Assembly (NCBI RefSeq): GCF_013185065.1
Contig: NZ_JAAVTO010000021.1
Coordinates: 1-40,808 of the forward strand
DNA from: Adlercreutzia sp. ZJ473
GTDB taxonomy: Bacteria; Actinomycetota; Coriobacteriia; Coriobacteriales; Eggerthellaceae
DNA length: 40,808 nt
Direction: 5' to 3'
The notes beneath the pieces are model-generated. The model had not been told where the DNA came from. It made no database searches and saw only the letters and a program-made list of their open reading frames with translations. Of this stretch, positions 1-40,808 are shown in pieces (position 1 is the stretch's first letter; every line of letters starts with the position of its first letter). Both the position numbers and the translations under genes were made by a program.

Positions 1-942
1 GGCGGCGCGGGCGTGGGCGAGCCTCCCGCCGGCGCCGCGCCGGCGAGCGTCGACGCCCCCGCGGCGCCGTCCGCCTACGTGAAGATCTCCGACGGCTGCG
101 ACCGCTGGTGCTCGTACTGCGCCATCCCGCTCATCCGCGGGCGCTACCACAGCTTCCCCGCCGCCGACATCCGCGCAAGCGTCGCCGAGCACGTGGCCGC
201 CGGCACGCGCGAGATCGTCCTGATCGCGCAGGACACGGGGCGCTGGGGCCAGGACTTCGACGAGCCGAGCACGCTCGCGCGCCTCATGGAGGACCTCGCC
301 GAGGAGTTCCCCCACACGTGGCTTCGCGTCATGTACCTGCAGCCCGAGGGCGTGACCGACGAGCTGCTCGCGGTGATGGCGGGCCACGACAACGTCTGCT
401 CGTATCTGGACATCCCGCTGCAGCACGTCGACGAGGCGCTCCTGCGCGCCATGAACCGCCGCGGGTCACGCGCACGGTTCGAGGCGCTCATCGAGCGCGT
501 GCGCGCCGCCGTGCCCGACGTCACGCTGCGCACCACGCTCATCGCGGGCTTCCCCGGCGAGACGGACGAGCAGTTCGAGGACCTCTGCGACTTCGTGGCC
601 GAGGCGCCCTTCGACTACGTGGGCGTGTTCGCCTACTCGCGCGAGGAGGGCACGCGCGCCTTCGACCTGCCCGACCAGGTTGACGAGGACGAGAAGGCCG
701 ACCGCGCCCAGCGCCTGCGCGACATCGCCGACGCGGCCTGCACCGCGCGCGTCGCCGAGCGCGCAGGCCGCACCGTGCGCGTGCTCGTGGAGGGCCGCGA
801 GGAGGACGGGCAGCTCTTCGGGCGCGCCCAGTGCCAGGCGCCCGAGGTTGACGGGGTCACCTACCTCGACGCCGGAGAGGTGGGCAGCATCGTGGAGGTG
901 CGCGTCGGCGACACCCTCATGTACGAGATGGAGGCGGAGTAG
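1..942 (+). CDS. rimO: Ribosomal protein S12 methylthiotransferase RimO (5' end outside window)
   Basis: This is the C-terminal two thirds or so of a radical-SAM methylthiotransferase; the reading frame is open from base 1, so the true start lies upstream. RimO adds a methylthio group to a conserved aspartate of ribosomal protein S12 in the cytoplasm. The radical-SAM cluster motif CxxxCxxC is seen as CDRWCSYC near base 98–121, followed by the typical IPLIRGRYHS stretch. The end carries a TRAM-like domain. A paralogue, miaB, lies at 7.6 kb; RimO is favoured here because of the RGRYHS-type sequence and the adjacent pgsA, a common neighbour. The stop codon is 3 bases before the next start, so the genes are probably co-transcribed. 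Confidence 0.93.
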   Translation, partial: GGAGVGEPPAGAAPASVDAPAAPSAYVKISDGCDRWCSYCAIPLIRGRYHSFPAADIRASVAEHVAAGTREIVLIAQDTGRWGQDFDEPSTLARLMEDLAEEFPHTWLRVMYLQPEGVTDELLAVMAGHDNVCSYLDIPLQHVDEALLRAMNRRGSRARFEALIERVRAAVPDVTLRTTLIAGFPGETDEQFEDLCDFVAEAPFDYVGVFAYSREEGTRAFDLPDQVDEDEKADRAQRLRDIADAACTARVAERAGRTVRVLVEGREEDGQLFGRAQCQAPEVDGVTYLDAGEVGSIVEVRVGDTLMYEMEAE

Positions 943-945
943 CGC

Positions 946-2157
946 ATGCCCGAGAAGCTCTGGACACCTGCCAACGTCATCACGCTCACGCGCATCTGCC
1001 TCGTGCCGGTGTTCGTGCTCGTCCTCTTGAGCCCCTGGCCCGAGTGGCTCGGGCTCGACTTCGTCAGCACGCAGATGAAGTCGCTCATGGCGGCGGGGGT
1101 GTTCGTCCTCATCTCGTGCACTGACTGGATCGACGGCTACCTCGCGCGCAGCCGCGGCGAGGTCACCGACTTCGGCAAGTTCATGGACCCGCTCGCCGAC
1201 AAGATCCTCGTGGCGGCGGCGCTGCTCGCGCTCGTGGAGCTCGGCGTGCTGCCGTCGTGGCCCGTGCTCATCATACTGGCGCGCGAGTTCATCGTCTCGG
1301 GCGTGCGCATGATCGCCGCCACGAAGGGCGAGGTCATCGCCGCGAGCTGGTACGGCAAGGCCAAGACGGTGTTCCAGATCATCGCCATCGTGCTGTTCCT
1401 CGTGAAGGACGGCCTGCATCCGGCCACGGTCGGCTCCGCGCTCGGCGACCCGCTGTACGTGCTGTCATGGCTCGTCATGCTGGTCGCCCTCGTGCTCACC
1501 ATCGTGTCGATGCTCGACTACCTGTCGAAGGCGCGCCACCTCCTCGGCTTCGCGCCGGCGAAGGCCCGCGGGAAGGCGAAGGACGCAGCTGGAAGCGAAG
1601 CCGAGGACGGGCCCGAGGACGCGGCGAAGGGCACGGCGGAGGGCGCGGCGGGCCGGGAGGTGCCCTCGGCAGCCGAGCTCGACGCGCTCGTCCACGACCA
1701 GGCGCGCGCGGTGGTCGCCAAGGCGCTGGCGAGCGGCACGCGCCTGGCCACGGCCGAGAGCCTCACGGGCGGCATGATCTCGAGCGCGCTCACGTCGGTT
1801 CCTGGCAGCTCGGAAGTGGTGCGCGGCGGCGTGGTGAGCTACGTGAACGAGGTGAAGCACGGCGTCCTCGGCGTCGACGCGGGCGTGCTCGAGGCGCAGG
1901 GCGCGGTGTGCGCCGAGGTGGCCGAGGACATGGCGCGCGGGGCCCGGCGCACGCTCGGCGCCGACGTGGCCGTCGCCGTCACCGGCATCGCCGGCCCCGG
2001 GGGAGCCGAGGAGGGCAAGCCCGTGGGGACCGTCTGGTTCGGCCTCGCCTCCGAGGGCGAGGCGCGCTCCTGGACGCGCTGCTTCGAGGGGACGCGCGAG
2101 CAGGTCCGCCAGCAGACGGCCCTCGAGGCGCTTTGCGCCCTCGCGGGCGAGGCGTAG
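946..2157 (+). CDS. pgsA: PgsA–CinA fusion: phosphatidylglycerophosphate synthase joined to nicotinamide-nucleotide amidase domain
   Basis: This is a 403-residue two-domain protein. Residues about 1–195 are a CDP-alcohol phosphatidyltransferase with several membrane segments and the family motif (DG, then AR, then GKFMD and PLAD, residues about 62–90). This domain would make phosphatidylglycerophosphate from CDP-diacylglycerol and glycerol-3-phosphate. A charged, Ala/Gly/Glu-rich linker (about 195–240) leads to a CinA C-terminal domain (about 240–403) with the TAESLTGG and TGIAGPGG motifs, the PncC-type NMN deamidase. The CinA N-terminal domain is absent. The two genes are often neighbours in actinobacteria; here they form one frame with no stop between. 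The start has a GGAGGCGGAG sequence upstream. The joint function, if any, is inference. Confidence 0.9.
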   Translation: MPEKLWTPANVITLTRICLVPVFVLVLLSPWPEWLGLDFVSTQMKSLMAAGVFVLISCTDWIDGYLARSRGEVTDFGKFMDPLADKILVAAALLALVELGVLPSWPVLIILAREFIVSGVRMIAATKGEVIAASWYGKAKTVFQIIAIVLFLVKDGLHPATVGSALGDPLYVLSWLVMLVALVLTIVSMLDYLSKARHLLGFAPAKARGKAKDAAGSEAEDGPEDAAKGTAEGAAGREVPSAAELDALVHDQARAVVAKALASGTRLATAESLTGGMISSALTSVPGSSEVVRGGVVSYVNEVKHGVLGVDAGVLEAQGAVCAEVAEDMARGARRTLGADVAVAVTGIAGPGGAEEGKPVGTVWFGLASEGEARSWTRCFEGTREQVRQQTALEALCALAGEA

Positions 2158-2411
2158 GGCGGCTTCACGCGGCGCGCTGTGCGTCATGCGCGGCGGCTCT
2201 GCCCGCCAGGACGCGGCGCGCTTTTGCTTGACGTGCGCCAGGTAGAGGCGACATGCAGGCGACCTCCCGCCGCTGCGTCATGCGCCTCAGGGCGCAGCCT
2301 CCTGCCGCATCCTGGCCAACTCCCCGCCATCACGCCGTCAGGCGGCGCCGCTATGCTGCAAGGCGTCAAGGCGCGCCCGCAGAACTTTCTCGGGAAAAAA
2401 AGGAAACCTCC
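2158..2411 (+). other. Intergenic region upstream of recA
   Basis: About 340 bases separate cinA from recA. The GC-rich first part has a short hairpin at about 2280–2295 (TGCGCC/GGCGCA) but no convincing terminator, RNA gene or coding sequence. The small frames here have neither a ribosome site nor recognisable protein character. The recA promoter begins at 2412. Confidence 0.5.
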
Positions 2412-2439
2412 TTGACCAACAAACAGGTGTTCGTATAAT
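2412..2439 (+). promoter_or_regulatory. recA promoter with a LexA-type SOS box in the spacer
   Basis: TTGACC (2412–2417) and TATAAT (2434–2439) are 16 bp apart. Between them AAACAGGTGTTC (2421–2432) matches the GAAC-N4-GTTC form seen three times at lexA, with one mismatch in the left half. A repressor bound there would cover the promoter. The reading as a LexA operator is inference from this match and from known LexA control of recA. Confidence 0.8.
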
Positions 2440-2495
2440 AGGCGTATACCGTTTCAAGACGAACAGCCTACGCCGCCGCACGCAAAGGAGCGCAC

Positions 2496-3551
2496 ATGAA
2501 CCAAGACAAAGAGAAGATGCTCAAGCTCACGACCGACCAGATCGAGTCGAAGTTCGGCAAGGGCTCCATCATGAAGCTCGGCGAGGGCGGCGCGGACCTC
2601 AACATCGGCGTCATCCCCACCGGCGCGCTCCCGCTCGACGCGGCGCTCGGCATCGGCGGCGTGCCGCGCGGGCGCATCATCGAGATCTACGGCCCCGAGT
2701 CCAGCGGCAAGACCACGCTCGCGCTCCAGATCTTGGCGGAGGCCCAGGCCATGGGCGGCATCGTCGCCTTCATCGACGCCGAGCACGCGCTCGACCCCGT
2801 CTACGCCGCGCGCCTCGGCGTCGACATCGACGAGGTCCTCATCTCCCAGCCCGACACCGGCGAGCAGGCGCTCGAGATCTGCGACATGCTCGTGCGCTCA
2901 GGCGCCATCGACTGCGTGGTGATCGACTCGGTGGCGGCGCTCGTCCCGCGCGCCGAGATCGAGGGCGAGATGGGGGACACCACGGTCGGCCTGCAGGCGC
3001 GCCTCATGTCGCAGGCGCTGCGCAAGCTCGCCGGCTCGCTCTCCAAGTCGAACACCACGTGCATCTTCATCAACCAGCTGCGCGAGAAGATCGGCGTCAT
3101 GTTCGGCAACCCCGAGACCACCACGGGCGGCCGCGCGCTCAAGTTCTTCGCGAGCGTGCGCATCGACATCCGCCGCATCGACTCCATCAAGCAGAGCGGC
3201 GAGATCGTCGGCAACCGCGTGCGCGCCAAGGTCGTCAAGAACAAGGTGGCGCCGCCGTTCCGCCAGGCGGAGTTCGACCTCATGTACGGCGAGGGCATCT
3301 CGCGCGAGGGCTGCATCATCGACATGGCCGTCGAGTGCGGCGTCGCGAAGAAGAGCGGCGCGTGGTACACCTACGGCGAGGAGCGCCTCGGCCAGGGGCG
3401 CGAGGCGGCGAAGAACACCCTGCGGGAGAACCCCGACATGCGCGACGAGATCGAGCGCAAGGTGCGCGAGGCGTTCGACATCCCGGTCCTCGACCAGAAC
3501 CTCGGCGAGGACGCGGCCACGCCGCTCCCGAAAGACGGCAAGCGGAAGTAG
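2496..3551 (+). CDS. recA: Recombinase RecA
   Basis: RecA forms filaments on single-stranded DNA, drives homologous strand exchange and triggers LexA self-cleavage. The 351-residue length is normal. The Walker A site GPESSGKTT lies near residue 68, and the loop containing [14 protein letters not shown] and the ETTTGG segment are typical. The start is preceded by AAAGGAG. recX follows 9 bp downstream, the usual pairing. The promoter holds an SOS box, so induction by DNA damage is expected. Nothing is odd about the protein. Confidence 0.98.
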
Positions 3552-3560
3552 CGCGCGCCC

Positions 3561-4238
3561 ATGTCGTCGAAGAGCAGCGTGATCGAGCAGCTGAGAGGCA
3601 GCATAGCCGCCATCGAAGGCGGGGGAGCGGGCGGGGGGCGGGCGCCGCGCCCCGCCCGCTCCCCGAAAGCCGCACGCCACCCTGCGGGGCGTGCGAGCTT
3701 CGCAGCCGCCGCGCCTTCCTCGACGCCGACAAGCCCTGCGGGCTCTGGGGCAGCTCACGTCAGCTCCGCCGAGCCGAACGCCCTCGAGGAGCAGGCTGAC
3801 GAGGCGTATCAGAAGGTCCTGCGCTGCGTGAGCGTGCGCGAGCAGTCCACGGCGCGCATGCGCGACAAGCTCATGCGCGCCGGCTTCGCCCCCGAGGCGG
3901 CCGACCGCGCGATCGAGCGCGCCTGCCGCGTCGGCGCGCTCGACGACGCCCGCTACGCCGAGGCGCTCGTGCGCGCCACGCTCGCCGCCGGCAAGGGCCT
4001 GCGCTTCGCCGAGGCGGAGATCGAGGAGCTCGGCATAGACGTCAACTCCCTCGACGCCTACCGCGACCACCTTGACGCAGGCGATGGCGACGAGGTGGCC
4101 CGCGCGCTCGCCGCCATCAGGGCGCGCCCGCCGCGCGCCAAGAACAAGCGCGAGGCGGCCTTCCGACGCTGCGTCGCGAAGGGCTTCTCCTCGGACGTCG
4201 CGACCTCCGCTGCGAGGATATGGTGTGAGGAAGGATAA
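3561..4238 (+). CDS. recX: Regulatory protein RecX
   Basis: RecX binds RecA filaments and limits their activity. Residues about 78–225 show the repeated three-helix pattern of the family, including [11 protein letters not shown] and [12 protein letters not shown]. The first 75 residues are low-complexity, rich in Ala, Gly, Pro and Arg, and are not part of the family core; they may be a disordered tail, or the start may be further in, although no better ribosome site is visible. The gene follows recA by 9 bp and so shares its SOS-controlled promoter. Confidence 0.88.
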
Positions 4239-4374
4239 TCCGTTCGCATTTGCTCAGGCGAAACGGCGCCTTGATGCGGTATACTTGATTCTTGCTTTGA
4301 GCGATACGTACCCGATGGGTATTTGCCTATAGATATAACTTCATAGTGAGTCTATCCTGTCGTGCCTATTGCTC

Positions 4375-4400
4375 ATGTCGGCTTGTTGCCGGCATTTTTT
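4375..4400 (+). terminator. Rho-independent terminator after recX
   Basis: ATGTCGGC (4375–4382) pairs with GCCGGCAT (4388–4395) around a 5-base loop, with one G·U pair, and a run of six T follows (4395–4400). It probably ends the recA–recX transcript, or a short leader, just before rny. The 136 bases between recX and the hairpin contain AT-rich stretches but no clear gene. Confidence 0.8.
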
Positions 4401-4451
4401 GTTGACTGACCACCTTAAAGACGTAACCAACTCAGACGAAAGGGGGAGCAC

Positions 4452-6017
4452 ATGATCGAGATGATCCTGCTCATTGTCGGCGTCGCCGTCGGCATCGCTC
4501 TCGGTATCGTCGTTGCGCGCTTCATCGCAAACTCTTCCACGAAGAAGGCCGCCGACGAGGCAGCCTCGCTCACGAAAAAGGCTGCTGATGAGGCGTCTGC
4601 GCTTGTCGAAGACGCGAAGCGACAGGCGGAGAACATGCGCCGCGAGGCCGACATCGAGGCTAAGGACAAGGCGATCCAGTACAAGCAGCGCGTTGACGAC
4701 GAGAACAAGGAGCGCCTGCGCGAGGTGCGCGCGGCCGAGAACCGCGTGTCGCAGCGCGAGGAGTCGCTCGACCGCCGCGTCGAGACGCTTGACGCGCGCG
4801 AGCACCAGCTCTCGTCCCTCCAGGGCCAGATCGACCGCCGCGAGCGCGACCTTGACGCCGCCGAGGTGGAGATGGGCCGCCGCCTCGAGCGCGTGGCGGG
4901 CATGACGCCGCAGGAGGCGAAGGCCGAGATGCTCGACGCCCTGCGTGACGAGGTCACCCACGAGTCCGCCGCCATCATCCGCGACGCGGAGACGCGCACC
5001 AAGGCCGAGGCCGACAAGAAGGCGCGCATGATCCTGAGCCTCGCGATCCAGCGCGTGGCCGCCGACCACTCGGCCGAGAACACGGTGTCCACCATCCACA
5101 TCCCGTCGGATGACCTCAAGGGCCGCATCATCGGCCGCGAGGGGCGCAACATCCGCTCGTTCGAGCAGCTCACCGGCACGAACCTCATCATCGACGACAC
5201 GCCGGAGTGCGTGACCATCTCGTGCTTCGACCCGGTCCGCCGCGAGATCGGCCGCGTCACCATGGAGAACCTCGTCGCCGACGGGCGCATCCACCCCGCG
5301 CGCATCGAGGAGATGTACGGCAAGGCCGTCTCCTTCGTGAACCAGCGCGTCCAGGAGGCGGGCGAGCAGGCCGTGTTCGACACCGGCATCCACGACTTGG
5401 ACCCCGAGCTCGTGCGCACGCTCGGCCGCTTGCGCTACCGCACCTCCTACGGGCAGAACGTGCTCAACCACTCGCTCGAGGTGGCCTACCTCGCAGGCGT
5501 CATGGCCTCCGAGCTCGGGCTCGACCCCATCCCCGCCAAGCGCGCGGGCCTTCTGCATGACCTCGGCAAGGCGGTCGACCACGAGGTCGAGGGCAGCCAC
5601 GCCGTCATCGGCGCCGACCTCGCGCGCCGCTTCGGCGAGCGGGCCGAGATCGTGCACGCCATCGAGGCGCACCACGCCGACGTCGAGCCCAACACCATCC
5701 TCGACGTGCTCATCCAGGCGGCCGACGCCGTCTCCGCCGCGCGCCCCGGCGCCCGCAAGGAGACGCTCGACGCCTACATCAAGCGCCTCGAGAAGCTCGA
5801 GGAGATCGCCAACGCGCACGAGGGCGTCGAGCGCACCTACGCCATCCAGGCCGGCCGCGAGGTGCGCGTCATGGTGAAGCCCGAGGTGGTCGACGAGGCG
5901 CAGGCCGTCGTCCTCGCGCATGATATCGCCCACCAGATCGAGAGCGAGATGCAGTACCCCGGTCAGGTGAAGGTCGTGGTGATCCGCGAGAGCCGCGCCG
6001 TCGACTACGCAAAGTAA
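4452..6017 (+). CDS. rny: Ribonuclease Y
   Basis: RNase Y is a membrane-anchored endoribonuclease that starts mRNA decay in many bacteria lacking RNase E. The 521-residue protein shows an N-terminal membrane segment (residues about 3–25), a long charged coiled coil (about 30–200), a KH domain with [15 protein letters not shown] (about 225) and an HD domain with HSLEV and LLHDLGKA (about 340–370). The order and length match the family. The start has AAAGGGGGAG upstream. The next gene begins one base after the stop. Confidence 0.97.
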
Positions 6018-6018
6018 C

Positions 6019-7092
6019 ATGAGCGAGAACGCGCTGACCACGTTCGTGGAGTCAGTGTGCGGCGATAGCCACCTCCGCGTCGAGCAGGACTTCGGGGGTG
6101 GCTACGTTCGTCTTCGGAGCACCGAGGCCGAGAAGCGCCAGGCCGCCCAGGACATCCGCTCGACCGAGGACATCGTGATCGAGCTTCTGCGCAACGCCCG
6201 CGACGCCGGCGCGCGCCACGTGTTCGTCGTCGCTCAGCGCGACGACGTGACGCGCACGCTCACCGTGATCGACGACGGCTGCGGCATCCCCGAGAGCATG
6301 CGCGCGCGGGTGTTCGAACCGCGCGTCACCTCGAAGCTCGAGACGGCCCACATGGACAAGTGGGGCATGCACGGGCGCGGCATGGCGCTCTACTCCGTCT
6401 CCGTGAACGCCGAGGAAGCCTACGTCGCCGCCTCAGACGAGGGCGCCGGCACCTCCCTCGTCATCAGGACGAACCTGAAGAAGCTCAAGGAGAAGACCGA
6501 CCAGTCGACGTTTCCCCGCTTCGAGGTGCGTGACGGCGTGCACGCCATGCGCGGGCCCCGCAACATCGTGCGCACCGCCGCCGAGTTCGCGCTCGAGCAC
6601 CGCCGGGAGTGCAGCGTCTACTGCGGCTCGGCCACCGAGATCGCAGCTACCCTGTACGAGTACGGCCGCGCGACCACCTCGCTCGCCGAGCGCACCTTCG
6701 CCTCGGACGACCTTGCGCTCGCGAAGCGCCTCGCCTGCGCGACCGACCCGGCCGCCTTCGCCCAGATCGCCGCTGACCTGGGCCTGCCGATGTCGGAGCG
6801 CTCGGCGCGCCGCATCGTCGACGGCGCCATCAAAGGCACGCCGTCGCTGCTCGAGCGCCTGCAGGCCGAGAGCTTCCCCGCAGATGCGCCTGCCCGCGCT
6901 AAATCCGCAAGCGCGCGCGACAGGCGCGGCCTCAAGCTCGCCGAGCCCGACGCCGCGCTTCTGCGCGATGCCGCGCGCAGCGCCTTCGCCGACGTCGCGC
7001 GGCGCTACTACCTCGAGCCTGACGTCGAGCCGCGCGTCCGCGTGACGCAAGAGGCCATCACCATCACCATCCCCGTGGAAAAGCTCTCCTAG
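6019..7092 (+). CDS. GHKL-family ATP-binding protein of unknown role
   Basis: This 357-residue protein has the ATP-binding fold of the GHKL group (gyrase B, Hsp90, histidine kinase, MutL). The N box with catalytic-type Glu and Asn is IELLRNARDAG (around residue 59), the G1 box is DDGCGIP (85–91) and the G2-like box is GMHGRGMALYS (116–126). There is no histidine kinase, MutL C-terminal or topoisomerase domain; the rest (about 150–357) is unrecognised. It begins one base after the rny stop, so translation is probably coupled, and a new promoter for spoVS starts just after it. A role alongside RNase Y is suggested only by position. A MutL-like or Hsp90-like annotation would go beyond the evidence. 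Confidence 0.75.
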   Translation: MSENALTTFVESVCGDSHLRVEQDFGGGYVRLRSTEAEKRQAAQDIRSTEDIVIELLRNARDAGARHVFVVAQRDDVTRTLTVIDDGCGIPESMRARVFEPRVTSKLETAHMDKWGMHGRGMALYSVSVNAEEAYVAASDEGAGTSLVIRTNLKKLKEKTDQSTFPRFEVRDGVHAMRGPRNIVRTAAEFALEHRRECSVYCGSATEIAATLYEYGRATTSLAERTFASDDLALAKRLACATDPAAFAQIAADLGLPMSERSARRIVDGAIKGTPSLLERLQAESFPADAPARAKSASARDRRGLKLAEPDAALLRDAARSAFADVARRYYLEPDVEPRVRVTQEAITITIPVEKLS

Positions 7093-7106
7093 CTGCGCCG
7101 CATCTG

Positions 7107-7135
7107 TTGCGTACAAGTGTCTCATCAGATAGAAT
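7107..7135 (+). promoter_or_regulatory. Promoter for spoVS–miaB–miaA–dapF
   Basis: TTGCGT (7107–7112) and TAGAAT (7130–7135) are separated by 17 bp, in the 137-bp gap before spoVS. The spacing is ideal and no other promoter is apparent before miaB. Confidence 0.55.
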
Positions 7136-7229
7136 ATGTGTTTGTGCTCACAAGCGGCATCACAAGACATGCGGCAGGGCGCACGCTGAACGCACCATAC
7201 CCGGAGCATCGAACGAACAAGGAACGCAC

Positions 7230-7556
7230 GTGTCGACAGAACAAAAACCCGAGATCGGGTGCCTCAAGGTATCATCCAAGTCATCTCCCGCCTCCGTCGC
7301 CGGCGCCATCGCCGGCATGATAAAGGACGGCGTCGTCGTCGAGATCCAGGCGGTGGGCGCCGGCGCGGTCAACCAGGCGGTGAAGGCCATCGCCATCTCC
7401 CGCGGCTTCCTCTCGCCCATCGGCATCGAGATCGTGTGCGTGCCCTCCTTCGCCGACATCGTGATCGACGGCGAGTACCGCACGGCCATCCGCTTCGCCG
7501 TCGAGCCGCGCTCCATCCGCGGCGGCGCGCGCACGCCTGACGCCGCGCGCGACTAG
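7230..7556 (+). CDS. spoVS: SpoVS-family protein
   Basis: This 108-residue protein is a close match to the small alpha/beta SpoVS fold: residues about 10–90 include LKVSSKSSPASVAGAIAG, the AVGAGAVNQAVKAIAI core and DGEYRTAIRF. In spore formers it affects septation and coat assembly; the relatives of this organism are not known to sporulate, so its job here is unknown, perhaps nucleic acid or cell division related. The GTG at 7230 is chosen because AAGGAA lies just upstream and the residues before it lack family character. A longer frame reaches back to 7107. Confidence 0.9.
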   Translation: MSTEQKPEIGCLKVSSKSSPASVAGAIAGMIKDGVVVEIQAVGAGAVNQAVKAIAISRGFLSPIGIEIVCVPSFADIVIDGEYRTAIRFAVEPRSIRGGARTPDAARD

Positions 7557-7565
7557 AGGCCGCCC

Positions 7566-8915
7566 ATGTCAACCTTCTTCGGCCTCACCTTCTGCGTCCA
7601 CACCTTCGGGTGCCAGATGAACAAGCACGACTCCGAGCGCATCTCCGGCATGCTCGAGGGGCTCGGCGCCACGTCCGTCGCCACCATCGAGGAGGCCGAC
7701 ATCGTCGTCTTCATGACGTGCTGCGTGCGCGAGGCGGCTGACGTGCGCCTCTACGGGCAGGTGGCCTCCTTGAAGAACGTGGCCCTGCGCCCGCAGACGC
7801 CGCTGTCCAAGCGCATCGTCGCCGTGGGCGGCTGCATCGGCCAGCGCGACGGCGAGAAGCTCACGCGCGACCTGCCGCACCTCGACGTGGTGTTCGGCAC
7901 GCACAACCTCGGCTCGCTCCCCGCGCTGCTCATGGCGACCATCGACGAGGGCGGACATCAGGTGGAGGTTCTCGACGCGTCGAGCTCCTTTCCCACCGAG
8001 CTGCCGAGCTCGCGCGAGCTTGCGTGGGCGGCGTGGCTGCCCATCACCATCGGCTGCGACAACTTCTGCTCCTACTGCATCGTCCCGTACGTGCGCGGAC
8101 GCGAGAAGTCGCGCCCGCTCGAGGACATCGCGGCCGAGGCGCGCGGCTACGTCGCGGCCGGCGTGAAGGAGATCACCCTGCTCGGGCAGAACGTCAACTC
8201 CTACGGGCGCGACCTCTACGGCGCGCCGCGCTTCGCCGATGTGCTCGACGCCGTCGACGCCGCGGGCATCGAGCGCCTGCGCTTCGCCACGAGCCACCCG
8301 AAGGACCTGACCGACGAGGTGATCGAGCGCTTCGCCACGCTCCGCTCGCTGCAGCCCGCGCTCCACCTGCCCGTGCAGTCGGGCTCGAACCGCATCCTTG
8401 CGGCCATGAACCGCCGCTACACGCGCGAGCACTACCTCGACCTCATCGAGAAGCTGCGCGCGGCCCGCCCCGACATCGCCCTGTCGACCGACGTCATCGT
8501 GGGCTTTCCCGGCGAGACGGCCGAGGACTTCGAGGACACCTACCGCATCGTCGAGGAGGTGGGCTACCACCAGGTGTTCACGTTCATCTACTCGAAGCGC
8601 GAGGGCACTCCGGCGGCCCAGATGGTCGACGACACGCCGCGTGAGGTGATCCAGGAGCGCTTCGACCGCCTGGTCGACCTGGTGCAGCGCAAGGCGTTCG
8701 AGCTCAACCAGCCCGAGGCGGGCAGGACGGTTCCCGTGCTCGTCGAAGGCGCGTCGAAGCGCGACGCGTCCATCCTCATGGGCAAGAGCCCCAAGAACCA
8801 GACCGTGCACGCGCGCATCCCGCAAGGCGTGCGCATCGAGGACCTCGCCGGCACCATCGTGAACGTGCGCGTCGACGAGGCCCGCACGTGGTACCTGTCG
8901 GGCGAGATCGCGTAA
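7566..8915 (+). CDS. miaB: tRNA-2-methylthio-N6-dimethylallyladenosine synthase MiaB
   Basis: MiaB adds a methylthio group to i6A37 of tRNA, the step after MiaA. The N-terminal UPF0004 domain starts with HTFGCQMNKHDSE, and two further conserved cysteines follow (TCCVRE, GGCIGQ). The radical-SAM motif is CDNFCSYC (about residue 163), and a TRAM domain ends the 449-residue chain. The FGCQMN form separates it from RimO. miaA starts 9 bp downstream, so both tRNA A37 steps are made from one transcript. Confidence 0.96.
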   Translation: MSTFFGLTFCVHTFGCQMNKHDSERISGMLEGLGATSVATIEEADIVVFMTCCVREAADVRLYGQVASLKNVALRPQTPLSKRIVAVGGCIGQRDGEKLTRDLPHLDVVFGTHNLGSLPALLMATIDEGGHQVEVLDASSSFPTELPSSRELAWAAWLPITIGCDNFCSYCIVPYVRGREKSRPLEDIAAEARGYVAAGVKEITLLGQNVNSYGRDLYGAPRFADVLDAVDAAGIERLRFATSHPKDLTDEVIERFATLRSLQPALHLPVQSGSNRILAAMNRRYTREHYLDLIEKLRAARPDIALSTDVIVGFPGETAEDFEDTYRIVEEVGYHQVFTFIYSKREGTPAAQMVDDTPREVIQERFDRLVDLVQRKAFELNQPEAGRTVPVLVEGASKRDASILMGKSPKNQTVHARIPQGVRIEDLAGTIVNVRVDEARTWYLSGEIA

Positions 8916-8924
8916 GCGGAGAGC

Positions 8925-9908
8925 ATGACGCGCTTGAGCCTGCCCGCACCCGTCATCGGCATCGTCGGCCCCACGGCGTCGGGCAAGTCCGACCTCGCCC
9001 AGGCCATCGCGCTGCGCGTCGGGGGAGAGGTGGTGAGCGCCGACTCCATGCAGGTGTACCGCGGCATGGACATCGGCACGGGCAAGGTCGCGCCCTCCGG
9101 GCGCGTGGTCCCGCATCACGGGCTTGACCTGGTCAACCCTGGCGAGCCCTACTCCGCGGCGCTCTTCCAGGCGTATGCGCGCGCCTGCTTCGCCGACATC
9201 GCGCAGCGCGGGCGGCGCCCGGTGCTCGCAGGCGGCACGGGGCTCTACGTGCGCGCGGCGGTTGACGACTACGACTTCCCGCAAGGCGAGCAGGTGGGCA
9301 ACCCCGTGCGGGAGCGCTACACGCGCCTCGCCGAGGAGGAGGGGCCGCAGGCGCTCTGGGAGCTTCTGCGCGAGCGCGACCCCCGAAGCGCCGCCGTCGT
9401 GCACCCGAACAACGTGCGCCGCGTGGTGCGCGCCTTCGAGCTGCTCGAGGAGGGCATGAGCTACGCCGAGCAGAAGGAGAACCTCGGCAAGATCGAGGCC
9501 GCCGTGCCCGTCGTGCTCATCGGCCTGGCCGTCGACCCCGACGTCCTCAAGGATCGCATCGACCGCCGCGTCGAGGACATGGTGGCGCGAGGGCTCGTCG
9601 AGGAGGTAAAGAATTTGTTAAACCAGGGCTTCCGCGCGGGCATCACCGCGCCGCAGGCCATAGGATACAAGGAGGTCGTCGCGGCCCTCGACGACACGTG
9701 CACGCTCGACGAGGCCGTCGAGCGCATCAAGGTGGCCACGCGGCGCTACGCCAAGCGCCAGCGCACGTGGTTTCGCAAGGACGAGCGCATCCGCTGGATC
9801 AACGCCGACGACTTCGACGCCGACGCGCTCGCCGAGGAGGCCCTCGCGCTCATACGCGACGCCGACGCGGCCTTCGAGGCGCAGCGGGCAGGGGAGCGGC
9901 GCTCATGA
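8925..9908 (+). CDS. miaA: tRNA dimethylallyltransferase MiaA
   Basis: MiaA transfers a dimethylallyl group to A37 of tRNAs reading codons that start with U. The P-loop GPTASGKS (about residues 15–22), the SADSMQVYRGMDIGTGK segment, GGTGLY and the C-terminal KRQRTWFRKD are all family signatures. The length of 327 residues is normal. The stop overlaps a possible dapF start (ATGA at 9905), pointing to translational coupling. Confidence 0.96.
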   Translation: MTRLSLPAPVIGIVGPTASGKSDLAQAIALRVGGEVVSADSMQVYRGMDIGTGKVAPSGRVVPHHGLDLVNPGEPYSAALFQAYARACFADIAQRGRRPVLAGGTGLYVRAAVDDYDFPQGEQVGNPVRERYTRLAEEEGPQALWELLRERDPRSAAVVHPNNVRRVVRAFELLEEGMSYAEQKENLGKIEAAVPVVLIGLAVDPDVLKDRIDRRVEDMVARGLVEEVKNLLNQGFRAGITAPQAIGYKEVVAALDDTCTLDEAVERIKVATRRYAKRQRTWFRKDERIRWINADDFDADALAEEALALIRDADAAFEAQRAGERRS

Positions 9909-9940
9909 GCATCTGGACGACGCAATCAAGGAAGCAGGGA

Positions 9941-10894
9941 ATGGAACTCAACTTCGCCAAACTCCACGGGCTGGGAAACGACTTCGTGTTCATCGACGAC
10001 TTCAGCCGCGAGCTCGAGCTTACGGCCGGGCAGGTGCGCTGGCTGTGCGACCGGCACTTCGGCATCGGAGGCGACGGCGTCATCCTCGCGCGCCCCTCCG
10101 CGAACCCCGCCTGCGCCGCGTACATGCACTACATCAACTCGGACGGCACGCTCGCCCAGATGTGCGGGAACGGCGTGCGCTGCTTCGCCAAGTTCCTCGT
10201 GGACCGCGGCTTCGTGAACGCGCAGGACGGCGCGTTCGTCGCCGACACGCTCGCCGGCCCGCGGCCCATAAGCTTCACGACCGACGAGGCGGGGCTCCTG
10301 ACGAGCGCGACGGTCGACATGGGCCGCCCCGTGCTCGATCCCGCGGAGGTGCCCGTGGACGCGCCGGCGAACGCCGCGTCTGACCAAGGCGCCGCGTTCG
10401 TGAAGGAGCTTCCCCTCGAGTCCCTGTGGGGTGCGTTTCGCTTCACGTGCGTGTCGATGGGCAACCCGCACGCGATCTGCTTCGTCGACAGCTGGGACGA
10501 GGTGCCCGACGCGCTGTTCGCCGATCCGGCTGAGAAGTCGCTCGAGGCGCTCGACCTTGACGCCGTGGGGGCCTTCTTCGAGCGCCACGAGGCGTTCCCC
10601 GAGAAGGTCAACGTCGAGTTCGCCGTCATCGCGGATGACGGGATTCACATGCGCGTGTTCGAGCGCGGCTGCGGCGAGACGCTCGCGTGCGGCACGGGCG
10701 CGTGCGCGACGAACGTCGCCGCCTTCCTCACCGGGCGCGCAACCCGCGAGAACGACCTCGTCCTGCGCGGCGGCACGCTTCACGTCCGCTGGGCCGACGA
10801 CGGCCACGTGATGATGACGGGGCCTGCCGCCGAGAGCTTCGCCGGCACGGTCGAGCTGCCGGTTGAGCTGCCCCGGCTCTCGACCGGCGCGTGA
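9941..10894 (+). CDS. dapF: Diaminopimelate epimerase
   Basis: DapF interconverts LL- and meso-diaminopimelate for lysine and peptidoglycan synthesis. The two catalytic cysteines are seen in MCGNGVRC (Cys75 from this start) and ACGTGACAT (about residue 250). The protein begins with the expected FAKLHGLGNDF. The ATG at 9941 has AAGGAAGCAGGGA upstream; an earlier ATG at 9905, which overlaps the miaA stop and also has a GGGGAG site, would add 12 residues without family similarity. I prefer 9941 but cannot exclude 9905. Confidence 0.93.
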   Translation: MELNFAKLHGLGNDFVFIDDFSRELELTAGQVRWLCDRHFGIGGDGVILARPSANPACAAYMHYINSDGTLAQMCGNGVRCFAKFLVDRGFVNAQDGAFVADTLAGPRPISFTTDEAGLLTSATVDMGRPVLDPAEVPVDAPANAASDQGAAFVKELPLESLWGAFRFTCVSMGNPHAICFVDSWDEVPDALFADPAEKSLEALDLDAVGAFFERHEAFPEKVNVEFAVIADDGIHMRVFERGCGETLACGTGACATNVAAFLTGRATRENDLVLRGGTLHVRWADDGHVMMTGPAAESFAGTVELPVELPRLSTGA

Positions 10895-10918
10895 CGGCGC
10901 GCAGCAAGGAGCCTTACC

Positions 10919-12271
10919 GTGTCTGAATTCGAACCCGTCATCTACCGCGGCCCCGTCACTACCTCGGAGGAGCGCCGCGAGCGCGCCGTCCTCGTCGGCG
11001 TCGACCGCCCGGGCCTTGCCTGGCCGCTCTCCTCCTCGCTCGCCGAGCTCGAGCGCCTTGCCGACACCGCCGGCGCCGATGTGGTGGCCACCACCACGCA
11101 GAAGCTCGACGCCCTCAACCCGCGCACGTTCGTGGGAAGCGGCAAAGCCGCGGAAATCGCCGACCTCGCGCGCGCCCACAGCGCCGACCTGGTCATATTC
11201 GACGACGAGCTCACGCCCTCGCAGCAGTCGAACCTCGAGCACATCGTTGACAAAGACGTCAAGGTGATCGACCGCACGGCGCTCATCCTCGACATATTCG
11301 CCCTGCACGCCACCAGCCGCGAGGGGCGCCTGCAGGTGAGGCTCGCGCAGAACCAGTACCTCTACCCGCGCCTGCGCGGCATGTGGGCGCATCTGGCCTC
11401 GAACCGCATGGGCGGCGGCGTGGGGTCGCGCTTCGGCGAAGGCGAGAGCCAGCTCGAGGTTGACCGCCGCATGGTGCGCAAGCGCATCACCTCGATCAAG
11501 CGCGAGCTCGCCCATCTGGGGGAGGTGCGCGCGCTGCAGCGCGAGAGCCGGTACGCGAGCGGCATGTTCAAGGTGGCGCTCGCCGGATACACCAACGCCG
11601 GCAAGTCGAGCCTCATCAACCGCCTCACGAACGCCGACGTGCTCAGCTACGACAAGCTCTTCGCCACGCTCGACTCCACCACTCGCAAGTTCGAGCTTCC
11701 CGAGGGACGCGAGATCACCGTCACCGACACGGTGGGCTTCATCCAGAAGCTCCCCACCACGCTCGTGGAGGCGTTCAAGTCGACGCTCGACGAGATCACG
11801 GGCGCTGACCTCATCCTGCACGTGATCGACGCCTCGTCGCCCGAGTTCGATGGGCAGACCGAGGCCGTGCGCGAGGTGCTCGGCCAGATCGGCGCCCAGG
11901 GCATCCCCTGCATCGAGGTGTTCAACAAGGCGGACCTCCTCGCTGACGAGGAGCGCGCAGGCCTTGCCGCCCGCTACCCGTTCGCCCAGGTGGTGTCCGC
12001 CCATACCGGCTTCGGCATCGAGGAGCTCGTGCGGCGCATCAGCGCTGCCGCTGCCGCGTCCGACGTGCACATGGAGGTGCTCATCCCCTACGCGAAAGGC
12101 TCGCTCGTCGCGCTTGCGCACGAGCGCTGCCACCTCATAGGGGAGGCGCATGAGGAAGAGGGGACGCGCCTCACCATGCTCGTCCCGCCGAGCTACGCCG
12201 ACACGTTCGCCCCCTACCGCGTCAAGCGGGAAGGGGAGGGGGCCGAGACGCCGAAGGCTGCGCGGCCATGA
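10919..12271 (+). CDS. hflX: Ribosome-associated GTPase HflX
   Basis: HflX is a GTPase that binds the 50S subunit and helps split stalled or stressed ribosomes. The N-terminal HflX domain (about 1–190) contains the glycine-rich [14 protein letters not shown] stretch, a coiled linker follows, and the G domain (about 215–380) has [15 protein letters not shown] and NKAD. The start is GTG with AAGGAG upstream. The gene runs toward lexA and ends in a shared terminator. Confidence 0.95.
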
Positions 12272-12272
12272 G

Positions 12273-12317
12273 CTGTAAGGCGGGTGCGCTTTCGAGATGC
12301 GCTCGCCCGCCTTACAG
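12273..12317. terminator. Bidirectional terminator between hflX and lexA
   Basis: CTGTAAGGCGGG (12273–12284) and CCCGCCTTACAG (12306–12317) form a perfect 12-bp stem; inner bases can extend it. It begins right after the hflX stop and includes the lexA stop codon, so it can serve both convergent transcripts. There is no long T run on either side. Confidence 0.75.
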
Positions 12318-12944
12318 CCTGCGGAACACCGCCACGACCTTGCCCGCGATGGAGCAGTCGCTCACGATGATGGGATCCATGCTGGAGTTCTCAGGCTGCA
12401 GCCTGATGTGGTCCTTCTCCTTGTAGAAGCGCTTGACCGTGGCGCCGTCGTCGACGATGGCCACGACGATGTCCCCGTTGTTGGCGACGGGCTGCTCCTT
12501 CACCACGACGTAGTCGCCGTCGTTGATGCCGATCTCGATCATGGAGTCACCCCGCACCGAGAGGAGGAACGACGGCGCGTCCCCCACGATGTCCGTGGGC
12601 AGCGTGATGGTGTCGGTTATGTTCTCCTGTGCGAGGATGGGCGTGCCGGCCGCCACGTCACCCACGAGGGGAACGTCGACGACCTTGCCGAAGCTCGGCG
12701 TGATGATGTTGGTGGCCTCGTCCTCGAGCGGATAGGTGAGCGCGATGGAACGCGACTTCAGCGGGTCGCGCTTGATGTAGCCCTTCTCCTCAAGCGCCTT
12801 CAGGTGCACGTGGACGGTGGAAGGGGAGGAGAGGCCCAGGGTCTGGCACACCTCGCGGACCGTGGGGCCATAGCCCTTTTCCCGAATACAATCCTCGATG
12901 CAGCTGAGCACTGCCTGTTGGCGTTTCGTGATCTTCTGTGCCAT
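12312..12944 (-). CDS. lexA: SOS repressor LexA
   Basis: LexA represses damage-response genes and cleaves itself when stimulated by RecA filaments. The 210-residue protein has a winged helix DNA-binding domain (about 8–68), the Ala99–Gly100 cleavage site in VAAGTP, catalytic Ser134 in RGDSM and Lys171 in VKRF. The ATG at 12944 is chosen because AGGAAGG lies upstream; a longer frame to 13025 would run back through the SOS boxes and promoter. It is divergent from a small membrane protein gene and probably autoregulated. Confidence 0.97.
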   Translation of the reverse strand: MAQKITKRQQAVLSCIEDCIREKGYGPTVREVCQTLGLSSPSTVHVHLKALEEKGYIKRDPLKSRSIALTYPLEDEATNIITPSFGKVVDVPLVGDVAAGTPILAQENITDTITLPTDIVGDAPSFLLSVRGDSMIEIGINDGDYVVVKEQPVANNGDIVVAIVDDGATVKRFYKEKDHIRLQPENSSMDPIIVSDCSIAGKVVAVFRRL

Positions 12945-12962
12945 GGCTTTTCCTTCCTTCGC

Positions 12963-13031
12963 GAACAAATGTTTTAAAAAGGTATTGACATGAACTTTTG
13001 TTCGACCTATTATATCCACGAACAAAGGTTC
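12963..13031. promoter_or_regulatory. Divergent lexA / small-protein promoters with three LexA-type boxes
   Basis: Three GAAC-N4-GTTC boxes are seen: 12963–12974 (GAACAAATGTTT, one mismatch), 12992–13003 (GAACTTTTGTTC, perfect) and 13020–13031 (GAACAAAGGTTC, perfect). On the + strand TTGACA (12985–12990) and TATTAT (13008–13013) are 17 bp apart with the second box in the spacer. On the minus strand TTGCGT and TATAAT (+ positions 13009–13014) are 18 bp apart with the third box in the spacer. The two -10 elements overlap almost completely, so one LexA-occupied region can silence both genes. Confidence 0.88.
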
Positions 13032-13056
13032 TACGCAAGACCTGGAGGGAAGAAAA

Positions 13057-13323
13057 ATGAAGAATCTTGAGATGAACTACCCTGTGGAAGGCACATCCGC
13101 TCTTCGTTTGGCCCCTGAGAGCACGCCCGTGCGCTGTGCGCGCATCATCAGCTTTCCCGGAAAAGGCGACGGGGCCATGCCTCGCGAGGCGTCCGCGGCC
13201 TCAGACCCCGCGCAAGCTGCGGGCTCGCTCGCCGGGCTTCCGTTCAACCGGTTCACGCGCACCCAGGTGATCGTCGCCTTCACGGCGGGCATCCTCATGA
13301 GCGTCGCCGCGCTCGTCCTCTAG
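13057..13323 (+). CDS. Small tail-anchored membrane protein divergent from lexA, predicted SOS-induced
   Basis: The 88-residue product has a soluble N-terminal part (about 1–66) with no recognised domain and one membrane segment at the very C terminus (about 69–88). It has a strong ribosome site (GGAGGG) and a near-consensus promoter holding a LexA box. Genes divergent from or next to lexA in Gram-positives often encode SOS division inhibitors (YneA in Bacillus, Rv2719c in Mycobacterium, DivS in Corynebacterium). I see no LysM domain and the membrane segment is at the opposite end from YneA, so homology is not shown; a similar role is inference from position and control. Confidence 0.7.
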   Translation: MKNLEMNYPVEGTSALRLAPESTPVRCARIISFPGKGDGAMPREASAASDPAQAAGSLAGLPFNRFTRTQVIVAFTAGILMSVAALVL

Positions 13324-13342
13324 CGGCCAGCATCCTTATTTC

Positions 13343-13365
13343 GTGCAGATGGACGCCGTCTGCAC
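13343..13365 (+). terminator. Hairpin between the small SOS gene and nrdR
   Basis: GTGCAGA (13343–13349) and TCTGCAC (13359–13365) form a 7-bp stem with a 9-base loop. It may end the upstream transcript, or act at nrdR: a possible -10, TATGAT, is at 13375–13380. No T run follows, so the terminator reading is weak. Confidence 0.35.
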
Positions 13366-13407
13366 TGCATGCGGTATGATGGAGCGCAAACGAGCTTAAG
13401 GAGCGCC

Positions 13408-13857
13408 ATGTACTGCCCATCATGCGGATACGCTGAGTCAAAGGTCGTTGACTCCCGGTCAGCTGAAGAAGGAGCGTCTATTCGCCGTCGGCGCGAGTGC
13501 CTTGCGTGCGCGCATCGCTTCACCACCTACGAGCGCCTCGGCGAGAACCCCATCATCATCATCAAGTCCGACGGCTCATCTGAGGCGTTCGACCGCCAGA
13601 AGCTCATGCGCGGCCTGCTCATCGCCTGCGCGAAGCGCCCCATCTCACCCGAGCAGATCGACGGGCTCATCTCGGGCATCGAGGGCGACCTGAGATCCTC
13701 GCCGCGCACTGAGACGCGCTCGAAGGACCTCGGCGACATGGTCCTCGCGCGCCTCGCGAACCTCGACGACGTCGCCTACATCCGCTTCGCCAGCGTGTAC
13801 AAGGACTTCCAGAGCATCGAGGAGTTCGCCCAAGCCCTCAAGGAAATGAATGCGTAG
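13408..13857 (+). CDS. nrdR: Transcriptional repressor NrdR
   Basis: NrdR represses ribonucleotide reductase genes in response to ATP/dATP. The zinc ribbon uses Cys3, Cys6, Cys31 and Cys34, and an ATP-cone domain fills residues about 46–136. The 149-residue length is typical. The start at 13408 has AAGGAG at good distance; the frame extends 13 codons further upstream without support. dut follows closely, so two nucleotide-pool genes are paired here. Confidence 0.95.
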   Translation: MYCPSCGYAESKVVDSRSAEEGASIRRRRECLACAHRFTTYERLGENPIIIIKSDGSSEAFDRQKLMRGLLIACAKRPISPEQIDGLISGIEGDLRSSPRTETRSKDLGDMVLARLANLDDVAYIRFASVYKDFQSIEEFAQALKEMNA

Positions 13858-13864
13858 GTGCGCC

Positions 13865-14302
13865 ATGTCGCTTAAAGTGCCCTTTCTCATGACTGACGCT
13901 GAAATCGAACGTCCGTCCTATTCCTATGAAGGTGACGCGGGGCTTGACCTGCGCGCGACGCACGCCGCCGTGCTCGAGCCCTTCGAGCGCGCGACGATCA
14001 GCTGCGGCTTTGCGCTCGCCATTCCCGAGGGCTACGCCGGGCTCGTCATCCCGCGCAGCGGGCTTGCGGCGAAGCACGGCATCTCGGTCGTCAACGGGCC
14101 GGGACTCATCGACAGCGGCTATCGCGGCGAGGTCAAGGTCATCCTCGTCAACCTCGACGCACACGAGGCGTTTCACATCGAGCCTGGAGACCGCATCGCG
14201 CAGCTCGTGATCGTCGCCGTTCCAGCCGTCTCGCTCGAGGGCGCAGAGAGCCTTCCGGCAAGCGAGCGCGGAGAAGGCGGTTTCGGGAGCAGCGGACGCT
14301 AG
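13865..14302 (+). CDS. dut: Deoxyuridine 5'-triphosphate nucleotidohydrolase
   Basis: dUTPase hydrolyses dUTP to dUMP and diphosphate, keeping uracil out of DNA. All five motifs are visible: GDAGLDL, PRSGLAAKHGI, GLIDSGYRGEV, RIAQLV and the C-terminal RGEGGFGSSG. I start it at the ATG at 13865; an ATG at 13850, overlapping the nrdR stop and with AAGGAA upstream, would add five residues and is about as likely. Coupling to nrdR translation is probable. Confidence 0.93.
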   Translation: MSLKVPFLMTDAEIERPSYSYEGDAGLDLRATHAAVLEPFERATISCGFALAIPEGYAGLVIPRSGLAAKHGISVVNGPGLIDSGYRGEVKVILVNLDAHEAFHIEPGDRIAQLVIVAVPAVSLEGAESLPASERGEGGFGSSGR

Positions 14303-14415
14303 ATTTCCACGACTCAGAGGTCAGGGGAAGGCAAAACGGGGCCTTAGAGCGGCTCTCAGCGCCTCGTAGATAAAACACCAGGTCAGAAGCTTACTTTTCA
14401 GAAAAGAGAACACCT

Positions 14416-14859
14416 GTGGACGAAAACCAGCGCAAAGAGGACAACCAGGCAGGCGAAAACCCGATGCAGCCGCCGACGCTTGGAAGAACGGCGCAGCTCA
14501 AGTCAGCCCAGTCGCTCGTCACCTTCGGCATCATCGCAGGCCCAGTCTCCATGCTGCTCGGCGGCGTGCTGGTCAGCTCGATCGCACTTGCGTGCTCCAT
14601 CATCGCGTACGTGAAGGTGCGCGGTGTCATCAGCTCCGAGGAGTCCATAGACGCCACAGCCCGCGCGATCCAGCGACAGGCCCTCGTGGCCTTGGCCGTC
14701 AGCGCCGTGGCGCTCGTGTTCAACGCGATCTACCTGGTCATCATGATGCCGAGCATCATCGAGGCCGTCAGCTCGGGCGATCTCTCGACGATGTTCGACT
14801 TCGGCAACATGCCCGGCCAGCAGACGCCTCCCGCAGAAACCTCCTCGATCTGGGGCTAA
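14416..14859 (+). CDS. Two-TM membrane protein of unknown function
   Basis: The 147-residue product has a charged N-terminal stretch (about 1–32), two hydrophobic segments (about 35–66 and 92–116) separated by a short charged loop containing SSEESIDATARAIQ, and a Pro/Thr-rich tail. The start appears to be GTG at 14416 with only a weak AGAGA site. The two-segment layout resembles small DUF4190-type proteins but I cannot assign it firmly. The gap to dut is 113 bp and holds no clear promoter. Confidence 0.6.
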   Translation: MDENQRKEDNQAGENPMQPPTLGRTAQLKSAQSLVTFGIIAGPVSMLLGGVLVSSIALACSIIAYVKVRGVISSEESIDATARAIQRQALVALAVSAVALVFNAIYLVIMMPSIIEAVSSGDLSTMFDFGNMPGQQTPPAETSSIWG

Positions 14860-14940
14860 CTTTAAACGCCCCTGCGAGGGCTATGCGAGCAAGGCGAGAT
14901 TCCCAGCCCACAAGCAGCCCCTGGATCACTACCTGCGTAT

Positions 14941-15260
14941 GATACAAATTATTGATAACATATGTTATGTAAAGTAATGCAATAAGTACTTATCATATGG
15001 AGGAAGAAGCTGCCCTTCCAAGTTTTATTCCGTTTGGGAAGGAGTACTACCTGGCGGGCGGATCATGCGTCAAACGAGGCCCCCGACGCCGCGCCTCGGA
15101 GGGAGTGAGGCACGATGCCGGGGGCCAGTTGAAGAGGGCTCGCCTTGTTCGGGTCAACCTTGCCTTGATTCGCCTTGGTTGACCCTAACTTGCCCAAGCG
15201 CGATCAGACTGTTCTGTTTGAGCGCGCTCTGCCCTGAGCTTCTTTAAGTAGACCTAGACG
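14941..15260. other. AT-rich palindrome plus strong nested hairpins; possible structured RNA or operator
   Basis: About 400 bases between the two-TM gene and the binding-protein gene carry no convincing gene. The AT-rich part (14941–15000) contains the perfect 14-bp palindrome ATAACATATGTTAT (14955–14968). Then come a stem GGCCCCCG (15078–15085) / CGGGGGCC (15119–15126) enclosing GCCTC/GAGGC, and a perfect 9-bp stem GGGTCAACC (15151–15159) / GGTTGACCC (15177–15185). They could be a small structured RNA on the + strand, or the 3' untranslated region of the transporter operon on the minus strand. A 61-codon frame at 14997 spans the hairpins and does not look like a protein. Confidence 0.4.
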
Positions 15261-16352
15261 CTAGGCGCCGTAGTTGATGATGCCGTTCACCTCGTCTTCG
15301 GACATCTTGTAGCCGAAGAAGTGCTCGTAGAAGTACGTGATGTCCTCAGCGAGCTCAGCTTCGGAGTACAAGTCGGGGTACAGCTTGTTCATCGCCCACA
15401 TGACGGTGAGCGGCTGCTCGACCGTGCGGTTGCCCCACACATGCGCCACCGTCGGGACGGCGTACACGCGCTCGTCTTGGATAGCGGGGATGTTCTGCAG
15501 GTTAGCGTCAGCGAGGATGTCGCCCACCTTCACGTTCGACGAGAAGATGACCTCGGGCTGCCAGCTGAGCAGGTCCTCCATGGTGTATTCCAGCGAGTTC
15601 TTGACGTGGGCCTCCTTCGTCACGCTGTCCCCGCCCGCAGCGTCGATCCACCACTCGGAGATGATGTGGGGGTTCGTCAGCGACGTGACGTCTCCGTAGA
15701 GCGTCTTGATGCGATCAGCCTCGGCAAGCCCGCTGGTCAGCGACTCCGCCTTGCCGACCATCGTGTCAAAGTAGTCGTTGTAGTCCTGTGCGCGATCGGG
15801 GACGTTGAGAGCCTCCCCCATCAAGGTGACGGCCTCCTTCACGTCCTCGACGTCGTTCCATTTCAAGACGATGCAGGCGAGTCCGTTTTCCTCCAGCTGC
15901 TGCGCCGTCTCCTCGGTCATGGTGATGCAGAGGTCGGGGTTCACGGTGAGCGTCTTCTCGATGTCGACGCCGTCGGCCGTCTCAAGCACCTCCCCTTCTT
16001 TGATCTGCGGCGCGAACTTGTACTGCATGGCCCACTTGTCGTTCTTCGTGAAGTTCGCCGGCATCTCGTTCACGATCGCATCGCCTTTGCCCATGCACTC
16101 GACGAAGGCGTTCAGCACCCCTACCGACCCGAACGTGGCGATGCTGTCAACTTCAGCGGGAATCTCAACCGTCCTGTTCGCCATGTCGGTGACGATGCGC
16201 GTCGTCGGAGCCTCAGCGGCCGAGCTGCTGCTCTCGCCCGCCGTCCCCGGCTCACTTGACGCGCAGCCGGCGAGCGCAAGGCACGCGAGCGCTGCTGCCA
16301 GCAGCATCGAGAGCGCCGTGCCGGCGACCTTTCGCATGTTTCGTTTTGCCAT
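15261..16352 (-). CDS. FecB/BtuF-type substrate-binding lipoprotein of an ABC importer
   Basis: This 363-residue protein captures a substrate outside the membrane for the permease encoded two genes upstream. The ATG at 16352 gives a lipoprotein signal peptide with LAGC lipobox (Cys30), followed by a Ser/Ala-rich linker and a periplasmic-binding-protein fold of the cluster that carries iron chelates, corrinoids, haem and oxyanions. Conserved-looking aromatic and histidine residues (HIISEWW, HVWGNRT) could line the pocket. It is the last gene of a minus-strand operon with moeA-like, permease and ATPase genes. The substrate cannot be read from sequence; molybdate or tungstate, or an iron or organic metal complex, are the main options. 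Confidence 0.85.
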   Translation of the reverse strand: MAKRNMRKVAGTALSMLLAAALACLALAGCASSEPGTAGESSSSAAEAPTTRIVTDMANRTVEIPAEVDSIATFGSVGVLNAFVECMGKGDAIVNEMPANFTKNDKWAMQYKFAPQIKEGEVLETADGVDIEKTLTVNPDLCITMTEETAQQLEENGLACIVLKWNDVEDVKEAVTLMGEALNVPDRAQDYNDYFDTMVGKAESLTSGLAEADRIKTLYGDVTSLTNPHIISEWWIDAAGGDSVTKEAHVKNSLEYTMEDLLSWQPEVIFSSNVKVGDILADANLQNIPAIQDERVYAVPTVAHVWGNRTVEQPLTVMWAMNKLYPDLYSEAELAEDITYFYEHFFGYKMSEDEVNGIINYGA

Positions 16353-16380
16353 AGCTTCGAAGTCCTTTCTCTTCTGTCTT

Positions 16381-17232
16381 TCAAGCCCTTTCAAAGCTCG
16401 CATCGAGCTCTTGGCTTCCTTCGGCATCAGCTTGCACGCGGGCGTAGACCGTCTCGTCAAGCAGGGGGATGCACGTCTTGACCACGAGGCCTCCCACGAA
16501 CGTTCCGCCCACGTGAACCGGCGTGTCGTACAGGTTGGTCAACGACTCGCTGGTCACAATGTCGTCGGGCGGGCCGACGTCGACGAGCGCGCCGCCCTTC
16601 ATCAGCGCCGCCTTCGTGCACGCCAGGAAGGCATGGTCGGGGTAGTGCGAGGTCATGAGGATGCCCAGGCCCTGCCCTGCCAGGTACTTGAGGGCCGTGA
16701 GGATCTTGACCTGGTTGTGGTAGTCGAGGTTGGCGGTGGGCTCATCCATGACCAGCAGCCGCGCGTCTTGGGCGAGCGCCCGCGCGACGAGCACCATCTG
16801 GCGCTCCCCTCCCGACATCTCCTGGTAGCGGCACTCAGCCAAGTGCGCTATCTGCAGGCGCTCCATGGCCTCGTCAACCACCTGCATGTCGCGCGCCGTA
16901 TGGCTGGCGCCAGTTGCAAGATGCGCCACGCGCCCCATGAGCACCACCTCGCGCGCCGTGTAGGGAAACGCGATGCTCGTCGACTGCGGCACGTAGGCCA
17001 GGTAGCGGGCGCGCCTCTCGAGGCGCATCCTCGTCACGTCCTCGCCGTCAACGAGGATGCGCCCGCCATCCGGCTTCTCAAACCCGAGCAGGCAGCGCAG
17101 AAGCGTCGTCTTCCCCGTTCCGTTCGACCCCAGAAGGCACAGTATCTCGCCACGGTCAATGCTGAAGCTGACGCCCTTCAGCACTTCCCTGCCCCGACGA
17201 TACGAGAACCTCAAGTTGCTGACGTCGAGCAT
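16381..17232 (-). CDS. FecE/BtuD-type ABC transporter ATPase
   Basis: This 283-residue protein powers the importer. It has Walker A GSNGTGKTT (about residue 35), the signature MSGGERQMV and Walker B LLVMDEPTANLD. The sequence PQSTSIAFPYTAREVVLMGR after the Walker A region is typical of the iron-chelate, corrinoid and MolC-like group. The start overlaps the permease stop (TGATG). The last 50 residues extend beyond the usual core and contain DTPVHVG, sometimes seen in metal-type importers. Confidence 0.9.
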   Translation of the reverse strand: MLDVSNLRFSYRRGREVLKGVSFSIDRGEILCLLGSNGTGKTTLLRCLLGFEKPDGGRILVDGEDVTRMRLERRARYLAYVPQSTSIAFPYTAREVVLMGRVAHLATGASHTARDMQVVDEAMERLQIAHLAECRYQEMSGGERQMVLVARALAQDARLLVMDEPTANLDYHNQVKILTALKYLAGQGLGILMTSHYPDHAFLACTKAALMKGGALVDVGPPDDIVTSESLTNLYDTPVHVGGTFVGGLVVKTCIPLLDETVYARVQADAEGSQELDASFERA

Positions 17233-18248
17233 CACACCCACTCCTTCCGCGTGCGGATGAGGAGGAACACGAACATCGGCGTGCCGATGAGCGCCGTGAG
17301 CACGCCTAGGGGCAAATCGGAGAACGAGGAGCGCACTATGTCGTCGATGAGCAGCAAGAAGATGCCGCCGGCGAGAAACGAGCTTCCCAGCAGCTTGGAG
17401 AACGACGCGCCCGTTATCGTGCGGGCGATATGGGGAACCACCATGCCGATCCAGCCGATGATGCCCGCAACGGAGACCGCGCATGCGGTCATGAGGGTGG
17501 AGGCCACGATGACGACGCCCTTGACCACGTTGACGTTGACCCCCATGGACCGCGCCTCGTCCTCCCCCGCGGCCAGGACGTCGATCTTGTTGCGAAACGC
17601 GAACAGCAGGGCCAGCGACAGCACGACGGCGGGCAACATGAGGACAAGGTCGGCGTTGTCCCCTTTGTTCAAGCTCCCCATCAGCCAAAACGTGATCGAC
17701 GGAAGCACGCTGTCAGTATCGGCCACCGTCTTCACGATGGAGATGAGCGCTTGGAAGAAGCTGGACGTCACCACGCCCGCCAGCACGAGCACCGTGAGGT
17801 TCTGCCGGCCCAGCACCGCGCCGATGACGTAGGCGAGCAGCACGGCCACCGAGCCGCCGACGAAGGCGGCGAGCTGGATCTGCCACCAGGTGCACCCGTT
17901 GAGCATGGCGAGCGCCGCGCCGAAGCCCGCGCCTGCCGACACTCCCAAGATGTCCGAGGACACCATGGGGTTCTTGAACACCGTCTGATACGACGCCCCC
18001 GACACCGCCAGCGCACCGCCGATCAACACCGAGAGCGTGATCTGCGGAAAGCGGACGCCGAGCATGATCTGGTCGGTCACGGCAGACCAATACGGCTCGA
18101 TCCCCGTCAGGCGCGAGAGCAGGACGTCGACCACGAGCGACACAGACGCGTCGACGCTGCCGATGACGAACGAGCACAGGTAGACGACGACCAGCGTCGC
18201 CGCCAAGAGGCCCATCTTCACCCAGAAACGCCGATCGCGCATCCTCAT
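17232..18248 (-). CDS. FecCD/BtuC-type ABC transporter permease
   Basis: The 338-residue product has about nine to ten hydrophobic segments and the family stretches GGALAVSGASYQTVFKNPM, GVSAGAGFG and GWIGMVVPHIAR. It would form the membrane channel as a homodimer. The start at 18248 overlaps the moeA stop (ATGA), and its end overlaps the ATPase start, so the order moeA–permease–ATPase–binding protein is translated as a unit. FecCD-type systems carry iron chelates, cobalamin, haem and, for MolBC, molybdate. Confidence 0.92.
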   Translation of the reverse strand: MRMRDRRFWVKMGLLAATLVVVYLCSFVIGSVDASVSLVVDVLLSRLTGIEPYWSAVTDQIMLGVRFPQITLSVLIGGALAVSGASYQTVFKNPMVSSDILGVSAGAGFGAALAMLNGCTWWQIQLAAFVGGSVAVLLAYVIGAVLGRQNLTVLVLAGVVTSSFFQALISIVKTVADTDSVLPSITFWLMGSLNKGDNADLVLMLPAVVLSLALLFAFRNKIDVLAAGEDEARSMGVNVNVVKGVVIVASTLMTACAVSVAGIIGWIGMVVPHIARTITGASFSKLLGSSFLAGGIFLLLIDDIVRSSFSDLPLGVLTALIGTPMFVFLLIRTRKEWV

Positions 18249-19456
18249 CGGCTCGCCCTCCCTTGCGCCGAGGTGCCCAGCATCTCCACCGCAAGCTCGC
18301 TTCCCGCCGCAAGGCTGCTTCCCGGCGCCAGGGCGCACCAGGCGTTGACTGCCCGCACGTTCTGGGCGAGCGACGTCGCGCGGGAGGGCACGCCGACATG
18401 CAGCCTGCCGTCACGCTCCTCGGCAACCAGGCGAACCAGATACTCGAGCTGCGGGCGCGCCGCGAGCGGGACGTCGAGCACGGCGTCTCGCGTCATGCGC
18501 TGAGGCACCTCCTGGCCCTGGTAGAAGCATATGAGCGCCTGGAGGAGCCAGTCGCAGGCCAGCCATGCGGCCATCATGGGGCCGGGAACGTTGAGCGCCG
18601 GCTTTCCGTCGATGACGGCAAGGCCCACGGGGCGCCCGGGAACCGCCTTGATGCCATGCGAGAAGTACGAGGCGCGCTCCTGCAGAAGCTGGGCGCAGAA
18701 GTCCTCGGAGCCGCGCGAGGAGCCGCCGTTCACCAGGACGATGTCGCAGTCCGCCACAAGCTCGTCGATCGCTGCGCCGAGGAGCGCCTCGTCGTCGGCG
18801 ACGATGGGGTGCTCGACGAGGCAGGCGCCCCATTGCTGCACGAACCCCCTGATCATGAGACCGTTGCTTTGAATGGTCTTGCCGCGGGCGGGTCGCGTGC
18901 CCACTGCCACGAGCTCGCTTCCCGTGGGAAGGTAGCCGATGCGCAGCTTGCGCCTCACCTCCACCGCGTCAAAGCCGGCGGCGGCGAGCAGCGCTACGTC
19001 CTCGGGACGCAGCACGGTTCCCTCAGCGCAGAGGAGCTCGCCTTCCGCAAGCTGGGACCCTGCGGCGCGAACGCCATCACCCGGCTCGACTCCCTTGACG
19101 TCGGCGAGCGAGAGGGTCCCGTCCGGCAAGGCCCCCACCTTCTCGATGGCGATCACCGCGTCAAACTCGTCGGGGAAGTCATCTCCCGTGTCGGCGCGCG
19201 CGAAGTCAACGCCCAGCTTCCACGATGACGCATCAGGCATGCCGCCCGCGAAGTCCGCCGACCTGACGGCTATCCCGTCAAAAGCCGACACGCGATGCAC
19301 GGGCGCATTCCACTGCGCGCGGTACTCCCGGGCAGCAACGCGCCCGAAAGCTTCTTCGAGCCCTATCAGCTCCGTCTCAGCGGGCACCTTCCAGCGGCTC
19401 GTCAGCGCGCAGACGGCCTCGGGACGCGTGAGCGCTTTCTCGACATCGAACCTCAC
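18245..19456 (-). CDS. moeA: Divergent MoeA-like molybdopterin molybdenumtransferase
   Basis: MoeA inserts molybdenum into adenylated molybdopterin. The protein (403 residues) has the MoeA order: N-terminal domains with a VSAFDGIAVRSADF segment (about 57–70), a LPTGSEL segment, NGGSSRGSEDF, then VPGRPVG and NVPGPMM, and a small C-terminal beta domain. It departs from standard MoeA at key places: MDGYAVR is FDGIAVR and the LPGNPVSA segment is VPGPMMAA, so activity may be changed. The GTG at 19456 has GGAGGGGG upstream; a TTG at 19492 would extend it through the promoter. As first gene of the importer operon it suggests that the imported metal or compound goes to a molybdopterin-like step. Confidence 0.8.
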   Translation of the reverse strand: MRFDVEKALTRPEAVCALTSRWKVPAETELIGLEEAFGRVAAREYRAQWNAPVHRVSAFDGIAVRSADFAGGMPDASSWKLGVDFARADTGDDFPDEFDAVIAIEKVGALPDGTLSLADVKGVEPGDGVRAAGSQLAEGELLCAEGTVLRPEDVALLAAAGFDAVEVRRKLRIGYLPTGSELVAVGTRPARGKTIQSNGLMIRGFVQQWGACLVEHPIVADDEALLGAAIDELVADCDIVLVNGGSSRGSEDFCAQLLQERASYFSHGIKAVPGRPVGLAVIDGKPALNVPGPMMAAWLACDWLLQALICFYQGQEVPQRMTRDAVLDVPLAARPQLEYLVRLVAEERDGRLHVGVPSRATSLAQNVRAVNAWCALAPGSSLAAGSELAVEMLGTSAQGRASR

Positions 19457-19502
19457 GGCAGCTCTCCCCCTCCGTACGTTGTCCTTAATCAATACATATA
19501 TT

Positions 19503-19542
19503 AGAATAATAGTTATTCAAGAATAATAAGTTGCCATGGCAA
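19503..19542 (-). promoter_or_regulatory. Crp/Fnr-type operator and -10 for the moeA–importer operon
   Basis: TTGCCATGGCAA (19531–19542), extended to the 14-bp palindrome GTTGCCATGGCAAC, lies 22 bp upstream (on the minus strand) of TATTCT (+ positions 19503–19508). The repeat centre would be about -41 from transcription start, the place for class II activation by a Crp-type protein. There is no good -35. The same arrangement occurs at 23712–23751. It also lies 55 bp before the regulator gene start, so may control it too. Confidence 0.75.
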
Positions 19543-19597
19543 CATGAACGTATCTCGCAAGACGAACCGTTGGGTTCCGCCGAAGGAGCAGCACGCA

Positions 19598-20278
19598 ATG
19601 CAGCATCATCCGACCACGATCGACCACGAGGCGCTTGCGCGCCTTCCGCTCTTCGAGGGAATTCCCGCCGAGAAGCTCAAGCAGGTCCTCATCTGCCTCA
19701 AGGCTCAGCAGCGCTGCTACGCGAAGGACGAGACCATATTCCACAGCGGCGACAATCGGCGCACGGCGGGCGTGCTTGCGCGGGGATGCGCTGCGAACGT
19801 ATGGGTTGACCGCGAGGGGAATCGCTCGATCATCAGCGAGTACGCCCCGGGATCCATCATCGCCGGAGATGCGCTGACAAGCGGCGTTGCTATAGCTCCG
19901 CTCGACGTGGTGGCCACGCGGGATTGCGTGGTAGTGAGCTTCAGCATGGACGTGAGGGTGACCGGCTGCGAGCGATGCCGCCATTACGCCGACATCGTGC
20001 AAGAGAACGCGACCAAGGCCATCATGCAGATGAACGAGCAGATGGCGCGGAGGATCTGCGTGCTGTCAGAGCGCTCGGTGCGCGGCAAGATCACGTCGTT
20101 TCTGGCTGAGCAGGCCGAGAAGGCGGGATCTCGCTCCTTCACCATCGACTTCGACCGCCAGCAGCTCGCCGACTACCTCTTCGTCGAGCGGACCGCCCTC
20201 TCCCGCGAGCTCGGCAAGATGCGGAGGGAAGGGCTCATCGCCTGCGAGCGCAACGAGTTCACGCTGCTCGGCGAATGA
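19598..20278 (+). CDS. Crp/Fnr-family transcription regulator
   Basis: The 226-residue protein has an N-terminal cyclic-nucleotide-binding-type beta roll (about 15–120), a long dimer helix (about 130–165) and a C-terminal winged helix whose recognition helix includes ERTALSRELGKM (about 185–200). Cys124 and Cys127 form a CxxC at the domain hinge that could sense redox, metal or haem; the glycine-rich phosphate-binding motif for cAMP is not clear. I start it at 19598 because AAGGAG precedes it; an ATG at 19544 lacks a site and abuts the palindrome. It sits between and divergent from the importer operon and convergent with the nitrogenase-like operon, whose promoters share one operator, so it is the likely regulator of both. 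Confidence 0.85.
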   Translation: MQHHPTTIDHEALARLPLFEGIPAEKLKQVLICLKAQQRCYAKDETIFHSGDNRRTAGVLARGCAANVWVDREGNRSIISEYAPGSIIAGDALTSGVAIAPLDVVATRDCVVVSFSMDVRVTGCERCRHYADIVQENATKAIMQMNEQMARRICVLSERSVRGKITSFLAEQAEKAGSRSFTIDFDRQQLADYLFVERTALSRELGKMRREGLIACERNEFTLLGE

Positions 20279-20395
20279 GGGGCAGAGCGCGCTGAGCCGT
20301 TGAGCGCCGAAGGCGACGCGGCGAAGCGGGCTTGCGGCAGCGACTCCGGCGGTGCTTCCGGCCGTGACTCCGGCAGCGTTTCAGGCAGCGGCGGG

Positions 20396-21631
20396 TCAGG
20401 CCACGCGCGCGCACGCCTCGATCGTCCGCGCGATCACGTCCTCCCACCTGCCCATGTCGCCGTGCTGATCGAACAGCTTCCCGGAGACCGCCCGATGAGG
20501 CCAAGGGACCGTCACCATGTCACGCGCCTCGGGGAGCCTGAAGAGCAGCGGGTCAGCCACCAGGACGTCGTAGGCGCCCTGCGCCAAGAGCGCCGCCAGG
20601 CGCTCCTCGGAGTCGAGCTCGATTGTGCCCAGCCGTTGCGTTGCGCGCTGGTCGGTGAAGAACGAAGCCGCCGCAACCGAGGCACCGCATGCTCGCCGCG
20701 CAACCTCATGCGACAGCGCATGGGCGGAGATCTGCTCGGCCACCACCAGCACGCGCGCGCCCGAGCCGCCGCATGCGTTTGCCGCGAGGAGCGCGCAGGA
20801 ATCCCCCTTCGCGGCGATCGCCGCCAGCTCGTCCATGCCATGGTCGAAGCATGCCGGCGACCAGCACAGGGAGGGGATGCCGAAGCGCGCCTCGAGCTCA
20901 CGGGCGAGCTCGAGGCCCGATTCCGAGCCGACGAGCGCGACCTTGCAGCTGGCAAGGTCGTCGGTTTTCGCATGCTCGGCGCCGAAGGGCAGCGCCGGCG
21001 TCCACCCGCCGTCCTCGACGAAGCGCATCGCGGCGCGTACGGCCTCGCAGCTTCCGAAGTCGAACGGGTTGAACCCCACGAGGGCGGCGCGCGGCTTTGA
21101 GGCCTCGCGTGCAGGACGGTCGCCCGCGCCCGCCTGCCGGCCTGCCTCCGCGCTCGCGTGGCAGCCGCCGCGATCATGCTGCGGCGGCGCGGCGGGCTCG
21201 AGACGCAGGGCGGCTTCGTACGCCCGCTTGATGCCGACGTCATAGCTGGCGAACCCGTCAGTCTCGATGCCGACGACCGGAACACCGGCCTCGCTTGCAA
21301 CCTGGCGCGCCAACCCGGGAAGATCCATGCCCACCAGCGAGGGGACGGGGGTTCCCAACAGCGCGGCCAAGCGGGGGCGCGAGCGTCTCAGCATGGCGCC
21401 GACCTGGCATGCCAGCGCCTCGTCAACGCCCAGCACGGTGTCGACGGTGCGCAGCTGCGCGGAAAGCACCGGACGCTCCGCATCGTCGAGGCGCACGCCC
21501 TCGGCCTCGAGGAAGCTGTACGAGCAACATCCCGGGTCGACGAAGACCAGCTGCGCGTCGCAGCCGGAAAGGACGCTCGCGGCGCCTGAGTAGTCAGAGG
21601 CGAAGGGCGGGAGGAAGCGCGACAGCTGCAT
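20396..21631 (-). CDS. Nitrogenase component 1-like protein (NifK/N side)
   Basis: This 411-residue protein belongs to the nitrogenase component 1 superfamily (Oxidored_nitro). It opens with FLPPFASDYSGAASVL and has DPGCCSYSF (Cys35, Cys36), DTVLGVDEAL, LLGTPVPSLVGMDLPG and GIETDGF, the pattern of uncharacterised nitrogenase-like subunits found in anaerobes. Cys24, Cys35 and Cys36 are the only cysteines in the first 150 residues, unlike the three spaced P-cluster ligands of NifK, so any metal cluster must be bound differently. A low-complexity insert lies at about 165–195. It starts 3 bp after the preceding gene. It is too short for NifK, and there is no sign of FeMo-cofactor ligands. The true reaction is unknown. 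Confidence 0.8.
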   Translation of the reverse strand: MQLSRFLPPFASDYSGAASVLSGCDAQLVFVDPGCCSYSFLEAEGVRLDDAERPVLSAQLRTVDTVLGVDEALACQVGAMLRRSRPRLAALLGTPVPSLVGMDLPGLARQVASEAGVPVVGIETDGFASYDVGIKRAYEAALRLEPAAPPQHDRGGCHASAEAGRQAGAGDRPAREASKPRAALVGFNPFDFGSCEAVRAAMRFVEDGGWTPALPFGAEHAKTDDLASCKVALVGSESGLELARELEARFGIPSLCWSPACFDHGMDELAAIAAKGDSCALLAANACGGSGARVLVVAEQISAHALSHEVARRACGASVAAASFFTDQRATQRLGTIELDSEERLAALLAQGAYDVLVADPLLFRLPEARDMVTVPWPHRAVSGKLFDQHGDMGRWEDVIARTIEACARVA

Positions 21632-21634
21632 GGC

Positions 21635-22894
21635 TCACACCAGACCTTCCGCGTCGCCCCTGACCGATGAGCGCCCATGCCGCGCCGCGCGCGCCAGCGC
21701 TTCGTAGAAGCGCGCCACGCCGTCGAAGCCGAAGCATCCCTCGTCATGGAACATGTCCACCGCGGCATGCGCTCCGAAGCACGCCGCCGCGTCGGCGCCG
21801 ACGGCCAGAAGCCCCTCCGCGCCGCCCAGGGCGCCCGCGTTCAGCCCAAAGGCGCTGTCCAGCTGCATGATCTCAGGATGCGTCCGCGCAAGCTCGCGCG
21901 CTCCCTCACGCTGGGACGCCTTGGCGTGCGGGGCCACGACCGCGATGACGTGAAACCCCGCGTCAGCAAGCGACTGCGCCAGCGCATGCGGCTTGTGCGT
22001 CGCAAGGGAGTCAACGGCGACGGGTCGTTCCCCTACCGCCTTGCGTGCCTGCTCGAGCGCGCGTTCGGCACGCTCGCGTGCGCGCCTGAGGTCATGTGAC
22101 GACGCCTCGGGGCACGTGCAGGCAGCTTCGTCGACCACGCCGCGCGCATGCAGCGCCTGAGCGAGCGCGGCGTAGTTGGCGGCCATGCGGCCGACGCCAT
22201 AGGTCGTCTGCCAGTGCAACGTCGGCAGGCGCAGCCTCTGCTCGAGCTGGAGGCACTGGCGCCTTCCGATCCAGGAGACCGAGAGCGCAAGCGCGCTCGA
22301 TGCAAGGCGCCGGTATTCGTCGAAGGTGCGGCAGGTGGCGACGTTGCGCACCTCGCTCACGCCCCACGCGCGCATAACCGCGACGAACTCGGATGTTGCC
22401 GGAAGGTCGTCGAACCGCCCCACCACCATGATGGCGTCATCGTGGCGCTCTTGCGGCTCGAGCAGGTCGCATATGCCTCCCTGCATGCCGGATGACTTCT
22501 CCCGCCCTCCTTCTGACACCGGGTTGACCCGCGTGACGGCGATGCGGACGCCCGGCACGGCCCTCTCAAGCGCCTGCACGAGCGCTTGCTCGTCTGTGCC
22601 CAGAAAATCGTCGACGCAGTTGAACACGAGCGTCACGACGCGCGGACGCTCAGGAAGGCGCGCGGCAAGGTCAGCCACCACCAGGGGCAAGCGCCGCTCG
22701 TAGTCACCGAGGGCGATGTCAGAGGGGCTGAGGAAGCAGAACGAGTAGTCATCCGACGCACCGTTCTCCAGGACGCGCAGCGCATGGCGACGCCCGCACG
22801 CAGGCGGGCACACGAACAGGGTGTGGCTCTCAGGTACGCGCAGGCGGTCGCGATGGCGCTGCGGCAGGCGCGTGCGGTAGCGAAGGTCAGTCAT
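21635..22894 (-). CDS. Nitrogenase component 1-like protein (NifD/E side)
   Basis: This 419-residue protein is the partner component 1-like subunit. The N-terminal part has FVCPPACGRRHALR (Cys29, Cys33), Cys53 and FNCVDDFLGTDEQAL (Cys93), a set of cysteines that could bind an Fe–S cluster at the subunit interface. The rest has the repeated alpha/beta fold of the family with an HWQTTYGVGR segment. The homocitrate and FeMo-cofactor ligands of NifD (Cys275, His442) are not recognisable. The ATG overlaps the end of the NifH-like gene by 8 bases, and the next subunit begins 3 bp after its stop. With NifH it would form a two-component ATP-driven reductase. Confidence 0.8.
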   Translation of the reverse strand: MTDLRYRTRLPQRHRDRLRVPESHTLFVCPPACGRRHALRVLENGASDDYSFCFLSPSDIALGDYERRLPLVVADLAARLPERPRVVTLVFNCVDDFLGTDEQALVQALERAVPGVRIAVTRVNPVSEGGREKSSGMQGGICDLLEPQERHDDAIMVVGRFDDLPATSEFVAVMRAWGVSEVRNVATCRTFDEYRRLASSALALSVSWIGRRQCLQLEQRLRLPTLHWQTTYGVGRMAANYAALAQALHARGVVDEAACTCPEASSHDLRRARERAERALEQARKAVGERPVAVDSLATHKPHALAQSLADAGFHVIAVVAPHAKASQREGARELARTHPEIMQLDSAFGLNAGALGGAEGLLAVGADAAACFGAHAAVDMFHDEGCFGFDGVARFYEALARAARHGRSSVRGDAEGLV

Positions 22895-23651
22895 GCGGCA
22901 CGGCCTCGGGAAGCGCTGCTATGAAGTCGGCCAGGTCCCCGTATGCGCGGGCGGCGGCGCTGTCGCGGAAGCGCTCGAAGCACAGCGCGCCCGCCTCATC
23001 CGACTCTTGGACCTCATCGCTCCGAGGGATGCGCGCCACCAGGCTCACCTGCTCCTCTTCGCAGAAACGCGCCAGGGCCTCATCCTCGTTCCTGACGTTT
23101 CGGCAGTTGGCGACGAGCCCGGCGAACTCGGCGTAGCCACGGCCCTCGAAGTGGCGCAGCGCCGCCAAGATGTTGCTTGCCGCATACAGCGACATCATCT
23201 CGCCTGAGGAGACGACGAGGACATGCCGGGCGTACGCGCTCCGCAGGGGCATGGCGAATCCCCCGCACACCACATCGCCCAAGACGTCGTACAACACGAC
23301 GTCAGGGCGCACGACGTCGAAGGCGTGCAAGGCATCGAGCTGCTGAAACGCCGTGATGACGCCGCGGCCCGCGCAGCCAACCCCCGGCAGCGGCCCGCCC
23401 GACTCGGCGCAGTAGACGCCTGACGCCGATCGGAACACGATGTCCTCCAAGGCCACAGCGCCGCCGTCGCGCATTCTGTCCAGGACGGTCGGGATGCGCT
23501 GCCCGCCCATGAGCAGGCGCGTCGAGTCCGACTTGGGGTCGCATCCTATCTGCAGGACCGTGAGGCCGCGTTCGGCCAAGGCCGCCGCCACGTTGCAGGT
23601 GGTGGTCGACTTGCCGATGCCCCCTTTTCCGTAGATCGCAACGCGCCTCAC
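22887..23651 (-). CDS. NifH-like Fe protein (ATP-dependent electron donor)
   Basis: This 254-residue protein matches the NifH/BchL/CfbC Fe-protein family. The P-loop is GKGGIGKST (residues 8–16); Cys93 in GVGCAGRGVITA and Cys129 in DVVCGGFAMP are the two ligands each monomer gives to the shared [4Fe-4S] cluster, with the arginine two after Cys93 conserved. It would pass single electrons with ATP hydrolysis to the component 1-like pair. The start is GTG at 23651 with GAGGAGG upstream; a longer frame to 23708 runs through the leader hairpin. It is slightly shorter than NifH (about 290). The usual nif genes are missing, so nitrogen fixation is not indicated. Confidence 0.9.
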   Translation of the reverse strand: MRRVAIYGKGGIGKSTTTCNVAAALAERGLTVLQIGCDPKSDSTRLLMGGQRIPTVLDRMRDGGAVALEDIVFRSASGVYCAESGGPLPGVGCAGRGVITAFQQLDALHAFDVVRPDVVLYDVLGDVVCGGFAMPLRSAYARHVLVVSSGEMMSLYAASNILAALRHFEGRGYAEFAGLVANCRNVRNEDEALARFCEEEQVSLVARIPRSDEVQESDEAGALCFERFRDSAAARAYGDLADFIAALPEAVPHD

Positions 23652-23669
23652 GAAGCCTCCTCGTCCGCC

Positions 23670-23692
23670 GCGCAGCCTTGCGAAGGCTGCGC
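23670..23692 (-). other. Leader hairpin before the NifH-like gene
   Basis: GCGCAGCCTT (23670–23679) and AAGGCTGCGC (23683–23692) form a perfect 10-bp stem with a 3-base loop, in the 54-base leader between the predicted transcription start and the ribosome site. On the minus strand it could stabilise the mRNA or attenuate. Read on the + strand it is followed by TCTTTTCT and would look like a terminator, so it could also block antisense transcription. Confidence 0.55.
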
Positions 23693-23711
23693 TCTTTTCT
23701 ATCTGCAAACA

Positions 23712-23751
23712 AGGATAGTTGATCTCAGGCCGAAAGACGTTGCAACGGCAA
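23712..23751 (-). promoter_or_regulatory. Crp/Fnr-type operator and -10 for the nitrogenase-like operon
   Basis: TTGCAACGGCAA (23740–23751) lies 22 bp upstream on the minus strand of TATCCT (+ positions 23712–23717), the same distance as at the moeA operon. On the minus strand the two sites share CATGTTGCC and GCAAC, differing at only 2 of 17 positions. There is no clear -35, as expected for an activated promoter. Confidence 0.75.
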
Positions 23752-23911
23752 CATGCGGGGCTTGGGACGAGAAGCTGCTCGGCAACAACTACCGCATCAT
23801 GGGTTGGCCGAGCTCCGAAGCAATCAGCAAGTGCTACGAGAAGATGTCCTCACAAGAGCATGCCTCGTCTTGCTTGGCAAGCGCTCCCTCATGAGCCATA
23901 TGAACGTCCTG

Positions 23912-23940
23912 TTGGCTCTCCCCTTTTTCTGCGATAGAAT
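23912..23940 (+). promoter_or_regulatory. Promoter of the RelBE-like pair
   Basis: TTGGCT (23912–23917) and TAGAAT (23935–23940) are 17 bp apart. TAGAA (23935–23939) and TTCTA (23959–23963) form the ends of an imperfect inverted repeat covering the -10 and start site, a likely place for antitoxin binding. The 160 bases between the nitrogenase-like promoter and this one hold no supported gene. Confidence 0.55.
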
Positions 23941-23973
23941 GTACTGCATTGTTATACGTTCTAAGGACTCGCT

Positions 23974-24201
23974 ATGGCAATGGAGGCGACGGCCGTCAGG
24001 TTCGCACCTGAGGAGAAGGCCTGGATTCAAAGCTACGCGGACTTCTGCGGGAAGACGTTCTCGGACGTCGTTCGCGAGGCTGCCCTAGAAAAGGTCGAGG
24101 AAGCAGTCGACCTCGAAGCCTATGCCCAGGCCCTCGAAGAAGACGACGGGGTTCGCTATTCGACGGACGAGGTTATGCGCATGGCCATGATGGCGCCATG
24201 A
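23974..24201 (+). CDS. RelB/DUF6290-type ribbon-helix-helix antitoxin
   Basis: The 75-residue product has a short ribbon (ATAVRFAPEE) and two helices typical of an RHH DNA-binding domain (about 5–50), then an acidic tail that would wrap the toxin. It begins with AAGGA six bases upstream and overlaps the toxin gene start (ATGA at 24198–24201). Antitoxins of this kind block the toxin and repress their own promoter. Confidence 0.85.
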   Translation: MAMEATAVRFAPEEKAWIQSYADFCGKTFSDVVREAALEKVEEAVDLEAYAQALEEDDGVRYSTDEVMRMAMMAP

Positions 24202-24482
24202 GCTACCGCGTCGTCTGGACGAAGCGCGCTTCCAAGGAGCTTCTGGCCATTCCGAAAAAGCAGCGCCTCATGATAGCCACGTGGGTGCAAGATAACCTGG
24301 AAGGCTGCGCCAACCCAAAGGCCATCCCGAACTCGAAGGCCATCCAGGGCTCCGTTCAGGGCTGGCGCTATCGCGTGGGCAGCTACCGCGTGCTTGCGCG
24401 CATCGAAGAGGACGAGCTCATCATTGAAGTCGTCCGGGTAGGCCATCGTCAAGGCGTCTACGGCAACCTGCCGAAGATGTGA
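24198..24482 (+). CDS. RelE-family toxin
   Basis: The 94-residue basic protein matches RelE/ParE-type toxins: YRVVWTKRASKELLAIPKK at the start, then GWRYRVGSYRVLARIEEDELIIEVVRVGHR with the arginines expected at the active surface, ending in VYGN. RelE toxins cut mRNA on the ribosome; some relatives attack gyrase, so the target is not certain. It is coupled to the antitoxin gene. The pair has lower GC than the flanking housekeeping genes, which fits transfer. Confidence 0.88.
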   Translation: MSYRVVWTKRASKELLAIPKKQRLMIATWVQDNLEGCANPKAIPNSKAIQGSVQGWRYRVGSYRVLARIEEDELIIEVVRVGHRQGVYGNLPKM

Positions 24483-24562
24483 CCGCTGGGCTGCGAAACA
24501 ATGCGGGGCCGCAGGCGATGCGATCCCCTTCCGCTGGAAGCCCATAGCGGCTGAGAAGATCA

Positions 24563-24585
24563 AGGCCCGCGATCGTCGCGGGCCT
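24563..24585. terminator. Terminator-like hairpin after the toxin gene
   Basis: AGGCCCGCGA (24563–24572) and TCGCGGGCCT (24576–24585) form a perfect 10-bp stem with a 3-base loop. There is no T run, but the strength and position suggest it ends the toxin operon and perhaps the opposite transcript as well. Confidence 0.55.
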
Positions 24586-24593
24586 CTCACACG

Positions 24594-24650
24594 TCACCGT
24601 TCGATGCTACCAAGCTTGGCGAGAAGCTCGGAGGCGGCGGGGCAGGCGTC
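24594..24650 (-). pseudogene. 3'-end fragment of a gene like the one at 28377–28745
   Basis: The minus strand encodes DACPAASELLAKLGSIER and a stop, nearly the same as the end of the complete small protein 4 kb away (DACAAASELLAKFGRIDL). At DNA level the two share the stretch CTCGGAGGCGGCGG and flanks. An in-frame stop lies about 40 bases upstream and nothing else of the gene is present, so it is a broken duplicate or a recombination remnant next to the toxin–antitoxin pair. Confidence 0.65.
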
Positions 24651-24695
24651 AAATGCAGATTGCTCGGGTCTATCCTGCCCTGAACTACTTCGAGG

Positions 24696-25718
24696 CTAGC
24701 CGATGGTGACGTCGAACCCCTTCATCAGCACGGCGATGACGCCGCAGAGCAACCCGCCCACGACCCATGCGAGCCAGAAGTAGGCTTGGAGCGGTGTCGT
24801 GAACAGGAGCACGAGTCCCACGATGGTGGCGAGCATCATGACGGCGCCGCAGATCGCGCCGACGCGCTTGTCGGATTTATGGGCCGATATCATCTGCTGC
24901 TTCTGCTCATGGGGCAGATCCGATGAGGCTATCTCCTCCGGCGTCAGGTACTCCCCGGCGCTCTTGTTGTAGTCGTGCAGGTTGGTGCGTCCGAGCATCA
25001 AGCCGCCGTGGACGATGAAGCGCACGCCGATGGCGATGAGGAAGAGCATGGCGGGCGTGCCCAAGATGTCCTCGTAGCCCGTGTCGGAGAGGAACACCAT
25101 GACGCAGACTCCGAGGAAGATGCAGCATATGCCGCCGATCAGCTCGCGCGAGAACATCGACCGCGCCTGGGCCTTGTCCTCGGGGCGGTAGAAGTCGCTG
25201 ATGTACGGATGGGCCTTCACGAAAGCCGAATAGCTCATGGCGGCCGGGATGATGAGCGCAAGCCCCGCCGCGATCCCTGCGAAGAGCAGCAGGACGCTCA
25301 GCGAGACGAAGACGTTCGACGAGATGACATGCTGCGCCATCCCCTCGCCCGCCTCCCCTATCGCGCCGAACAACGTGCAAAGGGCCACTCCGAGGATGAT
25401 GGCCATGACGCCGTTGGACACCTTGCTGGCGAGGGAGCGCGCCTGCTCGTCGTAGCCGAAGACGTCCTCCGGCTGCGCCGATCCGCTCACGGCGAGGGAG
25501 CTGTCCGCCTCCCGCGCCGTGAGGTCTCCCTGCACGAGCTCGTCGAGCGTGCAGCTGAACACCTGGCAGAGCGCCAGCATCTTGTCCATTTCGGGATAGG
25601 ACTTGCCCGCCTCCCATTTCGCGACGGACTGGCGGCTCACCCCCAAGCGCATGGCGAGCTGCTCCTGGGTCATGTTGTTCACCGCGCGCAGGTGCACGAG
25701 GTTGTCTCTGAAGTTCAC
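24696..25718 (-). CDS. XRE-family regulator with C-terminal membrane domain
   Basis: Residues about 5–60 form a helix-turn-helix with MTQEQLAMRLGVSRQSVAKWE, the common Xre/Cro type. The remainder (about 100–340) has around five or six hydrophobic segments and a charged loop containing DLPHEQKQQMIS. Such regulators hold a DNA-binding head at the membrane and may sense envelope stress or small molecules. The start appears to be GTG at 25718 with AAAGG upstream. No neighbouring target gene is evident; the 174 bases upstream show nothing notable. Confidence 0.82.
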   Translation of the reverse strand: MNFRDNLVHLRAVNNMTQEQLAMRLGVSRQSVAKWEAGKSYPEMDKMLALCQVFSCTLDELVQGDLTAREADSSLAVSGSAQPEDVFGYDEQARSLASKVSNGVMAIILGVALCTLFGAIGEAGEGMAQHVISSNVFVSLSVLLLFAGIAAGLALIIPAAMSYSAFVKAHPYISDFYRPEDKAQARSMFSRELIGGICCIFLGVCVMVFLSDTGYEDILGTPAMLFLIAIGVRFIVHGGLMLGRTNLHDYNKSAGEYLTPEEIASSDLPHEQKQQMISAHKSDKRVGAICGAVMMLATIVGLVLLFTTPLQAYFWLAWVVGGLLCGVIAVLMKGFDVTIG

Positions 25719-25892
25719 GGTATTGCCTTTCTCTTTGCTGTAGCTTTGATTATCGCAAATGCCGTCGCAAATGCCACTGCAAAGTTAAGCGACGCTGCGG
25801 TTGCCCGCCACCAACCGCTGCGTGCTTTTTAGGCGAAAACCGCGCAGCCAGCAGTTGCAAAGCCCAGGTCAGAGATGTAATGAGGAAAAAAC

Positions 25893-26357
25893 CTACGCTT
25901 TCGCTTCCAAATACTTCAGCAGCCCGGTGCAGCCGGCGAGGACATCGCGGTAGGTGGCGTCGAAGTCCCCGGTGTACCAGGGGTCGGCGATGGGCCGGTC
26001 CGCTCCGGCGAACGAGAGCAGAAGGCGCACCTTGCCCTCGGGGTCGTCGGCGAAAAGGCGGCGCATGTTGCGCACGTTCGCCTCGTCCATGCCGATGAGC
26101 AGGTCGAAGTCGGCGTAGTCGCGCGGGGTGATCCGCCGTGCCGTCTTGCCGGCGCACGAGATGCCCACGCTCGCGAGCTTGCGGCGCGTGCCCTGGTGCA
26201 CGGGGTTTCCCAGCTCCTCGGAGCTCGTGGCGGCTGAGGCCACCTCCACCACGTCAGCGAGTTCGTGCTTCTCAAGCAGGTCTCGCATCACGAACTCAGC
26301 CATCGGCGAGCGGCAGATGTTGCCGTGGCAGACGAACAGTATCTTGGTCGGCTTCAT
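25893..26357 (-). CDS. Low-molecular-weight protein tyrosine phosphatase
   Basis: The 154-residue cytosolic enzyme has the phosphate loop VCHGNICRS (Cys10, Arg16) near the N terminus and the catalytic aspartate in DPWYTGDF (about residue 126). It removes phosphate from tyrosine; related enzymes also include arsenate reductases and arginine phosphatases. The ribosome site AAGGAGG is strong. It stands alone, so its partner kinase is not known. Confidence 0.94.
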   Translation of the reverse strand: MKPTKILFVCHGNICRSPMAEFVMRDLLEKHELADVVEVASAATSSEELGNPVHQGTRRKLASVGISCAGKTARRITPRDYADFDLLIGMDEANVRNMRRLFADDPEGKVRLLLSFAGADRPIADPWYTGDFDATYRDVLAGCTGLLKYLEAKA

Positions 26358-26434
26358 GGTCCTCCTTCGGTTTCGCCGTCCTCATGCACGCATCCTTTTC
26401 TGTCGTCTGGGAACGCGCGAAGTCCTTCTCCCTT

Positions 26435-26558
26435 GTCATCCTGGGCGAGCGAAGCGAGTCGAAGGATCTGGTTCCGAGCATGATGCGCTCGCATGCGCAA
26501 CTCACCTGCGACCAGATCCTTCGACTCCGCGCCCTACGGGCGCTCCGCTCAGGATGAC
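26435..26558. repeat. Dispersed inverted-repeat element, copy 1
   Basis: This 124-bp element begins GTCATCCTGGGCGAGC and ends GCTCCGCTCAGGATGAC, so its ends are inverted repeats. Inside, TCGAAGGATCTGGT is mirrored by ACCAGATCCTTCGA around a central spacer, giving a long hairpin. A second copy is at 28240–28357 and a fragment of the end is at about 27830–27850. It has no coding capacity. It resembles the short palindromic intergenic repeats found in many bacterial genomes. Confidence 0.75.
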
Positions 26559-26677
26559 ACGAAGGGCGCACTCGTAGAAACGTCCGCGCCAACACGTTGA
26601 CGTGCGAACAAACCCCCTATTCTTTGAGTCTCATTATAGAATGCTTCCATGACGAGTCTGCGACAGAGTTGCCCCCA

Positions 26678-26706
26678 TGTTCGCAAGCCATGAACGGCTT
26701 TATAAT
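26678..26706 (+). promoter_or_regulatory. Possible promoter for the DUF3791/DUF3990 cassette
   Basis: A perfect TATAAT (26701–26706) lies 36 bp before the GTG start; TGTTCG (26678–26683), 17 bp upstream, is a poor -35. The rest of the 384-bp gap holds the inverted-repeat element and AT-rich sequence without a gene. Confidence 0.4.
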
Positions 26707-26741
26707 GGAGTCAAGCGCTCGCAACCAAAGGAGGTGGCCCT

Positions 26742-26966
26742 GTGAATCCGCGCCAGATCGACATCGCTGACATGCAGTGCTGGCTTTTGCGCATGGCGGA
26801 AAAGAAGTGGCACATGCCCGCCCCCCAAGTTGCCGCCCTCTTCCAGCAACACGACGTATTCGGCTACTTGGCCGGCTTTTACGATATCCTGCACCTCAGC
26901 AGCTATGACCTCGCCCTCGCTGATGTTGAGAGCTACCTGAGGAGCAAGGGAACGTCGCCATGCTAG
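26742..26966 (+). CDS. DUF3791-family small protein
   Basis: The 74-residue product matches the DUF3791 pattern: a helical protein with an FxQHDVFGYLAGFYDILHLSS core and an ALADVESYL end. It starts with GTG preceded by a strong AAAGGAGGTGG. Its end overlaps the next gene by 7 bases. DUF3791 and DUF3990 genes often travel together in gut anaerobes, which suggests a toxin–antitoxin-like pair with this as the protective or partner protein; that is inference. Confidence 0.75.
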   Translation: MNPRQIDIADMQCWLLRMAEKKWHMPAPQVAALFQQHDVFGYLAGFYDILHLSSYDLALADVESYLRSKGTSPC

Positions 26967-27517
26967 CCCTACCCGACGGCCTTGTCCTCTACCATGGAAG
27001 CTACGCGCGAGTGGAAGATGTTGACCTGGCTCGATGCGCGCCGGGAAGAGACTTTGGACAAGGCTTTTACCTCACCACCGACTACGAGCAAGCGCGTAGC
27101 TTCGTGGCGCTTTCGGTGCGCAAGCACAAGGCCGACACCGGTGAAGAAGTCCATGGGGGCTATGTTTCCATGTTCAAGGTGACCGAACCGAATCTGCTGC
27201 AATTCTATGCGTTTGAGGACGCCGATGAAAACTGGCTCCACTTCGTGGCGGCGAATCGACGCAACGACCTCTTCTCCTGCTTGGTTTCCCACTACGCAGA
27301 CTTCGATGTCATCGCGGGTAAAGTAGCGAACGACCAGACCGCGCGAACGCTCCAGCTCTATGTGTCCGAGGCTTTCGGCAAGCCCGGGACCGAGGCTGCC
27401 GACCAGCTTGCCGTTGCAGCCCTCATGCCCAATCGGCTGTCTGACCAGTACTGCTTCCGCACCCCAAAAGCTGCTCGCTGCCTCATGTTCGAGGGGAGCG
27501 ACCGCTATGACGAGTAG
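26960..27517 (+). CDS. DUF3990 protein, predicted ADP-ribosyltransferase fold
   Basis: This 185-residue protein matches DUF3990, which belongs to the ADP-ribosyltransferase superfamily. LYHGSYARVEDVDL (His and Ser near residues 12–14) and DFGQGFYLTTDYEQAR (about 31–46) correspond to the NAD-binding H and Y regions; SDQYCFRTPKAARCL near the end is also typical. It probably modifies a cellular target with ADP-ribose, but neither activity nor target is known. It is overlapped on both sides by small partner genes, making a tight three-gene cassette. Confidence 0.78.
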   Translation: MLALPDGLVLYHGSYARVEDVDLARCAPGRDFGQGFYLTTDYEQARSFVALSVRKHKADTGEEVHGGYVSMFKVTEPNLLQFYAFEDADENWLHFVAANRRNDLFSCLVSHYADFDVIAGKVANDQTARTLQLYVSEAFGKPGTEAADQLAVAALMPNRLSDQYCFRTPKAARCLMFEGSDRYDE

Positions 27518-27749
27518 CTTCGGCGACCCCCTCTCCCCCTCCCAGATGGAAGCCTGCGCCGTCCTGGCCATGCGCATGATGCTGGAGGACCTCGCCACTG
27601 AAACGGGCCGTGCGTTCGACGAGCTGCTCGTGGCGTTTGCGAGCTCAAACGCTTACTCGATGCTGTTCGACTTCGAGACCCGCCTTTGGGCGGAAGGCCC
27701 CGATTATCTCCGCGGCGTTTGGGAACGCGAAATCGAAAGGAATCCCTGA
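27507..27749 (+). CDS. Small partner protein of the DUF3990 cassette
   Basis: The 80-residue product starts at an ATG inside the end of the DUF3990 gene (11-base overlap). It is helical and acidic, with MEACAVLAMRMMLEDLA, TGRAFDELLVAFASS and DYLRGVWE. Proteins of this sort commonly follow DUF3990 genes. I do not recognise a named family with certainty. The frame runs further upstream to 27360, but that part is the other frame of DUF3990. Confidence 0.65.
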   Translation: MTSSFGDPLSPSQMEACAVLAMRMMLEDLATETGRAFDELLVAFASSNAYSMLFDFETRLWAEGPDYLRGVWEREIERNP

Positions 27750-27912
27750 AAATGAGGAGAGCCCCTCGTTTGGTAAAGAGAGCCTTCTTGGTCACTTATC
27801 TCATGGGCTAAAGGACACGTCACCTCCCTGTCATCCTGAGCGGAGCGCTTCAGCCCTCCGAGACGCCGCGGATGCTGGCACGGGGCGATTGCAGGCGCTT
27901 TTGCCCGAGCGA

Positions 27913-28151
27913 CCGACAACGTCCACTTTCCATCCATGATTCTGGAAAGCTGGATGGAAAACGCCCGTTATCGGCGATCCGAGCCCCTAAAACCACCGAC
28001 AACGGCGCTTTCGCATCCACTTTTCCCGAGAAACCGCCGATAACGACCCTTTTGCATCCAAGATCGCTTGGGAGGTGGATGGAAATCTGTCGTTGTCGGT
28101 GATTCGCCTCAGGGATCGCTTGAGAGATGGATGGAAAAGCGCCGTTGTCGG
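27913..28151. repeat. Cluster of six 23-bp repeats in mixed orientation
   Basis: Six units, each exactly 23 bp, fit GGATGNAAANNNNCGTTRTCGG with small variation: 27913–27935 (-), 27952–27974 (+), 27996–28018 (-), 28037–28059 (-), 28077–28099 (+) and 28129–28151 (+). Gaps are 16, 21, 18, 17 and 29 bp. Opposite pairs can form hairpins. A partial seventh, CGTTGTCGG, is at about 28155–28163. The mixed orientation and unequal gaps rule out CRISPR. Together with the flanks it fills much of the 627-bp gap between the cassette and the next gene; a fragment of the inverted-repeat element is at about 27830. Confidence 0.85.
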
Positions 28152-28239
28152 TAACGTTGTCGGCGACCGACGGACGAAGCACCTCGGGCCCCGCGTCACT
28201 GAGCGAAGTGCCTGAGTTCACGAGCACAAGGCGCCTCGT

Positions 28240-28357
28240 GTCGTCCTGAGCGAGCGAAGCGAGTCGAAGGATCTGGTTCCGAGCATGATGCGCCCGCGTG
28301 CGCAACTCCCTCGCGACCAGACCCTTCGACTCCGCGCCCTCTGGGCGCTCCGCTTAG
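28240..28357. repeat. Dispersed inverted-repeat element, copy 2
   Basis: This element begins GTCGTCCTGAGCGAGCG and shares GAGTCGAAGGATCTGGTTCC and most other bases with the copy at 26435–26558. Its right end stops at GCTCCGCTTAG without the terminal GATGAC, so it is slightly truncated or diverged. Confidence 0.72.
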
Positions 28358-28376
28358 AGCAAGCGCAGGTCGGGAG

Positions 28377-28745
28377 CTACAGGTCGATGCGGCCGAACTT
28401 GGCGAGGAGCTCGGAGGCGGCGGCGCAGGCGTCGCAGTCGCAGTACTTCGCGCCCTCTTCCTTGCGCTTCAGCTGCTCGGCCAGCTTGGCCTCGGCGACC
28501 TCTGCCCCGAACATCTCGGCAGCCGGTCCCTGCAAAAAGGCGATCACGCCGTCGATGGTGGTGGGGCGCCCCTCCAAGATGTCGAGCAGCTCAGCCGTGG
28601 CCGCCTCAACGGCCACGTCGCTGCCGTCAGCCGCGACAGCGGTCTTCCAAGCGTTCGCCGCATCCTTGGTGACCTGCGTGCTCAAGCCGGCCTCCGCGAG
28701 GATGTCAGCACGCGTGGCCACAAAATCGAATAGTTCCTTCTCCAT
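28377..28745 (-). CDS. Small CxCxxC protein of unknown function
   Basis: The 122-residue product begins MEKELFDFVATRADIL and ends with KYCDCDACAAASELLAKFGRIDL-type sequence whose CDCDAC (about residues 101–106) could bind zinc or an Fe–S cluster. The middle is helical with no known domain. The ribosome site AAGGAGG is strong, so it is likely a real gene. A fragment of a sister copy lies at 24594–24650, so the gene has been duplicated. Confidence 0.7.
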   Translation of the reverse strand: MEKELFDFVATRADILAEAGLSTQVTKDAANAWKTAVAADGSDVAVEAATAELLDILEGRPTTIDGVIAFLQGPAAEMFGAEVAEAKLAEQLKRKEEGAKYCDCDACAAASELLAKFGRIDL

Positions 28746-28873
28746 AGCTGCCTCCTTGGCTCGACGATAGACAGGTCAAGCATAGCGACGGGCAAACTCT
28801 ACGTCAAACGCGCGTCGAGCGCGCCGCGCGACCGACAAAGCAGCGGGAACGACGCTCTTCTAGATTGATCTTC

Positions 28874-28904
28874 CCGCAGTGTCTTTTAAGCCGACACTCT
28901 GCGG
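28874..28904. other. Hairpin in the gap before the TetR fragment
   Basis: CCGCAG (28874–28879) with TGTC pairs with GACA and CTGCGG (28899–28904), with a 2-base bulge, and is followed by TATTTGTTTACT. It looks like a terminator but no + strand gene ends here; it may be the end of a lost gene or an operator for the TetR gene. The rest of the 295-bp gap shows nothing. Confidence 0.35.
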
Positions 28905-29040
28905 CTATTTGTTTACTATTCAGACTCCCACCTGCAGTTTAATATAGCGTTAAGAGCTTGTTTACCCGATCCGCAATCAACGGGCGCGGCATGACGCCTT
29001 AGAGCCGCCCTGAGCGAAAACTGACAAGCTAGGGGGATAT

Positions 29041-29292
29041 ATGAGTGCAGACGCAGACGAATCGAATCGGAACGACTTTCGCGGCCGGGTCACCCGAAAG
29101 ATGCTCTGGGATGCGTTGTTCTCCTTGATAGAGGAGCGTCACTTCGACAACATCAGCGTGAAGGACATCTGCGCCCGGTCACACGTGAACCGCTCGACGT
29201 TCTACAACCACTTCGAGAGCAAGTTCGACCTGCTCAACTACGGCATATACGAGATCATGCCCGAGGAGGCCAACCTCATCGAATGTACTTGA
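29041..29292 (+). pseudogene. Truncated TetR-family regulator (N-terminal DNA-binding domain only)
   Basis: The first 75 residues are a clear TetR helix-turn-helix: MLWDALFSLIEERHFDN, SVKDICARSHVNRSTFYNHF and SKFDLLNYGIYE. A stop follows at residue 84, while the family is about 190 residues and needs the C-terminal domain for dimerisation and ligand binding. AGGGGGAT precedes the start. It ends where an opposite-strand molybdoenzyme fragment also ends, indicating a deletion rather than a point mutation. Confidence 0.82.
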
Positions 29293-29434
29293 GTCGCTCG
29301 CATACGCGCCCTGCGTTGTTCGGCGAGGTCGGATCGCCTTCGAGCTTGGTCAGACGCCCGTCCACAACAGTGGCAAGCAAACCACATCGCTCATGACTGC
29401 TGTGACACAGAATCGGTTTGACCTCTGTCGCCAT
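29276..29434 (-). pseudogene. 5' fragment of a molybdopterin oxidoreductase gene
   Basis: On the minus strand an ATG at 29434, with GGAGGAGAAGGAA upstream, encodes 52 residues: ILCHSSHERCGLL, then VVDGRLTKLEGDPTSP and GRVCERLKY, then a stop. This is the N-terminal Fe–S segment of the DMSO reductase family (Cys10, Cys17 and Cys44, with Ser where a fourth ligand is often Cys). The complete enzyme would be 700 or more residues. There is no Tat signal, so the lost enzyme was probably cytosolic. The fragment meets the TetR fragment in a 17-base overlap. Confidence 0.75.
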
Positions 29435-29741
29435 TTCCTTCTCCTCCTTCTTCTTTCTCTTCCATTACCTTCAAACTCTCGCGAGGCCCTTTGACCTCGC
29501 CTTTTCAACGTATCGAAGATAGGGGCGCTTCGCCATCAACAGTATCTCCCGTCTGTTCGTTACCCCGACACCGCCCCGAAAGCGCCGCCTTAGGCAACAC
29601 CGACCCCCGAATTGTCCACGTCTCAGCCGAGGGCGCGAGGGGCAGCGACGCGGGGAGACGAGCGTCCCGGAAGCGCATGCCGACAGCGGCCGGCTGGCCT
29701 GCCGAGCGCCTGCCGCAAGGGGCCAGCCGCGGTAGCTCGCC
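29435..29741. other. Intergenic region between molybdoenzyme remnant and trigger-factor-like gene
   Basis: These 307 bases contain a pyrimidine-rich leader for the remnant gene and GC-rich sequence downstream of the trigger-factor-like gene. I see no gene, clear terminator or promoter. A + strand frame from 29491 into the next gene is an antisense artefact. Confidence 0.4.
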
Positions 29742-31052
29742 TCAGCCGAGCGCGAGGACCGCCCGTCGCGCGGCGTGCTTGTTCGCCTTGAGGCGGCGCG
29801 CCTTCTCGCGGATCTCGTACATATGCCCGCCCTTTTCGTACTGCTCCCTCAGGCTCGAGGCCGCGGCGACCCTGCCGCCCGTCATCTCGAGGAACACCTC
29901 GTCAAGGTCGGCGTCGGCAAGGTCGAGCCCGAAGTGGTCCGCGTAGGAGTCGAGGGCGAACCCCTCGAGGATGGCCTCGCGCGCCCGCTCCATGAGGAAC
30001 GCGCCGAACGCCTCCCGGTCCATGCCCTGCGTCGCCAGGTAGTCGTCAAGCGACAGGTTGCTCTGCTCGGCCTGCCCGCTGATCTGGTAGATGAGGTCGT
30101 TGACGACCTTCTCGTACAGGGCGTCGGAGATGGGCGCGTCGAGGCGCCGGGACAGCTCCTGCGCCACGGGGCGCAGCAGGGCCTCCTCGTCAGGCTTCGC
30201 GCGCTCCTGCGCCATGCGCGCGCGGATGGCCTCCCGAAGCTCCCCCATGCTCTTCGCGCCCTCGATATGACGGGCAACCCACTCGTCGGTGAGCTGGGGC
30301 GGGGTGAACTCGGCGAGGGATTGGACCGTCACCGTGCACGTCAGCGTCTCCGTGTCGCGCTCGTTCTTGGAGTGCAGGCCGAGGGCCTGGAACTCGAAGG
30401 TCTTCGTCTCCCCGCGCCTCATGCCCGTGATGTTCTCGTCGAACTCCGGGGAGAACCACCCCTCCCCTATGTCGAACGAGCGGCTCGGCGACGTCAGGTG
30501 CTCCACGGGCTGTGCGCCCCTCAGGGTGCTGATGGACACGTTGACCCTGTCGCCCGGCCTCACGGGCCGATCCTCCTCGGTCTCCACGTACGCGGCGTGG
30601 TCCAAGACGATCTGCTTGAGGTATCCCTCGACCTCCTCGTCAGTGACCTTCTGCTCCGGAAGCTGCACGCGCACCGGCTCGTACGACGACAGCTCGTAGC
30701 GCGGCTTGCGCGTCACCTCGACGGCAAGCGCGTAGGGGGCGCCCTGCGTCGGCTGGGGCGCGTCGACTATGACGGGGTCGAGGATCGTCTCGAAGTCGAG
30801 CGCGTCCACTATCCAGGAGACGAGCATGGCCGGCACGCCCTCCGCGCAGCGGCTCTCGACCTCGTCCTGGCCGAGCTTCTCGACCAAGAGCGTCATGATG
30901 TCCTCGTCGCTCGTGGAGTCTATGACGTTGGTGTAGGCCAGTATGCGCCTGACGACCTCGAAAACGCTGCTGACGTCCGCTGCGGCGAACGACGCCTCGA
31001 CGCGAACCTTCCCATCGCCCGCGTCAGCGAGGCTCATGTGCTCTGGCTTCAT
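29742..31052 (-). CDS. Trigger-factor-like protein with FKBP-type domain (divergent)
   Basis: This 436-residue protein has the three-part layout of trigger factor: an N-terminal domain (about 1–135), an FKBP-like domain (about 145–240; RPGDRVNVSI, FDIGEGWFSPEFDENITGMRRGET) and a long helical C-terminal arm. The ribosome-docking GFRxGKxP signature of true trigger factor is missing, so it may not bind ribosomes and may serve a special client. The ATG at 31052 has AAGGGG upstream and is preferred to a GTG at 31076. It lies upstream of the molybdoenzyme remnant on the same strand, so it may have been that enzyme's private chaperone; this is inference. Confidence 0.75.
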   Translation of the reverse strand: MKPEHMSLADAGDGKVRVEASFAAADVSSVFEVVRRILAYTNVIDSTSDEDIMTLLVEKLGQDEVESRCAEGVPAMLVSWIVDALDFETILDPVIVDAPQPTQGAPYALAVEVTRKPRYELSSYEPVRVQLPEQKVTDEEVEGYLKQIVLDHAAYVETEEDRPVRPGDRVNVSISTLRGAQPVEHLTSPSRSFDIGEGWFSPEFDENITGMRRGETKTFEFQALGLHSKNERDTETLTCTVTVQSLAEFTPPQLTDEWVARHIEGAKSMGELREAIRARMAQERAKPDEEALLRPVAQELSRRLDAPISDALYEKVVNDLIYQISGQAEQSNLSLDDYLATQGMDREAFGAFLMERAREAILEGFALDSYADHFGLDLADADLDEVFLEMTGGRVAAASSLREQYEKGGHMYEIREKARRLKANKHAARRAVLALG

Positions 31053-31088
31053 GACCGCACCCCTTCGTATAGACACGCCGTCCGACCG

Positions 31089-31121
31089 CCCCCTTGCGCC
31101 GCGAGGCGCGCCGCAAGGGGG
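31089..31121. other. Strong hairpin upstream of the trigger-factor-like gene
   Basis: CCCCCTTGCG (31089–31098) and CGCAAGGGGG (31112–31121) form a perfect 10-bp stem with a 13-base GC-rich loop, 37 bases before the start of the minus-strand gene. It may be a leader structure or an operator. Confidence 0.5.
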
Positions 31122-31269
31122 CAGCTCCTCAGCGCTTAGGGGCTTTACTCAAATCTACCGTTTCGAGCTGGGGTTTCGTAGTCAGCAAAAAACTGGGCGT
31201 GTTTAAGATCGCGACATTCTCGCATTGTGTGTTGCCTAGTGGCACATATCGGGGAAACCGTCTGGCGCG

Positions 31270-31335
31270 CTGGCGCGCGTCAGGCGACGCACGTCCTGCC
31301 GTCTGGTGCGCGTCAGGCGGCGCACGTCCCGCCGC
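31270..31335. repeat. 33-bp tandem repeat, two units
   Basis: Units 31270–31302 and 31303–31335 agree at most positions; both contain GCGCGTCAGGCG and GCACGTCC. They lie in the 457-bp gap between the trigger-factor-like and lipoprotein genes, which otherwise holds the hairpin above and no recognisable gene. The repeat is probably neutral slippage. Confidence 0.6.
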
Positions 31336-31509
31336 CTTCCTGCCCGCCGTCTTCCCGACCGGATCGGCCCGCCTTCGCCACCGTTCGCCAAGGGGCGCTT
31401 CGGCCGACGTTTTCCCCTTTCAGCGTGGGGAGGAGCGGCAGATGGTCTATCATGGTCTGCGTGGGAAACCAAGGCCCGCCGCGCACGGCGGCACGAAAGG
31501 GGAAGCAAC

Positions 31510-32073
31510 ATGAAGATGAAGAAGCTGATCGCCATGATCTCCCTGGGCGCTCTGCTCGCCTTCTCGCTCGTCGCCTTCACCGGCTGCGGAGCCAACGACG
31601 AGCAGGTCATCCGCGAAGCCATCGCCGACGAGCTCGACTCCTACAAGACGCTCGACGACGAGGTCGTGAACACGCTCATCGCCGACATGGACGCCGACGA
31701 GCTGTCCGACTACGGCATCGACGGCGCCGAGTTCATCAAGTCCTACCTCTCGGGTTTCGACTACACCATCGACAGCGTCACGGTTGACGGCGACACCGCC
31801 GAGGCCGTCATCACCATGACCTGCAAGAGCTACTCCGGCTACGAGAAGGCGCTCGAGGAGGCCGCCACCGGCATCATGGAGGACGAGAGCATCTTGAAGA
31901 TGAGCGAGGAGGAGGTCAACGCCCTCATCGGCTCGACCATCATGGACGCGCTCGACAGCGTGGAGGTCGCGCAGACCGAGCCGGTCACCATCGAGTACAC
32001 GAAGTCCGGCAACGTGTGGGAGCCCGCGGCTTCCACGAGCAACGACGTCGCCACCGCCCTCATGACCAACTAG
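31510..32073 (+). CDS. Putative lipoprotein
   Basis: The 187-residue product has a lipoprotein signal peptide with hydrophobic core LIAMISLGALLAFSLVAF and lipobox FTGC, followed by an acidic, helical domain with SYKTLDDEVVNTLIAD and YTIDSVTVDGDTAEAVITMTCKSY. It should be anchored outside the membrane. It resembles many small actinobacterial and firmicute lipoproteins of unknown role. The ATG at 31510 is chosen for the signal peptide and the AAAGGGG upstream. A terminator hairpin follows. Confidence 0.8.
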   Translation: MKMKKLIAMISLGALLAFSLVAFTGCGANDEQVIREAIADELDSYKTLDDEVVNTLIADMDADELSDYGIDGAEFIKSYLSGFDYTIDSVTVDGDTAEAVITMTCKSYSGYEKALEEAATGIMEDESILKMSEEEVNALIGSTIMDALDSVEVAQTEPVTIEYTKSGNVWEPAASTSNDVATALMTN

Positions 32074-32085
32074 CATGCGCCCCGT

Positions 32086-32115
32086 GAGAGCCGCCTGCTT
32101 ATGCGGGCGGCTCTC
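32086..32115 (+). terminator. Terminator hairpin after the lipoprotein gene
   Basis: GAGAGCCGCC (32086–32095) and GGCGGCTCTC (32106–32115) form a perfect 10-bp stem with a 10-base loop 12 bases after the stop. There is no T run. It lies 24 bases before the menA start and might also affect menA expression. Confidence 0.65.
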
Positions 32116-32139
32116 TGCTGTCCGAAGGAAGCGACCCTC

Positions 32140-33150
32140 ATGAGCGAAACCACCTCGAAGAGCACGAGCGCGCGCCGCCCTGCGACGCAGGCTGCGCGCG
32201 CGTCCGCCCCCGCCCCGCGCGGCCGTGAGCCGCAGGCGCGCCTCACGCCCCAGATGGCGTGGCTCCTCGCCGCGCCCCACACCTGGCCTGCGTCGATCCT
32301 GCCCGTGCTCGTGGCCTGCGCCTGCGCGTACGCCACGACGGGCGCGCTCTCGGTGACGATGGCGTGCACGCTGCTCGTCATCTGCGTCCTCATGCAGTCG
32401 GCCGTGAACACGCTCAACGACTACTTCGACTACGTCAAGGGAACCGACTCGGAGGAGGACAACGTCGACCCCTCAGACGCCGTCCTCGTGTACAACGACG
32501 TGAACCCCGCCTCTGCCCTGCGCCTCGCCCTCGGCATGCTCGCCGCGGCGTTCGCGCTCGGCATCTACCCCATCGTGCAGGCAGGCTGGATCCCGCTTGT
32601 CATCGCGCTGGTGGGCGCGCTCATCGTCTTTCTGTACTCGGGCGGCAAGACGCCCATCTCGTACCTGCCCATCGGCGAGCTCGTGAGCGGGTTCGTGATG
32701 GGCGGCCTCATCCCGCTCGCATGCTACCAGGTGCTCACCGGCAGCCTGGACTGGCGCGCGCTCGCATGGGCCGTCCCCACCGTCATCGGCATCGGCCTCA
32801 TCATGCTCACGAACAACACCTGCGACATCGAGAAGGACGTCGCGGCGCAGCGCAAGACGCTCGCGGTCCTGCTCGGGCGCGCGCGGGCCGTGAGGCTCTA
32901 CCACGCGCTCATGTACGCGTGGGTGGCAGCCGTCATCGTCATCGTCGGCGTCTGGTTCACGGGCGGCCTCGTCGTCATGCCCTTCATGCTGCTCGCCGTC
33001 TACCCCATCGCCAAGGCGCTGCGCTCGAACCCGCTCGCGAACCCGGCGCGCATCGGGGCCATGGCCCAGATCTGCAGCCTGAACGTGGCGCTCGGGGCGT
33101 TCTACGCCGCCGCCGTGCTCGCGAGCCGCGGCATGACGCTCATGATCTAG
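32140..33150 (+). CDS. menA: MenA-like 1,4-dihydroxy-2-naphthoate prenyltransferase
   Basis: This UbiA-family membrane enzyme attaches the polyprenyl chain to dihydroxynaphthoate in menaquinone synthesis. About eight or nine membrane segments follow a 40-residue basic N-terminal tail. The two Asp-rich motifs are NTLNDYFDYVKGTD (about residue 88) and NNTCDIEKD (about 225). MenA is preferred over other UbiA enzymes because of the NDYFDYxKGxD form. The start at 32140 has AAGGA upstream; the frame extends to 32101 inside the terminator. No other men genes are nearby. Confidence 0.85.
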   Translation: MSETTSKSTSARRPATQAARASAPAPRGREPQARLTPQMAWLLAAPHTWPASILPVLVACACAYATTGALSVTMACTLLVICVLMQSAVNTLNDYFDYVKGTDSEEDNVDPSDAVLVYNDVNPASALRLALGMLAAAFALGIYPIVQAGWIPLVIALVGALIVFLYSGGKTPISYLPIGELVSGFVMGGLIPLACYQVLTGSLDWRALAWAVPTVIGIGLIMLTNNTCDIEKDVAAQRKTLAVLLGRARAVRLYHALMYAWVAAVIVIVGVWFTGGLVVMPFMLLAVYPIAKALRSNPLANPARIGAMAQICSLNVALGAFYAAAVLASRGMTLMI

Positions 33151-33164
33151 CGCGCCGCGCGCAT

Positions 33165-34199
33165 CTAGCCGGCAGCGCACGCCGCGCAAGCGCCTTGCGC
33201 GCCCTTCCCGCCGTCAGGGGGATACGCGATGGCGATCTGGCCGCGCCAGCGCCGCGCGAGCGCGTCAAGGTCAAACGCCTTGAGCAGCTGCTCGGGCGTC
33301 GTCGGCTCGTCAGCGGGGATGAGGCCCGCCGCATAGGCCACGTGCCCCACCACGCCCGCCGGCGTCTTGAAGCGCGCGAGCAGCTCGTCGAGGGCCGCGT
33401 CGCGGTTGCGCTTGGCGAGGCGGCGCCCGTCAGGCGCCACGAAGAGCGGCACGTGCGCGTAGCGCGCATGCGGGAGGCCGAGCAGGTCCTGCAGGTACAC
33501 CTGCTGCGGCGTGGAGCATAAGAGGTCGACACCGCGCACCACCGAGCTCACGCCCTGCGCGGCGTCGTCGACCACCACCGCGAGCTGGTAGGCGAACGCG
33601 CCGTCCGAGCGGCGCACGAGGAAGTCGCCGCACTCGCGGTCGAGCTGCTGCACGTAGGGGCCTTGGATCTGGTCGTCCACCTCGATCACGCGCGCGTCCA
33701 CGCGCAGGCGGCACGAGGGCTGCCGCGCGGGCGCGCCAGTGGCGCGCGCCTCGACCTCCAGGCGCTCGCGCCGCGCCGCGCGCTCATCGTCCGTCAGGTT
33801 TCGGCACGTGCCGGGGTAGACGTGCTTCTCCCCCTGGTGGGGGGCCGAGGCCGCGTGCAGGTCGGCGCGCGTGCAGAAGCAGGGGTAGGTCAGGCCGCGC
33901 GCGGCGAGCGCGTCGAAGGCGGCGCGGTACGCCTCGTCGCGCCCGTGCTGGTAGAAGGGGCCGGCGTCCCACGTGAGGCCGAGCGACTCGAAGTCGCGCT
34001 GCACCGCGTCGCAGTACTCCGGCTTGGAGCGCTCGCGGTCGAGGTCCTCGATGCGCAGGACCATCTCCCCACCCTGCGACTTGGCCACGAGCCAGGCCAT
34101 GAGCGCGGCGAATATGTTGCCCGCGTGCATGCGCCCCGTCGGCGAGGGGGCGAAGCGCCCGACGACGCGCCCACCCCCTTCGTGAGCGTTGTTGGGCAC
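33165..34199 (-). CDS. gluQ: Glutamyl-Q tRNA(Asp) synthetase
   Basis: GluQ-RS loads glutamate onto queuosine in tRNA(Asp); it is a shortened glutamyl-tRNA synthetase without the anticodon-binding domain. The 344-residue protein has APSPTGRMHAGN (HIGH-type), the zinc cysteine region CFCTRADL with further Cys in TCRN, and RRLAKRNRD at the KMSKS position. The GTG start directly follows the iorB stop. Length and missing C-terminal domain separate it from GltX. Confidence 0.9.
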   Translation of the reverse strand: MPNNAHEGGGRVVGRFAPSPTGRMHAGNIFAALMAWLVAKSQGGEMVLRIEDLDRERSKPEYCDAVQRDFESLGLTWDAGPFYQHGRDEAYRAAFDALAARGLTYPCFCTRADLHAASAPHQGEKHVYPGTCRNLTDDERAARRERLEVEARATGAPARQPSCRLRVDARVIEVDDQIQGPYVQQLDRECGDFLVRRSDGAFAYQLAVVVDDAAQGVSSVVRGVDLLCSTPQQVYLQDLLGLPHARYAHVPLFVAPDGRRLAKRNRDAALDELLARFKTPAGVVGHVAYAAGLIPADEPTTPEQLLKAFDLDALARRWRGQIAIAYPPDGGKGAQGACAACAAG

Positions 34200-34781
34200 C
34201 TACGCCTCGTTCAGCACGAAGGCGCGGCCCGCGGCGAACGCCGCGAGGTTCGCCTCGACAGTCTTCGGCGGCACGCGGCGCGAGATGGTGTCCTCCCACG
34301 CGCTCACGGGGAAGTCGAGGCGCGCCGAGAGCGCGCCGAGCAGCACCACGTTCGACGCCTTCACGTTTCCCGCCTCGCGTGCGAGGCGCTCGGCGGGGAT
34401 GAGCAGCGCGCCGAGGCCGACGAGGTCCTCGCGCGCACGCGCCGGCATCTGCGCCTTGCCGGTGAGCACGGGCAGCGACTTGATGGCCTCGTCGTTCACC
34501 ACGAGCGAGCCGCCTGCCTTGAGCTGCGCCTGGTTGCGCAGCGCCTCGGTGGTCTCGAACGACACGATGATGTCGGCGCAGCCCAGGTCGGACACCATGG
34601 AGGCCACCTCGTCGCCGAAGCGCACGACGGTGGTCACGGCGCCGCCGCGCTGGGCCATGCCGTGGATCTCGGACACCTTCACGTCAAGCCCGGCGGCGAG
34701 CGCCGCGCGGGCGAGCAGGTCGGCCGCAAGGATGGTGCCCTGGCCGCCGACGCCGCACAGCAAAACAGTTGTTGCAGACAT
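34200..34781 (-). CDS. iorB: Indolepyruvate:ferredoxin oxidoreductase, beta subunit
   Basis: IorB is the gamma-domain subunit of the oxygen-sensitive enzyme that oxidises indolepyruvate and other aryl pyruvates to acyl-CoA with reduction of ferredoxin, used in aromatic amino acid fermentation. The 193-residue protein has LLCGVGGQGTILAADLLA and SEIHGMAQRGGAV, both typical. The ATG at 34781 has AGGAGG upstream. It follows iorA by 11 bp. Confidence 0.94.
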   Translation of the reverse strand: MSATTVLLCGVGGQGTILAADLLARAALAAGLDVKVSEIHGMAQRGGAVTTVVRFGDEVASMVSDLGCADIIVSFETTEALRNQAQLKAGGSLVVNDEAIKSLPVLTGKAQMPARAREDLVGLGALLIPAERLAREAGNVKASNVVLLGALSARLDFPVSAWEDTISRRVPPKTVEANLAAFAAGRAFVLNEA

Positions 34782-34792
34782 AAACGAACCTC

Positions 34793-36523
34793 CTACTCTG
34801 CGACGATGGCGTCGAAGCGGCAGTACTGGGCGCATTGGCCGCAGCCGATGCACAACCCGGCGTCAATGGACGCCGTGCCCGTCTCGGCGTCGCGCGCGAT
34901 GGCCGGGCAGCCCAGCGTCGTGCACACGCCGCAGCCCGTGCACGCCGCGCTCACGGCATACGGGGGACGGCGCTTGCGCTCGAGCAGGACGCACGGCGCG
35001 CGGAAGATGAGCACCGACAGCTCGTCGGCGGCCGACGTGGCCTCCTTGAGCGCCGTGCGCACCGCCGCCATGTCATGCGGGTCGACCACGCGCACGTCCT
35101 CGACGCCGAGCGCGCGCACGACGCCCTCGAGGTCGAGCTCGCGGCTCGGGCGCTGCTGCAGGGTCACGCCGTTGAAGGGGTTGCCCTGGCGGCCCGTCAT
35201 GGCCGTGGTGCGGTTGTCGAGGATGCACACCGTGCCGCTGCCGCAGTTGTACACCGTTGAGATGAGCGAGCTCAACCCCGAGTGGCCGAACGTGGAGTCG
35301 CCGATGACGGCCACCACGGGGCGGTGCTCCTCGCCCGCCCAGGCCAGCTCGAAGCCGTGCGCCATGGAGACGGACGCGCCCATGTCGACGCACGTGTCCA
35401 TGGCCGCGAGCGGCGGCAGGGCGCCGAGCGTGTAGCACCCGATGTCGCCGGTGACCACGGCGCGCAGGCGCGTGAGCTCCTTGAACACGAGGCGGTGCGG
35501 GCAGCCTGGGCACAGCGCCGGCGGGCGGCCGGGGAGGTCGTCGCGCGCGGGCAGGTGCTCGGGCGCCTCCAAGCCGAACGCGGCGCGCACGAGGCCCGGC
35601 GACAGCTCGCCGTCGCGCGGCAGCTCGCGCGGGAACGCCCTCACGTCAACGCCGCACGCCGCGACGCCGCTCGCCAGGTACTCCGAGGCTTCCTCCACCA
35701 CGTAGAGCTCCTCGACCGACTCGGCGAAGGCGCGGATCTTGCCCGCGGGCAGAGGCCAGGTCACGCCGAGCTTCAGGACGGACGCCTCCGGCAGCGCCTC
35801 CGCCACGTGCTGGTACGCCGCGCCGGCGCAGATGACGCCGACCTTCCCCGCGCCCTTCGTCACGACGTTGTAGGGGCACTCCTCGACCCACGCGCGCAGG
35901 TCCTCGATGCGCTCGAGCTGCACCTTGCGGCGCGGCTTCGCGAACGCGGGCATCATGACCCACTTCTGCGGCGCCTTCTCGTAGGGCTTCGGCTCGAACG
36001 CCGCGCGCTCGCCCACCTCGACGGGCGTCTTGGTGTGGGACACGCGCACCGAGGAGCGGATCATGAACGGCACGTCGAAGCGCTCCGAGAACTCGAAGGC
36101 GTCGCGCGTGAACGCGAGCGCCTCGGCGGAGTCGGCCGGGTCCATCATCGGGACGTGCGCCGCCTGCGCGTAGTAGTGCGAGTCCTGCTCGTTCTGCGAC
36201 GAGTACATGCCCGGGTCGTCCGCGGCGAGGATGACCATGCCGCCGCCCACGCCGGTGTACGCCGCGGTGAACAGCGGGTCGGCCGCCACGTTCACGCCGA
36301 CGTGCTTCATCGTGGAGATCACGCGCGCGCCGGCTGCCGACGCGCCGAGCCCCACCTCGACGGCCACCTTCTCGTTCGTGCACCACTCGGCGTACACGCC
36401 CTCCTTGCGCCCGAAGCACTCGAGCGTCTCGGTGGAGGGAGTGCCCGGGTACGCCACGCCGATCGTGGCACCCGCCTCCCATGCGCCCTGGGCGATAGCC
36501 TCGTTACCTGACAACAGCTCCAT
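34793..36523 (-). CDS. iorA: Indolepyruvate:ferredoxin oxidoreductase, alpha subunit
   Basis: IorA carries the thiamine diphosphate site and Fe–S clusters. The 576-residue protein starts with LLSGNEAIAQGAWEAG, has the pyrimidine-domain sequence VAYPGTPSTE, the pocket GDIGCYTLG and the diphosphate-binding GDSTFGHSG, and ends with two [4Fe-4S] motifs (CTGCGVCTTLGCP and CIGCGQCAQYC). The ATG at 36523 follows GAGGTG. With IorB it forms the complete enzyme. Confidence 0.96.
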   Translation of the reverse strand: MELLSGNEAIAQGAWEAGATIGVAYPGTPSTETLECFGRKEGVYAEWCTNEKVAVEVGLGASAAGARVISTMKHVGVNVAADPLFTAAYTGVGGGMVILAADDPGMYSSQNEQDSHYYAQAAHVPMMDPADSAEALAFTRDAFEFSERFDVPFMIRSSVRVSHTKTPVEVGERAAFEPKPYEKAPQKWVMMPAFAKPRRKVQLERIEDLRAWVEECPYNVVTKGAGKVGVICAGAAYQHVAEALPEASVLKLGVTWPLPAGKIRAFAESVEELYVVEEASEYLASGVAACGVDVRAFPRELPRDGELSPGLVRAAFGLEAPEHLPARDDLPGRPPALCPGCPHRLVFKELTRLRAVVTGDIGCYTLGALPPLAAMDTCVDMGASVSMAHGFELAWAGEEHRPVVAVIGDSTFGHSGLSSLISTVYNCGSGTVCILDNRTTAMTGRQGNPFNGVTLQQRPSRELDLEGVVRALGVEDVRVVDPHDMAAVRTALKEATSAADELSVLIFRAPCVLLERKRRPPYAVSAACTGCGVCTTLGCPAIARDAETGTASIDAGLCIGCGQCAQYCRFDAIVAE

Positions 36524-36613
36524 ACCACACCTCACTTGGCGCCGAAGCGCCCTCTTCCTTCCCTTTCCATGCCCTGCCCATGCCCTCCGCCCGCAGGCGC
36601 CCGAGGCGCCGGG

Positions 36614-37066
36614 CTAGAGCGCGCTCTCTTCGTACAGCAGGCAGAACGTCCCGATCTGGACGAAGTCGCCCGAGCGGAGCGCCTTCGCCTCGACGCTCTG
36701 GTTGTTCACCCACACGCCGTTGAACGAGTTCTCGTCGGCGATGACGTAGCAGTCGCCCTCGCGCCGAAGCGTGGCGTGCATGCGCGACACCGTCATGTCG
36801 TTCAAGAAGATCGAACACTGCGGGCTGCGCCCGATGGTGAGCTCGCGCTCCTCGGGGCTCAGCCGATACGTCACGCCCACCTGCGGGCCGCGCACCACGC
36901 GCAGCACGCACTCGCAGGCGTCCCGCTTCGCCGAGGCGCGCTCCTGCTCGTCGAGCACGAGCGGCTTGAACTTCTGCGTCGCGCCGAGCAGCTTGAAGCC
37001 GCACTGCGCGCAGCTCGCGTCACCGGGGTTCACCGGCGACTGGCACACCGGACATCTCTCTGTCAT
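36614..37066 (-). CDS. FHA-domain protein with N-terminal zinc ribbon
   Basis: This 150-residue protein has a zinc ribbon with two CxxC pairs (CPVC, CAQC) in the first 25 residues and a forkhead-associated domain (about 58–148; TIGRSPQCSIFLND, VSRMHATL, NSFNGVWVNN). FHA domains bind phosphothreonine, usually from Ser/Thr kinases. No kinase is in the window. Its neighbours are cell-wall genes, so a link to division or envelope control is possible. The start may also be the GTG two codons earlier. Confidence 0.87.
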   Translation of the reverse strand: MTERCPVCQSPVNPGDASCAQCGFKLLGATQKFKPLVLDEQERASAKRDACECVLRVVRGPQVGVTYRLSPEERELTIGRSPQCSIFLNDMTVSRMHATLRREGDCYVIADENSFNGVWVNNQSVEAKALRSGDFVQIGTFCLLYEESAL

Positions 37067-37105
37067 GTTCACCTTCCCGTCTGCCCAGGCTCGCCTGCGG
37101 CCAGC

Positions 37106-38560
37106 CTACACGACAAGCGCCTGCTTGTCGTAGATGAGCGATACGTCGTTGAGGACGACCGAGTCAGCCGTGGTCGGCTCGCCCGTGAATCCCTTGATGA
37201 AGCGGTCCCACCAGATGCCGATGCCCTCGAGCGCGCCGGGGGCCGCGACGTCCTCGCACGCCACGAGGTCGACCTGCGCGACCACCTCGTTGCCCTGGTG
37301 GAAGGTGGCGCGCCCGAGCACGTCTCCCACCTTCACGTCGCCCGTCGGCTCGTCGAACTCAAAGGACTCGCTCACGTTGCCGTCGAGCGCGAACACCTCG
37401 ACCGACGCCGCGGGGTCGGCGAACGTCGCCTTCACCGTGCGGTCGGGCCAGTCGGCATGCGCCACCTCGGCGACCACGGGCGCGTCGACCTGCGTGCCGC
37501 CAAGCGTCACCGGCACGCTCTCGGCGGCGTGCGCGAGCGCATACGTCACGCGGTTGTCGTACACCCAGTCGAACAGCGTGGTGGCGTCGGCGAAGCGCTG
37601 CGCCTCGGAGCTCGAGTGCAGCACGATGGCGTAGAGCTCCACGCCGTTCCGCGTCGCCGCGCCCGCGAAGCACGCGCCCGCCAGGTCGGTGAAGCCGGTC
37701 TTGATGCCGCAGGCGCCCTCGTAGACGCCGAGCAGCTCGTCGGTGCTCTCAAGCTCGACGCTCGCCTTCTCGCCGTCGCGCTCCACCTCGATGGTGGCCG
37801 CCTCCGTGCCCACGATGCCGCGGAACGTCTCGTCGCCCATGGCGCACGCGGCGATCTTGGCCACGTCGGCCGCGGTGCTGTGCAGGTCGCCCGCCCACTC
37901 GCCGTCGTCGAGCCCGTGCGGGTTCGTGAACACCGAGTCGGCGCAGCCGAGCTCGGCGGCCTTGGCGTTCATGCCCTCGACGAACGCCGCGAGCGCCTCC
38001 TCGTCAGTGCCGCCGCCGAGCATGACCTTCCCCACGCTCTCGGCGATGGCGATGGCGGCGTCGTTGCCCGAGGGGATCATGAGGGCCTTGAGCGCCGCCT
38101 CGAGCGGCATGACGTCGCCCTCCTGCAAATGCGCGCTCGACTCGCCCACCTCGGCGGCAAGGGCGCTCACCGTGACCGGCGTGTCGAGCGGCGCGGCGTC
38201 GAGCGCCACCACCGCGGTCATGACCTTGGTGACGGAGGCGATCTGCGCGGGGTCGCTCGCGTTGCGCTCGAAGTACACCTTGCCGTCGGCGCCCACCACG
38301 ATGGCCCGCTCGGCGTCGATCGAGGGGCAGGCCGCCGCCGCGACGCCGCGCTGCTCCATGGCGGTGCCCGCGATCACGTCAGTGCGGCGCACGTCAGCCC
38401 AGGCGGCGTCCGCGTCCGACAGCGCAAGCGCGCAAGGGCCCATGGCCATGCTCGCGCACAGCAGGCCCGCGCACGCCAGGCGACCCAGGCGGCCTCCCCC
38501 GCGCCCGCGCGGGCGGACGGGCGAGGCAAGGGCGTATGTCACATCAGTCCTAAGCTGCAT
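37106..38560 (-). CDS. dacA: D-alanyl-D-alanine carboxypeptidase (S11 family)
   Basis: This penicillin-binding enzyme trims the terminal D-Ala of peptidoglycan stem peptides outside the membrane. The 484-residue protein has a signal segment (about 30–55), then the three active-site motifs: SVTK (Ser about 107), SGN (about 164) and KTG (about 293). The C-terminal third is a beta-rich domain with a possible amphipathic end (WWDRFIKGF). The ATG overlaps the end of the vanW-family gene by 11 bases, so the two wall genes are coupled. Confidence 0.93.
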   Translation of the reverse strand: MQLRTDVTYALASPVRPRGRGGGRLGRLACAGLLCASMAMGPCALALSDADAAWADVRRTDVIAGTAMEQRGVAAAACPSIDAERAIVVGADGKVYFERNASDPAQIASVTKVMTAVVALDAAPLDTPVTVSALAAEVGESSAHLQEGDVMPLEAALKALMIPSGNDAAIAIAESVGKVMLGGGTDEEALAAFVEGMNAKAAELGCADSVFTNPHGLDDGEWAGDLHSTAADVAKIAACAMGDETFRGIVGTEAATIEVERDGEKASVELESTDELLGVYEGACGIKTGFTDLAGACFAGAATRNGVELYAIVLHSSSEAQRFADATTLFDWVYDNRVTYALAHAAESVPVTLGGTQVDAPVVAEVAHADWPDRTVKATFADPAASVEVFALDGNVSESFEFDEPTGDVKVGDVLGRATFHQGNEVVAQVDLVACEDVAAPGALEGIGIWWDRFIKGFTGEPTTADSVVLNDVSLIYDKQALVV

Positions 38561-40808
38561 GGCTTCCGTTCTCGTTCTGGTCGACGGGCGCATCAGGGCC
38601 CTTCACGATGACCTCGTCGATGGGGGCGTACACCGAGTAGAAGGAGTCCTGCCGCACCAGCGCGCCGTCCTTGGCCTTGACCGTGCGCTGCACCGTGATC
38701 TCGAGGCCGTCGGTCCCCACGGTCTTGACGTATCGCGTGCCGGGTGGGAGCGTGTCGTCGACCTCCTCGCGCGTGTCGTACTCCTCGCCTTCGACCCACT
38801 CGCCGGTCTCCGTCGAGACGCTGTAGCCGAGGTCAACTCCGTACAGTGTAACGGTTACGCTCGAGTCGGTGTAGCTGGTGCGCAGCAAAACATCGGAATC
38901 GGTATCGTTTCGCCAGACGAAGTCGAGGTCGGGATAGGACACGGCCGCGTCGCGCCCCGCCGGGTAGCTCGCCATGTAGAGCGTGTGGTTCATGCGCTTG
39001 TCAACGGGGAAGCCGCCCTCGTACACCGCGTTGAACACGGTGGTGGCCACCTGGCAGATGCCGCCGCCCGCCTCGTCGACGTACTCGCCGCCCGAGATGG
39101 CGCCCGCCGGCAGGAAGCCCGCCTCCTCGTTGCAGTTGCCGGCCGTGTCGTTGAACGACCACGTGCCGCCGTCCGACTGGGTCACCGAGTTGTTGAGCAG
39201 GTCGGACACGAGGCGGATGTTGTGGTTGCGGTTGCTCGTGGACTCGGTGTTGGTGTAGAGCGTGGTGAACGAGGAGATCTCGGTGACCAGCCCGTAGCCG
39301 ACCGCCTCGTCGAAGGTCAGGGCACCCGAGACCGCCTTCGTCTCGACGGGCACCGCATCCCCGCTCGCCACCTGGGCCGTCCCCTTCTCGCGATAGGGGC
39401 CGAACAGGTTGGCGTCGAGCGCGTTGAGCGCGGCGTCGAGCATGGGCGCGGTGACCTCGCCGCGCGGCGTGACGGTGACGTCGTCGCCCGAGACGTCGAA
39501 GTCGACGGCCACGCCCGAGCCCGACACGCTCTCGTTCAGAAGCTCCACGAGCGACGGCGTGGCGAGGGCGTGGTCGACGAAGGGCACGAGCTCATAGGCG
39601 CCCTCCTGCCCCTCCACGCGCGTGCCGACCCAGCGGGCAAGCTCCGCGCGCTCGACAGAGAAGTCCTTGTCACCCGTGGAGAAGGCAGCGCCGTCGGCGA
39701 TGAGCGCGTTCACCGCGTCGCAGGTCGCCTGCGCGCCCGCCTCGTCGATGCGCAGCGGCGCGTACTCCACGCGCGCCACGAACGAATGGGCGCCGCCCTC
39801 GTCGCTCAAGAGCGCCGCGTTCAGCTCGTCGGTGAGCGTCTGGCGGTTGACCATGGAGCCGTCATGCCCCTCGACCACGCTGGCCACGCCCTCTTCGAAG
39901 GCGATGTCGAAGTCCTGGCGCGGCTCGCCGATGGCCGAGTCGATGTCGCTCGCGAGGCTCTCGAGCTCGTCGGCGCCGATGTCCACGCGCACGTCGACGT
40001 TCCAGCCGCCCACAAGCGCGCGGATGCGGTCGATGGGGCCCAGGCCCGCGCGGCCGACCTCCATCGCCTCGCCCACGAGGCCCTCGACGGGCAGCGTCGC
40101 GTTGAGCGACTGGGCCGAGCGCACCCACAGCGACTTGCTCTTCTGCGCCTCCTCGAACGATATCTGCTCGGCGCGCGCCTGGTCCTGCACGATCTGCTGC
40201 TCGACGTCGACCGAGTTCGCCACCTCGTCGTTCGCGAAGATGATGACCTGGTTGGCGGCCAGGCGGCCGGCGTACGCGTCCGACACCGCGGAGGCGGCCT
40301 CCTCCTGCGTCATGCCCGACACGTCGACGGTGCCGATGGTGACGCCGCGGTGCACCTTGCCTCCGGTCAGCCCCGCGTCCACGAGGCCGCCCACCACGAG
40401 CACGCACGCCACCACGAGCGCCACCGCCGCGACGCAGCTTCTCGCCGTCACGTGCCGCACAAGCGAGAGCAGCAGGGAAAGCCCGCGTCCGATGACCTTG
40501 ATGAGGCCGAGGAGCGCCGCCGCCAGAAGCCCGAGCACCCGCTCGGGAAGGCTCTGCTCGCCCGCGGACTGCGAAGATGAGATGACCTGCACGGGAATGC
40601 CCGCGGCGGGCGCGCCGCGGCGGGCGCGGTCCTTCCGGCGGGTGCCCTGCGCGCTGCGGTCGCGCCCTTGGCCATGCGAGCCCTGCGCTCCGCGCGTCGG
40701 CTGCTCCTTGCGCGCGGGACGAGGCTTGCGCGCGGGCTGCGCCGACCTTCCCGGTCGGTCAGGGGCAGCAGGGCGCTCACGGTGCTCGCCTGCGGCGCGA
40801 CGAGGCTG
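38550..40808 (-). CDS. VanW-family protein (5' end probably outside window)
   Basis: The protein has one membrane segment (about 55–75 from the GTG at 40592), repeated extracellular domains of the type found before VanW (about 80–400) and a VanW domain (about 420–560; SFNDTAGNCNEEAGF, EAGGGICQVATTVFNA), then a G5-like end. VanW proteins occur beside glycopeptide resistance genes and in many wall gene sets, but their reaction is not established. The frame has no stop up to the window edge; the extra 72 residues are rich in Arg, Pro and Ala. The GTG at 40592 has no ribosome site, so a start beyond 40808 is likely. Confidence 0.85.
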   Translation of the reverse strand, partial: QPRRAAGEHRERPAAPDRPGRSAQPARKPRPARKEQPTRGAQGSHGQGRDRSAQGTRRKDRARRGAPAAGIPVQVISSSQSAGEQSLPERVLGLLAAALLGLIKVIGRGLSLLLSLVRHVTARSCVAAVALVVACVLVVGGLVDAGLTGGKVHRGVTIGTVDVSGMTQEEAASAVSDAYAGRLAANQVIIFANDEVANSVDVEQQIVQDQARAEQISFEEAQKSKSLWVRSAQSLNATLPVEGLVGEAMEVGRAGLGPIDRIRALVGGWNVDVRVDIGADELESLASDIDSAIGEPRQDFDIAFEEGVASVVEGHDGSMVNRQTLTDELNAALLSDEGGAHSFVARVEYAPLRIDEAGAQATCDAVNALIADGAAFSTGDKDFSVERAELARWVGTRVEGQEGAYELVPFVDHALATPSLVELLNESVSGSGVAVDFDVSGDDVTVTPRGEVTAPMLDAALNALDANLFGPYREKGTAQVASGDAVPVETKAVSGALTFDEAVGYGLVTEISSFTTLYTNTESTSNRNHNIRLVSDLLNNSVTQSDGGTWSFNDTAGNCNEEAGFLPAGAISGGEYVDEAGGGICQVATTVFNAVYEGGFPVDKRMNHTLYMASYPAGRDAAVSYPDLDFVWRNDTDSDVLLRTSYTDSSVTVTLYGVDLGYSVSTETGEWVEGEEYDTREEVDDTLPPGTRYVKTVGTDGLEITVQRTVKAKDGALVRQDSFYSVYAPIDEVIVKGPDAPVDQNENGSHAA

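Follow-up and report, generated by a model that had tools for sequence, protein, structure and literature searches.

An 88-amino-acid protein encoded next to lexA in the window, by which we mean the whole analysed stretch of 40,808 nucleotides, is probably (roughly two chances in three) a LexA-repressed, LysM-less orthologue of the SOS inhibitors that would hold back septation by docking its membrane helix on the divisome, plausibly on FtsW. The role as an SOS division inhibitor is considered likely because of the descent and the control of the gene. Its reading frame starts with ATG, occupies positions 13057–13323 of the plus strand and is preceded by what reads as a strong Shine–Dalgarno sequence (GGAGGG, 13044–13049, plus strand). 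It is located between the divergent lexA (12315–12944, minus strand), whose product shows the Peptidase_S24 and LexA DNA-binding domains in Pfam, and nrdR (13408–13857, plus strand), the conserved downstream neighbour in an arrangement that we refer to as the lexA-X-nrdR slot.

As the earlier note had described, the protein encoded divergently from lexA has 88 residues and one membrane segment at its C-terminus. Using AlphaFold2 and a family alignment of 23 rows we obtained one confident helix at residues 68–87 (pLDDT 97–98) and no structure for residues 1–60, and hydropathy also predicts a single membrane helix. Because the sole confident helix is C-terminal and residues 1–60 are unstructured, we predict a tail-anchored protein, and according to this model its N-terminus would be inside with essentially nothing outside the membrane. 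The N-terminal motif (GTSAL...ARIISFPG in the window protein) is thereby predicted to be cytoplasmic; its consensus in the family is YPVxGTSAL...AxIIxFP, with M1, A15 and L16 being invariant and G12, I31, F33 and P34 nearly invariant. A juxtamembrane motif, roughly L-x-x-G-x-x-x-G ahead of the helix, is present in 29 of 60 long members compared to 1.4 expected by shuffling. The long members from Eggerthellaceae carry a positive average net charge on the cytoplasmic side and only 0–8 residues beyond the 18-residue helix core, in contrast to 70–96 residues in LysM forms. The lack of LysM and the tail-anchored layout claimed in the earlier note hold as well, since the protein has no match in Pfam, NCBIfam, PHROGs or the PDB sequences, its helix is C-terminal and the host genome shows no LysM match at E 0.01. 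The latter also rules out for this genome that LysM has been relocated to another gene, and a loss via frameshift or sequencing error was ruled out as the gene stops at the helix, with nrdR coming next, in dozens of loci.

LexA control of the gene is strongly supported by the sequence of its promoter. The −35 element TTGACA (12985–12990) and the −10 element TATTAT (13008–13013) on the plus strand are separated by a spacer of 17 nt containing the perfect GAAC-N4-GTTC box GAACTTTTGTTC (box 2, 12992–13003), in line with the near-consensus promoter and the perfect spacer box named in the earlier note. Two more boxes beyond its list were found, namely the perfect box GAACAAAGGTTC (box 3, 13020–13031) and GAACAAATGTTT (box 1, 12963–12974), which matches in 11 of 12 positions with one mismatch. 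Box 3 lies inside the spacer of what is probably the lexA promoter, reading leftward, for which we propose TTGCGT (13033–13038, minus strand; its GCAA is conserved in relatives) as −35 and TATAAT (13009–13014, minus strand), overlapping the −10 of the 88-aa gene, as its partner. The two promoters are therefore read here as facing each other with the −10 region in common. In the complete genome of 2.63 Mb only 11 GAACN4GTTC sites are present, two of them at this promoter, and a reversed-pattern control, although made of other k-mers, gave 75 matches against these 11 perfect palindromes, which might at most hint at avoidance of the palindrome across the genome. All three boxes at the promoter are of the AT-rich-spacer form GAACNWWNGTTY. 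A LexA-type box (CAAACAGGTGTTCG, 2420–2433) is also found in the promoter spacer of recA (2496–3551) in the same window, and the motif is therefore supported as a LexA operator. Induction of the 88-aa gene upon DNA damage is probable, and no SOS or LexA studies in Coriobacteriia or Eggerthella lenta were found in the literature searched.

To find homologues adjoining lexA, as the earlier note had suggested, we searched the genomes of the class and also read the DNA upstream of lexA directly. The family alignment gives matches in 62 genomes out of the 396 from the class, and 59 of these belong to the window's own family, which is Eggerthellaceae by named loci (with Adlercreutzia sp. ZJ176 as the closest relative that has a name). 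Every convincing match in a direct search for the 88-aa protein adjoins lexA. This also applies to a set of 11 loci (ten relatives and the window), in which nrdR follows the homologue in all but one and mostly three boxes with a spacing of 28–29 bp are present. Upstream of lexA a single-helix ORF was identified in 85 of 97 distinct Eggerthellaceae loci, so that homologues do accompany lexA in this family, and none of the lexA-upstream ORFs from the 97 loci showed a LysM signature. The gene is absent in the other 12 loci, one of these being uncertain. The −35 adjoining box 2 is kept in 83 of the 85 loci with the gene and in one of the 12 loci without it (Fisher 9e-12, a value that overstates the evidence as the loci are related), and promoter and gene clearly go together. 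In nine loci (L092, L096, L098, L115, L151, L157, L159, L161 and L174) both the slot gene and its −35 are gone; several of them retain the remaining boxes and the lexA-side promoter, and in some nrdR has come nearer to lexA. As the family has lost the gene on more than one occasion, it is dispensable in Eggerthellaceae.

The position between lexA and nrdR, with dut following nrdR in the window, would also fit a protein acting from the membrane on the SOS circuit or on the nucleotide supply (LexA, RecA, NrdR or dUTPase), or a reading frame being just the leader of nrdR. We regard this as very improbable, as nrdR is retained in loci where the slot gene has been lost, proteins with a transmembrane helix (TM) and LysM occupy the same slot elsewhere and the selection at the amino acid level described below argues against a mere leader.

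From its sequence and its location the 88-aa protein is best read as a positional orthologue of the LysM-type, lexA-divergent SOS inhibitors that has lost LysM, because the TM+LysM proteins of sister families share both the lexA-X-nrdR slot and the N-terminal motif. A helix followed by LysM is encoded in the lexA slot of deep Coriobacteriia and of the families f2, f4 and f10, the latter two of which we take to be Atopobiaceae-like and Coriobacteriaceae-like, and PF01476 was present in all six LysM-type slot proteins sampled. No LysM form was seen in the slot of f3 and f5–f9, and the LysM matches in the order derive overwhelmingly from f4 and f10 with only 12 genomes coming from the window's own family. 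Downstream of the slot gene, nrdR is found in 28 of 28 loci from f4 and f10 and, for almost every group, in the majority of its loci. The N-terminal motif is present in 55 of 74 Eggerthellaceae proteins, in 6 of 16 proteins from other LysM-less families and in 19 of 24 LysM proteins from f4 and f10, compared to 0.2–1.3 expected per group by shuffling (about 1 for f4 and f10); among the LysM forms outside f4 and f10 it was found in none of 17. One f4 genome (L216) retained the motif and lost LysM independently. Even in more distant Actinomycetota a TM+LysM protein adjoins lexA in 11 of 20 cases, four of them with nrdR directly after. In a rough LexA tree, whose bootstrap is unsettled, f2, f4, f7 and f10 fall together with the deep groups that carry LysM, and the remaining LysM-less families stand apart (96/87). 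Common descent with the LysM forms of the sister families is supported by motif and synteny, although indirectly for the shortest forms. The simplest history would start from a TM+LysM gene in the ancestor, which dropped LysM on the way to Eggerthellaceae and their neighbours, shrank further more than once and was lost repeatedly. Thus, the likely function proposed in the earlier note stands, but its "new" inhibitor is best read as having no separate origin; what is novel is that the domain binding the wall has gone and that the slot product has shrunk to 23 residues in some relatives.

The slot proteins in Eggerthellaceae range from more than 150 down to 23 amino acids. Proteins with 45–48 aa consist of the juxtamembrane part and the helix only (L113, L114), those with 33–34 aa (L148, L149) match the tail-anchor profile with E 3e-6 and 3e-4, and a form of 23 aa is found in Adlercreutzia mucosicola, caecimuris, muris, equolifaciens and hattorii. 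The corresponding membrane-helix ORF of 23 codons (e.g. MARYEFPIAFALSTIASFVIFFA) in the lexA-nrdR slot of Adlercreutzia (L060, L067, L071, L072, L074, L077, L079 and L081) shares its operators and ribosome site with the longer slot genes and is under purifying selection at the protein level. Its pN/pS is 0.26 in frame, compared to values of 1.2 and 2.9 when the other frames are read. Variation is seen at codon position 3 in 20 of 23 columns and at position 2 in 5 of 23, and none of the next 40 columns past the ORF is identical throughout. Against the tail-anchor profile the 23-aa peptide scored at best 10.5 bits with 8.5 bits for the best shuffle, and because its scores are near those of shuffled controls, its kinship rests on position and promoter. 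Such genes are probably missed by standard gene calling. About 210 nt from lexA in the deep-branching family f13 (L231) we also observed an ORF for 43 aa with a single helix, which starts with GTG, lacks a clear ribosome site and is possibly an independent reduction.

Repeated shortening and gene loss within the family could also indicate a decayed remnant on its way out, whose helix reaches the divisome without stopping it, as the helix of YneA without LysM reaches midcell in B. subtilis and does not inhibit division (PMC13396833). However, the N-terminal motif is conserved with G12, A15, L16, I31, F33 and P34 being invariant or nearly so, promoter and ribosome site are conserved too and purifying selection acts even on the form with 23 codons, making decay an unlikely explanation. 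Also improbable is a change of function after the loss of LysM into a TisB-like, SOS-induced membrane peptide that lowers membrane energy or growth and thereby favours survival. A tiny hydrophobic helix, the SOS promoter, the forms of 23–34 aa in relatives and the missing extracytoplasmic domain would all suit such a peptide, but the conserved cytoplasmic and juxtamembrane motifs of the longer members would be unexpected for a bare pore peptide and the slot belongs to TM+LysM proteins with the plan of division inhibitors.

Compared to the known SOS division inhibitors, the 88-aa protein is similar to ChiZ (Rv2719c) from Mycobacterium and the TM+LysM proteins from Actinomycetota in adjoining lexA and being under LexA control, and several of the latter loci have nrdR next as in the window. 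ChiZ also has the same plan of a cytoplasmic N-terminal part and one membrane helix, and both are presumed to take part in blocking division during the SOS response, but ChiZ carries an extracytoplasmic LysM, reported as apparently unnecessary (PMC3989709), whereas the 88-aa protein would end at the outer side of the membrane. YneA from Bacillus and Listeria is SOS-induced, adjoins lexA and has a single helix as well, yet here the helix is followed by LysM and both are needed, with the helix binding to TM7 of FtsW and LysM mediating the inhibition (PMC13396833). SosA from Staphylococcus, a SOS protein of 77 aa, adjoins lexA and also lacks LysM, but its layout is the opposite of a helix at residues 68–87 of 88, as an N-terminal helix (residues 10–30) is followed by an extracytoplasmic tail which is required (PMC6851548). 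DivS, the SOS division suppressor from Corynebacterium, is likewise encoded near lexA and reportedly lacks LysM (PMC6851548, PMC3989709) but is also reported to have an extracytoplasmic C-terminus; both DivS and YneA are set apart by description. The best analogue of the 23–34-aa forms is SidA from Caulobacter, a SOS-induced inner-membrane micropeptide of 29 aa that blocks division through FtsW (PMC4211646). The combination of a SOS promoter and a tiny single helix as in SidA is true by sequence for these short relatives; at 88 aa the window protein is longer, and its cytoplasmic part is conserved. No relation in sequence or locus is known between SidA and this family, and of the two FtsW binding has been shown for SidA alone.

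For the 88-aa protein as a LexA-repressed inhibitor, we propose that LexA would repress the gene until RecA triggers the self-cleavage of LexA and thereby induces it. The C-terminal helix would then insert the protein into the membrane with its N-terminus inside and dock on a membrane protein of the divisome, delaying septation during DNA repair. Division inhibition is the most likely outcome, and the partner would most plausibly be FtsW by analogy to the reports on YneA and SidA, or alternatively a partner of FtsW, and the 88-aa protein would act on it in the plane of the membrane. The cytoplasmic motif and the juxtamembrane segment might replace the function of LysM or control the lifetime of the protein. 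By the same kind of analogy it speaks against this role that YneA reportedly needs its LysM and SosA its extracytoplasmic tail, as the Eggerthellaceae family has neither.

It is conceivable, even if we would bet slightly against it, that Eggerthellaceae possess a SOS checkpoint without any part outside the membrane, with the 23-residue peptide performing it in core Adlercreutzia by blocking septal wall synthesis. If this was true, a bare helix would be enough, the LysM requirement of YneA would not be general and a peptide of 23 aa would be even smaller than SidA. One slot with LexA operators offers a series from helix plus LysM via helix plus cytoplasmic part and the 23-residue helix to no gene at all, which is an evolutionary deletion experiment on the working part of SOS division inhibitors, for which LysM is reportedly needed in YneA and apparently not in ChiZ. 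With the 23-residue peptides one could address whether division can be stopped by a membrane helix on its own. For the Eggerthellaceae of the gut, among them Adlercreutzia and Gordonibacter, the 88-aa protein and its relatives would also provide a first candidate for a checkpoint responding to DNA damage.

The LexA regulon of the host genome was sampled by pattern matching only, and no other gene with a LexA box was obvious as a division inhibitor in this sampling. Five sites (L135, L138, L139, L142 and L143) were ruled out as LexA boxes as they are extended parS-like palindromes (TGTTTCACGTGAAACA, GAATGTTTCACGTGAAACATTC), which mimic the LexA pattern and are a trap for regulon scans. A LexA-type box is located ahead of rarA/mgsA (PF12002; G000:C89:6584–6595, L140), which judged from this site likely belongs to the SOS regulon. 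At L141 (G000:C108, about 1496–2261) the box-like sites AACAATAGTTC and GAACTTTTGTGC are found at a promoter-like stretch before an ORF for a HicA-like toxin, whose PF07927 match is just below the cut-off, and its HTH partner, and the pair is a possible SOS-linked toxin-antitoxin system. The perfect box GAACAAATGTTC at L016 (G000:C25:20645), with a TATACT resembling a −10 element nearby, precedes an ORF that encodes about 290 aa and has no match in Pfam, possibly a novel SOS gene.
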